Virus record (IMG/VR): IMGVR_UViG_3300042465_000874
Span: 1-33,810 of that record
Origin: a virus
Length of the DNA stretch: 33,810 bases
Reading direction: 5' to 3' (one strand)
In this document: piece by piece, positions 1 to 33,810 of the stretch
Position numbering within the stretch: the stretch's first letter is position 1
Layout of the letters: every line of letters begins with the position of its first letter
The notes under the pieces: generated by a model
The model's database searches: none
Told to the model about the DNA's origin: nothing
What the model saw: the letters and a program-made list of their open reading frames with translations, nothing else
Translations under genes and position numbers: made by a program

Positions 1-350
1 TCGATGGAGCTGGCCAACTGGCTGATACGAGGCTTCAACACACGCTCTGCGAAGTCATCCAATTGCATGGTCAATTCAGCAGAAGTGAAGTTGACACCAA
101 TGTGCTTTTGGCTGGCCACGGTCAAGGTGGTGAACTGCTCGTTGTCGTCTTGAACTTGCAAGGCGGCGCCGTCGGTCACCAAAGCGCGATCAGGCAGGCG
201 AATACGCAGGGTCGAACCAATCTTGGCACCTTCAACAGCAAAGCTGTCGTCGTACTGACGGTTCACGTTACGGGTCAACACAAGGTTGTTTTCGAGAATC
301 TCAAGCGCTTTGCGCGTGATCATGTCGATGGTTAAGATACTGTTAGCCAT
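1..350 (-). CDS. P22-like major capsid (coat) protein, N-terminal part only
   Basis: This is the first 116 codons of a gene that runs off the left edge of the window. The start MANSILTIDMITRKALEIL and the following segment with DRALVTDGAALQ and VASQKHIGVNFTSAELTMQL resemble the N-terminal arm and early core of P22 gp5-family coat proteins, which build the icosahedral head. P22 coat is 430 residues, so about 300 residues are missing here. An AAAGGA ribosome site sits 8 bases before the ATG at 350. The gene directly follows the scaffold gene, as in P22. The family call rests on sequence flavour plus gene order; the missing C-terminus cannot be judged. Confidence 0.85.
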   Translation of the reverse strand, partial: MANSILTIDMITRKALEILENNLVLTRNVNRQYDDSFAVEGAKIGSTLRIRLPDRALVTDGAALQVQDDNEQFTTLTVASQKHIGVNFTSAELTMQLDDFAERVLKPRISQLASSI

Positions 351-370
351 GGAAAAAATCCTTTAAAAAT

Positions 371-1147
371 TTAGCGGTTTGCCTGCATCTTTTTCAACTG
401 TCGGGCTCGTTCGGCATCAATCCACTCTGAGGCACTCATGGTCTTGGTAGACCGAGGATCAGTCGTGTCATAAGCCGGTGCTCCAGAGGAGCGAGCCGTC
501 ACGGGAGAAATCGGTGCTGGCGCAGACGTTGTTTTCTTGACCGGGGGCGCTGAAACCAATTTGGCCTCAATTTTCCCAATCTCTTTCGCCTGGCTCAAGG
601 GCGTCATGCGTGAGATACGTTCCGCTTCTTTAGGGTTAGACCCGAGGTAGTACGCTAACTCAGGGCCAATTTCCGAAGACTGAATCGTTTCAGCCATCAC
701 GTTCGTAACTGGAAGTTTGGGGTTGTAGGCGACTTGTTCAAAATCGTCGTACTTACTCCGCGCTTCTTCCTCAAGATCGTGGTAGCTCTCAAGAACTTGC
801 GACTGCTGCCTGGCTTGGTCACGCTTGGCGATCAGTTCTTCTGCCTTCTGGAGGGCCAATGCTTGCGCATAGGCTTCAGTAGACTCAAACTGGTCAGCGG
901 ATGCTGCCGGGGCTGCTTGTAGCGTCTGTTGTTCAGACTGACGCTGCGCTTGTTCTCGTTCCCACTTCCGTTGCTCTCTTGCAAGGCGTTTGCCGATTGC
1001 AGCGTCAAGTTCCTCTTGCGAGAATGTCTTGGCAGGCTGTGTCTCAGCTACTTCCGGCGTACTTTCAACAACTTCAGGTGCGGCCGTCGCATCCGTGGCT
1101 GGCGCGGAGTCTACTTCCGCTAGGTTTTGTTGGACTTCTTCAGTCAT
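371..1147 (-). CDS. Capsid scaffolding protein
   Basis: A 258-residue, highly charged protein lying between the tail-gene block and coat. The N-terminal 50 residues are acidic and rich in Ala/Glu/Pro. Then comes the motif FSQEELDAAIGKRLAREQRK (around residues 42-61), which is typical of phage scaffold proteins, followed by a long Gln/Glu-rich helical region likely to form a coiled coil. The C-terminus is basic (RARQLKKMQANR), as in scaffolds that bind coat electrostatically. It would guide prohead assembly and then leave the shell. Length is close to P22 gp8 (303). The position immediately before coat supports the call. No protease is seen nearby, so release without cleavage is the simpler guess. 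Confidence 0.82.
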   Translation of the reverse strand: MTEEVQQNLAEVDSAPATDATAAPEVVESTPEVAETQPAKTFSQEELDAAIGKRLAREQRKWEREQAQRQSEQQTLQAAPAASADQFESTEAYAQALALQKAEELIAKRDQARQQSQVLESYHDLEEEARSKYDDFEQVAYNPKLPVTNVMAETIQSSEIGPELAYYLGSNPKEAERISRMTPLSQAKEIGKIEAKLVSAPPVKKTTSAPAPISPVTARSSGAPAYDTTDPRSTKTMSASEWIDAERARQLKKMQANR

Positions 1148-1168
1148 TTCAATGAATCCTAAGATTCC

Positions 1169-1185
1169 CCGGTGAACCTCACCGG
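1169..1185. other. Perfect hairpin before the scaffold gene
   Basis: CCGGTGA-ACC-TCACCGG forms a 7-bp stem with a 3-base loop in the 54-base gap between the 80-aa gene and scaffold. No T-run follows on either strand, so it is not a standard intrinsic terminator. It could be an RNA stabiliser, a processing site, or an attenuator that sets scaffold and coat expression. Confidence 0.5.
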
Positions 1186-1201
1186 TAAGGGTTTGTCAGC
1201 A

Positions 1202-1444
1202 TTATGCTGGAATTTGGGCCGCTTGGTAAGCCGCAATCACTTTAGCCGTATGCACCGCAGCACAAATGGCTTTAACTTTGGCATCCTCGGCACTGTAATC
1301 GTCTCCAGGGGAGACTACATGGCGGTGGAATGTACCGCTGATTTGAGCGCCGTCTTCCATAATGGCAGTCTTGGTGCGTACTTGTACACAACCGTTTTCA
1401 AGAACTTCAATACGGTCAATAACTTGAGTTTTTTCTAAAGCCAT
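1202..1444 (-). CDS. Small hypothetical phage protein (80 aa)
   Basis: The protein begins MALEKTQVIDRIEVLENG and contains a short beta-rich N-terminal half (VQVRTKTAIMEDG) and a helical, Ala-rich C-terminus. A TTG 12 bases upstream is in frame, but the ATG at 1444 is preceded by GGAG with 7 bases of spacing and is preferred. I do not recognise a domain with a known function. It lies between the tailspike and scaffold genes, so it is probably made with the virion proteins. A small structural or chaperone role is possible but unproven. Confidence 0.7.
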   Translation of the reverse strand: MALEKTQVIDRIEVLENGCVQVRTKTAIMEDGAQISGTFHRHVVSPGDDYSAEDAKVKAICAAVHTAKVIAAYQAAQIPA

Positions 1445-1496
1445 TTTGATCTCCAATCAAAACCAAGAATCCAGTTGTCCGAACTGGTACGGATTT

Positions 1497-3239
1497 TTAC
1501 AGATTTGGCATTGCAGTAAATACAGGGACTGGTGTCACTACTGCTACTCCCACAACAGTTGCATCTGCATTCGAGTCTATTGTAAAAGTTGTTCCCACAA
1601 TTACTCTGATCTGTTTGGTTCCTGTTACACCAGCAATCGTAATGTAGTCTCCAACTTCAAACCCAGCAGCCGAAGCAACAACTAAACTTGTTGTTCCAGA
1701 AGTAATGCTTCCAGTTGTGGCTGCGGCAGTAAAAGTTCCAGTAACCGTACATTTCCAACCAACTGGGCTTCCAACTGCGGGGTATATGTTATAAACTGTA
1801 TCGCCAATTTCCCATGATGAATTACTGTATTGGACAACGGTTGGTTCTTCAGGGCCATACCATACTTTTCTTTTGTTAATTCTGTGCGGGTATGCACCAG
1901 CGCCTTGTGCAAAACTTCTTGTAAATGGAAATACGTTAACACCAGGATTTAGAAGATTAGGGTCAAACGTATTGTTTTCCATGTAGAATTTTATATTTCT
2001 ACCCGTAAAAGTTGAGTTAATTGCGGTTAACATATCTGTAAAAATATTGTCTTTAACTTGAACAATATAACCACCGTTGTCTGTCCCACCAATAGCCAAG
2101 CCAAGACCATAAGTAACTACTTGGTTATCTTCAATGAATAGTGGCCCTGGATTTGTGCCTTGCTCTACGTTAATTGCCGCTTGAATTTTGTCGTTTTGAC
2201 CAAGAAAAACCCTGTTTCCTTTAATTGTTAAATTGCTGCCTGACGCCGTAATGCCAAGTCCATTAGCGGCTGGTGCATTTACGGCAGGGTTTCTGATTAA
2301 ATTGTTGCGTATTTCAATGCTATTAGCTTGGACAACTTTAATCATTGCAAAACTGCCAATCGCTGTTAAAGCACCGCCATCAACAATGTTGTCCGCAATT
2401 ATTCCATTTGTTCCACTTGCGCCGCTAATGATCAAATTTTCAATACCAACGCCACCAGTTATTCCAACAACAATATTTCCACGCACAAGGTAATTGGTGA
2501 CATTGCCGATTTCAATAACATTTCCAGATTGAGCAGCCGTAGCATTTTTTGATATAAAACAATCGATGATGCTGTTGTTATCGCCATCGTCAATGGAAAA
2601 CATTGAGTCGGTTCCACCGTTTGAGGTAGTGTTTATTGATTTGCAATTGCTGATTGTGCTGTTTGGGCCTTGTATTACAACACCAGCCTTGCAATTATAA
2701 AAATAGCAGTTCTCAACAACGGTTTCAGTACAGAATGGGCGGCTTATAACTGGAACGCCTTGTTGTCCAGCAACATACAGAGAGTCATAGAAATCGCAGT
2801 TAAGAACACGCAAATTAGAGACATTGTTGTTGTTGCCCCAAATAAATTGGGTAGACCGATCATAGTTGCCTTGGTGAAAATTACCGTTAATGAAGGTGCA
2901 GTTGTTAGCGGTCACCGCAAACATTACGGGATAAAGCTCATATTCAGAGCCAGTTATGGGTACATTGGTAACAGGGTCAATCGGCTCATAAGTGCTTTTA
3001 AATGCCATGTACTGTTTGTTTAAGTCAAACACTACATCGGCAGAACTTGCAATTATTGTGTTAGCAATCACATATTCACCTGGAGGAAAATAAACAGTTC
3101 CACCATTAGAGGCCAGAGAGTTTATTGCCGCTTGAATAGCACCAGAGTCATCCGCAACACCATCACCAACAGCGCCAAAGTCTTGCACATTGACAACTGC
3201 GCCAGCAATCATTGAATTGGTTACTTTTGTGAGGGCCAT
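1497..3239 (-). CDS. Tailspike-like right-handed beta-helix protein (pectate lyase fold)
   Basis: A 580-residue protein. Residues about 15-60 carry VQDFGAVGDGVADDSGAIQ and GGTVYFPPGEYVI, the hallmark start of the pectate-lyase-3 / GH28-like beta-helix used by phage tailspikes. Residues about 110-400 are repeated strands with recurring NC, NN and G turns (for example IRNNLIRNP, IEDNQVV, VKDNIF), as expected for helix coils. The C-terminal 130 residues form a separate module beginning near IGDTVYNIYPAVGSPVGWKC and ending in short repetitive strands. It would bind and perhaps cleave surface polysaccharide on the host. It has no obvious virion-binding N-domain; that may be supplied by neighbouring genes. 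The catalytic residues cannot be assigned from sequence alone. An AAGGA ribosome site precedes the ATG. Confidence 0.85.
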   Translation of the reverse strand: MALTKVTNSMIAGAVVNVQDFGAVGDGVADDSGAIQAAINSLASNGGTVYFPPGEYVIANTIIASSADVVFDLNKQYMAFKSTYEPIDPVTNVPITGSEYELYPVMFAVTANNCTFINGNFHQGNYDRSTQFIWGNNNNVSNLRVLNCDFYDSLYVAGQQGVPVISRPFCTETVVENCYFYNCKAGVVIQGPNSTISNCKSINTTSNGGTDSMFSIDDGDNNSIIDCFISKNATAAQSGNVIEIGNVTNYLVRGNIVVGITGGVGIENLIISGASGTNGIIADNIVDGGALTAIGSFAMIKVVQANSIEIRNNLIRNPAVNAPAANGLGITASGSNLTIKGNRVFLGQNDKIQAAINVEQGTNPGPLFIEDNQVVTYGLGLAIGGTDNGGYIVQVKDNIFTDMLTAINSTFTGRNIKFYMENNTFDPNLLNPGVNVFPFTRSFAQGAGAYPHRINKRKVWYGPEEPTVVQYSNSSWEIGDTVYNIYPAVGSPVGWKCTVTGTFTAAATTGSITSGTTSLVVASAAGFEVGDYITIAGVTGTKQIRVIVGTTFTIDSNADATVVGVAVVTPVPVFTAMPNL

Positions 3240-3241
3240 TT

Positions 3242-3454
3242 TTATTCCTTGTTTTCCAACGTGGCTACTTTTTCACTGCCCAACATCTCTTTTACTTTAG
3301 CTAAAACATCAGTAAGAGATGTTTTTCCATAAGGAAAACTGTTGTCATGTATAAGGTCAGTAACGCCAAGTTGACCGTTAACTTCCCAATAAACACGCAT
3401 TGCGGGTTTTCCGTTGTTATGTGGGTAAATTTTTGTTGAGATGATTTTCCACAT
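3242..3454 (-). CDS. Small hypothetical protein between tail genes (70 aa)
   Basis: The 70-residue product starts MWKIISTKIYPHNNGKPAMR and ends in a Lys/Glu-rich tail. Its first half looks beta-rich (MRVYWEVNGQLGVTDLI) and the second half helical. It starts after an AAGGA ribosome site and ends 2 bases before the tailspike gene starts, so the two are likely co-translated. No family is recognised. A tail-fibre chaperone or a minor tail component fits the location, but nothing in the sequence proves either. Confidence 0.7.
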   Translation of the reverse strand: MWKIISTKIYPHNNGKPAMRVYWEVNGQLGVTDLIHDNSFPYGKTSLTDVLAKVKEMLGSEKVATLENKE

Positions 3455-3462
3455 AAAAATCC

Positions 3463-4488
3463 TTAAACTTGGTACGTTCCAGAAAACTCAAAATAGGTTG
3501 AATTTGCAAATACAGCATTTGCTGTTTGATTGGTTGCTGAGGCAATTACATTGCTTTGGCAGGTAATCGTTGTCCCATTAATATTTAAATTCATGGATGA
3601 AACAGCGGTTGCGCTTCCACCAAAACTAGGAACAGCGCAAACAGCACCGCCAAGACCAGAGGCTTGTGTATATGGCAAACCTGTAATTTGTGTTGTGCTA
3701 CCAGTTCCAATTGCGTTGATATAAAGAATACCTTGAAAATTAACAATTCTTCCAATTTTTGTATACCTGCCGCCTTGTGCAAGGTATGTGGTGTCCCCAC
3801 CCAATGATGGTGTCCATGTGCCTTCTTCATAGTCAGCTAGCAATTCACTGGTCATGCCAGCAGGGTGGCTAGTGATAGAAAAGTCAACACCTTTCCCTGA
3901 TGTGCCGATGATTAAATTGCCATTGTCAATCCGAATATTACCGCCAACAACATCTAATTTTTCTGTTGGGCCAACTGTTCCCACACCTACACGACTGTTT
4001 GTAGCGTCTGTGCATAAGAGGTTAGCATCTGTGTCGCCTTCAATCCGCACGTTAAAAATAGCACCGATCTCGTTAATCACAAGATTGGTTGTGCCAATAA
4101 TCATTTTTTCTGTCAATGCACCAGCAGTTGCAGTCTCAAAGTGAAGCTGGCCTTGTTCAGCACCAGAGGTTGGGCTAAGAATAGAACCGTGAAATAAAGC
4201 ATAGGCTTGTTTATTGCCTGCTGAATCTTCACCATTGAACTCAATTTCACCCAACGTGTCAGATGCCGCCGGACTTGCTGAATCTCTGTATAACTCCAGT
4301 AATGGGGCGGCGGCTGCACCAGCGTCTGTTGACGTTAGGGTCATGCCCAAAGCATCAAAAGATCGACCAGCGGTTAAATTGGCAACTGAAACTTGTTTTG
4401 TAGTGCTGGATTGAACAATAGGCAGAACTTCAGTGCCCGCAAGTGGAACGGTGGACGCGGGTAGCGCTGAGATTTTGGTGTCGGCCAT
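3463..4488 (-). CDS. Tail fibre protein
   Basis: A 341-residue fibre-type protein. The N-terminus has ISALPASTVPLAGTEVLPIV followed by TTKQVSVANL, a short module found at the start of many phage fibre proteins. The middle (LLELYRDSASPAASDTLGEI) and VGIGTVGPTEKL-like segments resemble the shaft regions of fibres and tail appendages. The C-terminal part has DYEEGTWTPSLGG and YTKIGRIVNFQG, a common C-terminal receptor-side domain of phage tail proteins. It is encoded between the proposed head-binding adaptor and the beta-helix spike, which suggests these form one branched appendage. The same ‘LPIVQ..TTKQV’ module appears again in the 176-aa protein at 32387-32917. Confidence 0.8.
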   Translation of the reverse strand: MADTKISALPASTVPLAGTEVLPIVQSSTTKQVSVANLTAGRSFDALGMTLTSTDAGAAAAPLLELYRDSASPAASDTLGEIEFNGEDSAGNKQAYALFHGSILSPTSGAEQGQLHFETATAGALTEKMIIGTTNLVINEIGAIFNVRIEGDTDANLLCTDATNSRVGVGTVGPTEKLDVVGGNIRIDNGNLIIGTSGKGVDFSITSHPAGMTSELLADYEEGTWTPSLGGDTTYLAQGGRYTKIGRIVNFQGILYINAIGTGSTTQITGLPYTQASGLGGAVCAVPSFGGSATAVSSMNLNINGTTITCQSNVIASATNQTANAVFANSTYFEFSGTYQV

Positions 4489-4500
4489 GATGATTCCTTA

Positions 4501-4977
4501 TTAGGTGTACAAAATTTCAATAATAGAAGTAATTGGCGGGGCTTGACTAAATGTTAGCGTGCCGTTTGCAACAGAATATGTGTTTCTATTTTGGTATACG
4601 CCGTTGATGTACACATCAACTACAATTCCTGAAACTGCGTACGCAACTGTTGAACCGTTTCCTGTGTAATTTATTACCGAAGTAGAACCCGATCCCCGTA
4701 TGTTGTCATACGTTGCGATAAGCACATCTGTTGACGTATACAAAGCAAATTTATATGACACTGCGGTCAACCAAATTTCACCCCCTGGCACTCGGCCTGC
4801 GGAATCCAAAATGATTGGATTGGTGTGCGCTGTTACGCCGCTAGAAGATGTATACGTAACCTCAGGTGTAGTTGTGCCAGCCGCATAAGAGTACAGTTTG
4901 CCCCCAGACAAAATTACGCCACTGTTGGTGAAGAACTGGGCCGCAGCGCCGCCCACAGGGGAAAGAAAGACGGCCAT
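4501..4977 (-). CDS. Tail appendage adaptor resembling a tailspike head-binding domain
   Basis: The 158-residue protein carries GGKLYSYAAGTTTPEVTY, then TNPIILDSAGRVPGGEIWL and YKFALYTSTDVLIATYDNI. This order (a glycine-led strand, a TxP turn, a ‘PI-x-x-x-x-AGR’ element, then a final strand pair) parallels the virion-binding domain at the N-terminus of P22-type tailspikes. Here the domain is encoded as its own short protein followed by about 50 further residues that contain VINYTGNGSTVAYAV. I infer that it anchors the fibre and spike proteins encoded just downstream. Its ribosome site, GGAG, lies in the end of the preceding 53-aa gene. Confidence 0.7.
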   Translation of the reverse strand: MAVFLSPVGGAAAQFFTNSGVILSGGKLYSYAAGTTTPEVTYTSSSGVTAHTNPIILDSAGRVPGGEIWLTAVSYKFALYTSTDVLIATYDNIRGSGSTSVINYTGNGSTVAYAVSGIVVDVYINGVYQNRNTYSVANGTLTFSQAPPITSIIEILYT

Positions 4978-4982
4978 TTAGG

Positions 4983-5144
4983 TCACTCCAAAAGAATCAA
5001 ACCACCGTCCTCTTGGACGAGATTGTCATTGTTTTCGCACAACAAATTGCCGATAATGATCTCGGCATGCTTTCCAGAAACCAGCGTGGCAATACCGCCA
5101 AGACCAATGGCTACTGCGTTGCGAAGAGCGACACCAAAGCTCAT
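4983..5144 (-). CDS. Very small hypothetical protein (53 aa)
   Basis: This 53-codon gene begins MSFGVALRNAVAIGLGGIAT and ends GGLILLE. The ATG at 5144 overlaps the TGA of the upstream 100-aa gene in an ATGA arrangement, and the stop lies 5 bases before the adaptor gene, whose ribosome site it contains. The N-terminal half is mildly hydrophobic and glycine-rich, though it is probably too short and polar to be a clear membrane span. No family is recognised. The exact fit between two structural genes argues that it is real. Confidence 0.65.
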   Translation of the reverse strand: MSFGVALRNAVAIGLGGIATLVSGKHAEIIIGNLLCENNDNLVQEDGGLILLE

Positions 5145-5443
5145 TGCTTGTTAATCGGTTTGCAGTAGATCGCGCCGTCATCCGCAATGCGAATGGCACT
5201 TACGCGGAAAGGAGCGCCAGTGCCCATAGGCAAATAAAACGGGATCGGGGTGTATGCAGGAATCGGCGTGCTGCCAGTTGTTGCAACAGCAGCAGGGCCA
5301 ATCTCTACATAGCAAGGGGTTGTTGACCAAACCATCACGCCTTCAGGGCCAGAACCCCAATCAGCAGTATTGCCCGCAGAACCGCTGTAGGACGCGGTGC
5401 GGCCAGGAAAACCAGTTTGTGATAGCGGATTCAAAAGTTCCAT
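5141..5443 (-). CDS. Hypothetical small structural-region protein (100 aa)
   Basis: The product begins MELLNPLSQTGFPGRTASYS and is rich in Gly, Pro, Thr and aromatic residues. It has few charges and is probably beta-structured (for example TPCYVEIGPAAVATTGSTPI and PFRVSAIRIADDGAIYC). This composition is common in head decoration or head-tail joining proteins. It lies between the DUF5856-like gene and the tail appendage genes, with an AAGGA ribosome site, and its stop overlaps the next start. The role is inferred from position only. A capsid cement or adaptor role are both possible. Confidence 0.65.
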   Translation of the reverse strand: MELLNPLSQTGFPGRTASYSGSAGNTADWGSGPEGVMVWSTTPCYVEIGPAAVATTGSTPIPAYTPIPFYLPMGTGAPFRVSAIRIADDGAIYCKPINKQ

Positions 5444-5452
5444 GATGCGTCC

Positions 5453-5815
5453 TTATGCCAAAAAGCGGAGTTTGTACAGAGTGCGAAGATAAATCTCAAT
5501 GATGTTGTCAATGAGCTGCTGCAAAGATGAGTCGGATTTGTCAGCCACTTCATACCGGCAGTCTTCAATTTCTTTCAATGAGTCTTCCAAAAACTCAATG
5601 ATGTTAGCCGTCTTCTTTGCCGAATGCAAAGTAATTGGCCCCATCAAGCCATGCCGGCCTTGATAGGCTTCAGCAAAATCATCCGCCGCGCCAATAATTC
5701 GGTCGTAGAAGATGTTGAGCGCCACATGCTTGGAGTAGCTGCGGGTGTTCAGATGCACTGAATGCGCTACGTCCCGCGCCAAAAACAATAGACCTAGAAA
5801 ATCACACGCTTTCAT
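5453..5815 (-). CDS. DUF5856-like helical protein (ferritin/Dps-like)
   Basis: A 120-residue, all-helical protein containing LARDVAHSVHLNTRSYSKHV, ALNIFYDRIIGAADDFAEAY and QGRHG. These resemble a recurrent phage family (DUF5856, from memory) that looks like a reduced Dps/ferritin four-helix bundle, with His/Asp/Glu residues spaced like metal ligands. Its function in phages is not known to me. It starts by ATGA overlap with the portal gene, so translation is coupled to portal. Possible jobs include protecting packaged DNA or binding the portal. The family call is from remembered motif pattern and needs a profile search. Confidence 0.65.
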   Translation of the reverse strand: MKACDFLGLLFLARDVAHSVHLNTRSYSKHVALNIFYDRIIGAADDFAEAYQGRHGLMGPITLHSAKKTANIIEFLEDSLKEIEDCRYEVADKSDSSLQQLIDNIIEIYLRTLYKLRFLA

Positions 5816-8001
5816 TGTGGCATCCCTTGTTGTTCGGGCATCATCTGTTGAGGCATCATTTCGGGCATCATTTCATTCTGATCCCGACCAGGCATTTCAT
5901 TCACCAGGTCTCCTGATGTGATCATCCCGTGGACAGTACCCAAGACTATATCTTGAATTTGCTCTGGTGACATGCTGGCCTGCACTTGGGCCAAGCGCTT
6001 GGTCTCAGCCTCATACGCCTTGACTTGGGCCTCAAAGTCTTTGCGCTCCATGTCTTGCGCCTCAATAGACTTGCCAACATTTTGGATCATCTGGTGCATC
6101 TGCTCCATCTCTTGACCCATGGCCTGCATTTGCTGCTGGGCCGCTTGCAATGCTGGATTGTCCTCGCCATCTGACATGAACTTGGGATCAATGGTCTTGG
6201 CAAAGCGCTTGGACATTTCCTGTGCGCCTGGCCAATCCATGTTCTTGACAAACAGGTCACCGGCCACAGCCCACAGTTGAGGGTTGCCTTGCAACAGTTG
6301 TGCCATTGCTTCCAGTGCCTCTTGACGTTTGGTCGCGTAGCCTGGGCCAGTGATTGCCACCACGTCGTATTTGCCAACGCCGGGGTTGTAGATTTTCTCG
6401 ATCACAATCCCGCGCTCATCCATGATCTTGTTGACCGGCTGCTCTTGCTCCGGGTTGATCTTGATCATCTTGGTCTCGCCATCTTCACCGATGATGCGAG
6501 CGATGCGCTGGGTGTCGTAAATCTTGGGGATCAAGTCCACCAGTTGGCGGGCCACATGGCGCACACCGCGAGCCAGGTTGTCGCCGTAGTGGTATGTGCC
6601 CACATCGCCTTCGCGTTGGCGCGCCAGAATGGCTTTGCCCGAACGCTCGTTGGAACCCATGCCCAAACTGGCGTTGTATTGGCCTGTGGTGCTCTTGATG
6701 TCTTCAGACGCGCCTGCCTTGGCCTGCAATAGGCCGCTGGAAGCCATTGGTGGCTGGGCCCGCTGGGGTAGTGGCAACATGCCGCCTTGGCCGTCTGTAA
6801 CGTCTGGATTGACTTCCAAATACGGCCAATTCTGCGTGTTGGCGGTTTTCCAGTTTGTTTCATATCCCTCAAACTGGCCACCGTAGCCAATGAACGGGGC
6901 TTTGGGTGCCAAGGCCAGCATCTCAGCCTCTTGAGACACCCAGTAGTTGTACATGCGCTGGGCGTCTTTGGCGTTGCGCACCAAGCCCGACACGTACAAA
7001 CGACCATCCACCTCAAATTCATTGCCCACAATGCGGATCACGGGGATGTACTTGCCCGCCCACTCGCGTTCTTCAAGGATTTCATACCCGTTGATCTTGC
7101 AATATTTGACTTTTTGGCGGTCAGATTGGCGTGACTTCTTGGGCTTGCCGTAGATTGCCCGCAGTTGCTTGTCCTCGGGCGTACCCTCAAACGCCGTGGC
7201 GTTGCCGGGGTACAGGTTCAACGTTTCGGGGTCAAAGTCAATGTAGTAGTAATCCGCAATGCGGACTGTGTCTTCATTGAGCCAGTTGCTGATTGACTGA
7301 TCGCCTACACCCAGCGATTGCAAGGTGGTGATGGGCGAAGCGTCTGGGTACATCCGCTCAAACTCGGCCTTGGTCAAGTCTTCAGTGACAAAGCAATACT
7401 TGGCGTCCGCGCCGGTTGGGTCTTGGATGGTTGGATCCATGTAGACCGAAAAGGAGTTGCGCACACGGCCAATCTTGATGTCTTGGTCAAACGTGTTGTC
7501 GTCGCAATACTCGGTCAGCAGGCGAAGGTAACCTTCGCCGTAAGAAACTTGGTTTTCGCAGGCAGTGTCGTAGGCCACGTCAGCGTCGCTGATGTACTCA
7601 ATGTGCCGAATCATGCCGTTGAAAATGTCGGCCACTTCCACGTCGGCGTTGTCGTCCACCGGGATGACCTTGGCGCCTGGCCGGTTCTGGCGCTGGTCGT
7701 TGGTGACCTGCCTAACGTGTTGAGGCAACTTGTTGATCGTCAGACACGGGCGGGCGTTAATCGTTTGACCCTGCACCGCGCCACGAGTGGCCAGTACATC
7801 CGCCGGCCACTGCCAGTGGTTGTCAGGCGAGCCGGCATAAAAGCGCAGGTCGTCGATCTCATCTTCGCGGCTCTCGGCAAGCGCGGACACCGCCATATCC
7901 AGCCTAGCACGGGCTGTGGCCAGGATGTCAGACGCGCTTTTCTTGGGTTTACCGCCTTCGGCCACTGCGCCAGCAGCCGCAATGCCTGTGAAGTCTGCCA
8001 T
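5812..8001 (-). CDS. P22-like portal protein
   Basis: A 729-residue protein, almost exactly the length of P22 gp1 (725). It follows terminase large subunit and a cluster of tiny genes, which is the standard place for a portal. Recognisable portal-type segments include RPCLTINKLPQHVRQVTNDQ near residue 80, YWVSQEAEMLALAPKAPFIG around 350, and SGKAILARQREGDVGTYHYG around 455. The last 150 residues are Gln/Met-rich and helical (QQQMQAMGQEMEQM), matching the long C-terminal barrel of P22-type portals. It would form the dodecameric ring through which DNA is packaged and ejected. The start ATG overlaps the stop of the 58-aa gene (TAATG), supporting the chosen start. Confidence 0.92.
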   Translation of the reverse strand: MADFTGIAAAGAVAEGGKPKKSASDILATARARLDMAVSALAESREDEIDDLRFYAGSPDNHWQWPADVLATRGAVQGQTINARPCLTINKLPQHVRQVTNDQRQNRPGAKVIPVDDNADVEVADIFNGMIRHIEYISDADVAYDTACENQVSYGEGYLRLLTEYCDDNTFDQDIKIGRVRNSFSVYMDPTIQDPTGADAKYCFVTEDLTKAEFERMYPDASPITTLQSLGVGDQSISNWLNEDTVRIADYYYIDFDPETLNLYPGNATAFEGTPEDKQLRAIYGKPKKSRQSDRQKVKYCKINGYEILEEREWAGKYIPVIRIVGNEFEVDGRLYVSGLVRNAKDAQRMYNYWVSQEAEMLALAPKAPFIGYGGQFEGYETNWKTANTQNWPYLEVNPDVTDGQGGMLPLPQRAQPPMASSGLLQAKAGASEDIKSTTGQYNASLGMGSNERSGKAILARQREGDVGTYHYGDNLARGVRHVARQLVDLIPKIYDTQRIARIIGEDGETKMIKINPEQEQPVNKIMDERGIVIEKIYNPGVGKYDVVAITGPGYATKRQEALEAMAQLLQGNPQLWAVAGDLFVKNMDWPGAQEMSKRFAKTIDPKFMSDGEDNPALQAAQQQMQAMGQEMEQMHQMIQNVGKSIEAQDMERKDFEAQVKAYEAETKRLAQVQASMSPEQIQDIVLGTVHGMITSGDLVNEMPGRDQNEMMPEMMPQQMMPEQQGMPQ

Positions 8002-8177
8002 TATTTGATCTTGTTAAGGACTTTGTCCACCGTTGCCTTGACATTATTGCCCGATGGAATCGTGGCATTGCAGTTGGCAGTGGGTGAACGGGTCTCTTTG
8101 TTGCGGTCAGGCATACCGCCGCCCGACATTTTGGGTTCGCGGCTGTTCAATTTGGCAATGGGTGCAAGAGTTTTCAT
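8001..8177 (-). CDS. Tiny basic protein between terminase and portal (58 aa)
   Basis: The gene encodes MKTLAPIAKLNSREPKMSGG and ends KATVDKVLNKIK. It is basic, polar and probably largely unstructured. The start overlaps the stop of the 45-aa gene (ATGA), and its own stop overlaps the portal start (TAATG), so it is locked into a coupled translation chain. No function is recognised. As part of a run of four such proteins, it may be a minor virion or packaging-associated protein. Confidence 0.6.
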   Translation of the reverse strand: MKTLAPIAKLNSREPKMSGGGMPDRNKETRSPTANCNATIPSGNNVKATVDKVLNKIK

Positions 8178-8311
8178 TTCTTTCCTTTCGGGGCTGCACG
8201 TTTGACTGCATACGCAATGGCCACGGCCTGCTTGACGGGCTTGCCCGCCTTGACCTCGGCCTTAACGTTTTTGCGGAATGCTTCGGGGGATTTGGATTTG
8301 ACAAGCGGCAT
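8174..8311 (-). CDS. Tiny lysine-rich phage protein (45 aa)
   Basis: The product is MPLVKSKSPEAFRKNVKAEV followed by KAGKPVKQAVAIAYAVKR and a basic tail. I recognise this as a recurrent small phage protein type (a KSKSPEAF start and a KQAVAIAYAVKR helix), found near portal or terminase genes, with no known function. It is strongly positive and could bind DNA or RNA. An ATGA overlap links it to the 58-aa gene. Confidence 0.7.
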   Translation of the reverse strand: MPLVKSKSPEAFRKNVKAEVKAGKPVKQAVAIAYAVKRAAPKGKK

Positions 8312-8312
8312 G

Positions 8313-8465
8313 TTACTTCTTCTTGGCCGTCTTAGCCGATTGTTTAAAATCTTTGGCGGTAGGCGCGCCAGGTGAGCCAGGCTTCCTCATCTTCTCTTTA
8401 GAGCCAGCGGCGATACGTGCCTGTTTTGCGTGAATATTGGCATACAAGCCGGGTTTGGTAGCCAT
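8313..8465 (-). CDS. Tiny lysine-rich phage protein (50 aa)
   Basis: The product begins MATKPGLYANIHAKQARIAA and ends with a run of Lys residues (AKTAKKK). The GLYANIHAKQ.RI..GS motif is common to small phage proteins of unknown role. It is very basic and probably disordered apart from one short helix. It lies 1 base after the 85-aa gene ends and 1 base before the 45-aa gene starts. Confidence 0.65.
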   Translation of the reverse strand: MATKPGLYANIHAKQARIAAGSKEKMRKPGSPGAPTAKDFKQSAKTAKKK

Positions 8466-8466
8466 G

Positions 8467-8724
8467 TCAACACTTCCATCTTTTAAGAGCTGCTTTAGCG
8501 CGTTCGCCGTCTTTGGCGTTGGCCGCTACGGCGCCCATCCTTGCACAAAATGAATCTTTGCGGCCTTGGTCTGCCTTGGTCTTAGGGTTGGGTGCTGGCG
8601 CCTTGAGGTTGGAGCCTGTGGCGGCGTTGTACTTAGCGCGGCCCTTCTCAGTCAGACCCGCGCCTTTGGACACCGGCAACTTTTCGCCGCGGCCAACTGA
8701 AAGTGATACGCCCTTCTTTTTCAT
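8467..8724 (-). CDS. DUF6321-like small basic protein (85 aa)
   Basis: The protein contains LTEKGRAKYNAATGSNLKAP, then KDSFCARMGAV, and ends RAKAALKRWKC. This matches a small family of phage proteins, DUF6321 by my recollection, with conserved Cys in SFCARM and at the C-terminus. Both cysteines plus many Lys/Arg suggest nucleic-acid contact, but no function is established that I know of. The ATG at 8724 overlaps the terminase stop (ATGA) and has GGATGG just upstream, so I prefer it over the in-frame ATG at 8736, which lacks a ribosome site. Confidence 0.72.
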   Translation of the reverse strand: MKKKGVSLSVGRGEKLPVSKGAGLTEKGRAKYNAATGSNLKAPAPNPKTKADQGRKDSFCARMGAVAANAKDGERAKAALKRWKC

Positions 8725-10244
8725 GCGCCCATCCATCCTGTAGACACTGCGCTACCGTAGCTTCTAGCGGTGCGCTTGGGTTCGGCATACTCACGATGTG
8801 CCACTGAAAAGGCAAATGTGACGCATATAGCGTCAGCAGCGTCGGGCGAGGCAAGACCGCGAGCTTTCATTTCCTTTTTGCTTTCCAAGAAGATCGTTCC
8901 ACGTGAGTCAGGCTTCATCATAGGCGAAATCAAGTCCGTCTTCAAGAACCTGTCGCTAGGGATACTAGCAGATTTCAGCCATTCTCGCATATCTCCCCAC
9001 ATCTGCGCGCGCATATTACCGTACATGATCGGGTTTTTGGCTTTATTTCCAAAGTTTATGCCCTTGATCTTGTACCGCTGCTCTTTCAGCCTGTCCACAA
9101 TGCCGGCTCCCAGGCCACCCTCATCAATGACCACCAACGCCGGCTTGAACTCTTCAATCGCCTCGATCACATACCCCACCACCGTCATGGTGTCGTCGCC
9201 CCTGTGGCGAATAATCTTGACAATATCGCGTCCCTGGCGCACAGCAATCACCGTTGCATCGGCGCCAAAGCGTGCAGGGTCCACACCAATGATGATGGGG
9301 GCCGACTGATCCTTGTACTTATCCCTTTTCATCGCATCATCCACAATATTGGACGAAATAAACTGGTCGTCCCCCTCCGAGGGGAACATGCCATACACCT
9401 CAACGTGCGCTTGGCTCGAGTCTGGACCATACTCATCAATGATGTTTTGGTACACCGCCTTATCAGTGCCCTCTACCGTCCTGGCGTCCACCACCTTACT
9501 GGTCCAAAAGTCCCGCTTACTGTTAAAACACTCGTAAAAGTACCCAGTATTTCGCCGGGGGTTGGAAAAAGCCAACCAAAGGCGATTTGGCGTGTTTTCT
9601 GTGAAAAAGCCCGCGGTCACAGACCAGATCGCATCATCAATACCAGACGCTTCATCAAAGATAACTAGCACCCCGTCATGGTTGTGGACCCCGGCATAAG
9701 AATCTGGGTTTTCTGCTGACCACAACCTGCCCTCAACCGCCCAATACCGAGTGCCCTTGCGCAAGTCCTTCTCCACCAGCTCAGTCAACCAACCAGCCGG
9801 CGCAACCTTGGTGGCCGAAACCTCAAACCAGTGACTATTAATAGTCATGGCCAACCACTTGGTAATCTCAGCCCAAGTCACAGCTCGCAATTGGGCCTCG
9901 CTGTTGGCCGAAATAATCGTTGTCGAGCCAATGCGAGTCGATAGCATCCAAATAGTCAGCCAGGACACCAATGCAGACTTGCCAATGCCCCGGCCAGACG
10001 AGATGGCGTGGCGCAAAGTCTCAAAGTTAATAAGCCCCTTTTGGCGCTTAACGTGCTGGGCGATCTCGCGCAAGACCTCGCGCTGCCACTTGCGTGGTCC
10101 AGAGAAATGCTGCAGGGGCGTGTTCTCTTTACCCCAGGGAAATGCAAACAAAACAAAAGCCTCTGGATCGTCAGCAATTGCCGGGCTCCACAGAGTCGCC
10201 ATCAACTCCTGCTCATCTTCGGGTTTGTAAATCGTGGTTTGCAT
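8721..10244 (-). CDS. Terminase large subunit (packaging ATPase-nuclease)
   Basis: A 507-residue terminase motor. Walker A is SGRGIGKSA at about residues 83-91. Walker B is VLVIFDEAS at about 192-200, with the catalytic Glu directly after the Asp. The C-terminal RNase H-like nuclease has IIIGVDPARFGADATVI (Asp near 322), VVIDEGGLGAG (Asp near 374) and a final Asp in DAADAICVTF. It would pump DNA into the prohead through the portal and cut the concatemer. No ribosome site is visible before its ATG; instead the upstream bases hold a dyad operator of the plus-strand promoter. In P22-type phages packaging is headful; the sequence does not prove this here. Confidence 0.95.
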   Translation of the reverse strand: MQTTIYKPEDEQELMATLWSPAIADDPEAFVLFAFPWGKENTPLQHFSGPRKWQREVLREIAQHVKRQKGLINFETLRHAISSGRGIGKSALVSWLTIWMLSTRIGSTTIISANSEAQLRAVTWAEITKWLAMTINSHWFEVSATKVAPAGWLTELVEKDLRKGTRYWAVEGRLWSAENPDSYAGVHNHDGVLVIFDEASGIDDAIWSVTAGFFTENTPNRLWLAFSNPRRNTGYFYECFNSKRDFWTSKVVDARTVEGTDKAVYQNIIDEYGPDSSQAHVEVYGMFPSEGDDQFISSNIVDDAMKRDKYKDQSAPIIIGVDPARFGADATVIAVRQGRDIVKIIRHRGDDTMTVVGYVIEAIEEFKPALVVIDEGGLGAGIVDRLKEQRYKIKGINFGNKAKNPIMYGNMRAQMWGDMREWLKSASIPSDRFLKTDLISPMMKPDSRGTIFLESKKEMKARGLASPDAADAICVTFAFSVAHREYAEPKRTARSYGSAVSTGWMGA

Positions 10245-10266
10245 TTATCTAGCTATCTGATAGAAT
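10238..10266 (+). promoter_or_regulatory. Promoter with overlapping dyad operator (site 1)
   Basis: TTTGCA and TAGAAT are separated by exactly 17 bases. A dyad (TCTAGC-TATCT-GATAGA, 10248-10264, 11 of 12 bases matching the TCTAGC/GCTAGA consensus) overlaps the -10 box. The expected transcription start falls at or next to the ATG at 10273, so the message may be leaderless. The operator also sits just before the terminase start on the other strand. Confidence 0.6.
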
Positions 10267-10272
10267 CGGGAC

Positions 10273-10479
10273 ATGAAATTATCACCTATTGTCAACACCG
10301 ACACCAAAATGCCAGCCAAAATGCTCGAGGCTCTTGGCCTGCATGAAACGCGCTGCGTCGTCACCGGCGTCAAATTTGTGACCGAAGAGTCGGTCAAAGC
10401 ATTCTTGACTGATCGATATGGCGAAAAGTTGGCCAACACTTTTGATCCAAAATTTTTGTTTAGTAGCCAAGACGCTTGA
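10273..10479 (+). CDS. Isolated plus-strand small protein, moron-like (68 aa)
   Basis: The product starts MKLSPIVNTDTKMPAKMLEA and has a mixed helix/strand pattern with a Cys in ETRCVVTGV. It is the only plus-strand gene among the minus-strand genes of this arm. It has its own promoter and dyad operator and its end overlaps the convergent gene at 10460 by 20 bases. No ribosome site is present at usable spacing (only CGGGAC abutting the ATG), so it may be translated leaderless. Such placement is typical of morons, which are often expressed from repressed or lysogenic genomes. No family is recognised; regulator, antirepressor or host-exclusion factor are all open. Confidence 0.65.
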   Translation: MKLSPIVNTDTKMPAKMLEALGLHETRCVVTGVKFVTEESVKAFLTDRYGEKLANTFDPKFLFSSQDA

Positions 10480-11929
10480 GCAGCTCATTGGTAATCACAC
10501 CAGAATAAGGCTTCATCTGCAAAGCCCTTAAATCGGTCTGCCTTGGGTTTGTTGGGTCTGGTATTCCCCTGGCCTTTGCCACTTCTGGCAACAATTCAAA
10601 AATATTGCGGTTTTCAGCCAAAGTGCCCAATCCCTGACCAGGCACGCCCCGCGGATATGACGGGTGGCCAGATTGCATCACCATAGGAGTGCCAGCAAAT
10701 ATCTCGCCAATATTTTGCACACCGCCTTCTTGCGCAGCCAACTGCGCAGGGTCAGAAACCGCCAACCTGGCACCGCCAATATTTAAACCGCCAGTATCTC
10801 TAAAATCTACGTCCATCATCTGTTTAATGGCCTTGCGCGTTTTGTCCGGCGCATCCCTAAACTGTTGAACACTTGTCGGGTCAGATACACCAGACCACTC
10901 AGGAATAAACTTCTTAATCGATCTGTCCAAACTTCTTTTTTGGCCCTTATTCATCGCGCTGTCAGCGTAGGCCAACATGGTTTCGCCCGTCATAGCCGCA
11001 AAATCCCCACCAGTTGGCGCCATGCGCCAAGGCAAATAAATCGGATTTTGTCCCGTCGCCTGCTTAATCTCCGCAGCGTTTTCCATAATCTTTCTAACCG
11101 GCCCTTGCGCAGATGCCCAAACCTGGCCAGGATTGTTAAACATATAATCTTGCCCGCCCAACAACTCAACCGGCCTGTTAAATTTTACGTTGTCAATGCC
11201 AGTTAAATTACCGCCAGCCGCGGTGCGGTCAGCCATGCTCGTAATAAACGGCCTGCCAGCAAACTGATCCAATGACACCGTTGGCGCAGTTACCACATTT
11301 GGGTTTAACTGAATATCACGGGTCATTGCTTGCAGCCTGGCCTGCTCTTGGACCCTGGGGTCATACCGCGGGTCAAAAGCTCCAAACCCGCTACGGCCAC
11401 CAGGCGGGACCGCAAACATAGGCTGCGGCGTTATCGCGCCAAGCAACGTGCCCGGCCTTTCTCCCATCATCGCCGCATTCAACTCCTCACCAGCCAAACG
11501 TCCGGCCTGCTTAACAGTTGCACCCCCAGCCAACGCAGCCTGCCTAACCAACCTCGCTGCCTGCAACGCTTCAGCCGGTGTCATAGGCGCCAAAGCACCA
11601 AGCTGAGCTGCCGCCTGCTGGGCCGGACCTCGAGGCGCCAGGGGGAGAGTTTTAAGTAGCTCTTGTGAACCATACGGCACCTGGGGCTGGGGACCGTAGT
11701 CCACCTGGCCAAACATCTCCATAGGCATTGGGCTGCGCACTATATTGGCTATGTCTGACGGCATACCAGCGGTTGCTGCAAGCCTGCCTCTGAGTGCTTG
11801 CACCGGCATCTCGAGCGCCGCCTGCGGGTCTTGGTACATCCTGTTGCGCCTGATCTGCGGATAGTAACCAAACGCAGCTCCAAGCTCGTTTTGGTTTGGG
11901 GGCGCCAGGAAGTTAAAGCTAGTGGCCAT
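10460..11929 (-). CDS. Large hypothetical phage protein between terminase subunits (489 aa)
   Basis: The likely product starts MATSFNFLAPPNQNELGAAF at 11929; an in-frame extension to 12097 runs through the GC-rich intergenic hairpin and is rejected. The N-terminal 150 residues are Pro/Gln/Ala-rich with LLKTLPLAPRGPAQQAAAQL. The C-terminal half has a conserved-looking block: NPIYLPWRMAPTGGDFAAMT, then RKAIKQMMDVDFRD, SGHPSYPRGVPGQGLG and DLRALQMKPYSGVI. I have seen similar blocks in large phage proteins and polyproteins of unknown role. It may be virion-associated and ejected, but that is inference. No strong ribosome site precedes the ATG. Confidence 0.7.
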   Translation of the reverse strand: MATSFNFLAPPNQNELGAAFGYYPQIRRNRMYQDPQAALEMPVQALRGRLAATAGMPSDIANIVRSPMPMEMFGQVDYGPQPQVPYGSQELLKTLPLAPRGPAQQAAAQLGALAPMTPAEALQAARLVRQAALAGGATVKQAGRLAGEELNAAMMGERPGTLLGAITPQPMFAVPPGGRSGFGAFDPRYDPRVQEQARLQAMTRDIQLNPNVVTAPTVSLDQFAGRPFITSMADRTAAGGNLTGIDNVKFNRPVELLGGQDYMFNNPGQVWASAQGPVRKIMENAAEIKQATGQNPIYLPWRMAPTGGDFAAMTGETMLAYADSAMNKGQKRSLDRSIKKFIPEWSGVSDPTSVQQFRDAPDKTRKAIKQMMDVDFRDTGGLNIGGARLAVSDPAQLAAQEGGVQNIGEIFAGTPMVMQSGHPSYPRGVPGQGLGTLAENRNIFELLPEVAKARGIPDPTNPRQTDLRALQMKPYSGVITNELLKRLGY

Positions 11930-12036
11930 GATCGTTAGTGGTTCGTTGGCATAAGGCGATGGTAATTGATTTTTTAAAAAAATAAAAATAAAAATGTTTG
12001 TGAATGCACCGTTCCTGTGACCCTTCGCCGCCGGCC

Positions 12037-12068
12037 CTACCCGGCCCCCCACCGCGGCGGGGCGGTAG
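12037..12068. repeat. GC-rich hairpin in the intergenic block
   Basis: CTACC-(CG)-GCCCC pairs with GGGGC-GGTAG, giving a 10-bp stem interrupted by a 2-base bulge and closed by a 10-base loop. No T-run directly follows on either strand, although on the minus strand a T-rich tract begins about 40 bases further on. Confidence 0.5.
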
Positions 12069-12089
12069 CCATGGGCGCCTGGCCGGCAC

Positions 12090-12136
12090 TTATCCACAGG
12101 GCCAGACCTTAGTTGTTCATTTCAGACTGTGAATAA
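12090..12136. promoter_or_regulatory. Pair of perfect DnaA boxes
   Basis: TTATCCACA at 12090-12098 (plus orientation) and TGTGAATAA at 12128-12136 (TTATTCACA on the minus strand) both match the TTATNCACA consensus in all positions. They face each other 29 bases apart. Host DnaA binding is the direct prediction. Confidence 0.6.
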
Positions 12137-12271
12137 CTGCCCTAACCGCGCATCAGTCTGTATAACCTGTGCGCAACTGGAAAATAACTTAACATAATGG
12201 ATAATGTACGTAGTAGAAACAGACGTAAGCATTCACTCTGCTTTTTGGGGGGGCGCGTGCGCGTAGTTCAC

Positions 12272-12295
12272 AAAAATCTATGCAAAAAGCGCATA
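12272..12295 (-). terminator. Weak terminator-like hairpin after terminase small subunit
   Basis: On the minus strand TATGC-(7 bases)-GCATA is followed by GATTTTTG, 8 bases after the terminase small subunit stop codon. The stem is only 5 bp, so it is a weak candidate for an intrinsic terminator. Confidence 0.3.
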
Positions 12296-12302
12296 ACCCT
12301 GC

Positions 12303-12818
12303 CTAATCTGTCCCCAGTTTGTCCTTAACTTCAACATCAACGACATTGCTATCGTCCATCAGTACGCGTTGCTTGGCTTCTTTCAAGGCATCCATGACGC
12401 TAATTCGGTTATCTGTAACGGCAACATCTATGCGATCCCCGTAGACCTTGGGTTTCAACTTACTGGCCACCCATTTACGCGCATCAACCTGCATTCGCTT
12501 CTGTTGTACCCAAGCGCTCGCTAACGGGCCTTCTAAGCCATCTGGCATCTGTTCATCAGCCAGCTCGAGAATCTCTTCAGCCAAGCGGTCTGCGCGGCTT
12601 TCGAGGGCTTTCTCGTACATTCCCCGAAACTCAGGGTTGTTCTTAATCATCAACATGACGCAATGGTAGGAAGGCATCCCATCATTGGATTTAATCACGC
12701 TGCTTAAACTCTTGCCTTCTGCGATCTGCTGACACATTACCCCCCAGCATGGGTTATCAATCCCAAACACAACAGGCCGACCGCCAGGGTGCTTTTGCAC
12801 TGCCAAGTTTTCAGTCAC
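12303..12818 (-). CDS. Terminase small subunit
   Basis: The preferred start is GTG at 12818 (MTENLAVQKHPGGRPVVFG), because GGGAG lies 7 bases before it; an upstream GTG at 12848 has no such site. The 171-residue protein has an N-terminal helix-turn-helix-like region (QQIAEGKSLSSVIKS), then YEKALESRADRLAEEILELA and MQVDARKWVASKLKPKVYGD, a signature of phage terminase small subunits. The C-terminus is acidic. It would recognise phage DNA and regulate the large subunit. In P22-like phages the pac site lies inside this gene, so this segment is the place to look for it. Confidence 0.88.
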   Translation of the reverse strand: MTENLAVQKHPGGRPVVFGIDNPCWGVMCQQIAEGKSLSSVIKSNDGMPSYHCVMLMIKNNPEFRGMYEKALESRADRLAEEILELADEQMPDGLEGPLASAWVQQKRMQVDARKWVASKLKPKVYGDRIDVAVTDNRISVMDALKEAKQRVLMDDSNVVDVEVKDKLGTD

Positions 12819-12902
12819 TTGTAAACTCCCAAAAAAGAAGGTACTCACACCGATCTGGTGCTTTCCCCAAAGAGTGCGGCAACTGCAAAGTAGCGCACAC
12901 CG

Positions 12903-13247
12903 TCATGCTATCACCTCAATCTCAACTTGGTAAACCTTAACACCACCAGGTCGCTGGAAATACTGCCAATCGATCTGCTTATGGCCATCATCAACGCCAA
13001 GCCAATCAGAGACGCCATCCCTGACTGCTTTAAACGCCGACTGCAGGTTATCCCCATCTAACGGCCTGGGCGCCACCCTGGTGAGCACAATGGTGCAAGG
13101 CGGTGCTGGTGGTGCAGCCAAACCAGCCAGTGCATTGAACGCGCTTTGCCGGTGCTTTTTCGCCAACTTAGCCTTAACTGCCCAATGCAACCTTAAGTTC
13201 GCAACCGACAAAATCTTCAACGGCAGGCAAACTTCAATCATTGCCAT
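12903..13247 (-). CDS. RusA-like Holliday junction nuclease family protein
   Basis: A 114-residue protein. Its core is RPLDGDNLQSAFKAVRDGVS, then LGVDDGHKQIDWQYFQR. The pattern DxDN, a spaced Lys and Asp, then DD followed by a beta strand is the RusA active-site arrangement, although the first Asp is in LDGDN. RusA enzymes resolve four-way junctions formed during recombination and replication; lambdoid phages carry them beside replication genes, as here. The reading frame is open further upstream to 13514, but that part is repeat-derived, so I place the start at the MAMIEV ATG (13247; an alternative ATG is at 13241). The nuclease call rests on the motif only. Confidence 0.65.
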   Translation of the reverse strand: MAMIEVCLPLKILSVANLRLHWAVKAKLAKKHRQSAFNALAGLAAPPAPPCTIVLTRVAPRPLDGDNLQSAFKAVRDGVSDWLGVDDGHKQIDWQYFQRPGGVKVYQVEIEVIA

Positions 13248-13277
13248 GCCCTGTTTCCCGCTTTCCCCATTTCCCGC

Positions 13278-13470
13278 CATCCTGGTCCATCCGGCCCATC
13301 CGGCATCCGAACCATCCTGGGTATATATACCCAGGAGGAAGGATTCGGATGATTGCCGGGGTGGGAACCCGGATGGTTTCGGATGACTTCGGATGATTCG
13401 GATGATGATTCGGATGCATCCTGATTTATCCGATTCGGATGGTTTCGGATACTTTCGGATGGTTTGGATG
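13278..13470. repeat. Phased decamer array around a palindrome (iteron-like)
   Basis: Five CATCC units (starts 13278, 13288, 13297, 13304, 13313) lie left of the palindrome. To the right lie CGGATG/A units (8-mer starts 13344, 13368, 13378, 13388, 13397, 13409, 13434, 13444, 13454, and TTTGGATG at 13463). Spacing is mostly 9-12 bases, so the units recur on one face of the helix. The two sides are in opposite orientation. The array fills the gap between the RusA-like and primase-helicase genes and runs into the last 45 bases of the latter. It could bind an initiator, a partition protein or a regulator. Confidence 0.7.
13316..13335. repeat. Perfect 20-bp palindrome
   Basis: CCTGGGTATATATACCCAGG is fully self-complementary with an A/T-rich centre. 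It is flanked by CATCCGAA (from 13304) and TTCGGATG (from 13344), extending the symmetry. No T-run follows, so it is not a terminator of the usual kind. Confidence 0.85.
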
Positions 13471-15471
13471 ACTCCGATAACCCCCATCAGCCTCAACCAC
13501 CATGCCCTTAGCAATCATACTTTTGACTACTTCCCAAAATCTATTGTTCTTCACGTTGTGTTCCTTGGCTGACTCCCGCCATTCGTCGTAATTGACTGCA
13601 CTGGTCTGTTGATCGGTTGCCCGTTTAAGCTCGAGCATGACCAGGCATTCCATAACCCGCTTTTGGTTTGGTGACAGATACGTCTTCTTTTGTACCTGGC
13701 TGACCAGGCCGCTGATGTCAACGCTGGTCAGGTACGCGCCCTTGACCGCCAAGTTGTGCTTGTCCATGATCGGCAGGTCGATCTGGGTGATCTGGAAATT
13801 TTTGGCCGCGGGCATTTCCGCGTCTTTCATCTTCTTGGACTCAAACTGGATGGTCTTGGAGCCTGAGTCCAGCGCTACCTTGTACTCGGCATCCAGGGCA
13901 CCGCGCAGGGCCGTTGATCCCCGGCTGCGCTCCTTGTCCATGGCGCCTGAGTGGTGGACAACTAGCACGCAACACTTCCATGGTTGGCGCAGGTATGTGT
14001 CCAGGTGCTGGATAAAGGCATTCATGTCTTGGGTGCTGTTTTCGTCGCCCCCCATGTTTCTGGCCACCGTGTCGATGATGATCATGCTTGGTACGCACCC
14101 AGCATCTGCACTGAGCTGCTTGACCGACTCAGCCACAATGGCCGCTTCGGTGCTGTCGTACAACTGAGCCGCCCGGTGGCTTTTGTACAAGGGCACGCCG
14201 GCCAGGCTGATGCCGTTGCCCAGTTCCCACGCCTTGAACCGCCTAGCCAGCCCGTTGTGCCCCTCGCCAGCAATATAAAACACCGCACCCTGCTGTACCT
14301 GGTGCCCATGCCATGCGACGCCTGTGGCCACACAGCAGGCGATGTCGATGGACACAAAGCTCTTGCCACCGCCTGGGTCACCAAACACCTGGGCCAAGCT
14401 GTCGCCCTCGATGTAATCATCCACGATCCACTTGATCTGGGTTAGCTGCAGGCTGTCTGCTCTCGAAAACTCAAACGCCAGCTTATCCTTAACTGGTCCC
14501 GCTACGCGCTCAATCTGGTCCTTGACCGCTTCCAAACCCTGTAGGCAGTGCAGGTCATTAAAGTCTGTTGGTTTGGATAGCAAGTCAGACTCCGCAAAAT
14601 TTGGATAAACAATCTCGCCAAAGACAAGCGACGCTGCAGCTCTTCCCTTCGTCACCCCAGGGTTGCCCTCTGTGAACTGGTCATTGTCAGCACCAATCAC
14701 GATCCTGGCGCCAGGAAACATCTCTTTCGCGCTCTTGGCCACCTTGGCCAGGTTGCCACAATCAAACGCCACCAACACCGTGTACCCCGTCGCCTCATGG
14801 ATGCTCGCGCAAGTGGCAAACCCCTCGCCAACAAAGATCACCTTGCGGTTACCGCGCAACTCATAGAACCCACCCTCAATCTTGCCGCCCTTTAAGAACC
14901 GCTTGTTGCCATCAGCATCAATGGTCTGGTAACTCAGTATCTCCCCAGCCTGGTTGATCACCGGCACCACCAAGCGCCCAGCCCGGTCAATCTTGATCCC
15001 ATAAGGCCCAATGCGCTTCCTGACCAGGTATGGATGGTCAGCACTAGCATCTGTGTACGTCCCGACCTCTTCTTCTGCCTTCTCTGCAGCCACCGCTTGT
15101 GAGGCACTTTTCTCAGCCTCGCGCTTGGCCTTGAACTCTGCCACCCACTTATCATGCTCGAGTCGCTCGCTAAACGTCATTGACCGTCCAGTTTCTGCCA
15201 CCCACTTAGACTCAAATGTTGGCTCTTTCCAGCAGCCACACACACCCACAGGAATCTTGCCCCCAGTGTGCAAGATGTACCAACCGTCCACCGCACCCTT
15301 CTTGCTCGATATATGGGGCACCCGGTGAATCTCACCATCAGCAATCAACTCTTTGATCACCAGGCCAGACACCTCACAGTGCCGGCGAAAGCCCTCAACA
15401 GGGTTAACCAAATCTTGCGAGTCTGTGGCCACCGCAAAGCCATTAGGAAAAATGCTCGATAAACTGCTCAT
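13426..15471 (-). CDS. Toprim primase fused to RecA-like replicative helicase
   Basis: A 681-residue protein starting MSSLSSIFPNGF at 15471, where ATGA overlaps the stop of the repressor gene and GGAG lies 8 bases upstream; the open frame beyond that is rejected. Residues about 210-265 form a Toprim domain: VIFVGEGFATCASI, then FDCGN and IGADND. The C-terminal half is a RecA-like ATPase: Walker A GDPGGGKS at about 364-371, Walker B MIIIDTVARNMGGD, and a VLVVHHSG segment typical of RepA/DnaB-like helicases. A winged-helix-like tail (MECLVMLELKRATD) ends in repeat-derived residues HPNHPK. It would prime and unwind phage DNA. No zinc-finger cysteines are obvious at the N-terminus. Confidence 0.9.
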   Translation of the reverse strand: MSSLSSIFPNGFAVATDSQDLVNPVEGFRRHCEVSGLVIKELIADGEIHRVPHISSKKGAVDGWYILHTGGKIPVGVCGCWKEPTFESKWVAETGRSMTFSERLEHDKWVAEFKAKREAEKSASQAVAAEKAEEEVGTYTDASADHPYLVRKRIGPYGIKIDRAGRLVVPVINQAGEILSYQTIDADGNKRFLKGGKIEGGFYELRGNRKVIFVGEGFATCASIHEATGYTVLVAFDCGNLAKVAKSAKEMFPGARIVIGADNDQFTEGNPGVTKGRAAASLVFGEIVYPNFAESDLLSKPTDFNDLHCLQGLEAVKDQIERVAGPVKDKLAFEFSRADSLQLTQIKWIVDDYIEGDSLAQVFGDPGGGKSFVSIDIACCVATGVAWHGHQVQQGAVFYIAGEGHNGLARRFKAWELGNGISLAGVPLYKSHRAAQLYDSTEAAIVAESVKQLSADAGCVPSMIIIDTVARNMGGDENSTQDMNAFIQHLDTYLRQPWKCCVLVVHHSGAMDKERSRGSTALRGALDAEYKVALDSGSKTIQFESKKMKDAEMPAAKNFQITQIDLPIMDKHNLAVKGAYLTSVDISGLVSQVQKKTYLSPNQKRVMECLVMLELKRATDQQTSAVNYDEWRESAKEHNVKNNRFWEVVKSMIAKGMVVEADGGYRSHPNHPKVSETIRIG

Positions 15472-15686
15472 GCTTGTGCCTCCACCAACTCTGGCCATAT
15501 AGACTTCCAACTGCCCTGGCACAGCATCTTGCGAGTGATCTTGCCCCCACTCTCTTGCTCTATGCGCACAGCCTCCCAGGCAGACATCTCTCGACGCCCA
15601 CTCAGGCACTGGTATAAGTACTGTTCATTCATGCCGACTTTTTCTGCCAGTGCTCGGCGCTCATCTGGTGCGATTTGTGTGTTCAT
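15468..15686 (-). CDS. YdaS/Cro-like helix-turn-helix repressor
   Basis: A 72-residue protein with one helix-turn-helix: ERRALAEKVGMNEQYLYQCL followed by SGRREMSAWEAVRIEQESGG. The pattern, including a Lys-Ile-Thr-Arg-linked C-terminal tail with a Trp-Pro-Glu motif, is that of the YdaS/Cro-type regulators found at phage control regions. It is transcribed away from the plus-strand early operon across a 187-base region full of dyad elements, and is translationally coupled to the primase-helicase. I infer that it binds the TCTAGC-N5-GCTAGA dyads and controls both directions. It has no oligomerisation or cleavage domain, so it is not CI-like. Confidence 0.85.
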   Translation of the reverse strand: MNTQIAPDERRALAEKVGMNEQYLYQCLSGRREMSAWEAVRIEQESGGKITRKMLCQGSWKSIWPELVEAQA

Positions 15687-15733
15687 AGGGCACTGAGTCT
15701 AGCACCGCGCTCTAACGCCTAAGGATAAGCGGT

Positions 15734-15748
15734 AACCCTATTAGGGTT
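15734..15748. repeat. Second palindrome type in the control region
   Basis: AACCCTA-T-TAGGGTT is a perfect 7-1-7 palindrome located between the outer and inner dyads, in the stretch where the leftward promoter should lie. It may be the operator of another regulator. Confidence 0.55.
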
Positions 15749-15785
15749 TAAAGATTGAAAATAATCTAGCGGTATGCTTGTTTGC

Positions 15786-15804
15786 TCTAGTTTTTTGCTA
15801 GAAT
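15786..15804 (+). promoter_or_regulatory. Early promoter -10 with dyad operator (site 2)
   Basis: The dyad TCTAGT-TTTTT-GCTAGA overlaps the -10 box TAGAAT (15799-15804). A poor -35 (TTGTTT or GCTTGT) lies in the adjacent dyad at 15765-15781, so repressor or activator binding there would directly affect polymerase. The predicted start is near 15811. Confidence 0.6.
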
Positions 15805-15873
15805 TCTGGTCATGGGCAGGGAAATAGGCTCTCTGACCATCACGCCAATCACGGCCAAACAGGAGTAAATGAA

Positions 15874-16134
15874 ATGACAAACGCAACACAAACCAGCCGC
15901 AACGAATCCATGTACGGCTTTGCAGATATTGACTCTTACATTGAGTCAGTCAAAGATTCCATCACCTACAAATTTACCGGCGCCAACATGGTGGTCGCCG
16001 GCCTGATGTCAGACGCACAAGAACTGATGTCATTTGGCGACACTGAACGCGCTCGCCAAACCCTCAACGTTGCCAAGGCCGTCTTGTTCCAGATCATGGA
16101 TGGCAACCTCATTGGCACCGTTGAGCGCAAGTAA
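15874..16134 (+). CDS. First early-operon protein, hypothetical (86 aa)
   Basis: The product begins MTNATQTSRNESMYGFADID and continues as a helical protein with YIESVKDSITYKFTG and SFGDTERARQTLNVAKAVLF. It has a good AGGAG ribosome site. It is the first gene after the early promoter, a place often used by phages for host take-over or regulatory proteins. No family is recognised. The mixed-charge helices do not look like a DNA-binding helix-turn-helix. Confidence 0.75.
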   Translation: MTNATQTSRNESMYGFADIDSYIESVKDSITYKFTGANMVVAGLMSDAQELMSFGDTERARQTLNVAKAVLFQIMDGNLIGTVERK

Positions 16135-16140
16135 ACCAAC

Positions 16141-16156
16141 CGGGGCCACGGCCCCG
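16141..16156. other. Hairpin between the first and second early genes
   Basis: CGGGGC-CACG-GCCCCG makes a 6-bp all-GC stem with a 4-base loop. No T-run follows. It may protect the upstream message from degradation or reduce read-through into the following genes. Confidence 0.5.
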
Positions 16157-16176
16157 CACAACCTTGAAAGCAAAAC

Positions 16177-16263
16177 ATGAAACAAAAATTTCTTGACATT
16201 TTTACCGCCACCGCCATTGGTGTTGGCCTGGCTGCGTTGTTGGTTGCATGGTGGTCAGCATGA
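16177..16263 (+). CDS. 28-aa single-span membrane peptide
   Basis: The peptide is MKQKFLDIFTATAIGVGLAA followed by LLVAWWSA. A short basic head is followed by about 20 hydrophobic residues, so it should insert in the inner membrane. GAAAG lies upstream and the stop overlaps the next gene's ATG (ATGA). The coupling and clear membrane design argue that it is a real gene. The function is unknown; tiny membrane peptides of early phage operons often act on host proteins. Confidence 0.6.
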   Translation: MKQKFLDIFTATAIGVGLAALLVAWWSA

Positions 16264-16448
16264 ACGCATTCCCCAACCCCCATTTGACCGATCAGCTTGG
16301 CATGTCGTTAACAGACTACATGGCTGCTAAAGCTATGCAAGCCTTTTTGTCAGATCCCGAATGGCGGCAAGAAATGGATTTAAATGAAACTGCTTTTGCT
16401 GCATACAGAATGGCAGACGCAATGCTGAAAGCAAGGGGACAAGCATGA
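16260..16448 (+). CDS. Small helical phage protein, copy A (62 aa)
   Basis: The chosen start MNAFPNPHLTDQLGMSLTDY overlaps the preceding stop as ATGA. The core LTDYMAAKAMQAFLSD and AYRMADAMLKARGQA form two helices. The same pattern occurs in the 53-aa protein at 20309-20470 of this operon, so the two are paralogues. This is a widespread type of small phage early protein of unknown function. A downstream ATGA links it to the next gene. Confidence 0.75.
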   Translation: MNAFPNPHLTDQLGMSLTDYMAAKAMQAFLSDPEWRQEMDLNETAFAAYRMADAMLKARGQA

Positions 16449-16678
16449 CCGACCTTCAAGATTTCTGCCAAGAGCCGCGCACCATGGAAGAACTGGTTAA
16501 CGCTGGCTTTACCCTGCACCAGGTCTACAACGCCGTCAGGCGCCGTGAACTGTGCAACACCAAGGCAACAGACGACTGGGGCCGCAAGCTCCGCGGCAAG
16601 GGTCTGTACCTGTCCACCGTCACCCCCATCCCTTATAACGCCGCTGCACTGGTGGCGGCTTGGAGCACACAACCATGA
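16445..16678 (+). CDS. Small protein with winged-helix-like pattern (77 aa)
   Basis: The product begins MTDLQDFCQEPRTMEELVNA and continues GFTLHQVYNAVRRRELCNTK, which looks like a helix-turn-helix, then GKGLYLSTV as a beta wing. This could be a small DNA-binding or anti-repressor-type protein. The gene is coupled on both sides by ATGA overlaps. No specific family is recognised; the HTH suggestion is by eye. Confidence 0.7.
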   Translation: MTDLQDFCQEPRTMEELVNAGFTLHQVYNAVRRRELCNTKATDDWGRKLRGKGLYLSTVTPIPYNAAALVAAWSTQP

Positions 16679-16935
16679 GCATCTCACCGCCGTGCCCCGA
16701 GGGGTTGCTTGAGGTCAACCTTGACTGTGAAGGTGTCGAGCTAACCTGTTTTTTTGATTACATCCCTGCAGAGTTTGGGTCAACCGACTCCATGGGCTTA
16801 CTCTATGAGCCTGACCGAGTTGCAGAATGTGTGCTTGTTAACGCTTACGTTGGTGACGTTGACATTGGCCATCTGCTTTTGCAATACCTGGTGGACAACT
16901 TGGAAGCCGCCGCCCTTAAATACACAAAGGAGTAA
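16675..16935 (+). CDS. Small acidic hypothetical protein (86 aa)
   Basis: The start MSISPPCPEGLLEVNLDCEG at 16675 overlaps the previous stop (ATGA) and is preferred over an in-frame ATG 15 bases upstream. The protein is acidic, with several Cys and Asp/Glu residues and a beta-rich first half (VELTCFFDYIPAEFG). It ends helical (LLQYLVDNLEAAALKYTKE). The negative charge could indicate a DNA-mimic or inhibitor of a host protein, but this is speculation. Confidence 0.7.
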   Translation: MSISPPCPEGLLEVNLDCEGVELTCFFDYIPAEFGSTDSMGLLYEPDRVAECVLVNAYVGDVDIGHLLLQYLVDNLEAAALKYTKE

Positions 16936-17148
16936 ATGATGGATGGGCAAGATAAAGGTGTATGGCAAGACATGGTGCTGTATTGGGCATGGCGCGAAAC
17001 GCCTACGGGGCAACCATTTCATGCGCCGCCAACAGTTAAACGACGAGACTATGTGCAGGCCGGCGGCATGACCATCTGCGCGGGCGTGTGGGACAACGAT
17101 GTGTATACGCCATTGCACAGCAAAGAAATAGATCGGTTAAGTAAATGA
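16936..17148 (+). CDS. Small hypothetical protein (70 aa)
   Basis: The product is MMDGQDKGVWQDMVLYWAWR followed by a basic middle (PTVKRRDYVQ) and GVWDNDVYTPLHSKEID. Trp-rich and partly basic, it has a strong AAAGGAG ribosome site right in front; ATG at 16936 and 16939 are both possible. Its stop overlaps the next start (ATGA). No family recognised. Confidence 0.7.
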   Translation: MMDGQDKGVWQDMVLYWAWRETPTGQPFHAPPTVKRRDYVQAGGMTICAGVWDNDVYTPLHSKEIDRLSK

Positions 17149-17585
17149 TGAATAAATTAACTAGCGTTGCAGAAGTTAGCTTCATAGGTGACAGCGTTGA
17201 AGACGCCGCGCCGTCTGGCGGCGTGTTGTACCCGCCCTATGAAGCGCGGCCTGCAAACGACAACAACCCAAACGGGTGGTGGTTTGTGGCCAACAATGCG
17301 TTCAACACGCTGTCGTTCAGATCGAAACGCGGCGCTAAATTTACAGACAAAGAAACCGCGCTGGCAATCGTTGAGAAATGGAACTCATTGCCCAAGGGCA
17401 CAAAGTTTGACATACCGCCTGACCCGTATGTCGCACCGCAATACGGCCAGCTAACGGACGCGCAGATGGCCAAGTATGTGCGCAGCAAGCGGTTGGTGGG
17501 AGATCGTTGGGTGTCGCCTATTGTTTTGCCTGGTGGCCCGCAAAGCGGCGATGCAATTGATGCTTATGAAGAAGGAGTAATGTAA
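17145..17585 (+). CDS. Hypothetical early protein (146 aa)
   Basis: The 146-residue product has a Pro/Gly-rich start, then NGWWFVANNAFNTLSFRSKR and FTDKETALAIVEKWNSLPKG, and ends with an acidic tail DAIDAYEEGVM. The middle segment KYVRSKRLVGDRWVSPIVLP could be a short basic nucleic-acid contact. No family is recognised. It sits directly upstream of the recombination gene set and is coupled at both ends (ATGA and TAATG). Confidence 0.72.
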   Translation: MMNKLTSVAEVSFIGDSVEDAAPSGGVLYPPYEARPANDNNPNGWWFVANNAFNTLSFRSKRGAKFTDKETALAIVEKWNSLPKGTKFDIPPDPYVAPQYGQLTDAQMAKYVRSKRLVGDRWVSPIVLPGGPQSGDAIDAYEEGVM

Positions 17586-17962
17586 TGACAATAACTGAAC
17601 TGACCGCCGCCCTTAAAGTGGCCAAGGCCGCTGAAGACGCAGCTAAACAGGACCGCTTGGCCATTGAAGCTAAGATGGTCGCCCTATTTGCAAAACCAGC
17701 ATCTGGTGAAGGCACCCACAATGATGAAGATTTCAGCATCACCTGGAAACTCAACCGCACGGTTGACACCGACAAGTTGAGCGCAGCCTTTGACCAGTTG
17801 CCGGTCAACGCCCAGCGAGCATTTCGCTGGAAGGCTGAGGTTGAACTTAAAAACCTCCGAGCTTTGTCCGAACTTGACCCAGTGGCTTACTCTGCAGCCG
17901 CCCAATTCATCACCAGCAAACCCGCAAAACCATCCATCACTTTGAAAGACGAAAATGTTTGA
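17585..17962 (+). CDS. Recombination-cluster accessory protein, hypothetical (125 aa)
   Basis: The N-terminal third is a charged helix (LKVAKAAEDAAKQDRLAIEA). Later come FSITWKLNRTVDTDKL and RAFRWKAEVELKNLRALSEL, then ITSKPAKPSITLK. This layout is familiar from small proteins always found just before Sak4/DUF669 genes in phages, with no assigned function. GGAG lies 7 bases before the ATG. The overlap of 8 bases with the ATPase gene suggests the products work together. A loader or cofactor for recombination is an inference from context. Confidence 0.75.
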   Translation: MTITELTAALKVAKAAEDAAKQDRLAIEAKMVALFAKPASGEGTHNDEDFSITWKLNRTVDTDKLSAAFDQLPVNAQRAFRWKAEVELKNLRALSELDPVAYSAAAQFITSKPAKPSITLKDENV

Positions 17963-18698
17963 CCTCAAGTCCATATCCAAGACCCGCCGTGTTCGCGCCC
18001 CCAAGATTGTCATTGTTGGCCAGGGCAAGATCGGCAAGACAACTTTTGCAGCCATGGCGCCCAACGCCATTGGCATCCTGACCGAAGACGGCGCCGACGC
18101 TGTTGACGCCAATGCCTTTCCTTTGGCGTCAAGCCTGGCCGAGGTTTACGCAGCCATTGAGACCCTGATTAGCAGCGAGCATGACTTCAAGACGTTGTTT
18201 ATCGACTCGCTGGATTGGCTCGAGCCCATGGTTCAAGACTATGTGTGCAAGCAAAACAACTGGAAGAACATCGAGGCGCCTGGCTTTGGCAAGGGCTACG
18301 TGGCTGCAGCCGAGGAGTGGCGCAACCTGTTGTCTGGCCTGGAAGTGCTCCGCGCTCAAAAGAGCATGGGCATTATCTTGATTGCGCATGACAAGATCAA
18401 GCGCATTGAAGACCCGCTGACCGAGGGCTATGACTCGCACGTCTTAAAGCTCCATGACCGCGCTGCCGGCCTGGTGCTCGAGTGGGCCGACGTGGTGGGC
18501 TATGCTGGGTATCGCATCTTCACCAGCAAGACCGACGCAGGCTTTGGCAACAAAGAAACTAAGGCCACCACTACTGGCGAGCGCATTTTGCACGTCGAAC
18601 CCCATCCGGCTCACTGCGGTGGTAACCGCTTTGGCCTTACCAATATGCAGCTTGATTGGGCTGCATTCCAGGCCGCGTTGTCCGCAGCGCAGTCCTGA
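17955..18698 (+). CDS. Sak4-like single-strand annealing/recombination ATPase
   Basis: A 247-residue P-loop protein. Walker A is VGQGKIGKTTF at about residues 21-31, and Walker B is LFIDSLDWLEP at about 80-90. IILIAHDKIKR follows, typical of the AAA_24/Sak4 branch of RecA-like phage recombinases. Sak4 proteins anneal or pair single-stranded DNA together with a partner SSB, which here is encoded next. The absence of a RecA C-terminal domain matches the short Sak4 type. Confidence 0.88.
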   Translation: MFDLKSISKTRRVRAPKIVIVGQGKIGKTTFAAMAPNAIGILTEDGADAVDANAFPLASSLAEVYAAIETLISSEHDFKTLFIDSLDWLEPMVQDYVCKQNNWKNIEAPGFGKGYVAAAEEWRNLLSGLEVLRAQKSMGIILIAHDKIKRIEDPLTEGYDSHVLKLHDRAAGLVLEWADVVGYAGYRIFTSKTDAGFGNKETKATTTGERILHVEPHPAHCGGNRFGLTNMQLDWAAFQAALSAAQS

Positions 18699-18734
18699 TC
18701 CTCAATCCAACCATCAACCTTTAGGAAACACAAA

Positions 18735-19223
18735 ATGGCACACTTTTCTTTTGACGCATCCATTGTTGCACCCCAAGCACCCACCGGCCCAATCCCTGCC
18801 GGCGTTTATCTGGCCCATTGCATTGAGTCTGATGTCGGCCCATTGAAGTCCGGCAACGGCACGGGCTTGAAGATGACTTTTGAAATCTTGGATGGCCAGT
18901 ACAAAAACCGCAAAGTCTGGGAAAACCTTAACATCCAACACACCAGCGAGGAAACCCAGCGCATCGCGCAAAGCCAACTTTCAGCCCTTTGCCACGCCGT
19001 CAACGTGATTAAGTTGGAAGACACTGCTGCCTTGCACTTTAAGCCGGTCAAGATCAAGGTGACTGTGCGCGAGGCCCAGGGCCAGTACCAGGCAAGCAAC
19101 AACATCAAGGGTTATGAGTCCGCTGGTGGAGCTGCTCCATCGTTTGTGCCGGCCCCCGCTGAAGCTGCAGCCCCCGCTGCCCCCCCCGCGGCATCCAAGA
19201 CCCCCGCCTGGGCTAGGAAGTAA
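18735..19223 (+). CDS. DUF669-type single-stranded DNA-binding protein
   Basis: The 162-residue protein has an OB-like N-terminal core: GPIPAGVYLAHCIESDVGP, then GTGLKMTFEILDGQYKNRKV and WENLNIQHTSEETQRIAQ, a classic DUF669 pattern. The tail after about residue 130 is low-complexity Ala/Pro and ends SKTPAWARK. DUF669 proteins bind single-stranded DNA and accompany Sak4 recombinases. The AGGA ribosome site is 8 bases upstream. The disordered Ala/Pro tail could connect to the recombinase or nuclease, as SSB tails do. Confidence 0.88.
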   Translation: MAHFSFDASIVAPQAPTGPIPAGVYLAHCIESDVGPLKSGNGTGLKMTFEILDGQYKNRKVWENLNIQHTSEETQRIAQSQLSALCHAVNVIKLEDTAALHFKPVKIKVTVREAQGQYQASNNIKGYESAGGAAPSFVPAPAEAAAPAAPPAASKTPAWARK

Positions 19224-19226
19224 ACC

Positions 19227-20312
19227 ATGGCCGCAGTCCCACAAGCTGTTGTGGACCCTGTGGCCGACGCCATCTTTGCCCATTACAAGGCAAAGTATGG
19301 CGCCGAGTCCCAGCGCCCCTACCTTGGCGCCAGTGCCATTGGCAAGCCCTGCTTGCGCCAGCACTGGTATTCTTTTCGTTGGTCTAAGCCGGCAGAGTTT
19401 TCTGGCCGTCTGTACCGGGTTTTTCAGTCCGGTCATTTGCAAGAGCCAAGGGTCTATGCCGACCTCAAGGGCATTGGCTGCACGGTCTATGACGCAAACC
19501 CTAGCACCGGCAAGCAGTTTGGTTGGAGTGAGCCGGCAACCGGGCACCACTTCCAGGGCAACTGTGATGGAATCGTGACCGGCCTGCCCCAGGCGCCCAA
19601 GTCGCCGCACATATTGGAGATCAAGACGGCCTCGGACAAGTATTTCAAGGAGATGCAAAAATCTGGCGTAAAGAAAGCCAAGCCAGAGCACTGGGCGCAG
19701 ATGCAATCATATATGCATTGGTCTATTGCAGAATTCCAAGATGATGGTTGCCAACGCGCCATCTATATCGTGGTCAACAAGGACAACGACGACATCTACA
19801 CCGAGCGCATTGAGTACGACGCCGCCGAGGTCCAGGCTATCATTGACAAGGCGCTGACAATCATCACGGCTACCGAGCCGCCGGTGGGAATCAGCACCGA
19901 CCCGACCTGGTATGAGTGCAAGTTCTGTGACTACCACAGCATCTGCCACGGCACTGACGTGCCAAAGATGAGCTGCAGGTCATGCGCCCATGCCACGCCC
20001 GAGCTCGATGGCCATGGCCGCTGGACGTGCTCTGCGCACGGCCAAGACCTGCCAACATCTAAGCAGCGCACCGGCTGCGATGACCACAGGTATATCCCCA
20101 TATTGCTTGCCAAGACCGCTCACCCTGTAGACATGGACAACGACGGGGTTGTGTATGAGATGGCCGACAAGAAGCGCTTTGTCAACGGCAACCCGGCAAA
20201 GAACCCAGACCATATTGCTAGCCAAGAAATCCATGCTTGCGCCGACAAGTCAATGCTGGTTGACGAGCAGTGCATAAGCTTGCGCAAACAACATTCAGGA
20301 AAATTTGTATGA
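19227..20312 (+). CDS. PD-(D/E)XK exonuclease, Cas4/AddB-like type
   Basis: A 361-residue nuclease. The early motif GASAIGKPCLRQHWYSFRW contains the conserved Ser/Ala-Cys start of PDDEXK_1 domains. The active site is Asp near 114 in GNCDGIVTG and Glu-Ile-Lys near 131-133 in HILEIKTAS, followed by QMQSYMHW (QxxxY helix). Beyond residue 220 there are many Cys (CKFCDYHSIC, CRSCAHA), which could hold an iron-sulphur cluster or zinc. It would resect DNA ends for Sak4/SSB recombination. Length beyond the core suggests an extra C-terminal Cys-rich domain. Confidence 0.87.
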   Translation: MAAVPQAVVDPVADAIFAHYKAKYGAESQRPYLGASAIGKPCLRQHWYSFRWSKPAEFSGRLYRVFQSGHLQEPRVYADLKGIGCTVYDANPSTGKQFGWSEPATGHHFQGNCDGIVTGLPQAPKSPHILEIKTASDKYFKEMQKSGVKKAKPEHWAQMQSYMHWSIAEFQDDGCQRAIYIVVNKDNDDIYTERIEYDAAEVQAIIDKALTIITATEPPVGISTDPTWYECKFCDYHSICHGTDVPKMSCRSCAHATPELDGHGRWTCSAHGQDLPTSKQRTGCDDHRYIPILLAKTAHPVDMDNDGVVYEMADKKRFVNGNPAKNPDHIASQEIHACADKSMLVDEQCISLRKQHSGKFV

Positions 20313-20470
20313 ACACCCCGCCACCCATCCAAGAGATTACCCTGCGGGACTACTTGGCCGCTGCAGCCTTAACTGGTTTGCTCTCCAACGGGGACCGCAA
20401 AACAGCGGTTAAAAGTGCGTATGCCATTGCTGACGACATGATTAAGGCCAGGGAAAATGATCCTTCGTGA
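20309..20470 (+). CDS. Small helical phage protein, copy B (53 aa)
   Basis: The product MNTPPPIQEITLRDYLAAAA continues LTGLLSNGDRKTAVKSAYAI and ADDMIKAREN. It shares the LxDYxAAxA and A-x-x-x-AD-x-M-x-KAR pattern with the 62-aa protein at 16260-16448. The start overlaps the nuclease stop (ATGA) and its end overlaps the helicase start by 14 bases. Function unknown. Confidence 0.75.
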   Translation: MNTPPPIQEITLRDYLAAAALTGLLSNGDRKTAVKSAYAIADDMIKARENDPS

Positions 20471-22076
20471 CTATCAATCTAGATCGGTAGAAGACTTGTT
20501 CGCCTGGTGGACCAAGCACCAGGCAAGCGACGACATCCCGCTGCTGGTATTGCCGACCGCCGCCGGCAAGTCGGTGATTTGCGCCGAGATTGTGCGCCAG
20601 ATGTGGGAGCAGTGGCCAGACTACCGGCCCCGCACTGTGGTCCTGGTGCCCAGCAAGGAGCTCGCGGAGCAAAACGCCGCCAAGCTGCAGGCACTGCTGC
20701 CGGGTGACATCCACGTTGGCTTTGTCAGCGCAAGCCTGGGTAAGAAGCAACACCACGCCGACGTGATTGTGGCCACCATTGGCAGCATTCACAAGTCAGC
20801 GCACCTGCTTGGCGACATCAAGGCCGTGATCATTGACGAAGCCCACCTGGTGGACACCAAGGCCCAGGGCATGTACCGCACATTTCTGGCCAAGCTGGGT
20901 GAGATTTGCAAATTCAGGACCGTGGGCATGACCGCCACGCCGTTCAGGGGCAACCAGGTATGGCTGACCGACGGGGATGATCCGCTGTTTACTGGCACGG
21001 CCAGCAGGGTCACCATGCAGGAGCTGCTGCAGCAAAAGTTTATTGCGCCCCTAGTCCCGCCGACCGAGCGCATGGCTACCCGCATTGATGCAAGCAAAGT
21101 TGGCATTGCAAATGGCGACTACAAAATTGGCGAACTGTCTGACGTGGTGGAAGGCTACTTGAGGGAAGTAGCCAGGGAGGCCGTTAAATTGGCCGCCAAG
21201 CGCCGCAAATGGATTGCCTTCACCCCAAGTGTCAGAAACGCTGAGAGTCTTACAAACTACCTAAACCAACTGGACATTAAAGCCGACCTGGTGTGTGGCG
21301 AAACCCCCAAACAGGAGCGCCAGGATTTAATCCAAGACTTCCGCGATGGGCATATTGACTGCCTGGTCACCGTGCTGGCTCTGTCAGTTGGCTTTGATGT
21401 GCCTGACGTGGACTGCATTATCTGGTGCAGGCCAACCAAGTCGCCGGTGCTGTACGTCCAGGGCATGGGCCGCGGCACCCGCATTGCTGACGGCAAGGTT
21501 GACTGCTTGGTGCTTGACTTCACCGACACCGTGGAGCGCTTGGGGCCGGTGGACATTATCAAGGGCCGAGCCAGGATCAAACGCAACACCGACCAAGAGG
21601 GGCCGTACAGCATCTGCCCTGAGTGTGGTGAGCGCAACGCCCCCATGGCGCTGGTTTGCACCGCCTGTGGCGCCACGATCCGCGAGGAAGAGGCCAAGCC
21701 TATGGACGCCAAGGTGTCCCTGGCCGCGCTGTTGTCGGCCCAGATGCAATCAACCGTCACTTGGCATGACGTGACAAGGGTTGATTACAAACTGCACCGC
21801 AAACCTGGTAAGCCTGACAGCATGAGGGTTGATTATTACAGCGGTATTTTGCAGTGCGCTAGCGAGTGGGTGTGCTTTGACCACACTGGTTACGCCAGCC
21901 AAAAGGCCGTGGCTTGGTGGCTGCAGCGCAGCTTAGACAACAGTTATCCCAATTCGGTTGCTCGAGCCATTGAAGTTGTAATGGGTGAGCGGCCAGACTA
22001 TTTGCGAAAACCCCGCCGCATTGCAACCCGTAAAAACGGCAAATTTACAGAGGTAAAAGAATATGAATTTGATTGA
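20457..22076 (+). CDS. SF2 DEAH-box helicase with zinc-ribbon
   Basis: A 539-residue helicase. The Q-like motif LRDYQSRSVEDLF opens the protein. Motif I is LPTAAGKSV (about residues 32-40), motif II is IIDEAHLVD (about 125-133), motif III is GMTATPFRG, and motif VI is VQGMGRGTRI. A zinc ribbon (CPECGERNAP and CTACGA, around 388-408) follows. The architecture is of the phage helicases related to UvsW/type III restriction helicases, acting in recombination or replication restart. The gene follows the nuclease and SSB and completes the set. Confidence 0.92.
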   Translation: MILRDYQSRSVEDLFAWWTKHQASDDIPLLVLPTAAGKSVICAEIVRQMWEQWPDYRPRTVVLVPSKELAEQNAAKLQALLPGDIHVGFVSASLGKKQHHADVIVATIGSIHKSAHLLGDIKAVIIDEAHLVDTKAQGMYRTFLAKLGEICKFRTVGMTATPFRGNQVWLTDGDDPLFTGTASRVTMQELLQQKFIAPLVPPTERMATRIDASKVGIANGDYKIGELSDVVEGYLREVAREAVKLAAKRRKWIAFTPSVRNAESLTNYLNQLDIKADLVCGETPKQERQDLIQDFRDGHIDCLVTVLALSVGFDVPDVDCIIWCRPTKSPVLYVQGMGRGTRIADGKVDCLVLDFTDTVERLGPVDIIKGRARIKRNTDQEGPYSICPECGERNAPMALVCTACGATIREEEAKPMDAKVSLAALLSAQMQSTVTWHDVTRVDYKLHRKPGKPDSMRVDYYSGILQCASEWVCFDHTGYASQKAVAWWLQRSLDNSYPNSVARAIEVVMGERPDYLRKPRRIATRKNGKFTEVKEYEFD

Positions 22077-22266
22077 ATTGAACGCCATCAAAACACATTT
22101 GAAACGGCAACTTAAAGACATTGAATCTATCCAGGTCACCTGTTTGGGCTGTGAGCATTTGAAATCTGGCAATAAATGCGAAAAATTTAATGCCCAGCCA
22201 CCGACTGAATGGTTGCATGGCCCCGTTGATTGTGAGCACTGGACATGGGATGAGATACCCTTCTAG
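22063..22266 (+). CDS. Small Cys-containing protein (67 aa)
   Basis: The product MNLIELNAIKTHLKRQLKDI is followed by CLGCEHLKSGNKCEKFNAQP and GPVDCEHWTWDEIPF. Four Cys (CxxC, C, C) with His nearby could bind zinc. The start overlaps the helicase end by 14 bases. Similar small Cys proteins follow helicases in several phages. The stop codon TAG lies inside the dyad operator of site 3. Confidence 0.7.
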   Translation: MNLIELNAIKTHLKRQLKDIESIQVTCLGCEHLKSGNKCEKFNAQPPTEWLHGPVDCEHWTWDEIPF

Positions 22267-22280
22267 CAGTACGCTAGAAT
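22262..22280 (+). promoter_or_regulatory. Internal promoter -10 with perfect dyad operator (site 3)
   Basis: TCTAGC-AGTAC-GCTAGA (22262-22278) is a perfect match to both halves of the dyad and overlaps the -10 box TAGAAT (22275-22280). No convincing -35 is present (GAGATA at 17-base spacing), so activator help may be needed. It would drive the block of small genes starting at 22308. Confidence 0.6.
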
Positions 22281-22307
22281 GCCAACACCTTAATTAAGGA
22301 GACAACA

Positions 22308-22502
22308 ATGAATAATTGGACACCCCCACCAGGCACCAAAATTGTGATGCCAAGTCTTTTAGTGACAAACGCCAAGTTCAAACCTACCCGAGGCTCTGAC
22401 GTGCAAGCGACTTGGCGCAAACAGGGCTGGACTGCCCCCAGCGCAGGCTTGCCCCCGCCCCCGCCTGAGAAGGTGGTCGAGCCATTGCGCCGAGTGAGGT
22501 AA
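22308..22502 (+). CDS. Small proline-rich basic protein (64 aa)
   Basis: The product begins MNNWTPPPGTKIVMPSLLVT and contains ATWRKQGWTAPSAGLPPPPP and a basic end EPLRRVR. A strong AGGAG lies 6 bases before the ATG. Pro/Arg-rich and probably unfolded. No family recognised. It is the first gene after the dyad-bearing internal promoter. Confidence 0.68.
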   Translation: MNNWTPPPGTKIVMPSLLVTNAKFKPTRGSDVQATWRKQGWTAPSAGLPPPPPEKVVEPLRRVR

Positions 22503-22505
22503 GCC

Positions 22506-22655
22506 ATGCCAGCATTTGACACATGGAGTCACGAGAACCTGGCCAAGTTTGCTATGGAAGCCTACGCCAAGATGCAAGAGCAAGACGACCGCATCCAGCA
22601 GTTGCAAAACGATTTGAAGACCGCGATCAACGCATACCGGGAGTTACTGAAATGA
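22506..22655 (+). CDS. Small coiled-coil protein (49 aa)
   Basis: MPAFDTWSHENLAKFAMEAY is followed by AKMQEQDDRIQQLQNDLKTA and YRELLK. It is almost all helix with heptad-like Leu/Ile positions, so dimerisation is likely. The stop overlaps the next ATG (ATGA), three bases after the preceding stop. Function unknown. Confidence 0.65.
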   Translation: MPAFDTWSHENLAKFAMEAYAKMQEQDDRIQQLQNDLKTAINAYRELLK

Positions 22656-23191
22656 CTAACAAAGACGCAATGAAGCTGGCGCTTGATGCGTTGCAATTTG
22701 CACTGCATGTGGGGTTTGATGAATCAAGTGAAAGCCAAATCAAAAAAGGCGACAAAGCAGGACAACAGCATCGACAAGCAATCACCGCACTCAAAGAACG
22801 ATTGGCACAAGAGAAAGCACTTCAAACCTTGCATGAGGAAAATGAACGATTGGGTCTGTATCGGGATGCTTATGGACAGCCAGAGCAAGAGCCTGTGGGT
22901 TATGTTTACAGCGAACTGGGTGTAAAAAGTGCAGCCATTCAAAGAAATTTGCCTAACGGAACTCCCCTATACACCCACCCACCACAGCGCATAGAGCCGC
23001 CAGCATGGTTTCCTGCTGTTGAGAATATTCTTAATGAATATGGTTTGCAAGCAATAGATTTTGTGGCTGACTTTAAAGCGGCAATGAAAGATGCAGAGCA
23101 GCCACAGCGCACAGAGCGCAACTTCTGCCCCCTCTGCGGCAAGCGCACAAACGACATTCACACTTGCACACCACCACAGGAGAACACATGA
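22652..23191 (+). CDS. Ea22-like hypothetical early protein (179 aa)
   Basis: The start MTNKDAMKLALDALQFALHV at 22652 is set by ATGA overlap; the frame is open further upstream but that is rejected. The N-terminal 75 residues are a long helix (ITALKERLAQEKALQ). The centre has EPVGYVYSELGVKSAAI and NGTPLYTHPPQR, a module seen in many phage early proteins of proteobacteria. The C-terminus has FCPLCGKRTNDIHTC, a zinc-binding-like knuckle. The role is not known; such genes are variable and non-essential in lambdoid phages. Confidence 0.75.
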   Translation: MTNKDAMKLALDALQFALHVGFDESSESQIKKGDKAGQQHRQAITALKERLAQEKALQTLHEENERLGLYRDAYGQPEQEPVGYVYSELGVKSAAIQRNLPNGTPLYTHPPQRIEPPAWFPAVENILNEYGLQAIDFVADFKAAMKDAEQPQRTERNFCPLCGKRTNDIHTCTPPQENT

Positions 23192-23292
23192 TTGAAGCCA
23201 TACTCGCCGTGTTTGCGGTTGGATTCCTTGGCGTTGCAGTGGGCGTCGGCGTGGTTTGTGTCATGGTCTGGATGGCGCTCAATGAAGACTAG
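23188..23292 (+). CDS. 34-aa single-span membrane peptide
   Basis: MIEAILAVFAVGFLGVAVGV is followed by GVVCVMVWMALNED. Nearly the whole peptide is one hydrophobic helix with acidic ends, so it should lie in the inner membrane. The start is coupled to the previous stop (ATGA), with AGGAG upstream. No family recognised. Confidence 0.62.
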   Translation: MIEAILAVFAVGFLGVAVGVGVVCVMVWMALNED

Positions 23293-23461
23293 AGGCGGCG
23301 CCAGGCCAGGCAGCGGGCGCAAGCCCACACCCATCAGCGAGTCCAGAGCCATAACGCTGTGGAACCAAGGCGTCAGTAAGAAGGACATCGCCAGGCGCTT
23401 TGGCGTGGACTATCAGGTGATCCGGTACTTCTTCAAGAAGAAGCAGATGTTTAGGACATGA
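23282..23461 (+). CDS. Small helix-turn-helix protein (59 aa)
   Basis: The product starts MKTRGGARPGSGRKPTPISE and continues LWNQGVSKKDIARRFGVDYQ then VIRYFFKKKQ. The N-terminus GARPGSGRKP is a common linker of phage DNA-binding proteins, and the second part is a resolvase/Hin-type helix-turn-helix. It would bind DNA and may regulate late or early transcription. The last gene of the plus operon, it overlaps the membrane peptide gene by 11 bases and the convergent endolysin gene by 11 bases. Confidence 0.75.
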   Translation: MKTRGGARPGSGRKPTPISESRAITLWNQGVSKKDIARRFGVDYQVIRYFFKKKQMFRT

Positions 23462-23927
23462 ACAGCGCGGCTTCGTCCTTGCGGCGGTTCTCAAGCCCTC
23501 GGAGCACCTTGCCGCCGGCCTTGCAGTATTGCAACAGCGACGCTATGGCCGCGTCTTTTTCCCCGCGAAGAACCTTCTGACGGAAGGTGCTGCGCTGTAA
23601 CGTTCCCAGACCAACATTGAAAGCAAAGCTGACGCAAGCATCGAATTGGCCTTGGGTAAGGCTGACAGGAATAAGTTGGCCCACGCCGCGCTCAAAGCGC
23701 TGGAGATCGCTTCTGAGAATTCCATCTACTTCGTCGTTTGAAAACGTGCGATTGTCTTCTGGCCGAAGCGGGTAAGCGCCTCTTTGATCCATTGGAATTT
23801 TTGCTTGATCTGGGTATAAAACATGTCCGACTCCTATTGTCCAAAGCTGTGCTGGGCACCGATACGCCTTGTAGCGAATGCCCTCATGGTGCTGGATCAT
23901 CTTGATCGCATCAGCGCTGACGTTCAT
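23451..23927 (-). CDS. Endolysin (GH24 lysozyme)
   Basis: A 158-residue lysozyme starting MNVSADAIKMIQHHEG at 23927, where ATGA overlaps the holin stop; a longer frame is rejected. The catalytic triad is Glu15, Cys24 and Thr30 (HHEGIRYKAY, RCPAQLWTIGVGH), the E-8-C-5-T form of the E-8-D/C-5-T T4-lysozyme family. The remainder (SLTQGQFDACVSFAFNVG and RFERGVGQLI) matches the fold. It would cut peptidoglycan glycan strands. No signal or SAR sequence is seen, so release needs the holin. Confidence 0.92.
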   Translation of the reverse strand: MNVSADAIKMIQHHEGIRYKAYRCPAQLWTIGVGHVLYPDQAKIPMDQRGAYPLRPEDNRTFSNDEVDGILRSDLQRFERGVGQLIPVSLTQGQFDACVSFAFNVGLGTLQRSTFRQKVLRGEKDAAIASLLQYCKAGGKVLRGLENRRKDEAALFMS

Positions 23928-24427
23928 TTTTTGAACGCCTGCCCGCCAAACCAGAACGAAACGATGCAAGCCCAAATGATCTGGGTTTCATCGTCCCACA
24001 GGTGATTGAGCGCCACATCAAAGGCCACGTCTGTGTGCCAAGCGTAATAAAAACCAAAAATCTCCACGAACATAAACATGGCAAACATGCCGTAGGTAAT
24101 GACGCTACGGGTCGCTGCGCGCATGTTGGTCACCCATTGAGCCGCGCCTTGACCCAGCGCAATATCGTGCGCGTAGAGCGCCTGGCGCTCTTGCATGGCC
24201 GTCTGGTTGTTGGTGACCTCGGCGTTGATCTGAATCTGTTCGGTCTGGATGTGCTCGATGCGCTCTTGCGCCTCCAGGCCAGCTTTCTTCAAGGTCAGCT
24301 CGCGCTCGGTTTGCATGGCGGCCAGCGCCAGCTCATGCTTCTTGTCAGCGCGGTCTTGGAATAGCTCAAGGATTTTGGGCAAGCCGCCCATGAGGAAGCT
24401 GATGAGGGATGAGAACAGGGTCAGCAT
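23924..24427 (-). CDS. Holin-like membrane protein (GTA 3-TM holin type)
   Basis: A 167-residue protein. An N-terminal amphipathic/hydrophobic segment (LTLFSSLISFLMGGLPKILE) is followed by a charged coiled coil (about residues 25-85), then VITYGMFAMFMFVEIFGFYY and a last hydrophobic segment IIWACIVSFWFGGQ. This matches the holin-of-three-spans layout known from gene transfer agents and many phages. It would make membrane holes that release the lysozyme encoded immediately downstream. AAAGG ribosome site 6 bases upstream. Confidence 0.78.
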   Translation of the reverse strand: MLTLFSSLISFLMGGLPKILELFQDRADKKHELALAAMQTERELTLKKAGLEAQERIEHIQTEQIQINAEVTNNQTAMQERQALYAHDIALGQGAAQWVTNMRAATRSVITYGMFAMFMFVEIFGFYYAWHTDVAFDVALNHLWDDETQIIWACIVSFWFGGQAFKK

Positions 24428-24429
24428 GC

Positions 24430-24885
24430 TTAACCTTTCAATTCAAAACTGAGGTTGGGGTGGCGTGGATACTGCACAACGCGCTCGCCCTCGGGGCATT
24501 TGTACTTGATCGTTGCCAGTAAGGTTGCCTTGCCTTCAGCAATCTTTTCTTTTCTCACCATGGTGAGTTGGTAGGTAAACGTGTCGATCTCTGGCCCTGC
24601 TGGGCCGCTGAATCTGCTTGCGGTGGTGGTGGCCTCATGCACCATGCCTGCTGCGTCCCGAATGCTTGGCGTAAAACTCTCAACAGAACAGTCGTCGCGC
24701 TTCTTGATCCGCGCAACGGTGACGTTGATGGGTTGCCCAGCCTCTGCCACGATCTTGAAATGCTCTGGAGACCATTCAAGAATGGCTCTATCGAACCAAC
24801 CAAATTTATCGGCCAACGTGTAACTGCCGCCCAGTGCGGCAACGCTTGCGGCAACCGCTCCAATGGCTTTGGTAAGGTCGATCAT
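24430..24885 (-). CDS. Membrane-anchored lysis-region protein, hypothetical (151 aa)
   Basis: The start MIDLTKAIGAVAASVAALGG (24885) overlaps the upstream stop (ATGA); an upstream open frame is rejected. Residues about 7-27 are a membrane span. The rest has FKIVAEAGQPINVTVARIKK, DDCSVESFTPSIRDA and EGKATLLATIKYKCPEGERV, a beta-rich region that should lie outside the cytoplasm, with two Cys that could pair. No family recognised. It could be a spanin-like or superinfection-exclusion protein. Confidence 0.68.
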   Translation of the reverse strand: MIDLTKAIGAVAASVAALGGSYTLADKFGWFDRAILEWSPEHFKIVAEAGQPINVTVARIKKRDDCSVESFTPSIRDAAGMVHEATTTASRFSGPAGPEIDTFTYQLTMVRKEKIAEGKATLLATIKYKCPEGERVVQYPRHPNLSFELKG

Positions 24886-25106
24886 TTGTCGGCTTTGTTG
24901 TCGAGCTTGTCGAAAATCTTGCCCAGCATCTCGCGGATGTCGCGGATGTCGGCCTTGTAGTCGTCCCGGTTTACATAGTTCATGGGCATACCGCGCACGT
25001 CGCTGTCTAGCCGGTCGATGGCGATGTAGATGCGGTTGAGCGTCCACCCGCCAAAAAACCCGGCGATGGCCACGGCGATGTTGAAGAGTATTTGGTAGTC
25101 CATCAT
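24882..25106 (-). CDS. Small membrane protein with coiled-coil tail (74 aa)
   Basis: MMDYQILFNIAVAIAGFFGG followed by WTLNRIYIAIDRLDSDVRG gives one membrane span, and residues 45-74 form a charged helix (DDYKADIRDIREMLGKIFDK). The layout resembles small holin partners such as XhlA-type or inner-membrane spanin stubs. The start codons at 25106 and 25103 overlap the stop of the upstream ejection-protein gene. Function unassigned. Confidence 0.68.
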   Translation of the reverse strand: MMDYQILFNIAVAIAGFFGGWTLNRIYIAIDRLDSDVRGMPMNYVNRDDYKADIRDIREMLGKIFDKLDNKADK

Positions 25107-27016
25107 TTGCCTGTTGATCCCACACCGCGAATTTCTACGCGGAATGGCGGCGTCAAGTTGTTTTGGTTTGGTTGCTTTGGCGCCAATTGGTTGGGTTGCT
25201 CTAAAGCCTTTTCAACTTGCTTAGTAATTTGGCGAGTACGGGCAACTTCAGCAGCTGATTTAGCCCCAGGAAATCTTAAAGTTTGCAAAGCCTCAAGGCC
25301 ACGCAAAACAGCGCCGGCGGTATTGCTGTAGTTTACGGCACCAGGTTGTTTGACAAGCACGTCCTTGACAGCATCACGCAAGTCCATGATCTCATTGCGG
25401 CCTGTTTTGCCAAACATGTAGACCAATTTGTCTTCAGCATCCAGTTGATTGATTAATGTGTTAAGGTTTCTGAAAGAAGGCTGGTCACTCTTTGTGAGCA
25501 TGTCTTTCATGTGCTGAATTGTTTGACCTTGCAATTCTTTGTAAGCCTGCTGACCTTCTGGTCCGGCCTTTTTAAGCAACTTTGTGACCGTGCGCATTTC
25601 TTCCAATGAGCCGTCAAGCACTACATACTTAAACACATCATCAAGCGCCACCTGGCGATCAGCGTAACCGGCTTTTGTGCCAAGCAACTTGTCAACGCGA
25701 TAGACATCATCAAACTCTTTAGCCAACTGCGCTCTAGATTGACGCGCTTTTTGATACAGCTCACCGCCAGCACCTTCACCCATTTGGGTAATAATATTTT
25801 TCATGGGTTTGGCGTTTGCCGAATCTTTAACCGTGCCAATCTGTTGGTAAATGTCTTCAAGCGCACGCACCGAAATTGTGCCAATGCCTTGCGGATCGTT
25901 CATTTTTAAAGATTCAGCCACAGAATCCAAAATCGGGTCTAATGTTTTTCGCTGTGTTGGCGTTTTGGTATTGATATAGTCAATCAGGCTTTTATATGGC
26001 ACTTGTTCTAACGTCTCGCCAGCTTCATCTGCCGTTTTGTACAACGCCTTATATGCGTTATATTTTTTGGTGTATTCGTCATTAAGCGTTTTGTCAACAA
26101 TTTTACCAACAGCACGCATTTGACTAGGGTCAGCTACTTCGGCGCCCACCTCGCTAGTCATGCGCTCAAAGTTCTGCACAATTGCTTTTTGTTGGTTTGC
26201 CTTAAAACCGCCGATCTGTTCGGCCAATTTGGTTTTGGCTTCTGGAGAAATGCCAGTTACCACACCGCGCCCAACTTCTGCTTCAAATTGCTGTTGTGCC
26301 AAGTTCTTGGTACGTTCACCAGCTGTTGCAGGGATGTTTAAGCGCTGCAAACGCTCTTGACGCATTAAATCTTCAGCAGTGCTGGCCGCGCCCATGCCAA
26401 CCATGCCAGGCTGTTCGCGGGTCATCACATTGGCCAAAACATTGCGCACTGGTGCGGTTGCCTGGGTGATAGCAGGGCGAGCAACTGCACCGGCTTGCAT
26501 TAAAGCGGCAGGCGCCAGAGCGTTTATGCTTGTCCCAACAGACCCTAAAGTTGGTGGCAAAGCTCCAGTAATTGGCTGCAAGAACTCACCCACAGCACCC
26601 AAAATTTCTCTGGATGTTTGTGTGCGTGGTTGGTAAAACTGTTCACGTGCTTTAGCAGCCATTGCTTTACCAGCAGCACTTGCTTGCGGAGAACCTAGAG
26701 GAGCTGCATTTGCCAATTCACCATATATGGTGGCAAGAGGTGCAGCAATACTAGATGCCAAACCGCCAGCCAAAACGGCTGGTGTTTCAATCACGCCCAT
26801 AATGCGGTCACGCATAGACACTTCAGGCGCTGCTTTGCCAGTTATGACATTTTCAGCGCCTGGTATTCCCGTTCCAGCACTTAAACCAATGGTCTTGTAA
26901 AAGTCCATTTTTGGCATCTTTGCATAAAATTTTTCATGCAAAGAATTGGCCAAAGCAAGGTCTGGCACTGAGTTATATTCAGGATATTCGGCGCGGAATT
27001 CAGCAAGGGTAGCCAT
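25103..27016 (-). CDS. Large internal virion/ejection-type protein (637 aa, gp16-position)
   Basis: A long, mostly helical protein starting MATLAEFRAEYPEYNSVPDL, which resembles the start of phage DNA-ejection proteins. Residues about 65-185 are Ala/Gly/Pro-rich and hydrophobic (LAGGLASSIAAPLATIYGEL), then many charged helices follow. It is the last of three large genes in the P22 gp7-gp20-gp16 order. It would be packaged in the head or portal and enter the cell with DNA to form a channel. No lysozyme or peptidase motif was seen. The assignment is by position, size and composition, not by clear homology. Confidence 0.65.
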   Translation of the reverse strand: MATLAEFRAEYPEYNSVPDLALANSLHEKFYAKMPKMDFYKTIGLSAGTGIPGAENVITGKAAPEVSMRDRIMGVIETPAVLAGGLASSIAAPLATIYGELANAAPLGSPQASAAGKAMAAKAREQFYQPRTQTSREILGAVGEFLQPITGALPPTLGSVGTSINALAPAALMQAGAVARPAITQATAPVRNVLANVMTREQPGMVGMGAASTAEDLMRQERLQRLNIPATAGERTKNLAQQQFEAEVGRGVVTGISPEAKTKLAEQIGGFKANQQKAIVQNFERMTSEVGAEVADPSQMRAVGKIVDKTLNDEYTKKYNAYKALYKTADEAGETLEQVPYKSLIDYINTKTPTQRKTLDPILDSVAESLKMNDPQGIGTISVRALEDIYQQIGTVKDSANAKPMKNIITQMGEGAGGELYQKARQSRAQLAKEFDDVYRVDKLLGTKAGYADRQVALDDVFKYVVLDGSLEEMRTVTKLLKKAGPEGQQAYKELQGQTIQHMKDMLTKSDQPSFRNLNTLINQLDAEDKLVYMFGKTGRNEIMDLRDAVKDVLVKQPGAVNYSNTAGAVLRGLEALQTLRFPGAKSAAEVARTRQITKQVEKALEQPNQLAPKQPNQNNLTPPFRVEIRGVGSTGK

Positions 27017-27018
27017 GA

Positions 27019-28665
27019 TTAAAGTCCTGGTAAGCCCAATGGATTGGTTGGCGTTGCGTTGGGTATACCACCACTACGGCCTGCGGCAGCCGGAGCACCC
27101 CCACCGCCATAACCTTCAATGTATTTTTTACCCTCTCTATTGGTAGAAATTTTCATACCTTCAACAGCACGTTCTCTGGCGGCTGCTTTTTGTGCAATTA
27201 CTTTTTCGCCTTCGCCAATTAAAGGAAAAAACTCTTTAATTGTGTTGGATATTTCAGATGCGCCAAAAGCAGCTCCAGAAGTTTTGCGCAAATAAGCAGT
27301 AGCAAAAGCCAATTGTGATTGTGCTAATTTTTGTTGATCTGCGTTTGGCCCAATTAAACCAGTTGGGTCTGCATTAAATGTTGATTGAATTACATTTCCA
27401 ATACCATCGCCAACACCAAATGGAACCATTTGTGCCAATCCAGTCAAAAGCCCCGGCACAACTGCATTTTTAACAGTGCCTGACTTTTCCAACTGCTTGA
27501 TGGTATTTTGTGCCTGTGCCATTGCACCGCCAAACATAGCTGCATTGCTTTGGGTTTCGGTCATTGCTGTGCCCTTGCCCATCAATGGCACGCCAGGCGC
27601 ACCTGCTGCAGGCGGCGCCATACCTGGCCCGGCTGGCCCTGCACCCGGTGCAGGCAGTCTTGCACCAGGCACACCGCCACCAGGCATTGCTGGAGCAGCC
27701 GCGGGAGCAGCGCCACCAACAGTGACGGGGAAGGCTTGCAGTGTTCTTTTGTTGACGCCAACAATGCTGCCGTCTTCAGCTTCTTTAAGCTCAAAACCTG
27801 GGTTGGCTTTTTCCCATGCAAATTTGCCTTGGTCAAACGCCAATCGATCTCTTGCAATTTTGTTAGATTCAATTTGAGCTGGCGTCATTTGGAAAGCCCC
27901 GCTAGTTCCAGGCACTACAGTCGCTGGACCGCCCAAGCCTGGTATCTGCACAATGCCTGTTGGCCCTGCAGTTGTTGAAGGTTTATTTTGCTTAATAAAC
28001 TCAGTCATGCCTAAAGCGTTTTGGTTTTTCCATACGTTAAACTCTTGAGGAGTTTTTGGAATCTCGGCCAATGCAGCTTCAAGAGGCACGCTAGAAATAG
28101 TGTCTTTTAACTGCGGATCGTTATACATTGCAATAGTCCATTGCGCGGCGGCTTCTGGGCTATTGACCTTGCTGAGTTGATCTCGGAACTGAGCGGTTCT
28201 AGTAGTAACTAATTCTTGTCTTGTTTTTTGTTGCGTTAGCCCCGCCGTGTCTATGTCAGTTTGCGTTTTTCTGGCAAGCAATCCTTTTTGTTCCATCTCA
28301 TTTATTCTTGCCAGTTCAGCAGGAATTAGATTGGGCGCAGTTGTTCTTAATTTGTCAACAATTGCCTGCCTCATGTTGTCATAGTTAATTCCTCCACGCG
28401 CTGCGCCCATGCCAGCAAGAGTCCCGCCCGCCGGACTAGCGGCTGCTCCTCCGCCCATGCTTCCGCCGCCGCCATAATATGCTCCATAGGCTTGGCCTAG
28501 CGCATTTTGGCCTTGCTCTGCACGTCTTGCTGCGCCAAGTTGAAACTGTGCCAAAGCATTTTGCTGTTGCGCGTTTTCAACTTGCGCCATCTGAGCGTAC
28601 TGCGCCAATTGGTTTGGCACTTCAAGAGGCCGGATACCCAATGCGATAGAAGGATCGAGTGCCAT
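27019..28665 (-). CDS. Internal virion/ejection-type protein (548 aa, gp20-position)
   Basis: The protein starts MALDPSIALGIRPLEVPNQL and then has a Gln/Ala-rich helical segment (VENAQQQNALAQFQLGAARR), a Gly-rich stretch at about 65-95, charged helices, a Pro/Ala/Gly-rich linker around 315-365, and a C-terminal hydrophobic/helical region with FATAYLRKTSGAAFGASEIS. Such modular, Gln/Ala-rich layout is usual for ejection proteins of short-tailed phages. AAGGA ribosome site 6 bases upstream. Confidence 0.7.
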   Translation of the reverse strand: MALDPSIALGIRPLEVPNQLAQYAQMAQVENAQQQNALAQFQLGAARRAEQGQNALGQAYGAYYGGGGSMGGGAAASPAGGTLAGMGAARGGINYDNMRQAIVDKLRTTAPNLIPAELARINEMEQKGLLARKTQTDIDTAGLTQQKTRQELVTTRTAQFRDQLSKVNSPEAAAQWTIAMYNDPQLKDTISSVPLEAALAEIPKTPQEFNVWKNQNALGMTEFIKQNKPSTTAGPTGIVQIPGLGGPATVVPGTSGAFQMTPAQIESNKIARDRLAFDQGKFAWEKANPGFELKEAEDGSIVGVNKRTLQAFPVTVGGAAPAAAPAMPGGGVPGARLPAPGAGPAGPGMAPPAAGAPGVPLMGKGTAMTETQSNAAMFGGAMAQAQNTIKQLEKSGTVKNAVVPGLLTGLAQMVPFGVGDGIGNVIQSTFNADPTGLIGPNADQQKLAQSQLAFATAYLRKTSGAAFGASEISNTIKEFFPLIGEGEKVIAQKAAARERAVEGMKISTNREGKKYIEGYGGGGAPAAAGRSGGIPNATPTNPLGLPGL

Positions 28666-28674
28666 ATTTATTCC

Positions 28675-29712
28675 TTAGCCTGTGTATGTTGATCTGCGAG
28701 TCCGGTCGTTATACGCAGCTAACATATCTTGTTGGCCAGCGTAGTTCAAATACGAACCCAAGCCGCCGGTCAAAGCGTTGATCCCGCCAACTGTACCCGC
28801 AGCGTTTGCGGCTGCGCCTGATGTCATCAGGTTGCCGACGTTAGACGCCATGTTTTGTCCGGCAGCGCCTACTTGACCCGTGGCCGTCTGGCCGATACCC
28901 GCCAAAGCCGCCAAACGGTTGTAGCCTGTGGCTTCACGCGCTACATCGGCGTTGTAGCCCGTCAGCGCTCGGTTGTAGGCGTTCTGATATTCTTGACTGC
29001 CCATTTCTTGGCCGAAGCGTTGTGCGGCTTTCATAGCCCCGCCAGAGATCAAGCCACCCCTTGCGGCAGCGCTTCGATCCAATGCCTTCTGGCCTTCGGA
29101 CAATCGGAACGCATAGCCTGGGTCTTGGCCTAAATCAACTCTGCCGGTAAACGCCCCCGGCATCATGTTGCGCTGTGCCTCAAGCTGGGGCAGCGCACGC
29201 ACGCCAGCTTGACGGAATGGCTCTTGTAACGCGGCTTGATCTCTAAATTGTTGGTATTGCAAATCAGCCGCACGGCTTGCGGCGGCTGCTTGCGCGCTGC
29301 CGGCCTGTTGGGCTGCGTTAGAACCAAGCAAAGAACTGCCCAGCATGGCCGCAGGCAGCATCCAACTAGACCCCATTCCAGCGCCAGTTAAAGCATTGAC
29401 ACCCGCAGCGCCGGCAGCCCCCGCTCCAGCAGCCCCAGCAGCGCCGCCAGCAGTCAACCCCGCAATCGCATCGTATGCAGCCAGATCGGCAGCGCCCGCT
29501 CCAGCAGCGCCCGCTCCAGCGCTGCCAAAATACTGCATCGCGGCTGGCCCACCATAATAAATTGCCGCAGCTATAGCGGCTGCTTTAGCTGCGTCGCCCC
29601 CGCCGGTCTTCCAATAATCGTCCAGCGTTCCCGCTGGATTTTGAACAAATTTGGTTGTTGTATCAGATAACGTGCCAATGGGGTTGTTAAGAAACTGTTT
29701 AAAAAAGCTCAT
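28675..29712 (-). CDS. DNA transfer/injection protein (gp7-like, 345 aa)
   Basis: The N-terminal 35 residues (MSFFKQFLNNPIGTLSDTTT) are followed by a hydrophobic Ala/Gly-rich region to about 150 with membrane potential. The C-terminal part has QDPGYAFRLSEGQKALDRSA, ARGGLISGGAMKAAQRFGQE and YQNAYNRALTGYN, a signature of phage injection proteins. It would be carried in the virion and help make a channel across the envelope. A strong AAGGAG lies 7 bases before the ATG. It occupies the P22 gp7 position. Confidence 0.8.
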   Translation of the reverse strand: MSFFKQFLNNPIGTLSDTTTKFVQNPAGTLDDYWKTGGGDAAKAAAIAAAIYYGGPAAMQYFGSAGAGAAGAGAADLAAYDAIAGLTAGGAAGAAGAGAAGAAGVNALTGAGMGSSWMLPAAMLGSSLLGSNAAQQAGSAQAAAASRAADLQYQQFRDQAALQEPFRQAGVRALPQLEAQRNMMPGAFTGRVDLGQDPGYAFRLSEGQKALDRSAAARGGLISGGAMKAAQRFGQEMGSQEYQNAYNRALTGYNADVAREATGYNRLAALAGIGQTATGQVGAAGQNMASNVGNLMTSGAAANAAGTVGGINALTGGLGSYLNYAGQQDMLAAYNDRTRRSTYTG

Positions 29713-29722
29713 GCTGCTCTCC

Positions 29723-30058
29723 TTAGGTTACTTCACGGCCACTGACGCGCATGTTGATCGCTGTGGCAGTGCCTGCAATGGTGCTGATGAAGTCGCCCAC
29801 ACCCAGCACCTGGCCCACCAACTCGGGGAAAGTATAGACCTCAGACGCTTGGAGCGTCTTGGTCTTGGTGATCAAGTTGGCGTTGCCGGCTGACCCAGAC
29901 AGAGTGACCAAGTTGACGCTAATGGTCGCAGCGCTGCCGCTGTAGTTGGTCGCGGTAAATTTGTCGATGATGGCTGTGACGCCAGTAGCGGTGTACTGGG
30001 TTGTTTGGCTGTTTTCAACATTCTTGGCCGGTACAAGGACTTTGACGGTGACTGTCAT
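29723..30058 (-). CDS. Small structural-type protein (111 aa, gp14-position)
   Basis: The product MTVTVKVLVPAKNVENSQTT is followed by ATGVTAIIDKFTATNYSGSA and ASEVYTFPELVGQVLGVGDF. It is beta-rich with few charges, like a virion accessory or adaptor. In P22 this position holds gp14, a head assembly protein; no sequence likeness is claimed. TGGAG ribosome site 6 bases upstream. Confidence 0.68.
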   Translation of the reverse strand: MTVTVKVLVPAKNVENSQTTQYTATGVTAIIDKFTATNYSGSAATISVNLVTLSGSAGNANLITKTKTLQASEVYTFPELVGQVLGVGDFISTIAGTATAINMRVSGREVT

Positions 30059-30061
30059 GGG

Positions 30062-30754
30062 TTACTCCAGTAAAAGGCAATTGTTAGCGGCAGCTTGCAT
30101 GATGACCCAATTAGTGCCGTCAGACACCATTGTCGCCCAATTGCCTGCAACTGCCAAGAGGATTGCGGTGCCCGCCGCCCCACCCGCTCGCGGGACAACA
30201 TTACTCGACGCTGACACCAACGTCTGGGCTTGGTAGTTTTGAAAGGTCAAGTACCCACCAGGAAATGTGGACGCAGTTGGTAAGGTTACTGTACAGGTCG
30301 AGCCTGACTTATTGTTGATGTACCAATTGCTGGTGCCCACTGTAAAGTCTGCTGTTACAGTCACTGGCACGGTCGACAGCGCTGCAATAGATGCGTTGAC
30401 TGCGCCGATGTCAAGAATGGGCTGTGATTGCAGCCCTTCGATCTGTTTTTGCATTTCGGCAATTTGAGACACCAAAGCGGAACAGCAGTCGGTCAATATG
30501 TCAGGAACTGGTAAGGTAACAACTGGCGGCAGCGTTTGCAATTCTTGATTGACCGCACGAAGCGCGGCGTCATAGGACGCAATTAAGGATATTGAGTCGG
30601 GGCCAAGGCCACCATCATCCACCACATCAGTCGCAATGTCGTTGAGCGACAGAAAGAACAAGTACCATGCCCGGTCAATCAACCCGGTGCGCGGATCGAT
30701 CAACGGCACCCTGGGGGGTGTGATGGGCGTTGGATTTGCGTTTGGGCTAGGCAT
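30062..30754 (-). CDS. Putative tail needle or head-plug protein (230 aa, gp26-position)
   Basis: This 230-residue protein starts with a Pro-rich strand and PRVPLIDPRTGLIDRAWYLF FLSLND, then a helical, heptad-like region (DAALRAVNQELQ and LVSQIAEMQKQIEGLQSQ), and ends in a beta-rich C-domain (TVTADFTVGTSNWYINNKSG). P22 gp26, the tail needle that plugs the channel, is also 233 residues and directly follows gp10. The gene overlaps the gp10-like gene by 8 bases. The identification is positional and structural only; the C-terminal domain differs from that of P22. Confidence 0.55.
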   Translation of the reverse strand: MPSPNANPTPITPPRVPLIDPRTGLIDRAWYLFFLSLNDIATDVVDDGGLGPDSISLIASYDAALRAVNQELQTLPPVVTLPVPDILTDCCSALVSQIAEMQKQIEGLQSQPILDIGAVNASIAALSTVPVTVTADFTVGTSNWYINNKSGSTCTVTLPTASTFPGGYLTFQNYQAQTLVSASSNVVPRAGGAAGTAILLAVAGNWATMVSDGTNWVIMQAAANNCLLLE

Positions 30755-32387
30755 TGGTTGGGCTAATAATCAACTCGGCCCCCATGATGGCCACTTTGAC
30801 CGGGTCAGTCATGGACAGCTCATAGACGCGATCCCGCAACTTGACTGTCATGCCCAGCCGCCGCCAAAATGTCCGGTGGCCATACGCGCCAATTCTGCCA
30901 AGTGGTGACCAATGCTCATTTGACCAAGTGTGACCGCCATCGTCCGACCAGCGCAACATGGCTTCGGGCTCGTAGCCTGGTGCAGCAGGGTATGAATTGG
31001 TGACAATTTCATAGCCTGTAATGTCAGTGTCTGATAATTCATATTGCCCAAGCGGTTCAAAACCATCCCCGGCTTCAGTGGTCAATATGTCGCCTGATTG
31101 AGTGGCCAAATAGGTTTGCACATATTGAGCTACAAGATTTAACCCCGACTCAGTATCTATGTTTTCGCTGGCGTATGCTGGGTATAGGTTTAACCCTACG
31201 CCTGTCTCACAGTCTAATTGCAAGCTGTGATGGGCCGTGCGTTTGAGGTTGTTTTGCCCCGTGGGCAGCGCCCGCCAAGTGCGCAGCCATTTCTGAATCT
31301 GGCCATTGTCGGCGTACACGTCAAGGTCAAAAGCATAGATGTTGCCGTTTGCAAAATCGCCCACAACAATTTTGTTGTTGAACGCCATCTGGCAGTTGCT
31401 GCGGTGCCGGGTAAACACGCCTTCGGCAAAGCCCGCCCGTTCATGCCAGGCTTGAGTGGCGGCGTCGTACACCCAAGTGGTGTTGGCCGCAGGAAAAATT
31501 AGAACGTAAAAGCTGTGACCATCTTGTTGATACGTGTACGCAATGGCGTCCGACATGTCGGTGTATTGCTGAATTTGCCACTCAACCGCATGGGTTGAGA
31601 TGCGTTGGCCTTGGTATCCGTTAGCCCGGTAGACGATGCCTTGCCCCCGGCGATCCCGGCCCAGCCAGAAGAGGCCATTGTCCATTTTGGCGATAGAGTA
31701 AGGGGCCGCGCAACCAAGTTCGTTAAACGCGCCTTGAATGCGTTGCAGGGGAAAGTCTGTAGCGCCTGAGTCGTACCAAACCTCAATGCTGTTTGTGCCA
31801 AAGGCCCAGACTTCGCGGAAGTTGGACACCACGGCCAGCAAGCCGTCGGGCGAACCTTCTGTGCTGGCAAATTCCAACGGGTCAATGGATGTGCCATCCA
31901 AAAGGGTTGTGACCCACATCTTTTGGCTATTGGGTTCGTTAAATACAAAATAGCCGTCCAGATAGCAGACCGTCACCGCGCCGGGAAAGTCAGGGTCAGT
32001 GATCTGGCCAAAAGCGTTGGTGGTGTTGTTGTAAATGTAGCTGGGGCCGTTGGCGGCAATAAACAATTGCGTGCCGTTGTCGGCCATGCTAACCGGCCCA
32101 GTGCCGGCCACGGTGCCGATCAGCGTGGGCGTGTAGGTGTTGTTGATCTTGTAAAGTTGGGTGCCTGACACCACAAACCCTATTCCGTCATTGGGTGAAA
32201 ACGCCCACAGACCACGAACCGGCCCGGTGCCCATTGTTGACAAAAGAACCAAGCCTGGGCAACGCTGCAAGAACGCAGGCTCTTTGCCGCCTTCGGGTAT
32301 GACTTCTGGAAACAGATTGACCATGCGGGCATTCGCAGCGTTGATGCTGCGGGTCACATAGGTCGATCCAAGGATGGGCGTTTTCAT
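30747..32387 (-). CDS. P22 gp10-like packaged DNA stabilisation (tail hub) protein
   Basis: A 546-residue protein beginning MKTPILGSTYVTRSINAANA and then RMVNLFPEVIPEGGKEPAFL, the typical start of the gp10 stabilisation protein family. It has repeated beta propeller-like strands (GTQLYKINNTYTPTLIGTVA, GTNSIEVWYDSGATDF, FNNKIVVGDFANGNIYAFDL). P22 gp10 is 472 residues and forms the tail hub below gp4. It closes the head after packaging. TAATG overlap couples it to the 176-aa gene. Confidence 0.9.
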   Translation of the reverse strand: MKTPILGSTYVTRSINAANARMVNLFPEVIPEGGKEPAFLQRCPGLVLLSTMGTGPVRGLWAFSPNDGIGFVVSGTQLYKINNTYTPTLIGTVAGTGPVSMADNGTQLFIAANGPSYIYNNTTNAFGQITDPDFPGAVTVCYLDGYFVFNEPNSQKMWVTTLLDGTSIDPLEFASTEGSPDGLLAVVSNFREVWAFGTNSIEVWYDSGATDFPLQRIQGAFNELGCAAPYSIAKMDNGLFWLGRDRRGQGIVYRANGYQGQRISTHAVEWQIQQYTDMSDAIAYTYQQDGHSFYVLIFPAANTTWVYDAATQAWHERAGFAEGVFTRHRSNCQMAFNNKIVVGDFANGNIYAFDLDVYADNGQIQKWLRTWRALPTGQNNLKRTAHHSLQLDCETGVGLNLYPAYASENIDTESGLNLVAQYVQTYLATQSGDILTTEAGDGFEPLGQYELSDTDITGYEIVTNSYPAAPGYEPEAMLRWSDDGGHTWSNEHWSPLGRIGAYGHRTFWRRLGMTVKLRDRVYELSMTDPVKVAIMGAELIISPTNA

Positions 32388-32917
32388 TAAGCCGCAACTG
32401 CTTTGATAACGGCAAAGTTAAAAACTGGTGTTTCTGTTGTTGTGCCGCCCGTGGTGCGAAATGTAATGTTGAAACTACCCGCCGCCACTGCAGTGACCAT
32501 TAGGTCGTACAGGTCAGTACCTGATTTTTGATTCAAGATGATTACGTCAGTTGCCGCCACGGTGCTGTTGGTTACAGTAAAAGTTGCGGCAACAGTAGTC
32601 CCCGCTGCGCTAAATAAAGTAATTGCACCCGTTGTTTTGTTTAGCGTTACGCCTGTGGTGCGGCTTGTTATTTGCGTAACCGCGCCGCCAGCGCCTGTGG
32701 CATAACCCACGCCAGCCGTGCCCGTGGACACAATAGTGCCCGTGGCGGTTAGGCTTGTACCCGTGGCCGCGCCAATGTTTGGCGTCACCATTGTTGAATT
32801 GGTAAACAACAACGCATTGGTGACTTGCTTAGTTGTGCCCCCTTGGACAATTGGCAAAACATCACCAACGGCAGCAGCAGTTGCGACGGGGAGGGAGGTG
32901 ATTGCAATGGTGGCCAT
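32387..32917 (-). CDS. Structural protein sharing a fibre N-terminal motif (176 aa)
   Basis: The product starts MATIAITSLPVATAAAVGDV then LPIVQGGTTKQVTNALL, which parallels the start of the fibre protein at 3463-4488. The rest is Thr/Ala/Gly-rich beta sequence (TSLTATGTIVSTGTAGVGYA) ending in a small domain with FNITFRTTGGTTTETPVFNF. It is inserted between the gp4-like and gp10-like genes, which are adjacent in P22. It may be a decoration or fibre protein attached to the tail hub. Confidence 0.7.
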   Translation of the reverse strand: MATIAITSLPVATAAAVGDVLPIVQGGTTKQVTNALLFTNSTMVTPNIGAATGTSLTATGTIVSTGTAGVGYATGAGGAVTQITSRTTGVTLNKTTGAITLFSAAGTTVAATFTVTNSTVAATDVIILNQKSGTDLYDLMVTAVAAGSFNITFRTTGGTTTETPVFNFAVIKAVAA

Positions 32918-32918
32918 G

Positions 32919-33650
32919 TTAGTAGTTTCCTGCGTAAATGTTAAAACGTTGACGGGTGGCGATTAGCGAATACGGCATTGACATGATGTCGTCAGGATTG
33001 TTGATGCGCTTTAGATTGCGTTTGCTGGTCATTGCAATGCGCTGCACCTGGGGGCTGGGCTCAACGCCAAACTCAGGCGCAAACTCCATGGCTAGGTTGT
33101 ACACAAAAGCCCGTAGATACCCAGGCGGGAACAAAATGTTGGTTGCCAAATTGGCCGGCTGACTTAGCTCTTGCACGCTGACAAAGTGAAACTCCAGCAG
33201 ACGTGTGGGGCGCGGGTAGATGTTGATCGTAACGTCTGGGTAGGTCATGTTGACAAACATGACTTGGGGAAAGGTTGACGTCACGGTCTTGACCGCGATG
33301 CCGTTGTACTGTTGCTGATTGATTAGCTTGATGCCATACGACACTCCGGTGCCGGGGTCTTTGAAGTAGGTGGCGTCGTCAACCAAAACAGGCCGCACGG
33401 CGGTACCGTTTAGGCGCACTAAGGAACCGGTGGGGCCAAGGGTTTCTTCAATGGAGCCAACCGGCCAATTGACGATCTGATCGATGGTGCAAAAGACAGA
33501 CAGACGCTCGGTATTCCAAGAATCAATCATCTGGTTGAGCGCCATCAGCGCATCTTGAGACACTGATGCCGCTGGCGTTTCGCCCTCGGCCAGCACACCC
33601 AGCAGCCGCAGCGCTCGGTTGATCTGATCGGCAGCAGAGTAGGTGGCCAT
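32919..33650 (-). CDS. P22 gp4-like tail accessory factor (243 aa)
   Basis: MATYSAADQINRALRLLGVL and DALMALNQMIDSWNTERLSV are the hallmark start of the gp4 tail accessory family. Later come VTINIYPRPTRLLEFHFVS and FPPGYLRAFVYNLAMEFAPE. The length is 243, compared with 166 in P22. The protein would attach to the portal and form the ring on which gp10 sits. AGGAG lies 9 bases before the ATG, in the end of the upstream gene. Confidence 0.9.
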   Translation of the reverse strand: MATYSAADQINRALRLLGVLAEGETPAASVSQDALMALNQMIDSWNTERLSVFCTIDQIVNWPVGSIEETLGPTGSLVRLNGTAVRPVLVDDATYFKDPGTGVSYGIKLINQQQYNGIAVKTVTSTFPQVMFVNMTYPDVTINIYPRPTRLLEFHFVSVQELSQPANLATNILFPPGYLRAFVYNLAMEFAPEFGVEPSPQVQRIAMTSKRNLKRINNPDDIMSMPYSLIATRQRFNIYAGNY

Positions 33651-33652
33651 CT

Positions 33653-33810
33653 TTACGCTCCTAGTTCGACCGCCTCAACAGTTGGACGGCCACGTCTACG
33701 TTTTACTTCCTGTGGAGCCGCCTCTTCAACATCGATTGGCGTGTCAAGAGTATAGCGTGTCCAACCATTTTGTTCATCTGCTACAGCTTCAAGTTCCATC
33801 GACGCAATCT
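33653..33810 (-). CDS. C-terminal part of a hypothetical protein between coat and gp4 genes
   Basis: The visible 51 codons run off the right edge and read MELEAVADEQNGWTRYTLDT after three preceding residues, then a basic end KRRRGRPTVEAVELGA. The AT-hook-like RGRP core is a possible minor-groove contact. An internal ATG at 33799 has no ribosome site, so the true start is probably outside the window. In P22 the small genes between coat and gp4 are variable. Function unknown. Confidence 0.7.
   Translation of the reverse strand, partial: IASMELEAVADEQNGWTRYTLDTPIDVEEAAPQEVKRRRGRPTVEAVELGA

Follow-up and report, generated by a model that had tools for sequence, protein, structure and literature searches.

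A probable replication origin recognised by its own primase-helicase in a freshwater phage: phased iterons around a hairpin, matched to a C-terminal winged helix

Between two co-oriented genes of a freshwater phage, one for a primase-helicase and one for a RusA-like protein, short phased repeats lie on both sides of a hairpin, and the question is what they do and which protein reads them. A first-pass annotation had offered three options: an origin to which the primase-helicase binds, a centromere-like partition site or a site of recombination. The window, which is the whole stretch of DNA analysed, is the 33.8-kb virus record IMGVR_UViG_3300042465_000874 (33,810 nucleotides); its genes include a P22-like portal, an Sf6-type small terminase and a large terminase. 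A nucleotide search with the window against named phages gave no match, and a GTDB scan for hosts brought up two matches only, both distant (37-39% over a portion of the primase-helicase). The locus is composed of the following elements:

12903-13241, minus strand: RusA-like gene (probable ATG at 13241; PHROG RusA-like, 6.9e-8), the right-hand flank of the putative cassette
13278-13317, plus strand: opposed short array of CATCC/CATCCG units facing the gene-side array
13315-13336, no strand: central hairpin TCCTGGGTA-TATA-TACCCAGGA, 22 nt, 9-bp stem, loop TATA
13344-13471, minus strand: gene-side iteron array of CATCCGAA(NN), direct orientation, 10-bp phased, overlapping the 3' end of the primase-helicase gene
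13426-15609, minus strand: primase-helicase gene (Toprim_3, AAA_25 and C-terminal winged helix), 727 aa from a GTG, true start uncertain

The primase-helicase combines AAA_25 (Pfam, 7.7e-36) and Toprim_3 (1.9e-9) in one protein, and its PHROGs annotation is DNA primase / replicative helicase-primase. The helicase of the P4 alpha protein is of the SF3 type; here, the Pfam search assigned the motor to AAA_25 only, with no SF3/D5 family model and no pair of archaeo-eukaryotic primase and SF3 helicase. In six relatives (L034, L050, L013, L014, L054 and L077), the first ~46 residues are split off by several hundred bases, which suggests that the N-terminal part contains an insertion or has been given a wrong start. 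Elsewhere in the window, on the strand opposite to the primase-helicase (17955-20312, plus strand), a gene for a Sak4-like annealing protein is shortly followed by one for a Cas4-domain exonuclease.

The phased CATCC and CGGATG units are present where they had been described. On the plus strand, CGGATG starts at 13346, 13370, 13380, 13390, 13399, 13411, 13436 and 13456, with variant units at 13446 (CGGATA) and 13466 (TGGATG); neighbouring starts are 9-12 bp apart, except at two places where the distance is 24-25 bp. Across the hairpin, CATCC units begin at 13278, 13288, 13297, 13304 and 13313, spaced by 7-10 bp. The position given earlier (13278-13470) was thus right, but the arrays reach about 13471. 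The full unit, read on the coding (minus) strand, is CATCCGAA followed by two variable bases. With seven exact copies of CATCCGAA against one exact and several partial inverted copies, the mirror arrangement seen in the first reading is real but unequal.

Such a density is far from chance: a 230-bp stretch holds 11 copies of CGGATG/CATCCG, while 2000 first-order Markov simulations gave 0.1 on average, at most 3, and never more than six copies of any 6-mer. TTCGGAT is absent from the rest of the window outside the array. A second 6-mer cluster, at 29300-29560, apparently consists of Ala-rich coding repeats. As the first-pass annotation had noticed, the array enters the coding 3' end of the primase-helicase gene, where the repeats encode its HPNHPK tail; positions 13429-13464 of the array account for the unconserved end of the protein. 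A second small dyad of inverted units surrounds the stop codon of the gene (13404-13441), and similar dyads are found there in other motif classes. The array region, with a GC content of 0.536, is not AT-rich, unlike most melting origins. The cumulative GC skew across the window shows no turn at the array and is uninformative on an origin.

A search of IMG/VR with the primase-helicase retrieved 80 loci, that is, 80 viral contigs in which the protein is kept. Relatives with the same genes but no array, named at the outset as what would speak against a functional site, were not encountered: the array is present in 80 of 80. It lies upstream of the RusA-like gene wherever this gene falls within the fetched stretch, and it is also kept where the downstream gene differs. 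It is retained when genes are inserted between the primase-helicase and the array (L041, L042, L045, L063) or between the array and RusA (L022, L026, L032, L050, L051). The extra genes between the winged-helix codons and the array were seen at 5898-6722 in L041, where the inserted stretch lies within the exchanged segment, at 7436-8277 in L207, where the inserted gene resembles, by eye, a PAPS reductase-like protein, and in L042, L045 and L063.

The repeat unit varies between loci and is largely uniform within one locus. Five motif classes were distinguished: CATCCGAA (40 loci, the window included), GTACCGAA (19), GAACCGAA (15), CGTCCGGA (5) and GATCCGGA (2). In most classes, the tail following the winged helix is encoded by the repeats, and this tail is modelled with low confidence by AF2. 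Three cultured phages with a protein of only ~30-33% identity, Alteromonas phage PB15, Idiomarinaceae phage 1N2-2 and Salicola phage CGphi29, also have arrays laid out in this way 3' of the gene, built from different units (GGTTCA, CGGTACA, GGGGACA). Many uncultured relatives of PB15 and 1N2-2 share the layout too. Roseobacter phage CRP-406 (L087, 4407-4971) is possibly a further member: the 3' end of its primase-helicase gene lies in GCTGGAA repeats, which continue into the next annotated gene, and a GGCTGGAAACGATATTTCCAGCC hairpin is present. The arrangement is not universal, since in one distant phage record (L086) the repA-like gene is followed by a terminator-like hairpin alone, with no array of this kind.

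Which protein reads the units was approached by comparing the motif class with each part of the primase-helicase. The mutual information between class and protein, taken per column in 40-residue bins, is 0.05-0.21 bits up to residue 635 and rises to 0.60-0.72 bits in residues 636-715. Two further features of the window are needed here:

13465-13689, minus strand: winged-helix codons (residues 641-715), the putative repeat reader, from the AF2 fold and the class information
13510-13548, minus strand: region encoding the predicted recognition helix, residues 688-700, in which N688 and W692 lie

Nine columns separate TCCG-type from ACCG-type units without exception, all of them at residues 647-707. 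N688 and W692 are perfect discriminators of the two types; position 692, which falls in the predicted recognition helix, holds W in every phage of the TCCG type and K or R in every one of the ACCG type, although only five phylogenetically independent pairs are available for this residue (5/5 agree, p = 0.0625). The AF2 model of residues 641-715 is a helix-helix-helix-strand-strand fold with a pLDDT of about 82-93. Among its closest solved structures by VIA-align 2 are the MCM C-terminal winged helix (2ma3; Z 9.8, rmsd 2.0, 65 residues) and the winged helix of ORC2 (5c8h; Z 9.4, rmsd 2.7, 87 residues). Plain Foldseek gave no significant E-values, so the fold class is clear and no closer kinship is claimed. 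Most likely, then, the tail domain of the primase-helicase reads the array. The proposal of an origin bound by this protein gains strong comparative support, as the repeats are tracked by its C-terminal winged helix and by no other part.

The match was also examined from the DNA side. IMG/VR was scanned prospectively for three phased CATCCGAA or GTACCGAA units, with no protein reference. The scan hit 91 contigs, 60 of them absent from the first set. Among 87 newly fetched loci found by their array, 84 carry a winged helix that by best match is of the expected class, none carries one of the wrong class, and three have no winged-helix match. In two of the latter (L153 and L193), the array lies at the edge of the locus; the third (L207), with its RusA-like gene and array, ends before the expected primase-helicase. 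Satellites or other elements with an array but no reader were rejected for these 87 loci, the three being the only candidates.

The array and the winged helix do not follow the rest of the protein in descent. At least 14 changes of motif class are required on the tree of the protein core (residues 47-636), whereas the winged-helix tree needs four, the minimum for five classes. The relatives L035 and L082 illustrate this: their cores are 99.8% and their RusA-like proteins 98.1% identical, while their winged helices share 50% and their units are GAACCGAA and GTACCGAA. In such swap pairs, the DNA identity is ~90% until ~60 bp before codon 641, ~30-70% through the winged helix and the array only, and ~90% again near the RusA gene. 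An independent swap in a distant clade (L143 and L145) combines cores of 98.7% identity with winged helices of 53.5% and units GGTAACA and GGTACCT. The best explanation of these patterns is that winged helix, array and hairpin form one specificity cassette of ~0.5 kb, which related phages have exchanged repeatedly. Through such an exchange, near-identical replication proteins would gain new origin specificities.

The winged helix and the array are adjacent in most phages, hence linkage alone could give part of the match: neighbours may be swapped together with no contact between them. The RusA-like gene is equally adjacent on the other side, yet it does not track the motif class. Its tree needs 15 class changes, and RusA is 98% identical between phages with different arrays; binding of the array by the RusA-like protein, a suggestion of the first reading, is disfavoured, and this protein was rejected as the repeat reader. 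Moreover, the right-hand boundary of the exchanged segment is sharp, and in L041, L042, L045 and L063 the match persists even if ~0.7-1.4 kb separates the array from the winged helix. All 84 classified loci of the scan match, and the discriminating residues include those of the predicted recognition helix. Linkage as the whole explanation is therefore highly improbable.

A class match with the winged helix suits any binding role, and the position between co-oriented genes would also fit an operator, through which the winged helix autoregulates its own operon or controls transcription into RusA and the late genes. The array, on the contrary, is found at the 3' end of the gene of its reader and not at the promoter of that gene, and promoter-like sites within it are not above chance. 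It is kept with a gene inserted on either side and with a different gene downstream, and a processive primase-helicase would be an unusual repressor. An operator function is considered very unlikely.

The hairpin in the center follows a different rule. The perfect 20-bp palindrome originally reported is, in the window, a 22-nt hairpin; in relatives, the loops (TACA, TAAT, TAAA) are often not palindromic. About 28 distinct hairpin sequences occur in the clade, counting perfect stems only, and each stem position shows at least two types of Watson-Crick pair. An extraction anchored on the flanks and blind to pairing, in the CATCCGAA class, gave 11 sequences from 64 loci, all of them hairpins; 0.83 of the cells are paired, compared to 0.68 after shuffling of the columns (0 of 1000 shuffles as high). 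Folded as DNA, six loci from the clade reach z-scores between -3.3 and -5.8, and two distant phages -1.7 and -4.0. The innermost inverted units usually lengthen the stem. The stem sequence is not bound to the motif class, as TCCTGTGTC-TATA-GACACAGGA is found in phages with CATCCGAA as well as GATCCGGA units. The repeats thus follow the winged helix, and the hairpin seems to be kept for its shape. Within a clade, loops that are not self-complementary point the same way on the coding strand (TACA, TAAT, TAAA; often TTTA in the distant clade), a hint of a strand-specific role.

A stable fold with compensating stem changes and asymmetric loops of fixed orientation would also be expected of a structured intergenic RNA formed by the long hairpin, acting in processing, attenuation or anti-termination. 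An intrinsic terminator was rejected, as no T-run follows the hairpin and no terminator is listed there; a known RNA family was likewise rejected, an Rfam search giving no match. An RNA role would, furthermore, leave unexplained both the 10-bp phasing and the change of the repeats in step with the winged helix of the helicase, and it is given very little credence. Phased inverted repeats around a palindrome resemble centromere-like partition sites and sites of recombination or telomere resolution as well. Here, the class-matched part belongs to the primase-helicase and not to a partition protein or recombinase, the array is internal in relatives' contigs of 34-37 kb instead of at their end, and the loops are often not palindromic. 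Nothing seen in the comparison pointed to such a site, and this last alternative is considered very unlikely.

The reading that accounts for the locus, to which we assign a probability of roughly 0.85, is that iterons, hairpin and inverted iterons constitute the phage's replication origin, recognised by its own primase-helicase. What the comparison of sequences establishes is the presence and conservation of repeats and hairpin, the match of winged helix to repeats in each class, and the limits of the cassette; binding itself, loading from two sides, melting and priming at the hairpin, and activity as an origin are what we infer. The C-terminal winged helix would bind the CATCCGAA iterons, probably one per 10-bp turn and from one side of the helix. 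Two assemblies of opposite orientation would be seated by the opposed arrays, one on each side of the hairpin. The RecA-like (AAA_25) motor could then open the DNA at the hairpin, exposing a strand on which the Toprim domain would prime, perhaps with the hairpin as a guide.

Origins with iterons next to the initiator gene are known. The C-terminal domain of the SaPI Rep protein recognises iterons directly downstream of its gene, and Rep appears to bind as two hexamers (PMC7581432); in PICI origins, a probable melting site lies between two sets of iterons (PMC6092414). The present locus shares with these rep-ori modules an initiator helicase whose C-terminal domain is predicted to read short iterons 3' of its own gene, in two sets (PMC6092414, PMC7581432). 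The iterons lie directly 3' of the initiator helicase gene, apart from a few relatives with an inserted gene, although the origin itself is putative; that specificity would be set by the C-terminal domain of the helicase follows from the comparative evidence. In contrast to SaPI and PICI, the AAA_25 helicase is fused to a Toprim primase, the opposed iteron sets flank a hairpin and not an AT-rich spacer, and the carriers are phages with their own structural genes, not satellites.

P4 alpha also unites primase and helicase in one protein, as the present Toprim-type fusion does, and binds its origin repeats with a winged helix (PMC4234260). The differences are the AAA_25 motor, the hairpin between opposed arrays and the repeats adjoining the gene of their reader. 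As to a relation of the predicted winged helix to the P4 alpha domain, a profile search of PDB sequences gave no significant hit. In the Sulfolobus plasmid pRN1, a stem-loop whose structure is conserved, but not its sequence, is required 3' of the rep gene, and the protein ends in a winged helix (PMC4234260). The stem-loop 3' of the primase-helicase gene is likewise conserved in structure and not in sequence, whereas pRN1 has an archaeo-eukaryotic primase with an SF3 helicase, and no iterons. RSF1010 (RepA/RepB'/RepC) uses iterons and hairpins for strand-specific priming, the hairpins being exposed by RepA (PMC4234260), with three separate proteins there against one fused protein here. A search of PDB sequences with the primase-helicase for homology to RSF1010 RepA gave no match at E 0.01, despite the AAA_25 match in Pfam. 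Finally, in the PLE satellites of Vibrio cholerae the origin is exchanged along with the domain that binds it, and pairs that are not cognate do not work (PMC8263062). PLE have a RepA_N initiator in a satellite and few types; in the phages studied here the protein is a primase-helicase, the types are many, and a single clade requires at least 14 changes of class. Judged on the open-licence literature, initiator-adjacent iteron origins are thus known from SaPI/PICI, P4 and pRN1, while the present variant and its swapping appear to be new; the degree of specificity swapping and the hairpin at the center are what is unusual.

More tentatively, at somewhat less than even odds, phage origins of a broad class may share this design: a fused AAA_25/Toprim primase-helicase that loads itself where iterons flank a hairpin on both sides. 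Specificity would then be a rapidly exchanged allelic trait with many matched types in circulation, plausibly driven by competitors, satellites or origin-directed nucleases, and the hairpin would be a strand-specific priming signal independent of type.

The origins of most environmental phages are unknown. Here, the likely origin and the domain that recognises it can be read from the sequence in many uncultured phages. The matched pairs found in nature form a protein-DNA code that can be read off, W692 going with TCCG and K or R692 with ACCG, for example, and they suggest that origin specificity acts like an incompatibility type exchanged between phages. Sharing and theft of replication machinery in mixed infections thus become open to test, as does a role of satellites or origin-directed nucleases in driving the swaps.
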